This document shows positions 1-22,031 of a DNA stretch of 22,031 nucleotides, piece by piece. The translations under genes and the position numbers were made by a program. Each line of letters starts with the position of its first letter. Position 1 is the stretch's first letter. Location: the IMG/VR virus record IMGVR_UViG_3300036909_000147, positions 1 through 22,031 of that record, one strand, 5' to 3'. The notes beneath the pieces are model-generated. The model ran no database searches, was not told the origin of the DNA, and saw only the letters and a program-made list of their open reading frames with translations. The stretch comes from a virus.

Positions 1-1102
1 CCCCGGTAGACAGTTCCTTGAGCCCAAAGAAATCTTTCAGTCCGGCCATGATGCCGGATGGGTTCTGCGCCGCCTTTGCGGTTCCGCCTATCCCCACGCC
101 AATCGCAGCACCTTCGGCTGCTCCCACCGGCCCCCCCACCGCCATGCCAATCGTCCCACCGATGATTGCGCCGGGGCCGTAGCCGACCTGCGCCATGCCG
201 GACATAAACTCGGCCCCAGCGCCCTTCCAGTTCCCGGCCAACACCAGCGACATGCCGGCAGCGAAATGCGCTAACATACTCTCGGCCCTGGTGATCCAAT
301 CGACCAGAGTCTTCATCCACCCGACAACGTGTTCGATTCCCTTGGCCATCTTGTCGAAGCTGAAGGCCGCCCCTTCAATGGAATTGTCTCCGCTAAACAC
401 GCCAATGAGATTCGTGAATGCCAGCGCGCCAGTCTTGACTGCCTCCCCGATCCCTTTCATGATGGACCAGGTATCCTTCAGGATCGGAACGGCATAGGTC
501 GCCAGCTTATCGGCTATTTCTGGGATGCGATCCGCGAAAGCGCCAACCATCCCCTTCATCTTGGTCATGGCGTCATCGTTGGGGAACATCTTCTTAAAAA
601 CGTCCGCAGCGAAGTCCATCCCCAGAAATTGCAATCCAACTTTGAATTTTGTGAACTCCTGCCGCATGTCGCGTACACGCTTCATGGTCGGTTCGAAGTC
701 GGCCCCAAGCCCCTGGTTCAGCTTCCCGATGAACCCCATCAGGTCGCCGGCCCGCTCGCGCAACTCCGGAGTCCACCAGATCTCTTCCAGCGAAGCGCCC
801 AGCGCCTTGGTGACGATGTCCAGGGAACGCACCGACTGTGCGCTCATCATCATTTTTATGGACATTTTTTGATAGCCCAGATCGGCCATCGCCACTTTAT
901 CCACCAAGCCAACCACCACGCCGGACATGCTCACAAACGCGCCGACGATACCAACCTGTGCCTCCAGGATGTGCTTTAGTGCGCCCGTAGCGAACCGATT
1001 CACCGCCATGTCGGCATCGCGGAGAACGCCGTTGAGTTTCTCGAACGCGGGGGTATCGACATCCGTGCCGATCCTGACCAAGTACTCCTGAAGATAATTC
1101 AC
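1..1102 (-). CDS. Tail tape measure protein, N-terminal part (cut by window edge)
   Basis: The reading frame is open on the minus strand from the GTG at 1102 to the left edge, about 367 residues, with no stop. It begins VNYLQEYLVRIGTD. The protein is rich in alternating hydrophobic, Lys, Met and Gly stretches, with a hydrophobic segment near residues 40-60 and a glycine-zipper-like hydrophobic segment (GGTIGMAVGGPVG) near residues 315-350. This composition is typical of tape measure proteins, which set tail length and contact the membrane during DNA ejection. It follows the tail chaperone G/GT, the canonical position. GTG is chosen because, with the mobile element removed, it overlaps the chaperone stop (GTGA) and has AGGAG 5 nt upstream. 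In the present sequence that ribosome site is 1.27 kb away, and an in-frame ATG at 1135, inside the element's left-end hairpin, could extend the protein by 11 residues. Family inferred from context and composition. Confidence 0.85.
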   Translation of the reverse strand, partial: MNYLQEYLVRIGTDVDTPAFEKLNGVLRDADMAVNRFATGALKHILEAQVGIVGAFVSMSGVVVGLVDKVAMADLGYQKMSIKMMMSAQSVRSLDIVTKALGASLEEIWWTPELRERAGDLMGFIGKLNQGLGADFEPTMKRVRDMRQEFTKFKVGLQFLGMDFAADVFKKMFPNDDAMTKMKGMVGAFADRIPEIADKLATYAVPILKDTWSIMKGIGEAVKTGALAFTNLIGVFSGDNSIEGAAFSFDKMAKGIEHVVGWMKTLVDWITRAESMLAHFAAGMSLVLAGNWKGAGAEFMSGMAQVGYGPGAIIGGTIGMAVGGPVGAAEGAAIGVGIGGTAKAAQNPSGIMAGLKDFFGLKELSTG

Positions 1103-1115
1103 CGGATTGCGCGGG

Positions 1116-1139
1116 AAGCCCCTGGCTTCAGCCATGGGG
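1116..1139. repeat. Left-end copy of 24-nt subterminal hairpin repeat
   Basis: Identical to 2338-2361. It folds as CCCC-TGGCT, loop TC, AGCCA-(T)-GGGG, a stem with one unpaired T. Hairpins close to each tip are the recognition structures of TnpA in IS200/IS605 elements, so this is read as the left-end hairpin. It starts 13 nt inside the proposed left tip. Read on the minus strand it contains an ATG (1135-1133) in frame with the tape measure gene. Confidence 0.8.
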
Positions 1140-1150
1140 ATGGATAGCGC

Positions 1151-1167
1151 GGCGGCTTCGAGCCGCC
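1151..1167. repeat. Second left-end hairpin
   Basis: A perfect 7-bp stem GGCGGCT / AGCCGCC with a TCG loop lies between the left-end repeat and tnpB. It could be part of the left end of the element or affect transcription entering from either side. Nothing equivalent is seen at the right end. Confidence 0.55.
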
Positions 1168-1206
1168 CGCTCCCGCTTCTCCTTTCTTATTGGGAAGGTT
1201 TCGTGC

Positions 1207-1219
1207 TATACTGTGCTTA
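1207..1219 (+). promoter_or_regulatory. Probable leaderless promoter of tnpB
   Basis: TATACT at 1207-1212 is followed by exactly 6 nt and then the ATG at 1219. Transcription would start at or next to the A of the start codon. No Shine-Dalgarno is close to the ATG. The -35 region is weak (TTCTTA with 17-bp spacing). The same layout is seen at 16395 and 20554. Confidence 0.5.
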
Positions 1220-2337
1220 TGAAACTGACGGCCAAGGTAAAACTGGTAACAAACCAGATCCCCTATGCCGCCCTTCAGGAGACGATGGCAAGGGCCAACG
1301 CCGCCTGTAATTGGATCAGTAATCTCGCTTGGGCCAATAAGACATTCCAAGCATTTGCCATCCAAAAATTCGCGTACCATCCCGTTAAAAAGGAGTTCGG
1401 CTTGGCGGCACAGGTCGTCATCAGGTGCATTTCCAAGGTGGCTGATGCCTACAAGTTGGACAAGAAAACGAAGCGCACATTCCGCCCAACCGGGGCTATC
1501 AGCTTTGATGACCGTATTTTGAAGTGGCACATCGACAAGCAACTGGTCAACATCTGGACCACCAGCGGACGGCTGAAAATCCCCTTCGTTAGCGGCGCGA
1601 GCCAACTGGCGTTGCTGCGCTCCCGGCAGGGGGAGTCGGATCTCCTGTTTCAGAATGGGAATTTCTACCTTGCGGCAACCTGCAATGTGGAAGAACCAGA
1701 CCCGTCCGACGTGACTGATTTCCTTGGCGTGGACCTTGGCATTGCCAATATTGCCAGCGATTCGGACGGTAAGCAGTACAGCGGAAGCCAGGTGAAGTCG
1801 GTTCGCCATCGCCAGCGCCGCTTGCGCTCGAAACTTCAACGGAAACAGACCCGCGCCGCAAAGCGTCGGCTGAAGAAACTCTCCGGGCGTGAGCGGAACT
1901 TCGCCAGCCACACAAACCATTGCATTTCTAAGCAGATCGTTGCCGAAGCTAAACGCTCCGGTCGAGGCATCGCCATTGAAGACCTTGGCGGCATTCTCGA
2001 ACGGGTCAAGGCCGGGCGCAAGCAGCGAGCAGTTCTGCATAGTTGGGCGTTTGCACAGCTTCGGGCTTTCCTGGAGTACAAGGCGGCGCTTGCGGGTGTT
2101 CCACTTTTCACCGTGGACCCGCGCAATACGAGCCGGGAGTGCTCCGCTTGCGGGCACACTGACAAGCGCAACCGACCCAACCAATCGACATTCCGGTGTA
2201 GAGCGTGCGGACACGCCGAACACGCGGATACCAACGCTGCCAGGGTAATCTCTGGCAGACCGCCATGTAAACGCGGTGAGCGGGTCCATAACCTGCGACT
2301 TAGCGGATTGTGCGTTTCTGCGCATAGTGCCAGCTAA
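1219..2337 (+). CDS. tnpB: TnpB RNA-guided nuclease (IS200/IS605 accessory protein)
   Basis: The protein is 372 residues from the ATG at 1219; a GTG six bases earlier is also in frame, but the ATG fits the family start (MKLTAKVKL). All three RuvC acidic residues are present: D172 in GVDLGI, E254 in AIEDLG and D337 in HADTNAA. A zinc-binding CxxC pair at residues 308/311 and 327/330 sits between the second and third RuvC motifs. An N-terminal helical region and a basic Arg/Lys-rich stretch (about 198-222) precede RuvC-II. TnpB uses a guide RNA from the element's right end to cut DNA next to a target-adjacent motif, which favours element retention. Length and motifs are those of an intact nuclease, not of a catalytically dead TnpB-derived regulator. 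It is transcribed against the surrounding tail operon. Confidence 0.95.
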   Translation: MKLTAKVKLVTNQIPYAALQETMARANAACNWISNLAWANKTFQAFAIQKFAYHPVKKEFGLAAQVVIRCISKVADAYKLDKKTKRTFRPTGAISFDDRILKWHIDKQLVNIWTTSGRLKIPFVSGASQLALLRSRQGESDLLFQNGNFYLAATCNVEEPDPSDVTDFLGVDLGIANIASDSDGKQYSGSQVKSVRHRQRRLRSKLQRKQTRAAKRRLKKLSGRERNFASHTNHCISKQIVAEAKRSGRGIAIEDLGGILERVKAGRKQRAVLHSWAFAQLRAFLEYKAALAGVPLFTVDPRNTSRECSACGHTDKRNRPNQSTFRCRACGHAEHADTNAARVISGRPPCKRGERVHNLRLSGLCVSAHSAS

Positions 2338-2385
2338 AAGCCCCTGGCTTCAGCCATGGGGTAGTTTACCGGCGCTCCTGTTGTT
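2240..2385 (+). ncRNA. Predicted omega (reRNA) guide of TnpB
   Basis: In characterised TnpB elements the guide RNA scaffold comes from the 3' end of tnpB and the right end, and the first ~16 nt beyond the element form the guide. Here the right-end hairpin (2341-2361) lies just before the tip at 2369, so the guide would begin at 2370 with CGGCGCTCCTG. The 5' limit is only an estimate. The prediction rests on position and the hairpin; no transcript evidence is available. Confidence 0.4.
2338..2361. repeat. Right-end copy of 24-nt subterminal hairpin repeat
   Basis: Identical to 1116-1139 and begins 1 bp after the tnpB stop (TAA 2335-2337 precedes it directly). It folds as CCCCTGGCT-TC-AGCCA(T)GGGG. 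It ends 8 nt before the proposed right tip TTTAC. It would serve both as the transposase-recognised right-end hairpin and as the terminal stem of the guide RNA scaffold. Confidence 0.8.
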
Positions 2386-2991
2386 CCTGTTGCGCGGCGC
2401 GCGCGCGCCTACGGTTCTCCTCTGTCACGTCGATAATCATGGAAATGTGGGCGAGGTCGTGGAGGTCATAGGTTCCGTCGAATAGCTCATGCTGGCGCCA
2501 GTAACCCATGATGACGGGGCGGTAGAGGAACGCGTCTAGACCTTCGGGGAATGGGACTGGGTCGAAGCCAATTTCGCCTTCTCCTCCAGATCCTTCTTCG
2601 TCACCGCGATCTCCGCCTTGACGCGCTCTAGCGTAGGGTCGAAGTTGAAATCCGACGCCTCCATGGTGAGCTTGTTGAAGAGGCTGACATCGGATTCAAT
2701 CGCGAGGTCGGGCTCAAGCCAAGGCGCTTTCTCCCCGGTTTCATCGCGTCGCTCACCGTTATAGAAGCGGATCGGCACTTCGCCGGCATGCGTTTGCTTA
2801 TAGATCCAGCAGTAGGACAGGAGTAAGTCCTGGACTTGTTCCCACACGTCCTTATCGCGCAGGGCGCGTCCGGAGACGACCTGCATGGCGTGCCAGTTGC
2901 CGATGGCGGCAGGGACGATCCCGATGCGGAACCGCCTGCCTCCGATCTCAACGTCTTTCGTCTTCTTGGAACTATCTTCGTTCGCGTTCAC
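2366..2991 (-). CDS. Tail assembly chaperone GT fusion made by -1 frameshift
   Basis: A second minus-strand frame, shifted by -1 relative to the G-like ORF, is open from about 2690 down to TAA at 2366-2368. Its last part encodes a convincing protein segment (EGLDAFLYRPVIMGYW, then a Tyr/His/Asp-rich middle and an Arg/Gln-rich helical tail ending QQERR). There is no good independent start in that frame. Long-tailed phages commonly express such an ORF as an extension of G by a programmed -1 slip just before the tape measure gene. The likeliest slip site is T TCC CCG at 2551-2545, three codons before the G stop, giving about 208 residues. This heptamer is not canonical, so the exact site is uncertain. 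The stop codon lies within the inserted element's right tip. Confidence 0.7.
2536..2991 (-). CDS. Tail assembly chaperone, G-like
   Basis: 151 residues from a GTG at 2991 (MNANEDSSKK), with GAGG about 8 nt upstream. The protein is acidic, with a small beta-rich N-terminal part (VEIGGRRFRIGIVPA) and a lysine/glutamate-rich C-terminal helix ending SHSPKV. It lies between the tail tube and tape measure genes, the invariant place for the G-type chaperone that coats the tape measure protein and recruits tube subunits. The -1 frame overlapping its end carries the T-like extension. Sequence similarity to a named family is not obvious, so the call rests on size, order and the frameshift arrangement. 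Confidence 0.75.
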   Translation of the reverse strand: MNANEDSSKKTKDVEIGGRRFRIGIVPAAIGNWHAMQVVSGRALRDKDVWEQVQDLLLSYCWIYKQTHAGEVPIRFYNGERRDETGEKAPWLEPDLAIESDVSLFNKLTMEASDFNFDPTLERVKAEIAVTKKDLEEKAKLASTQSHSPKV

Positions 2992-3014
2992 TGGAGCACC
3001 TCACTTGAACTGGC

Positions 3015-3044
3015 GGCGGCAGGCCCGCGCCGGTACCTGCCGCC
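3015..3044. other. Strong hairpin between tail tube and chaperone genes
   Basis: A perfect 9-bp stem GGCGGCAGG / CCTGCCGCC with a 12-nt loop lies in the gap between the tube stop (3059) and the chaperone start (2991). On the minus strand no T-run follows, so it does not look like a classic terminator. It may instead stabilise the upstream mRNA or lower expression of the chaperone relative to the abundant tube protein. Confidence 0.5.
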
Positions 3045-3058
3045 TGTTCGATCTGGGA

Positions 3059-3526
3059 CTACTCTGCCTGGAGGTCACACGCCATGAGCCGCCACGTCCA
3101 CCCTTGCGCCTGCTCGGTGAACGACTTGTCTGGCTGCTTGGATGGGCCTACTCCGGTACCGGTGTAGACGGTCCCGTCGGATATTACGACGATCACGACA
3201 GTAGCGCCGAACCACTGCGATGCGTCTCCGGCGTCTGCGGCGGCTTTGACGGTGTTGTACCAGTTCTGAAGCTCTCGATGGAGCGTGCTGGACTGGAACA
3301 TCGTGATTTCGACTTCTCCCTGCTCGCCGGGGATGATCGATGGTGCGATGGCCCCGTCGATACCCGCTTCGAAGCGGGCATGGTCAACAGCCATGCGGAC
3401 GCTGTAGGATCGTACGCCGCGGGCGGCGACACCGGCGGCCACGATGGTCCCGACGAGGGGATGAAATAAGGTGAAATTGATCGCTTTTCCAGAGTACGTC
3501 GGTAGAATTTTGCTTGCTGGAAACAT
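3059..3526 (-). CDS. Tail tube protein, DUF3277-like
   Basis: 155 residues with a strong AGAGGAG 6 nt before the ATG. It follows the sheath gene directly and precedes the chaperone, as the tube does in contractile-tailed phages. The segment DHARFEAGIDGAI, followed by GEQGEVEITMFQSSTLHRELQNWYN, resembles the DUF3277 pattern of an asymmetric beta sandwich with a 'gaDG' motif and a helix that packs between subunits. The C-terminus (GWTWRLMACDLQAE) fits the closing strand. Tube subunits stack into the inner channel through which DNA passes. Assignment is by pattern and context. Confidence 0.75.
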   Translation of the reverse strand: MFPASKILPTYSGKAINFTLFHPLVGTIVAAGVAARGVRSYSVRMAVDHARFEAGIDGAIAPSIIPGEQGEVEITMFQSSTLHRELQNWYNTVKAAADAGDASQWFGATVVIVVISDGTVYTGTGVGPSKQPDKSFTEQAQGWTWRLMACDLQAE

Positions 3527-3542
3527 ATTGATCTCCTCTGTC

Positions 3543-5009
3543 CTACTGCTGGACGTACACGGTCACAGCCAACGACTGTCCCGCCTGGGCCAGAATCAGC
3601 GCCACAGTGATCGGCGGCATCACGCGGTTTGCGCGCCGTGCCTGCGGCCACGTGGAAACAGGCTGCTGGTACACCCAGTAGCCTTTCGGCATTGGCGCAT
3701 TGAGCGCCAGCGTCTTGGGCGGCGCTCCGAGTTGCGGCCCCAGCCAAGTTCCAGACGGGGCGATGAACCCGATGTTTTGCGAGTCCACGCACGCCTGCGA
3801 GACGGCGTTCTGCATCGAGGTGCACCCCGCATTGGTGATGGGGATGGAAGGCAGCGACTGGAGCAGCGACAGGCCGTTCTGCTGGATGGCGGCAGAGAGC
3901 ATATCCAGGAACAGGAGGATGTCCACGAACATGCCCGATGGGGACACGCCGTAGTTCCACCAGATGCCCCCGTTCTGCCACTGGAGCACGCAGTTGAGGT
4001 TGAGCCCGACGGCCGAACGATCCGGCAGCCCGCAGTATGCCGCAACCTGCGTGAGTGAGAGCGGCTCCGGCGCGACCCCGGCTGGCGTGACGCCTCCGCC
4101 CGGAGCGGCCACGTTCTTGTACATCAGGTTGAAGTACGAACCCGGCAAGCCCGTATTCAGCGCCATCATCTGCCCCATCGCATAGGCGGCGGCGTAGATG
4201 TTCGAAGGATAGGCGCCGGACTGCGTGGTCGAGTATGCCAGGAACGTCCGAGTGAACGCAGCAACCTGCATCGCGGCGGCCAAGCTGATCATCGGAGATC
4301 CAACGTCGCCAGTGAATCCGGTGGTCGTGGCGAAGTACCGCGACTTGGGCTTGACTGACTCGATGTAGCTGGCGATTGCCATCTGATCGCTGTCTGCTGC
4401 CGTCCCTGCGAAGTGGCAGGCGTACCACTGCGGATTGGCCCGGCAGGCGGTGACGGCCTGGAGCGGTGTTTCTCCGATGGCGGTGATGTTGATGGTCAAG
4501 CCGCCGGTCCCGCTTCCGCCGGTGGTTGGCAGGTTATTCGCAACGCTGTAGCCAGTCCCCTGCGAGCCAGGGATGATGGAAACTGCCGTCGGCGTCCCAC
4601 CGCCATTCACGGTCACGATCAGCACCTGGCCGGCCTGTGCGCCGCCCTGTGTGACGGTCACGATGTCGCCAGCCACGTAATTGACCGGAGAGCCGGTCCC
4701 TATGGCTACCGCGGCGATTGCCGTCAGATCCTGGCGGCCGGCCCAGAGGTATGTTGCGCCAGCGCCAAAGTACAGCCCGGCGGCCTTGTATTCCGGCATC
4801 GACGTGGTGAACCCGCCGGCCAACATGTCGATCAGCGACTCGTAAAGCCGCGTCCTGGAGTTGGCTCCCACTGACGGAATCACCGCGCTCGGGCCGACGA
4901 TGAGAGCCTGGTTGAACGCTGGAGCGCTTGCCGTCGGTTCGATGACTACGGTGACGGGAAGTATCAGATCCAGCGGAAGGGGATTCGGAACAACGAAAGC
5001 AGTTCCCAT
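3543..5009 (-). CDS. Tail sheath protein, DUF3383-like
   Basis: 488 residues from the ATG at 5009, chosen over an upstream in-frame start at 5066 because it has AGGAG 10 nt upstream and leaves the preceding gene non-overlapping. The N-terminus (GTAFVVPNPLPLDLILPVTVVI), the 'FNQALIVG' strand and the YESLIDML...YKAAGLYFGAG region fit DUF3383 phage proteins, thought to form the contractile sheath. A glycine/threonine-rich beta insertion at about residues 108-176 (YVAGDIVTVTQGG ... GTGYSVANN) interrupts the fold. The C-terminal third (EGLSLTQVAAYC-type segment, WWNYGVSPSGMFVDILLFLDML) is characteristic of this family. It is followed 16 bp later by the tube gene. Confidence 0.78.
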   Translation of the reverse strand: MGTAFVVPNPLPLDLILPVTVVIEPTASAPAFNQALIVGPSAVIPSVGANSRTRLYESLIDMLAGGFTTSMPEYKAAGLYFGAGATYLWAGRQDLTAIAAVAIGTGSPVNYVAGDIVTVTQGGAQAGQVLIVTVNGGGTPTAVSIIPGSQGTGYSVANNLPTTGGSGTGGLTINITAIGETPLQAVTACRANPQWYACHFAGTAADSDQMAIASYIESVKPKSRYFATTTGFTGDVGSPMISLAAAMQVAAFTRTFLAYSTTQSGAYPSNIYAAAYAMGQMMALNTGLPGSYFNLMYKNVAAPGGGVTPAGVAPEPLSLTQVAAYCGLPDRSAVGLNLNCVLQWQNGGIWWNYGVSPSGMFVDILLFLDMLSAAIQQNGLSLLQSLPSIPITNAGCTSMQNAVSQACVDSQNIGFIAPSGTWLGPQLGAPPKTLALNAPMPKGYWVYQQPVSTWPQARRANRVMPPITVALILAQAGQSLAVTVYVQQ

Positions 5010-5031
5010 GATTATCAAACTCCTTTTTCGT

Positions 5032-5655
5032 TTAGCACGGCCCGATTTGGACCTCGTCTTCCACACCGATGTCGGTGTACAGTGTCACATCCACGCTCTC
5101 CGCCGGGACCAGCGGCGCCAGCGTATCGGTGACCGCCTCGTTGCAAAGAAACTCAACGTCCGCGCGCGGCCACCATTGGCCCTGGAAATTCTCTTTGCTG
5201 TATATCGGCCGCGGTGGCCCAACGACGGGGTAGAGGTTCTGCGCGGACAGTTCCTCAGCAGCCCAATCGAACTCTGCTAGCGCCGTCAGGATCAGTCTGG
5301 CGTTATTCGCGCAGTTCGGGCCAACAATCAACAGCGCCACTTTCCAGATCTGAGTGGACCCGGAAACGTTCGTGAGCACGTCCGCCGGACTCCCGGTCAT
5401 CTCGTAGCCGTTGTCCCGTACTCTGGCGTAAGGGTCGTCCTGAAGCGTGACGTGGATGGTACACACGTCCTCGGTGATCTTCCACGCCGGTTGCCCCTCT
5501 TGCTGCCACCCGACGCGCACGAAGTAATAGGCAGTGGCCGGATCGGTGTCCGGCGCGTATCCCAGGATCTCCGCAATCAAGTGCTGAAATGCCTGCTGTA
5601 TTTGATCGGGCGAACGCGAAGAGCTCACCAGGGACGTGCCGTCTGGAAATGGCAT
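5032..5655 (-). CDS. Tail terminator / neck protein (LIC_12616-like)
   Basis: 207 residues. It contains FVRVGWQQEGQPAWKITEDVCTI and later WWPRADVEFLCNEAV, typical of the small alpha/beta phage protein that caps the tail or joins it to the head (LIC_12616 or neck-terminator type). It sits between the head-tail stopper candidate and the sheath gene, where a terminator is expected. A weak AGG lies about 9 nt upstream of the ATG. The call is inferred from pattern and order. Confidence 0.65.
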   Translation of the reverse strand: MPFPDGTSLVSSSRSPDQIQQAFQHLIAEILGYAPDTDPATAYYFVRVGWQQEGQPAWKITEDVCTIHVTLQDDPYARVRDNGYEMTGSPADVLTNVSGSTQIWKVALLIVGPNCANNARLILTALAEFDWAAEELSAQNLYPVVGPPRPIYSKENFQGQWWPRADVEFLCNEAVTDTLAPLVPAESVDVTLYTDIGVEDEVQIGPC

Positions 5656-5664
5656 TGCTTGAGC

Positions 5665-6048
5665 CTAACTTCCTTGCATTCTGACGAGCAGCGCCGCATA
5701 GAAGCCATTGTCGGACCACGGTCCCACCGCCTGAACGCGATACAGCGTCCCATGCCACAGGATCTTGTCCGATATCGCGCCCGCTGTTTCGCTGGTCACG
5801 TGGATCGGTTGCGTCGTCACAAACAGGATCGACCCTTCTACCCGATCACCCGCAGGAAATTGCCGCAACGCTTTGTCGCCAGCAATCGTCAGTGTGCCGA
5901 AGGCGGGAATGGTCTGTGTGGCATTCGCGATCCACCCGCCAGCGCCGAAAGCTCCGGCGGTCCTCAAAATCGCGAGGCCGGCGTTATCGTTTCCGACGGA
6001 CTCGCCAAGATCGGAATCGAGAGCAACATCAGATAGATCAAGTGGCAT
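5665..6048 (-). CDS. Probable head-tail joining (stopper) protein
   Basis: 127 residues, ATG at 6048 with AAGGA 6 nt upstream, overlapping the end of the preceding neck gene by 11 bp. The second half (ILWHGTLYRVQAVGPWSDNGFYAALLVRM) is a beta-rich segment resembling the closing part of head-tail connector/stopper proteins, where a loop and barrel seal the portal channel. Function is inferred from size, gene order and this segment; no catalytic motif is present. Confidence 0.6.
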   Translation of the reverse strand: MPLDLSDVALDSDLGESVGNDNAGLAILRTAGAFGAGGWIANATQTIPAFGTLTIAGDKALRQFPAGDRVEGSILFVTTQPIHVTSETAGAISDKILWHGTLYRVQAVGPWSDNGFYAALLVRMQGS

Positions 6049-6541
6049 CGGTTTCCTTGCCGTTCTCGCGCACTAGACTCGTTATCGCGCGCCGGAGCTG
6101 TCCGGTCGATATGCCGGGCCGATCTGAACCCTTCTGGCGAATCGTGGAGGGCGCGTTCGAAGCCCACCCGTTAGCTTCGACCGGATACCTCTTCGCGGCG
6201 TTGGACGCCACAACCCCGGCCAACTTCAATTCACGTTCGGCCCTCGTTGGATCTTGCTCAAGCACCGCGCGCGCGGCGGCTTCCAGATGCGGCGTGATGG
6301 TCTGCTTGCTCTTCTCTATCGCAGGTTCGATCCACGGACGGGGAGGCTGGTTACGCAGAGTCGAACCTTTTGAAAACAAAAACATAGCCTCGGCGTTATT
6401 TATGGTTTGGCCCTTGCCCCTGCGTGATGCTTTCTGCGCCGGAATCCCCACAAGCACATCGCTGTTTCTGATCCGCTCCAGCGCCTTCTTGAGATCAGCG
6501 AGACCAGGTCCGGATTTGGTGACAGTGACGGGAGAAGGCAC
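6038..6541 (-). CDS. Neck / HK97-gp10-like tail component
   Basis: 167 residues from a GTG at 6541, which has GAGG 7 nt upstream; an in-frame ATG at 6586 would give 182 residues but overlaps the preceding gene. The sequence NAEAMFLFSKGSTLRNQPPRPWIEPAI, followed by a helical region and then NAPSTIRQKGSDRPGISTGQLRRAI, is the signature of phage neck/virion morphogenesis proteins of the HK97 gp10-like group. These act at the head-tail interface or in tail completion. It lies between the DUF4054 connector and the stopper candidate. Confidence 0.75.
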   Translation of the reverse strand: MPSPVTVTKSGPGLADLKKALERIRNSDVLVGIPAQKASRRGKGQTINNAEAMFLFSKGSTLRNQPPRPWIEPAIEKSKQTITPHLEAAARAVLEQDPTRAERELKLAGVVASNAAKRYPVEANGWASNAPSTIRQKGSDRPGISTGQLRRAITSLVRENGKETDAT

Positions 6542-6563
6542 TAGGCTACCTCGGGTTGGTGCG

Positions 6564-7292
6564 CTACCAACAAAGTACGGGACCATTTCCGACCGACTTC
6601 GCCATCTGCACGAAATCATTTCCGTAACCGGTTTGGGTAAACGATCCCCACTCTTCCTGCCCCGTGACTGGCTGGATGCTCTTGCTGGCAGGCCCAGCCG
6701 ATGCTGAGATGAGAATGCCTCTGGCGAGCCCGGCGTGCGCCGCTTGGCCCGGCGTGTTGTAAATGTCCCCGTCGGATCGCAGCCATAAAGTGGCGTAGTG
6801 GGCCACGTACAAGCCCATCGCAACCTGCCACATCTCGCACCAGCGTGCCTGAAAAAGAGATGCGCTAGCTAAAACGATATACGCATTCAAAACCGGCACA
6901 GGGACAATGAACTGCGAGATGTCGAGCGCGGTAATGGTCACCGTCCCCGACACCGTCGCCGCGGCCGACATGGTGAGCTGCGAATCCGAATCCACCGATA
7001 GGACAGTGGCACTCGAAGGGACGCCCGGCCCCCAGAGCACCTGCCCCGCCGTCAACCCCGCCGTTGTCGCTGTCACCGCTGCGCTGCCCATTGCGAGCAC
7101 AGCGCCGGGGATTGGCGTTGGGTTCGCCCCACCCGCGAACTTCGGGTAGAACGAAACGAAGTCCCCGACGCAGTACGGTGGATTGGTCCCTATCACGATA
7201 TTGCTGGCACCGGAGAATTGGGCGAGAAAGCATGCGCCTTCGTCGCCCGATCCCCACTGCGTTTCGAGCCAACCGTTGAAGTCAGGGAACAT
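6564..7292 (-). CDS. DUF4054 head-tail connector with beta insertion
   Basis: 242 residues, longer than a usual DUF4054 protein of roughly 120-150. The family core is split: FVSFYPKFAG at about residues 45-54, then IVPVPVLNAYIVLASASLFQARWCEMWQVAMGLYVAHYATLW at about 129-170, with the characteristic 'YVAHY' helix. Between them, at about residues 69-122, is a Thr/Val/Ser-rich beta module (TAGLTAGQVLWGPGVPSS). The same kind of module occurs in the cement-like protein at 8915. DUF4054 proteins form the ring attached to the portal. The gene overlaps or abuts its neighbours in the connector cluster. Confidence 0.75.
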   Translation of the reverse strand: MFPDFNGWLETQWGSGDEGACFLAQFSGASNIVIGTNPPYCVGDFVSFYPKFAGGANPTPIPGAVLAMGSAAVTATTAGLTAGQVLWGPGVPSSATVLSVDSDSQLTMSAAATVSGTVTITALDISQFIVPVPVLNAYIVLASASLFQARWCEMWQVAMGLYVAHYATLWLRSDGDIYNTPGQAAHAGLARGILISASAGPASKSIQPVTGQEEWGSFTQTGYGNDFVQMAKSVGNGPVLCW

Positions 7293-7305
7293 GGTTTGTT
7301 GATGC

Positions 7306-7776
7306 CTACGCGCTTACGCCCAACTTCTTCGCTTCCTGCGCCGCCCTGCGCGCAGCAGACCACCCACCCTTGCCGGACGCCTCGGACTCGTCATCCGTTG
7401 CGCCAGCGGGCTTCTCTGTCGCTGCCGTGGCCACTGCCTGCGGAACGAGGCCGACGCCTTCCTCGATCGTCATCCCTTGCGGAACCGGCCGCTTCCCTGC
7501 CAGCACGTCCCGCAATTCTTCCTGTCGCGCGATGATTCTGTCGGCGGCCTCCGGCGTGTAGCCCGCCGCAACGACCTCCGCCTTGCTGGGGACGTAGATC
7601 CCCGGCTCGGGCTTCGGTCCAATCTCTGTGATACTGCCGTCCTGCACTGCGAGCTTGAACGTGCCCGTCTCCCTCACCCAATCCGGAACCTGAAGCGGCT
7701 CAGGCCCCGGATTGACGGTGAAAGTGTCATGGCCGTCCAAAATGAACGACTTCGTTTTGCGAACGATCAGCTGCAT
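7306..7776 (-). CDS. Hypothetical virion-region protein
   Basis: 156 residues with a strong AAGGAG 8 nt before the ATG. The N-terminus (MQLIVRKTKSFILDG) and VPDWVRETGTFKLAVQDGSI suggest a short beta domain. The middle is helical (AADRIIARQEELRDVL) and the C-terminus is a low-complexity acidic/alanine-rich tail ending in basic residues. Small proteins of this type commonly lie between the capsid and connector genes. I do not recognise a named family and assign no function. Confidence 0.7.
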   Translation of the reverse strand: MQLIVRKTKSFILDGHDTFTVNPGPEPLQVPDWVRETGTFKLAVQDGSITEIGPKPEPGIYVPSKAEVVAAGYTPEAADRIIARQEELRDVLAGKRPVPQGMTIEEGVGLVPQAVATAATEKPAGATDDESEASGKGGWSAARRAAQEAKKLGVSA

Positions 7777-7837
7777 GAACTGTCTCCTTGATAGCTTGTA
7801 CTAAATCTCGATTGCTAACTCGTTTAACGCCAACGAT

Positions 7838-8881
7838 TTAGAGCGCGTCAGCGTACACTTGCGTGGTGGTCCGGCGATAGACAACCTGGCTCATGGAGCC
7901 GTAATAGATCGTCTCGTAGGAGCCGCCGTTGCGGGTGGTGGGCACGGTCATGCCCTTCATCATTGCCGTGGGAACGCCCAGGTACAGGCAGTCTTCGTCG
8001 TTCCGATAGCAGACCGCGCGGTCGGTGGCCGGCGAACCGGCGCCCTGACCCGAAATCCACATATTCGGAAGCTGGTCAATCTTGAACGGAGTGCCGGCCG
8101 CCGCCGCCTGGCAGTTCTCTTCGATGTACTTCCTGGCGCTCGAAAACCCGATTCCGTTGATCGTGAATGGGTTGCTGAGCAGAGCGAACTGCGTGTAGGG
8201 GAGCAGCAGGTGGTTGGGCATGGCGGCGGCCGCGTCATAGCCGCTGTTCGCCATGATGGTGTTGCACATCAGGTTCACGTCGTTCAGCCACTCGGACGGC
8301 GTCTTCTTGGACCACTGCGGATACCCACTGGCTCCGTTGGGGAGCACGATCTCGGGTACGTTCGGGTTGTTGATCAGGCCTGGAAGGCCGTTGAACCCGA
8401 AGTACACGTCGTAGTCCAGTGCCTTGTTCCAGATGGTCAACAGCCCCTTCTCGTACATCTCCTGGAGGGGGACGGGCGGCGGCATCCCGCTGGCTTTGGC
8501 CTTTTCGAGCGCCTTCAGGTCCAGGTAGGTGATGGAAATGCCGTGCGACCACTTGTGCACCTGCACGACGCCCTTCAGGATGTCGGCCTGGACGATGGGA
8601 ACCTCGGTGTTGCTGGTCCCCTGGATGCCCAGGGCATTCACGCCGGGCGAGGCGTAGTTGGTCGCGAACATCGTGATGAACTCGGGGAAGCCTCCGCCGA
8701 TTTTCACTTTGATGTCGCGCGGGTGGGTGATGGCTTGCAGCGGCTCGACAATCTTGGTGTCGATCTGTTCGAGTTGGGACTGCATGAAGGCGAAACTACC
8801 GGCGCCGACCGCATCGAATGCGTGGGCGGGGTATCCGTCGAAGGCGCGATGGCTGGAGCCGAAACGAATGGGTTTATACAT
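7838..8881 (-). CDS. Major capsid protein, DUF2184 family (HK97-like fold)
   Basis: 347 residues, ATG at 8881 with AAGGA 8 nt upstream. The sequence has features of DUF2184 capsid proteins: DTKIVEPLQAITHPRDIKVK in the N-terminal part, a long helix (WNKALDYDVYFGFNGLPGLINNPNV), the LLLPYTQFALLSNPF core and a C-terminal GGSYETIYYGSMSQVVYRRTT strand. It would form the hexamers and pentamers of the head shell. It directly follows the cement-like gene and protease/scaffold, the normal head-module order. A weak 7-bp inverted repeat (7801-7807 with 7835-7841) spans its stop codon; whether it acts as an attenuator is unknown. Confidence 0.88.
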   Translation of the reverse strand: MYKPIRFGSSHRAFDGYPAHAFDAVGAGSFAFMQSQLEQIDTKIVEPLQAITHPRDIKVKIGGGFPEFITMFATNYASPGVNALGIQGTSNTEVPIVQADILKGVVQVHKWSHGISITYLDLKALEKAKASGMPPPVPLQEMYEKGLLTIWNKALDYDVYFGFNGLPGLINNPNVPEIVLPNGASGYPQWSKKTPSEWLNDVNLMCNTIMANSGYDAAAAMPNHLLLPYTQFALLSNPFTINGIGFSSARKYIEENCQAAAAGTPFKIDQLPNMWISGQGAGSPATDRAVCYRNDEDCLYLGVPTAMMKGMTVPTTRNGGSYETIYYGSMSQVVYRRTTTQVYADAL

Positions 8882-8914
8882 GGTGTTTGTCCTTATTCCC
8901 TTTCTGGCGCGCGC

Positions 8915-9703
8915 TTAGGCGGCCTGCCTCCGCATCAGCGTGAGTTCGGCCACGTTGTTGCTGTCCATCACACCGGTTTGGAACACGGCGGCGGGAATCG
9001 CGAGCGTGTTGGCGAACGTGATCGGCGTGCCCGCAGCGAGCGCCACCAGCGTGTTCACGTTGATGGTGATCGTGGTGCCGGAAACGGCGGTCACATAAGC
9101 GCCGGACGGGATGCCCCAGGCCGTAACGATCTGGCCCACCGCGATGCTGGTCCCGCTGGCAACGGTCAACGTCGGGGAGGCAGCGCTGGCCGTAACGGTG
9201 GTGGTCGCGGCCACGTCCGCAGCGGCTTCGATACCGCCGATGACGGTGCTAAGGGCAACGTTCGAGACGACGCGGAGATAGGCCGCGCCATTCGCCTGTG
9301 GAGTGCCGGCGCGAACCAGCACAGCCACGGACCCACCTTCCACGACCTCACCGATCATGCCGGGCGCGTAGTAGCCGGTTTGGAACTGCGAACCAGGGAC
9401 CACGCCAACCGGGTAGGTCAGATTGGTTTTGACTTCGCGGAGCGCGATACCGGCCCAATACGCCAGCACGTTGCCGATGTTGGCGGTCGCCGCCGCGATG
9501 TAGTCCGCGACGGAGCGCCACGTTCCGCCGGTCGAATCCGGGATCAGGACGGTGGTGTCGCCAAAGTTGAGGTTGAGCGTGCAGGCCGAATTGACGTTCC
9601 GCGCCTTCGAGATGCGCAATCCGTCCTGGCGCGTTACGGAGCCGGGAAAGCCAATGCCAGTGCCCGTAACGGGAATGACCTGGCCGAAAGAATATGCAGG
9701 CAT
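8915..9703 (-). CDS. Capsid cement / structural protein with beta module
   Basis: 262 residues, preceded by AGGAGGTGA, the strongest Shine-Dalgarno in the window, which suggests a very abundant product. The first ~150 residues (SFGQVIPVTGTGIGFPGSVTR, GYYAPGMIGEVVEGGSVAVLV) resemble capsid cement or minor structural proteins that sit between protease/scaffold and capsid genes in DUF2184 phages. Residues about 165-230 form a Thr/Val-rich beta module (GTSIAVGQIVTAWGIPSGAY). It begins one base beyond the DUF2213 stop. Exact family is uncertain. Confidence 0.7.
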   Translation of the reverse strand: MPAYSFGQVIPVTGTGIGFPGSVTRQDGLRISKARNVNSACTLNLNFGDTTVLIPDSTGGTWRSVADYIAAATANIGNVLAYWAGIALREVKTNLTYPVGVVPGSQFQTGYYAPGMIGEVVEGGSVAVLVRAGTPQANGAAYLRVVSNVALSTVIGGIEAAADVAATTTVTASAASPTLTVASGTSIAVGQIVTAWGIPSGAYVTAVSGTTITINVNTLVALAAGTPITFANTLAIPAAVFQTGVMDSNNVAELTLMRRQAA

Positions 9704-9704
9704 G

Positions 9705-10496
9705 TTACTTTGTCACCTCCTCAGTGAATGGGACGCCCTTGAGCCGGGCATCGTAGTAGCGCTGGAGCTTGGCATCCCGCTCCTGTTGCGCCGTCTGTGT
9801 GTTGGGCGCGATATCCGCGGCGCGCGTGCTGGCCGCTCCCGCGAATCCCGCGTAGCTGCCCTTGCCCGGTTTGCCGCTTCGGCTGTAGCGCGCCAGTTGG
9901 CCGTTGAAGGCCCGGCGTACCGCAGCGTCACTGGAACGCGCCACATCGTGCCGTAGCGCGTCCAGGATGGCGCGGGCTTCGTCGCTTCCGCCCCTACCAC
10001 CTGTCGACCCCGGCTCGATAAAGCTGCCGTCGGCGGCCACTGCGCGGCGATCCGCGACAACCGGCTCTCCCTCGGCGCCTTCCTGGTGCTCCGGTTCCTG
10101 CTCTTCTTCCTGGAAGAATTCGGAGAGCAGTTCGCGGAGTTCTTCGAGATCCACGTCTTCGGCCACCACGGGTTCTCCTTCCATCACCGGCTCGACGTTG
10201 CCTTCCGGTTCGATGTCCTTGCCCGCGAGCATCCGATCCAGAGCCGCGTGCATCTTGGCCCTGTGAGCGTCCGCTACGACGTCCTTGGCCCGGCGCTTGT
10301 CGGCAACCACGGGTTCGGGTTCCGGCTCCGGTTTCGGTTCAAACTTCCGTTTCGGTTCGGCGGGAGGCGTTTCGTCCTTGCCCTCGGATTTTTCCGTGGG
10401 CATGGCCTTGGCTGCCTCTGCCATTTCTTCGGGTGTGGTCTTCTCGTCTCTTGCGAGCGCGAGCATCCCCCTCCCAAAAATGTGCTTGAAGTCCAT
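9705..10496 (-). CDS. Probable nested scaffold protein (internal start in DUF2213 gene)
   Basis: The in-frame ATG at 10496 (MDFKHIFGRGMLALARDE) is preceded by AAGGAG with 6-nt spacing (AAGGAG-ACAAAG-ATG), better than many gene starts here. Translation from it gives 263 residues covering the charged, helical C-terminal region without the protease. Nested protease/scaffold genes are established in lambda (C/Nu3) and several other phages. Here it is inferred only from the internal ribosome site and domain split. Confidence 0.55.
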   Translation of the reverse strand: MDFKHIFGRGMLALARDEKTTPEEMAEAAKAMPTEKSEGKDETPPAEPKRKFEPKPEPEPEPVVADKRRAKDVVADAHRAKMHAALDRMLAGKDIEPEGNVEPVMEGEPVVAEDVDLEELRELLSEFFQEEEQEPEHQEGAEGEPVVADRRAVAADGSFIEPGSTGGRGGSDEARAILDALRHDVARSSDAAVRRAFNGQLARYSRSGKPGKGSYAGFAGAASTRAADIAPNTQTAQQERDAKLQRYYDARLKGVPFTEEVTK

Positions 10497-11225
10497 CTTT
10501 GTCTCCTTCTTTTTTTGTTTTGAATCGCCGGTGCAGCCGGCCTCCTGTGCCTTCACTTCGGGAAGTGGTATTGCCACTGCCGAAGGTTCAGGCTCGGAAC
10601 TTGTTGGTATAGATTCTGTGGGTTCGATGATGGTGGGCACCACGGGTTCGGGTGCTTGGTCCTGGACACGGGCCTCCGCGCCAGCACGCCCCCGGCTCAC
10701 CACCGCAACGTGATTCCCGATGATTTTTGTCTGCTCTAGCCGGTTGCCCCCCTTCGATAAATCGAATTGGTACCCGCAACTAAGCTCGGGCCTGTCGCCG
10801 TTCTTGATCTGTGAAAGCAGTGGTTCACGCTTGATGATGATGTCGCCGATAAGCGGCCAATCCCCTGACTCAAGTGGTTCGTCGCCCTTGCGAACATTTT
10901 GCACGTGCCCATATTCCAAGTCATTCGCATTCGATGGATCGACGAACTGGCCACCTGACGGATGCCCCATCGTGCAGCTTTTTCCTTCGAAGCTCGCCAG
11001 TGTAGCGGGGGAGAACAACTCCTCCGGGCTCCGGTACACGTCCACCATCGCGGATGGATTGCTCACGTCCACGCCGAGGTCCGCTGCCGCTTCCTGTGGC
11101 AACTCACCGACGGAATATTGCATCGTCCCTGTCCGCCCGAGGCAAGCATCGCGGCATACAACGTAGTGCTCTGGAGTCTCCGCAACGTTGGGCGAGATGC
11201 GGGACGCGAAGTAGGAGATGGACAT
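9705..11225 (-). CDS. DUF2213 capsid maturation protease with C-terminal scaffold region
   Basis: 506 residues. The N-terminal ~185 residues match DUF2213: ISPNVAETPEHYVVCRDACLGRTGTMQY, then H88 in MGHPS, S149 in ELSCGYQ and H172 in GNHVAVVSRGRAG, the probable catalytic positions of this prohead-protease-like family. Residues 190-400 are highly charged, Pro/Glu-rich and low in complexity, followed by helical, alanine/arginine-rich sequence to the end. This fits a scaffold domain that is cleaved off during maturation. An ATG at codon 244 has its own strong ribosome site (separate entry). A stretch HRAKMHAALDRML near residue 321 resembles a repeated helix in the next gene upstream (11271). Confidence 0.85.
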   Translation of the reverse strand: MSISYFASRISPNVAETPEHYVVCRDACLGRTGTMQYSVGELPQEAAADLGVDVSNPSAMVDVYRSPEELFSPATLASFEGKSCTMGHPSGGQFVDPSNANDLEYGHVQNVRKGDEPLESGDWPLIGDIIIKREPLLSQIKNGDRPELSCGYQFDLSKGGNRLEQTKIIGNHVAVVSRGRAGAEARVQDQAPEPVVPTIIEPTESIPTSSEPEPSAVAIPLPEVKAQEAGCTGDSKQKKKETKMDFKHIFGRGMLALARDEKTTPEEMAEAAKAMPTEKSEGKDETPPAEPKRKFEPKPEPEPEPVVADKRRAKDVVADAHRAKMHAALDRMLAGKDIEPEGNVEPVMEGEPVVAEDVDLEELRELLSEFFQEEEQEPEHQEGAEGEPVVADRRAVAADGSFIEPGSTGGRGGSDEARAILDALRHDVARSSDAAVRRAFNGQLARYSRSGKPGKGSYAGFAGAASTRAADIAPNTQTAQQERDAKLQRYYDARLKGVPFTEEVTK

Positions 11226-11270
11226 AGGCTGTGGCCCTTTGAAGTGGTGATGCGATGGGCGGAAAACGAT

Positions 11271-13103
11271 CTACTGTCTGGCCCGTTTGCGGTCGAGCAC
11301 GCAGTCGAGAGCGCGATGAAGACGGCCAGCGCGGGAGTCGCCCCCGACTTTGCGTTCGTGCTTGGCCACCGCCATCCGTATGGCGGCTTGTGCCGCTTCC
11401 ATCTCGGCCTTGGCTTTCGTCACTTCGGCGTGCTCGTGCGCTTCGTCGCCAGTAGGTGACATAGCGCCGATTCCCGCCTTGACCGCGCCGGTCGCGTGTT
11501 CGAGTAGCGAGGAGAGCAGCCCACCGTCCTCTGCCGTCAATCCGCTTGGCGCCGCGTCCTCCTGGATCTTGCCGTTGGCGTACTGCCAGATCCGCTCGCC
11601 CGTCTTGTTTCCTTCGCTGTCCAGGCGCTCGTACTCGTAGCCGGTTTCGCCCTTCTTGGCGTACTGACTGTCGCGTGGATGCGTCCCAACCTTTCCGGTG
11701 AAGTGATATTCGCGGCCTTTGTACTTCACGTCGCGGGGAGGTTGCGCATCGGCGGCCACTGCTCGTGCTCTCCTGTCCATGATGCAGTCCAGAGCACGGT
11801 GCAGGCGGGAGGCGCGGTCGGATGCGTCGGTGGTCCCCTTCTCCAACTTGCGAGTCCCCTGGACCTCGGCGTCGTTTTTCTCCACCCCGATCCATGCCGC
11901 GAGTCCACCCGGCGACTTCGCACCGCGTTCTGCCAGTTCCCCTTCGAGCTTCTTGAAGCCCAGGTGCTCGTCCTTCACGCCGTGCGGTCCATGCGGGTCC
12001 CACTCTCCACGTGCGCCGTTAGGGAACGAGTATTCGTATTTCCCTCCACCGCGGTTGCCTCCAGCACTCGCACCGATGCTTTTTAGAAGACGCTGAAATG
12101 CTTCCTCTGTTTTCGCTTCCTCTGGCGAGAGCGGGGGCCGTTGATATACATCACGCTCCGCATCCCGTCCCGTCATGCGGTCCATCACGCAATCCAGCGC
12201 CGCGTGAAGTCGGGTGCCACGATCTCCCACGTTGCCTTGATAATGGGCCGTTACACCGGGATGCGAACTCCACGCGCCGCTTGGCATTTGAACGCCGACG
12301 ATCTTCGGTGTCGCGTTTTCTCTGGCTGCGTGCTGCTTGATCGTCATCTCCGCAAGCGCCTGGGATGGGTCGAACGCTGTGTGCTTCGTGATCTCGCCAT
12401 TCGGATGATGAAGCTCATACTTGATCTGCGTTCCACCAGCATCCTTCGCATCCATCATTCGGTCCAGCGCCGCATGGAGCCGAGTCGCACGGTCAGAGAT
12501 GTCGTGCGCGGCGCTCTTCGGGATGGAAACGATAGACCATTTTCCACGGTTTTGTGCGATGCCGTACCCTTCGGCGTGTTGATCTGCCGGGAGGTCGAAC
12601 CACTCTCCGTTGGCTTTCAGCTTGCCGCCCATTCGCTGCGCCATCTGAGCCAACGCCGCCTTCGCGTCCGCTGGAGTGCTATAGTCCGCATCCATCGCCC
12701 GGTCGGAATCCCCGACATTGTTCTGGTAATGCCCCGTCACGCTAGGATGCGAACTTATTGCACCACTGGGCATCTGCACGCCGGTGATCTTCGCGGTTGC
12801 TCCCATTTTCGCCGCATGCTGCTTAATGGTGTGCTCCGCCATCGCTTGAGATGGATCGAACGCCTTGTGCTTCGTGACCTCACCGTTCGGGTGATGTAGT
12901 TCATACGTGATCTGCGTTCCGCGGCTATCGCACGTTTCCGTTCCTGCTTGCATAAAGCCTCCTGGGAGAATGTCCTTGCTCCGTGACTTGCCAGCCACGT
13001 TGTACGCGATGGCCTCCGCTTGCTTGGGTTCCTTGCCAGCGTTGATCTCCGTCTCGATGTTCTTCGAGATGGCCGCGCGCGATGAACCGTTGACGAGTGG
13101 CAT
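11271..13103 (-). CDS. Large repeat-containing virion-region protein
   Basis: 610 residues from the ATG at 13103; a GTG nine bases upstream is in frame, but the family-like start is MPLVNGSS. Residues 1-40 ([32 protein letters not shown]) match a common phage N-terminal motif of unknown role. Residues 62-132 and 224-294 are two copies of a 71-residue repeat, 57 of 71 identical ([34 protein letters not shown]). Four copies of an amphipathic helix of the form RxxRLHxALDxxMDR lie at about 203-218, 294-309, 428-445 and 589-607. A second divergent beta motif ([14 protein letters not shown]) lies near 355-370. It sits between a small surface protein and the protease/scaffold. It is probably a head-associated or internal protein; function unknown. 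Confidence 0.75.
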
Positions 13104-13118
13104 GGTTTTCACTTCCCC

Positions 13119-13451
13119 CTACGTGCCCTGCGAGAGAAACAGTTGGGAATTTCCACCGGCCCCGATGGCCCCAAGATAGGAATTCGATCCCACTGCCAAA
13201 ACTACCTGCCCATTCACCGGCACGAACGTCCCGTTGCTGCCGCTTACCGCCGCCGCCAACAATGCCGTCGTGGCGAGCAACACGAAGGCCCCAGACGGCC
13301 CGTTGTTCCCAACCAGGACCGTTGGGCCACCCCCGCCGGGAAGCGCCACGGTGGCCGCTACGCCGCCGACAAAGGGCGCCACGGCGGACATGGCCGGCGA
13401 TGGGGCAACGATGGAACCGTAGCCGCTTGGGGTGAAATTCGGAAGTGCCAT
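13119..13451 (-). CDS. Small beta-rich virion protein, possible head decoration
   Basis: 110 residues with AAAGGA 9 nt before the ATG. The protein is very rich in Gly, Ala, Val and Ser with almost no charged residues (LVGNNGPSGAFVLLATTALLA, then VNGQVVLAVGSNSYLGAIGAGG). This pattern suggests a compact beta sandwich like many small capsid-decoration or head-fibre proteins placed upstream of capsid genes. It is not a membrane protein despite its hydrophobicity, because glycines and prolines break each segment. Assignment to decoration is an inference from composition and position. Confidence 0.65.
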   Translation of the reverse strand: MALPNFTPSGYGSIVAPSPAMSAVAPFVGGVAATVALPGGGGPTVLVGNNGPSGAFVLLATTALLAAAVSGSNGTFVPVNGQVVLAVGSNSYLGAIGAGGNSQLFLSQGT

Positions 13452-13468
13452 AGATCAGAATCCTTTCG

Positions 13469-13852
13469 TTATGCGAAGCGCGCGCAGAGTAGGCCGTAGC
13501 AGGCCACGTTTACCAGCATCCTTCCCGTTCCATCTTGCGGATGCGGATCAAAGTACGGCTCGCCGTTCTTCGCCACTATCGCGTGTTGGCCGCCGCGCGG
13601 GCTCATGCCTTCCATGACCGTCCAGACCGTCCCGCCACTTCGAAATGCCGCTTGCAATGCCGGATCGTCCGGTTTGACCTGCACGTAGTACAGACCCAAC
13701 GTCGCCAGCCACTCCTGCACGCCCACAAGCCACTGATCCGGCTCCGTGCTGAACTCCGGGATCTCCGAAAGGGGGATCTCCAGGATGGAAGCGACAGCAC
13801 TCGGCCAGCAGTTTCCGTTTGCGCCGGTGCGCGTTTGCGTGACGGAAATCAT
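13469..13852 (-). CDS. Papain/C39-like cysteine peptidase-fold protein
   Basis: 127 residues, ATG overlapping the preceding stop as ATGA. The order Cys15 in GNCWPSAVASILEIPLSEIPEF, His90 in GGQHAIVAKNGE and Asp102 in FDPHP matches a catalytic Cys-His-Asp arrangement found in a widespread small phage family (pattern GNC..a..ASilg.pl..vP, HAvv, hDPHP). Such proteins look like C39/papain-fold peptidases or transglutaminases. All three candidate catalytic residues are present. Substrate is unknown; location between portal and head genes suggests a role in the virion or head assembly. Function is a fold-level prediction. Confidence 0.65.
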   Translation of the reverse strand: MISVTQTRTGANGNCWPSAVASILEIPLSEIPEFSTEPDQWLVGVQEWLATLGLYYVQVKPDDPALQAAFRSGGTVWTVMEGMSPRGGQHAIVAKNGEPYFDPHPQDGTGRMLVNVACYGLLCARFA

Positions 13853-14127
13853 GCCGTCGTGCCGTCCGTGATGACGATCAACTTCTGGCCGTCGATCAAG
13901 TCACGCAATCCCTCGGCAGTGTGTGCCACGCTTTCGTCATCGCTGGCATCGATCAGCGCATCAAGGTCTTCCACGACCTCAGGCACATGCTCCGATGCCC
14001 CGTTGTCAAGCAGCGACCGCAGCGCTGGATACTTGCCCGCATGGGCCGCCGCGATCAAATCCGCGTAGCCTTGGTTTGAAGCGAATTGGTCCAGCGGACC
14101 ATCGGCATTCGCTATTTCGTATGCCAT
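13849..14127 (-). CDS. Hypothetical small acidic protein
   Basis: 92 residues, preceded by GGTGAGG about 6 nt before the ATG, and ending in an ATGA overlap with the next gene. The sequence is acidic and mostly helical (GYADLIAAAHAGKYPALRSLLDNGASEHVPEVVEDLDALIDA); the spacing of the first part resembles one ankyrin-like helix pair (ADLIAAAHAG-ALRSLLDNGA). No catalytic motif is seen. Translational coupling to its neighbours argues that it is a real gene of the head module. Function unknown. Confidence 0.65.
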   Translation of the reverse strand: MAYEIANADGPLDQFASNQGYADLIAAAHAGKYPALRSLLDNGASEHVPEVVEDLDALIDASDDESVAHTAEGLRDLIDGQKLIVITDGTTA

Positions 14128-14171
14128 GCGCTACCTCACCATCCCGCGAATCTCACTGATGGTAGTAGGTG

Positions 14172-16385
14172 TCATATTGCCGAGCCTGAACGACAGTTCT
14201 GCGCTTTCATCGCACGGAGCATCTTAGCTGATGGCTCGAACTTTACGGTCTCCTGCGGTGCGCCCTTTGACGAACCGCCGCCCTTGCCGAATTGACCGGC
14301 ATTGGCTCCGCCTTTTACGCGCGGGTGTTTGGACTCCACAAACTCATCCAGCGCCAGCGCCCGCTCGTTGTTCGTCAGCGCCTTATGGAATGCCAACTTC
14401 TCGATAAGCGCCTGCACTGGCATTTCGATCATGCCGCCCAGGAATGATTCGGGGTACATCGAAAGGAACGCATCGCGCGCGAATTCCGCGTCAGGGAAGC
14501 CGATGCAAACTTTGTTTTCATCCTGCCGTTGATCCACATCCGGCCCGAGGTCAATCATGCGGAACACTTGGGCGTTGTCTGCTTTTTCATCCGGCCCCAC
14601 AATCACGTCGATCTCATCGCCGTCGAGGCCGAATGTATCCTCGATGTAGCCATAATCGTGGATGATATAGGCCGAATACACGATCTTTCCATAGCGGTTC
14701 TTGATCACCCGCTGCACGCCCACAGGGAACTCCACCGCAATCGGCAATCCAGCGAAGTCGTACCGCCGCACCACACGCGCCTTGGCGCCTTTCACAATGA
14801 CCGGCGCGGGACGCGAGTCGGCCGCCTTGGCCAGCTTCGAAAGCAACTCTTCGCCGGAAGGCTCCGCGCCTAATTCGCCGCTGCCCGCCTTTAACTCGCC
14901 AGGTTTGGACTCGGACTCGGCGCCGCCGGCCATCTCGCCCATACCGCCGAAGCCAGCGGCGTCTTCCTTCTCGGCCGCCGCGATGTCCTCGTCGTGGATG
15001 GCCGTGCCAAAACCAGTAATTGCACTTTGCTGTTGGATCTCTTTGAGCGCCTGGACTTTGTTGAACAGACCGACATTCAGCAGCGACGTAACGCTCGCCA
15101 CCGTATCGACGGTGAGCTTGCCTTTTTCCTCTTCCGTCAGCACGCGCACAGACGGAAAGTCCAATTCCAGATCGTCGGGCACTTCGCCCAGTTCCGATTG
15201 CCACATGATCGGATAGAGCTTATCCAGTTGGGGCCGGAGCCCGTGCTCCTGCTCCATCGCTATCCGCTCTTCGTAGATCCGCTCGTCGGCATCGTTGCTC
15301 TGCCCCAGGCCGGAGAGCGTGCGCCCAAACAACCGCGTGACAGGGATCTCCGCCGCGCCGGCAATGTCCATCTGGAACTGCGCATACAACTCAGCGAACC
15401 CAGAAGCGGACCAGTTCGTCGATTGAAGCGACCCATCCTTCGGCAGCAGCGCCAGGCTCTGGTTGCTGAGAAGCTGGTTGAACGCTTCCATCCGTCCATG
15501 GAATTGCTGCGCCGCGGCTCCGGTCATGGATGCCCCGGAAAGCATCTGCGCCAACTCCGGCATCACCATCCCCAGGATCTGCGCGCGGAACGTCAGAGAC
15601 ACCAGATTGGCGCTGAGGTTGTCGCGCTTGCGCAGTTCCTCGTAGACTGGTGCCATCACCGAGATGCCCCACATACTGTAGGCTTCCCGCTCCGGCGTCG
15701 GCACTTGCGGCCCGGTGAATCTCAGAATGCGGCTTGCGTGAACCTTGAACGACTTGTCCCGCGCCGTGACCTCATAGAACTCCGGTAGGTTAAAGTCCGT
15801 TGGCCTGGTGATATCCGTGCAGATTTCCAACGAGGGATGAATGCCGGTCCACCGCTCGAATGGAATCAGACCCTTATACGCGCCGATCTCGATATCCTTC
15901 AGGTTCAGAGGCTCATCGAGTTGATTCTCGTGCCCGTCGATGACGATTAGCGCGCCAGCGCCGCCGAACAATCGCGCCCACTGAATCGTCTGGGTAATCC
16001 GATCCGCGGTGCATGTCTTCCGAATCAACTTACTGATCCGGTCCAAATCCTTCGGGTCCGCATCCGTATTGACCTTCGGCCACGCACGAATCATGTCCTT
16101 CGCTGGCGTGTCCACGATGCGCCGCACGATCCAGTGGTTCTCGTACAGCGTGATCAGCAGCCAGTAGTCGAACGTCAACCGCTGGAGGATGTAGTCGGCA
16201 CCCTCTGCCAGATTCGGCATCCCCGCGCCCAGCCGGGCCGGTGCATTTACGAAGGCATCGAAGGCCGCGCCGCTCGCGTTAGGGTTGATCCCCAGCATCT
16301 GCGCGATGGGGTTCACTTCCGGCGCCCACCGCCGGCGGCCCAGCCGTGCATTGCAGTTGATCGGGATGGGAGCGGGTGTGGCCAT
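14172..16385 (-). CDS. DUF1073 portal protein fused to a pyrophosphatase-like domain
   Basis: 737 residues. Residues ~40-440 match the DUF1073 (Gp6-like) portal family: DYWLLITLYENHWIVRRIVDTPAKDMIRAW near 73-102, and the diagnostic IPVTRLFGRTLSGLGQSNDADERIYEE near 347-373. The portal is the 12-fold ring through which DNA is packaged. After a low-complexity acidic linker (about 465-525) comes an alpha/beta domain at ~530-660 with HDYGYIEDTFGLDGDEIDVIVGP. The DGDEIDV (D588, D590, D593) fits the metal-binding signature of family I inorganic pyrophosphatases, and the domain resembles the InPase domain of phage polyvalent proteins. The tail (KHPRVKGGANAGQFGKGGG) is a common phage protein end. There is no Shine-Dalgarno near the ATG. 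Confidence 0.85.
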   Translation of the reverse strand: MATPAPIPINCNARLGRRRWAPEVNPIAQMLGINPNASGAAFDAFVNAPARLGAGMPNLAEGADYILQRLTFDYWLLITLYENHWIVRRIVDTPAKDMIRAWPKVNTDADPKDLDRISKLIRKTCTADRITQTIQWARLFGGAGALIVIDGHENQLDEPLNLKDIEIGAYKGLIPFERWTGIHPSLEICTDITRPTDFNLPEFYEVTARDKSFKVHASRILRFTGPQVPTPEREAYSMWGISVMAPVYEELRKRDNLSANLVSLTFRAQILGMVMPELAQMLSGASMTGAAAQQFHGRMEAFNQLLSNQSLALLPKDGSLQSTNWSASGFAELYAQFQMDIAGAAEIPVTRLFGRTLSGLGQSNDADERIYEERIAMEQEHGLRPQLDKLYPIMWQSELGEVPDDLELDFPSVRVLTEEEKGKLTVDTVASVTSLLNVGLFNKVQALKEIQQQSAITGFGTAIHDEDIAAAEKEDAAGFGGMGEMAGGAESESKPGELKAGSGELGAEPSGEELLSKLAKAADSRPAPVIVKGAKARVVRRYDFAGLPIAVEFPVGVQRVIKNRYGKIVYSAYIIHDYGYIEDTFGLDGDEIDVIVGPDEKADNAQVFRMIDLGPDVDQRQDENKVCIGFPDAEFARDAFLSMYPESFLGGMIEMPVQALIEKLAFHKALTNNERALALDEFVESKHPRVKGGANAGQFGKGGGSSKGAPQETVKFEPSAKMLRAMKAQNCRSGSAI

Positions 16386-16394
16386 TGCTTATGC

Positions 16395-16407
16395 TATGCT
16401 TAACAAA
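16395..16407 (+). promoter_or_regulatory. Probable leaderless promoter of the 16407 gene
   Basis: TATGCT at 16395-16400, part of a tandem TATGC repeat, is followed by 6 nt (TAACAA) and the ATG at 16407. No Shine-Dalgarno precedes the ATG and no convincing -35 box is seen. The spacing is identical to that at tnpB and the 20566 gene. It overlaps the start region of the divergent portal gene. Confidence 0.45.
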
Positions 16408-16745
16408 TGAGTCTTGCATCTATCCGAAATGCACGCCGCGCTCAAAGCAGGGGCGGCAATAAGGGCGGCAAAATGGCGGCGGCTAACATGACCCCTGAAC
16501 AACGCACTGCGCGTGCCAGTGTGGCAGCACGCACCAGATGGGCCAAGCCGCGAAACCACATACAATACAAAGTCACGCGCCCGTCTGGAGAATGGGCGGT
16601 TTGCAGCGATGCTATCGGGCTCGATCATATCCTGGTTGCTATCGCCAAGCATGACGGCCTTTCCAGTTTAAAGATCGAAGCCTACACTGTGATGAAGACA
16701 CCGCCAGAGTGCCACATCGGAAAACGGTGGAACTCCTTTTCCTAA
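16407..16745 (+). CDS. Small basic moron-like protein
   Basis: 112 residues encoded against the direction of all neighbouring head genes, between the portal start (16385) and the 81-residue gene ending at 16757. The N-terminus is basic and contains GGNKGGKMAAANMTPEQRTARASVAARTRW, a motif frequent in small phage and plasmid proteins that may bind nucleic acid. The C-terminal half (NHIQYKVTRPSGEWAVCSDAIGLDHIL) looks like a small folded domain. Opposite orientation, its own promoter box and insertion between structural genes fit a moron, that is, a cargo gene expressed independently of the late operon. Function unknown. Confidence 0.7.
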   Translation: MSLASIRNARRAQSRGGNKGGKMAAANMTPEQRTARASVAARTRWAKPRNHIQYKVTRPSGEWAVCSDAIGLDHILVAIAKHDGLSSLKIEAYTVMKTPPECHIGKRWNSFS

Positions 16746-16756
16746 TGATCGACTAC

Positions 16757-17002
16757 TCAACCCAATGGGTCGTCGTATACGAAAGTCGAAAGCGTTGCGG
16801 AGCCAGCCCGCAGATCGAAGCTCATCTTCGGCTTCATGAAGCTCTTGCGGCGCTGTGTTGGCGGCGTCGGTTTGCTGGCGGCCAGCGTCTCGCGGACCAG
16901 CAGTTCGAACTCGGTGATGCCCAACCGCCGCGCGCGCCGCGACCGCCTTCGCCTGGAGCGGTCCATCCGCATCCACGCCTTCGAACCAGGGAAGACTTTC
17001 AT
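16757..17002 (-). CDS. Hypothetical small basic protein
   Basis: 81 residues from the ATG at 17002, chosen because it overlaps the upstream stop as ATGA; an in-frame start at 17035 would overlap the previous gene more deeply. The N-terminal half is strongly basic (MDRSRRRRSRRARRLGITEF), the C-terminal half is MKPKMSFDLRAGSATLSTFVYDDPLG. It could bind nucleic acid or act as a small head protein. No family recognised. Confidence 0.6.
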   Translation of the reverse strand: MKVFPGSKAWMRMDRSRRRRSRRARRLGITEFELLVRETLAASKPTPPTQRRKSFMKPKMSFDLRAGSATLSTFVYDDPLG

Positions 17003-17271
17003 TGGAGCGCCCACGCCATCAGCCGGTCGCGCCACCCCAGCGGTTTCACTCTCAGCGCCGGGCCAACGATAATGAAATTGATCCCCGTGCGCTCTTTCTC
17101 AACCGCGATGTGCTTGCGTAGAGACTCCAGCGCCTCATGGCCGAAGGCGTGAGTCATCATGATCACGTAGGTCTTGCCCGGCTCCAGGATCAGCGGCTCG
17201 CCGCGGCGGGTCGCAATGGCCGCGTCTCCGCTTTGCACTTCCGGGATGTTCAGCGCGTAGCCCACGTCCAT
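16999..17271 (-). CDS. Hypothetical protein, 90 residues
   Basis: ATG at 17271 with a purine-rich AAGGGA upstream; stop overlaps the next start as ATGA. The sequence looks like a compact alpha/beta protein (LILEPGKTYVIMMTHAFGHEALESLRKHIAVEKERTGINFIIVG), with alternating strands and a helix. The frame before its start, beginning with an ATG at 17362 that overlaps the head-protein stop, also looks coding for about 30 residues but is out of frame, so this gene may once have been longer. Function unknown. Confidence 0.65.
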   Translation of the reverse strand: MDVGYALNIPEVQSGDAAIATRRGEPLILEPGKTYVIMMTHAFGHEALESLRKHIAVEKERTGINFIIVGPALRVKPLGWRDRLMAWALQ

Positions 17272-17362
17272 CGTTTCCCTTCCCGCGCTTCGGCGCGCTC
17301 ACCGTCACCTTGCGGTATGCGGCTTCCCGCATCTCGCGAAGGCGCTCTGCCATCCCCGTCAT
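17135..17362 (-). CDS. Uncertain ORF, possible displaced N-terminus of the next gene
   Basis: 75-residue ORF starting with an ATG that overlaps the preceding stop. Only the first ~30 residues (MTGMAERLREMREAAYRKV, then TVSAPKRGKGN) look like real coding sequence; the rest is Arg/His/Pro-rich and lies opposite the codon pattern of the overlapping 90-residue gene. It may be a short translated leader, or the N-terminal part of that gene separated by a 1-nt frame change. Not convincing as a complete independent gene. Confidence 0.3.
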   Translation of the reverse strand: MTGMAERLREMREAAYRKVTVSAPKRGKGNDGRGLRAEHPGSAKRRRGHCDPPRRAADPGAGQDLRDHDDSRLRP

Positions 17363-18171
17363 GCCGCGATCTTTTCGACGCCGGCCAACCGCTGGAACTC
17401 AGCCCGCGTAACCCGCCGAATGGAACCGTGCGAGTACATCTTCACGGGGAATGTAAGCTCGCTGAGGTCTGCCACTGGAAGGCTTACGCACCGGCAATTG
17501 AACGTTCCGCCTGGAGCATAAACACCGTAGTTTCTTTCGCCAACGAGTGCTTCAGGAGATGGCAGATCGTTCCAATTCACCACCACACCGTTCATGTGCT
17601 TGTGCGACTTGCGCACCCGCTGGTCTTCTGATGTGGCCCAAGCAAAGTAATCCAGGCCGATGCCCTGCGCCCGAATCCTGGTGACATCGCCTTCCGCACG
17701 CCCAATTTCTGTGCGGGCGATCAGCTTGATCCGGCTCTTCGCCAGTTGCGGCGCCCACGCTCGAATGTCCGCTTCGATCTCTGCCGCCCGCTTCCCTTCG
17801 TTCCGCAGCTTCGCTGCCCGCGCTGTGATCCGCTCTGCGATGTCCTGCGGCACGCTGGAGATCAGCTGAGCGTTCCGAATGGCGATCTGCTCCAGCGGAA
17901 GCACCAATCCTTCGCGCTTCAACTCCGCTTGCAGCGCCTCGTAAATCTGGCGGCCGCGGTACGACTTCATCGCCGCTTCGCGCCAGGACTTGGCGTTCTG
18001 CTTCGAAACTTCGGCCGCCATGGCCCTAGCGAGCGTCAGCGCCGCTTTGTAGAACCGGATATCCGCCGTGACGCCGGGCTTCTGCACCATGCTCCATAGC
18101 TGGCCGGAGAAGAGGCGCTCCATCCGTTTGGCGTACAATTCCGAAAGGCGCCCGAATGTAGGCTGGTTCAT
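17359..18171 (-). CDS. Phage head morphogenesis protein, Mu-F / SPP1-gp7 family
   Basis: 270 residues, starting in an ATGA overlap with the upstream gene. The C-terminal half has the family's full pattern: IARTEIGRAEGDVTRIRAQG near 151-170, then FAWATSEDQRVRKSHKHMNG near 176-195 (Trp, Asp, Arg and His positions conserved), then APGGTFNCRCVS near 219-230 ending in the CRC motif. The N-terminal part is helical. In Mu and SPP1 the homologues bind the portal and are packaged in the capsid. Position between terminase and portal is as expected, though here several small genes separate it from the portal. Confidence 0.88.
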   Translation of the reverse strand: MNQPTFGRLSELYAKRMERLFSGQLWSMVQKPGVTADIRFYKAALTLARAMAAEVSKQNAKSWREAAMKSYRGRQIYEALQAELKREGLVLPLEQIAIRNAQLISSVPQDIAERITARAAKLRNEGKRAAEIEADIRAWAPQLAKSRIKLIARTEIGRAEGDVTRIRAQGIGLDYFAWATSEDQRVRKSHKHMNGVVVNWNDLPSPEALVGERNYGVYAPGGTFNCRCVSLPVADLSELTFPVKMYSHGSIRRVTRAEFQRLAGVEKIAA

Positions 18172-18461
18172 GGCCTTCGCGCTGCGATATATGTGTCCGG
18201 CGCGGGCGGCAGGCTGTGGAGGATGGTCAACTGCTCCGCAATATCAGCCATGATCGTCTGCCCCGTCATGGGACGGACCCGACGGCTCGCCCAGTCCGGC
18301 GCAGCCACAACCTCGGCCTGTTGCCGCTTCTTCCCGCTGACAACTTCCTGGAACTCGTCGAACTTCATCCGCCCGCCGATAGCTCCCGTGATCCGGTCCA
18401 CCCAGTACACGTGGTCCAGATCGGAATTGAAACGGCGCATCTCGTAACTTGCAGTTCGCAT
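18168..18461 (-). CDS. Hypothetical protein between TerL and head protein
   Basis: 97 residues; its stop overlaps the next ATG as ATGA. The start region reads MRTASYEMRRFNSDLDHVYWVDRITGAIGGRMKF and the remainder contains a Lys/Arg/Gln-rich segment and a helical C-terminus. No clear Shine-Dalgarno is visible before the ATG. It lies just downstream of TerL and is translationally coupled to the Mu-F-like gene, so it is probably expressed with the head module. Function unknown. Confidence 0.6.
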   Translation of the reverse strand: MRTASYEMRRFNSDLDHVYWVDRITGAIGGRMKFDEFQEVVSGKKRQQAEVVAAPDWASRRVRPMTGQTIMADIAEQLTILHSLPPAPDTYIAARRP

Positions 18462-18511
18462 GAAGACTATTCTACGCCGACTCGGCGTGCCAGCAACGTT
18501 CTGCGCCCCAC

Positions 18512-19843
18512 TTAGGCAGCGAGGCGCCAGTCGCTGATCTCACTCTGGATGTAGTACCGGCAACAATCTGCGCCATCATCGTGCTCTTTGATTGGCTTTT
18601 CCTCACCGCGCGCGCAGGCCTTCTCATCCCAGGAATACGTCTCAAGCGATCCGCGGATGCCTACACACTTTTCGTGGATGCGGAGTTTCTTGCGGCCCAA
18701 CATGGATGCCATCCGACGGATACCGTCCTTGACCGTGTTGTCCGCATCCTGGACCAATACGCCCCGGTTCTGAAGCTCTACTTTGAAGCTGAGCGCCGAT
18801 GGATCAATCCGGACCCGAGGCCACTCACGCGGATCTTTCGGGAAACCCGGCCAGCCCTTCTCATCGCCAAGAATCAACGCGTCTGCGAATTGCTGGTTCG
18901 TGAGGTACTTGCCCTCCCGTGTCCCTGAATAGTAAAATTCGTTCTCCAAAAAAACCGTATCGCCTTGGTCGAAGAATTCCCCGTAGACCTGCGCATGGTT
19001 CATCCCGCAGTCGATGGAGACTACCCTGGACACGTGCCCATTCCGGCTGAATAGATCGACCGGGCGAGTGGAGTCGTTGTAGAAGATATCCGGCGTCAAG
19101 ACAGAGCTTAGGATGGCTCCTTCCGCCAAAACCCAGAGCCCCTCCACGTATCGCCTGTGCCATACGCCAACGTAGGAGCGATCCAGGAAGTCGATGTACT
19201 TCTGGCCGATATTGGGGTTATCCCGTAGCAGCCACGTCTGGCACCATACGTCTTGGCCCAGACCGTGCGTGTAATCCTTGCTGTCGAGAACGTCCGTCTT
19301 CAGCCAGTGATACGGGCTTTCGGCGTTAGTCGAACCATAAAGCCTAGCGCCCTCTGGCGACATACGGCTCAGGAGCATCAAGAAGAAGTTGCGTGGCATC
19401 AACACAACTTCGTCGCATACCGCCAAGCCTACAGTCTCACCACGGATGCGCTTCTCCGATCCTTCATCGCCGGCACCGATAACCAGCCACTCGCTTCCGA
19501 AGAGTGTCAACTCTCCGGATTGCCTGTTGTACTTGTAGTTCTGTTTCCCAACCAACTCAAAGAGATCGCTAAGGACGTGGTCGTAAACTGCCTGCTTCGA
19601 TACGCCGGTGAAGATCTTCTTGCCAGCCACCCGATATTTGCACAGCCACCGCAGTACCTTGAGAGTAATTGCGGTGGTCTTCGATGACCGGACGCTGCCA
19701 TCTAGGATGTTAATCCGCGCGTCGTAGATCGGGTCGCGCGAGATGAACCGATTGGCCTTCTCCCCGAACGGCAGCAACTTACGAGTTTTCCCAATCTCGT
19801 CCCGTTGCTGTTTGAAGTCCTCACTGTTGGCCGTCGGCGTCAT
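18512..19843 (-). CDS. terL: Terminase large subunit (ATPase and nuclease)
   Basis: 443 residues, overlapping the small-subunit gene by 23 bp, with AGGG shortly before its ATG. Walker A is GSVRSSKT (residues 49-56), Walker B is LAVCDEV with D144-E145, and the coupling motif is YGSTNAESPYHW (169-180). The C-terminal RNase-H-like nuclease has D278 in SIDCG, D347 in RIDPSA and the D422/D423/D426 cluster in KEHDDGADCC. TerL pumps DNA into the prohead and cuts it at the end of packaging. It looks complete, of the PBSX/Terminase_3 and Terminase_6C type. Confidence 0.95.
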   Translation of the reverse strand: MTPTANSEDFKQQRDEIGKTRKLLPFGEKANRFISRDPIYDARINILDGSVRSSKTTAITLKVLRWLCKYRVAGKKIFTGVSKQAVYDHVLSDLFELVGKQNYKYNRQSGELTLFGSEWLVIGAGDEGSEKRIRGETVGLAVCDEVVLMPRNFFLMLLSRMSPEGARLYGSTNAESPYHWLKTDVLDSKDYTHGLGQDVWCQTWLLRDNPNIGQKYIDFLDRSYVGVWHRRYVEGLWVLAEGAILSSVLTPDIFYNDSTRPVDLFSRNGHVSRVVSIDCGMNHAQVYGEFFDQGDTVFLENEFYYSGTREGKYLTNQQFADALILGDEKGWPGFPKDPREWPRVRIDPSALSFKVELQNRGVLVQDADNTVKDGIRRMASMLGRKKLRIHEKCVGIRGSLETYSWDEKACARGEEKPIKEHDDGADCCRYYIQSEISDWRLAA

Positions 19844-20498
19844 CGTTACCCTGATTGCGTTCCGCGAATTTCAAAACCGCCAGAACCTCATCCAGCCGAT
19901 CCAAATCCGGGATCTTGACTTCTTCCCACTCGCCAAGCTCGATTGCGATCTGCTTCCGCAGCTCCCGTCGCTCCCGCATGATCGCGGAATCGAACTTGTA
20001 CACGGCCTTTGGCGAGGTAACCTTCGCCGGCTTCCCCTCGTGCATCACATCGGCCGTATCCCTACTCTGGTACTCCCTCGCTAGGTAGCCAGTGGACCCG
20101 CCAGGCGCCCCGGACTTCCGCGGCTTGCCGTCCTCGCCCAACCACTCGCAATCGACGCCGCGCTCCTGGAGAATCAACGACGTGGCGTTGAAGTCCGAAA
20201 TCAGCGTTTCCAGCCGGCCGCCCTTGTTCGCGAGAAACTCGTTCTTGATCCTTCGATTAAGATCGGCCATCAACTCCGCGCGGTATTCGTTGAACTCGTC
20301 GCGGAGCTTCCAGCGGGCCAATGACATGCGGCTTACGCCAGCACCGTCAGCAGCCTGCGAGTCCATTTTCCCTTGGCAGAGCAACTGCGCGGCCTTACGC
20401 CTGGCCTTCGTCCAGATCCATGGTTCGTCGGGGCGTCCGTACTTCGGGCCTATGCGCGGTAACACTGAGTTACCAGCCGATATCGGATCAGGAGCCAT
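19821..20498 (-). CDS. terS: Terminase small subunit
   Basis: 225 residues, ATG at 20498. An N-terminal helix-turn-helix region (KAAQLLCQGKMDSQAADGAGVSRMSLARWKL, about 35-65) fits the DNA-binding domain by which TerS recognises packaging sites. A central helical region may form the oligomerisation core, and the acidic C-terminus (GEWEEVKIPDLDRLDEVLAVLKF) would contact TerL. It is immediately upstream of and overlapping terL. No strong Shine-Dalgarno precedes the ATG; a TAGCAT box 7 nt before it hints at a near-leaderless late promoter. Confidence 0.82.
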   Translation of the reverse strand: MAPDPISAGNSVLPRIGPKYGRPDEPWIWTKARRKAAQLLCQGKMDSQAADGAGVSRMSLARWKLRDEFNEYRAELMADLNRRIKNEFLANKGGRLETLISDFNATSLILQERGVDCEWLGEDGKPRKSGAPGGSTGYLAREYQSRDTADVMHEGKPAKVTSPKAVYKFDSAIMRERRELRKQIAIELGEWEEVKIPDLDRLDEVLAVLKFAERNQGNDDADGQQ

Positions 20499-20565
20499 AA
20501 CTGCAATGCTATCAACTTTCGCGGAGCTTCTTAGTTTGTGTCACGGTTTGTGGTACTATCTACAC
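20499..20565. promoter_or_regulatory. Divergent promoter region between terS and the zinc-finger gene
   Basis: This 67-bp gap separates two divergent genes. On the plus strand TACTAT (20554-20559) lies exactly 6 nt before the ATG at 20566, with a weak TTAGTT 17 bp upstream. On the minus strand TAGCAT lies 7 nt before the terS ATG. The late operon probably starts here. No operator-like repeat was recognised. Confidence 0.45.
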
Positions 20566-20826
20566 ATGGAAACCAGGCATCCGGGAGGACGACCATGCGG
20601 CGTCCGAATGCCATGCGGATGGGGCTGCGGAGCTACACTGACGGCCCGCGAAATCCGCAACCACTTCGTTACCTGCCCGAAGCGGCCTAAGCCCTTCGCC
20701 GCGCAGGAAGCATTCATGGCATCCATTCCAAAGCATTCCGCTTACGTCGGCGGTCAGCCAGTCACAGCCAGACCAGCGGGCGATATACTCAGCGCCTTGC
20801 GCCGGTTGGGGACGCTGGAAAGATAG
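20566..20826 (+). CDS. Small C2HC zinc-finger protein
   Basis: 86 residues on the plus strand, against the flanking phage genes. C17 and C21 in PCGWGCG, H33 and C37 in RNHFVTCPKRP give a C-x3-C-x11-H-x3-C pattern suited to binding one zinc ion, followed by basic residues; the rest is helical with a basic end (ALRRLGTLER). It may bind nucleic acid. It ends 7 bp before the convergent methyltransferase stop and has a leaderless-type promoter box. Because it is short, the evidence is the finger motif, the promoter and the gap it fills. Confidence 0.6.
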   Translation: METRHPGGRPCGVRMPCGWGCGATLTAREIRNHFVTCPKRPKPFAAQEAFMASIPKHSAYVGGQPVTARPAGDILSALRRLGTLER

Positions 20827-20833
20827 AGCCGCC

Positions 20834-21250
20834 CTACGCTGCTACGACTTCGCTTTGCTTCCCGTTGCCACAGATGCGATCCAACTTGATGTCTTCGAAG
20901 GAGCGGCCATCATTATCCAGGTGGAAGTTCCGAGAGGACAGATTCTGGATGCGGCGGACAATTACGTCTGTGTACGCCGGGCTCAGTTCACAACCGAATC
21001 CTGAACGTCCAAGACCGAAGGCTGCTGCGAGAGTGGTTCCGCTTCCACAGAAAGGATCAAGTATCACGTCTCCGGGGTCGCTGAATGCTTTGATGAAGAA
21101 CTCCGGAAGCGCCCTCGGGAAGACTGCCTTGTGCCCCGTGCTTTCGCTGTTCACCGCGATCTCCAGGAGCACGATCCGGATGCGGGCGAATCGCTTCCAT
21201 TCAAGCACGGCATCGCGCAGGTGGGAAACGTCCTGGTTGGTGGCCACCAT
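20834..21250 (-). pseudogene. DNA methyltransferase, C-terminal part (split gene)
   Basis: 138 residues from an ATG (MVATNQDVSH) that is probably an internal methionine of the full enzyme. It has HKAVFPRALPEFFIKAFSDPGDVILDPFCGSGTT, which includes the S-adenosylmethionine-binding motif (DPFCGSGTT) of N4-cytosine/N6-adenine methyltransferases in the order catalytic motif first, SAM motif second. The catalytic half is in the gene just upstream, in another frame. A run of eight G (minus strand, 21261-21254) lies 3 nt before this start. Alone this fragment could not methylate DNA. It could be a broken gene, a phase-variable gene or a sequencing artefact. Confidence 0.7.
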
Positions 21251-21290
21251 GCGCCCCCCCCAGCACGTTTCCCACCGCCGTTATCGCGGA

Positions 21291-21752
21291 TCATATCGCG
21301 ACAGCGTACGGGTTGTGCTTGATCACATGCTGGCGCGTGAAGTGGAATACCGGCTCGAACTGATTGCGATGCCGGAACCGATACTCGCCAGGGAAGCCGC
21401 TATGCTTCCAGATGAACTCGTCGCGGAACTGCCAGCACCACTGCCGTTTCATCGCCAGGACCAGGTCCTTGACGTACAGCAGGCGCTCGCCGTCCTGACA
21501 GCTCTCTTTGATATTGAGGAAGAAGCTACCGTCTGGCGCTAGCACCTGCTCGATCACCGCCGCCACGTCCTTGAACCACGCCACGTATTGATCCGGCGGG
21601 ATGGGCTTGAAGCCGCTGCTCTTGTCGTACTCGCGTTGCTCCGCGTACGGCGGGGACGTGATCACCACGTTGGCCTTCCGGCCGCCAAGGAGGCGCTGGA
21701 CTGCTGTTAAGTCCCGGCAATCGCAGCAGGAGACGGCGTATTCCAAGCTCAA
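21291..21752 (-). pseudogene. DNA methyltransferase, N-terminal catalytic part (split gene)
   Basis: 153 residues from a TTG at 21752 with AAAGG 8 nt upstream. It contains the catalytic motif TSPPY (ITSPPYAEQREYDKSSG), then LAPDGSFFLNIKE and WKHSGFPGEYRFRHRNQFEPVFHFT, all typical of phage N4/N6 DNA methyltransferases. It ends at NPYAVAI followed by TGA. A third frame between the two halves encodes a plausible linker (MIRDNGGGKRAGGG), so two single-base lesions, one near 21294-21300 and one in the G run, would rejoin the enzyme at about 306 residues. Target sequence cannot be told. Such enzymes protect phage DNA from host restriction. Confidence 0.8.
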
Positions 21753-21892
21753 AACGCGACCTTTCGATCTACTTTCGCCGCAGGATCGCCGGATGTTCGC
21801 TTATTTCTTCGCATCTCGCTGATTTTGATCGCTTTTCTGCTTGATTACGAGTCGGAATGGGCGCATGATCAGATCGTACAGGAGATCAAAAG
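21753..21892. promoter_or_regulatory. Divergent intergenic region
   Basis: A 140-bp gap between the methyltransferase start and the plus-strand gene at 21893. On the plus strand TTGATT (21841-21846) and CATGAT (21864-21869), 17 bp apart, each match the sigma-70 consensus at 4 of 6 positions, and AGGAG (21880-21884) precedes the ATG by 8 nt. It contains a TGATCA palindrome at 21866. No operator pair was recognised. Confidence 0.35.
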
Positions 21893-22031
21893 ATGCCCAC
21901 CACAACGACCACCCAAACGAACGCCACCATTCACCGCGCCGCGGCGCTAACCCGCGAGATCATGAGCAATCAGCACGTTGCGGAGCCTTTCCGTACCGCG
22001 CTCAACGCGATAGTCCTTACATCGGACGGCG
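21893..22031 (+). CDS. Hypothetical protein, N-terminal part (cut by window edge)
   Basis: The ATG at 21893 has AGGAG 8 nt upstream and the frame stays open to the window end (46 codons). The visible part begins with a threonine-rich stretch (MPTTTTTQTNATIHRAA) and continues as a probable helix (LTREIMSNQHVAEPFRTAL). It is divergent from the methyltransferase and points away from the late operon, so it may start the non-structural or early region. No family can be assigned from this fragment. Confidence 0.55.
   Translation, partial: MPTTTTTQTNATIHRAAALTREIMSNQHVAEPFRTALNAIVLTSDG

What the first reader, a model, noticed from the sequence alone, without database searches (positions are those of the whole stretch)
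1098..2385. Self-consistent TnpB guide and target motif: the element would cut the unoccupied tail junction of related phages
TnpB guides are read from DNA just beyond the right tip, and the target-adjacent motif equals the sequence left of the insertion. Here the guide would start CGGCGCTCCTG (2370 on) and the motif would be TTCAC (1098-1102). The joined empty site reads TTCAC directly followed by that guide sequence. An intact RuvC triad suggests that TnpB could cleave competing empty alleles in a co-infecting phage, behaving like a homing element in a virion gene cluster.
Basis: partly seen in the sequence, partly recalled or inferred. Interest (0 to 1): 0.62.

Follow-up and report, generated by a model that had tools for sequence, protein, structure and literature searches.

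The report
TnpB insertion element in phage tail genes
A small IS605-type insertion element with an RNA-guided nuclease (TnpB) sits exactly at the start of a phage tail gene; its parts fit the known TnpB scheme well, but the one real relative found without the element carries a changed target that this guide would match poorly.

Summary
The element is 1103-2369. TTCAC lies at 1098-1102, the guide begins at 2370, the TnpB is intact, and two identical 24-nt hairpin repeats mark the ends. Joining the flanks gives TTCAC + guide, but that holds by construction for any precise insertion. Independent evidence is stronger. TCAY precedes the left end in 30 of 31 relatives (about 5 expected). A distant Streptomyces relative has unoccupied homologous sites that align without gaps across TTCAC|guide. 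The right-end RNA scaffold shows strong covariation. So this is a tnpA-less (IS1341-type) IS200/IS605-group element with a probably functional TnpB and TTCAC as its motif.

The claim that it would cut the empty junction of related phages is only partly supported. The only natural empty allele found (L112, 98% identical phage) keeps TTCAC but has an extra in-frame 9-bp repeat there, so the guide mismatches at positions 3, 4, 10, 13 and 15 of 16. No IMG/VR contig carries TTCAY followed by the first 14 guide bases. TnpB-mediated retention, the homing analogy and a plasmid gene drive are already published. New details: insertion exactly at a stop/start overlap, and a natural occupied/empty pair with a diverged target.

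The parts
1098..1102 (+). TTCAC, inferred TnpA target / TnpB target-adjacent motif; its complement includes the GTG start codon of the tape-measure-like gene
   Evidence: Direct reading; TCAY precedes the left end in 30/31 relatives vs 5.2 expected, TTCAY in 17 vs 1.4; preserved in empty allele L112
1103..2369 (+). whole insertion element (1267 bp), tnpB only, no tnpA
   Evidence: Absent as one block from L112, which otherwise aligns at 98-99% on both sides; no Y1 transposase match in the record
1116..1139 (+). left-end subterminal hairpin AAGCCCCTGGCTTCAGCCATGGGG
   Evidence: 24-nt direct repeat, 100% identical to the right-end copy
1219..2337 (+). tnpB, 372 aa; RuvC D172/E254/D337, zinc-ribbon Cys308/311/327/330
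   Evidence: NCBIfam NF040570 E 3.7e-53, Pfam PF07282/PF01385, triad 73/73, PDB TnpB/Cas12f matches
2237..2337 (+). omega-RNA (reRNA) scaffold overlapping the 3' end of tnpB: stem 1 2237-2258, stem 2 2259-2277, stem 3 2300-2304 with 2333-2337
   Evidence: RNAalifold and pair counts on 17 relatives: 94% of cells paired, 60 cells changed on both sides vs 19.9 shuffled, 0/500 shuffles
2338..2361 (+). right-end hairpin, identical to the left-end one
2362..2369 (+). right tip TAGTTTAC; relatives end TTTAC, TTGAC, CTTAC or ATGAC (T or G where the motif has C)
   Evidence: in relative L058 the TTGAC boundary is confirmed by empty sites
2370..2389 (+). predicted 16-20 nt guide CGGCGCTCCTGTTGTTCCTG
   Evidence: Position by analogy with ISDra2 TnpB (PMC8612924); 15/20 matches to the corresponding stretch of empty allele L112
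2..1102 (-). tape-measure-like tail gene, interrupted at its start codon; native start GTG (1100-1102); in the occupied allele an in-frame ATG at 1133-1135 is supplied by the left hairpin
   Evidence: In L112 GGGAG-N5-GTG precedes the ORF; leader codons listed; matches in Agathobaculum phages begin at residue 4
2366..2991 (-). upstream tail gene (2536-2991) with an overlapping -1 frame extension ending QQEQQERR; the element's right tip supplies the TAA stop (2366-2368)
   Evidence: Translations of window and L112

Best explanation
A non-autonomous (tnpA-less, IS1341-type) IS200/IS605-group element inserted, by transposase in trans, 3' of a TTCAC on the + strand, exactly at the GTGA stop/start overlap between two late tail genes of a contractile-tailed phage. 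Shown: precise element boundaries, hairpin ends, conserved TCAY motif at the left end, intact TnpB, covarying right-end RNA scaffold, and a natural empty allele in a 98% identical phage. Inferred: TnpB bound to the right-end RNA with the guide read from 2370 onwards cuts DNA carrying TTCAC followed by that sequence. Its first target is the donor joint left when the element is excised, and by extension any sister or co-infecting genome with the same empty site; repair from an occupied copy would restore the element. This is retention or gene drive, as known for other TnpBs. The sampled sister allele (L112) has a changed target and would probably be cut poorly or not at all.
For: TnpB family assignment and triad; identical end hairpins; occupied vs empty alleles; TCAY at left ends 30/31 vs 5.2 expected; ungapped empty sites reading TTCAC|guide in several Streptomyces genomes for relative L058; scaffold covariation; Y1 transposase directly upstream of tnpB in relative L029 (61% identical TnpB) but absent here; TnpB mechanism and proposed transposon homing (PMC8612924), plasmid gene drive (PMC11870625).
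Against: No activity or RNA data. No fully matched empty target was found in IMG/VR. The only empty allele differs at five of 16 guide positions. No tnpA in this or the two sister fragments, so mobility in trans is assumed; the records are fragments.
Confidence: 0.85

Rival explanations
1. The element acts as an inter-phage homing element: it spread through this phage population by cutting empty tail junctions in co-infecting phages, and L112 is a surviving allele that escaped because its target changed (9-bp repeat plus substitutions).
For: Occupied and empty alleles exist in near-identical phages with neighbouring sample numbers. Differences between them cluster at the target: four substitutions and a 9-bp indel within about 45 nt. 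TnpB-driven invasion is shown for plasmids (PMC11870625).
Against: The clustering is weak evidence: 4-7% of windows across the aligned 5.1 kb have as many differences, because these phages carry other recombinant or hypervariable patches. Only one empty allele. The 9 bp are an in-frame tandem repeat (GAGCGACGG GAGCAACGG) in a low-complexity tail, easily explained by slippage.
Confidence: 0.12
2. Ordinary insertion with no current effect on other phages: a one-off IS insertion in the phage (perhaps from the host), carried passively; TnpB only matters, if at all, when a transposase in trans excises the element.
For: tnpA absent. The same family is scattered through phages, Chloroflexota, Verrucomicrobia and Streptomyces, i.e. 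it moves by transposition rather than staying at one homing site. Among the fetched loci no other phage carries the element at this site except the near-identical contig L002.
Against: TnpB triad and RNA scaffold are intact, with compensated stem changes unique to this copy (A-U at alignment pair 39/57, C-G at 40/56), suggesting recent or continuing selection on function.
Confidence: 0.35
3. TnpB has been repurposed, for example as an RNA-guided repressor like TldR or a regulator of the tail operon.
For: It lies antisense to and within a late operon; phage-encoded TnpB-derived repressors exist (TldR, PMC13418256).
Against: TldRs are nuclease-dead (general knowledge), whereas the triad here is intact. 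Guide, ends and motif are those of a mobile element. The only window match to motif + guide within 3 mismatches is the element's own right junction, with TTTAC.
Confidence: 0.03

Closest known systems
ISDra2 / TnpB of Deinococcus radiodurans (IS200/IS605 family)
   Same: TnpB with RNA from the right end, guide taken from the flank, target-adjacent motif equal to the insertion motif, proposed homing-like restoration of the donor site (PMC8612924)
   Different: ISDra2 carries tnpA and uses TTGAT; this element has no tnpA and uses TTCAC; activity untested here
IS1341-type (tnpB-only) elements of the IS200/IS605 group
   Same: tnpB flanked by IS605-type subterminal hairpins, no tnpA
   Different: None in kind; host replicon is a contractile-tailed phage and the site is a tail-gene stop/start overlap
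TnpB gene drive of IS200/IS605 elements in plasmids (PMC11870625)
   Different: Shown for multicopy plasmids, not phages; here the only sampled element-free copy is mismatched
Phage homing endonucleases (group I intron or free-standing)
   Same: Would favour the allele carrying the nuclease gene in mixed infections
   Different: Protein-coded target specificity and fixed sites; this family inserts at many unrelated TCAY sites and reprograms itself at each

Membership tests
IS200/IS605 group, tnpB-only (IS1341-type) | TnpB with RuvC D-E-D triad and zinc ribbon | tested here: met
IS200/IS605 group, tnpB-only (IS1341-type) | Subterminal hairpins of the same orientation at both ends | tested here: met
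   24-nt direct repeat; the right copy is predicted to fold as the expected hairpin, the left copy folds otherwise in a longer stretch
IS200/IS605 group, tnpB-only (IS1341-type) | Insertion 3' of a fixed short motif without target duplication | tested here: met
   TCAY in 30/31 relatives; ungapped empty sites for L058; motif kept once in L112
IS200/IS605 group, autonomous (IS605-type) | Y1 transposase tnpA in the element | tested here: not met
   No PF01797 match in the window or the sister records; present next to tnpB in relative L029
RNA-guided TnpB nuclease | Structured RNA scaffold ending at the right tip | tested here: met
   Covariation in three stems; no Rfam match
RNA-guided TnpB nuclease | RNA-guided, motif-dependent DNA cleavage | not testable with these tools
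   Needs biochemistry
Homing element between phages | Guide matches the empty allele of related phages | tested here: not met
   Only one allele available, L112: mismatches at 3, 4, 10, 13 and 15 of 16; no IMG/VR contig with TTCAY + first 14 guide bases
Homing element between phages | Biased inheritance in mixed infection | not testable with these tools
   Needs phage crosses

The most novel reading that the evidence does not exclude
A TnpB element behaves as a gene drive in a phage population, and the sister allele L112, with a recoded/duplicated stretch exactly at the target, is a natural drive-resistant allele.
Probability: 0.1. Interest if true: 0.65.

Novelty: new member of a known kind. 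Interest (0 to 1): 0.32.

Why it matters
TnpB as a retention device and plasmid gene drive is established or preprinted; phages are an obvious next arena because co-infection brings occupied and empty genomes together. This locus supplies a natural occupied/empty pair in near-identical phages, with a defined motif (TTCAC), guide and RNA scaffold, so the phage version can be tested directly. It also shows an insertion placed at a translational stop/start overlap, where the element provides the stop of one gene and a possible start of the next.

Tried and rejected
Rfam scan of the region: no match. More empty alleles via the tape-measure protein and the upstream tail protein: only L112 and the occupied L002 contig. 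Exact 22-nt hairpin elsewhere in IMG/VR: three other contigs; tblastn found no TnpB near it in two (L113, L114) and a distant 26%-identical one in L116. 17-nt guide matches in six other contigs are unrelated and lack TTCAY. The idea that the cluster of differences at the junction proves cutting or co-conversion was rejected as weak after an empirical test (4-7% of windows as dense). The 9-bp insert in L112 as a footprint of an excised element was rejected: it is a tandem repeat of adjacent coding sequence, not end sequence. DNA folding energies of the tips are not unusual (z -0.4 and -0.7), so the hairpins rest on repeat identity and family comparison, not on energy. A sigma-70 promoter search in the element found nothing. 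An L054 empty-site check in Streptomyces was uninformative beyond the left boundary.

Full report
What is there. The window is a 22-kb IMG/VR virus record with late genes of a tailed phage: portal, terminase-like, DUF3383 (assigned here, from general knowledge, to tail sheath) and a KPP10 Orf10-like structural protein. At 1103-2369 sits a 1267-bp element on the + strand, opposite to the tail operon. It holds one gene, tnpB (1219-2337, 372 aa), which scores 181 bits against NCBIfam 'RNA-guided endonuclease TnpB family protein' and matches the Pfam OrfB_IS605 and TNB domains, with PDB TnpB/Cas12f relatives. RuvC residues D172, E254 and D337 are identical in all 73 sequences aligned, and the zinc cysteines are in place. 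A 24-nt IS605-type hairpin sequence is present, identical, near both ends. No Y1 transposase is encoded in the record, whereas relative L029 has one immediately upstream of its tnpB. The element is therefore tnpB-only.

Motif and guide. The statement that the joined flanks read TTCAC + guide is true by construction and carries no weight alone. Three independent tests do carry weight. First, in 31 family members (including this one) anchored on the conserved left-end hairpin core, TCAC/TCAT lies within 30 nt upstream in 30, mostly 10-17 nt away, against 5.2 expected from random positions of the same loci (maximum 12 in 2000 draws); TTCAC/TTCAT in 17 against 1.4. The anchors were picked by hand on the hairpin side. 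Second, for a Streptomyces relative (L058) the unoccupied homologous site in other Streptomyces genomes aligns across TTCAC|TTCC; seven of the eleven alignments printed have no gaps at all, the junction stretch itself is ungapped in all eleven, and eight of eleven keep TTCAC. This fixes the boundaries for the family. Third, 17 right ends align and fold into three stems with strong covariation: 94% of cells paired; 60 cells changed on both sides against 19.9 in shuffles; slid controls 31-52% paired. Stem 3 pairs across the tnpB stop codon, just before the right hairpin, as expected for an RNA scaffold that ends at the tip and continues into the flank.

The right tip is TTTAC in this copy and T(T/G)AC-like in the relatives whose ends I could place. 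The motif has C at that position, so the occupied right junction differs from the motif by one base; that could spare the element from its own nuclease (inference; the ends were partly chosen by this pattern, except L058, which is confirmed by empty sites).

The real empty allele. L112 (IMGVR_UViG_3300050013_000004) matches the window at 99.3% left and 98.2% right of the element and lacks it. Contig L002/L111/L115 (IMGVR_UViG_3300050010_000009) is an occupied copy, 99.98% identical. L112 keeps TTCAC but continues CGTTGCTCCCGTCGCTCCTG, while the guide is CGGCGCTCCTGTTGTTCCTG: mismatches at 3, 4, 10, 13 and 15. The difference is a 9-bp in-frame tandem repeat (protein end ...QQERREQR in L112...QQERR in the window) plus three substitutions in the next 21 bp. 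TnpB of ISFba1 loses activity with single mismatches at positions 1-13 (PMC11061315); the archaeal TnpB7 tolerates single mismatches on its strong TAM but not on weak ones (PMC11043419). Five mismatches, two of them in the first four bases, make efficient cutting of L112 unlikely (inference). No contig in IMG/VR carries TTCAY followed by the first 14 guide bases. Six other contigs with 17 guide bases are unrelated. Which allele is ancestral cannot be told with two alleles.

Effect on the phage. The insertion lies at a GTGA stop/start overlap. In L112 the upstream frame ends CGG TGA and the tape-measure-like gene starts GTG, with GGGAG five bases ahead. In the occupied allele the upstream frame ends CGG TAA, the stop coming from the element's right tip. 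The GTG has lost its ribosome site; an in-frame ATG within the left hairpin (1133-1135) adds MAEARGFPRNP ahead of the native start. I see no good ribosome-binding site close to this ATG, so tail gene translation may be reduced (inference). 'Tape-measure-like' rests on position and sequence character; no Pfam family matched it.

How it works. Most likely a transposase supplied in trans placed the element 3' of TTCAC, and TnpB with its right-end RNA cuts the donor joint after excision, and any genome carrying the same joint, so that repair copies the element back. This was proposed as transposon homing for ISDra2 (PMC8612924) and shown as a gene drive in plasmids (PMC11870625). Nothing here is outside that scheme. 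Spread among co-infecting phages is a fair hypothesis, but its premise, a matching empty junction in related phages, fails for the only allele available. The excess of differences at the junction is suggestive of an escaped or co-converted target but weak, since 4-7% of windows along the same 5.1 kb are as dense.

Verdict. Correct observation, sound anatomy, ordinary kind of element; phage-to-phage homing unproven and, for the sampled sister, unlikely in its present form. A paper search for TnpB + gene drive + phage in the open library returned five papers; judging by titles, abstracts and term counts, none appears to report phage spread by TnpB. The library is incomplete.

Noticed in passing
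20834-21250 and 21291-21752 (- strand): Two adjacent ORFs match the C-terminal and N-terminal parts of one N6_N4_Mtase DNA methylase: the gene looks broken by a frameshift or stop between about 21250 and 21291, or it is an assembly error.
   Followed up: no
14172-16385 (- strand): The portal protein (Phage_portal_3, 737 aa) carries a C-terminal inorganic pyrophosphatase-like domain (PF18823 InPase, E 1e-18).
   Followed up: no
2366-2600 (- strand): The upstream tail gene (stop near 2536) overlaps a -1 frame extension rich in Q/E/R, like the lambda G-GT frameshift arrangement; the slippery site was not identified.
   Followed up: partly
3817-3912 and 5944-6188: Dense clusters of differences between the window and sister phage L112 within otherwise near-identical sequence, suggesting recombination or hypervariable patches in structural genes.
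   Followed up: partly
L113 (reverse strand, about 675), L114:10183-10204, L116:5408-5429: The exact 22-nt hairpin sequence occurs in other viral contigs; no TnpB relative was found in the fetched stretch of two (L113, L114) and only a 26%-identical one in L116: possible solo ends or other IS605-type elements.
   Followed up: partly
phage records: 182 Salinibacter ruber M8 phage records carry a TnpB relative, an unusually large group that might offer occupied and empty alleles to test TnpB spread in phages.
   Followed up: no
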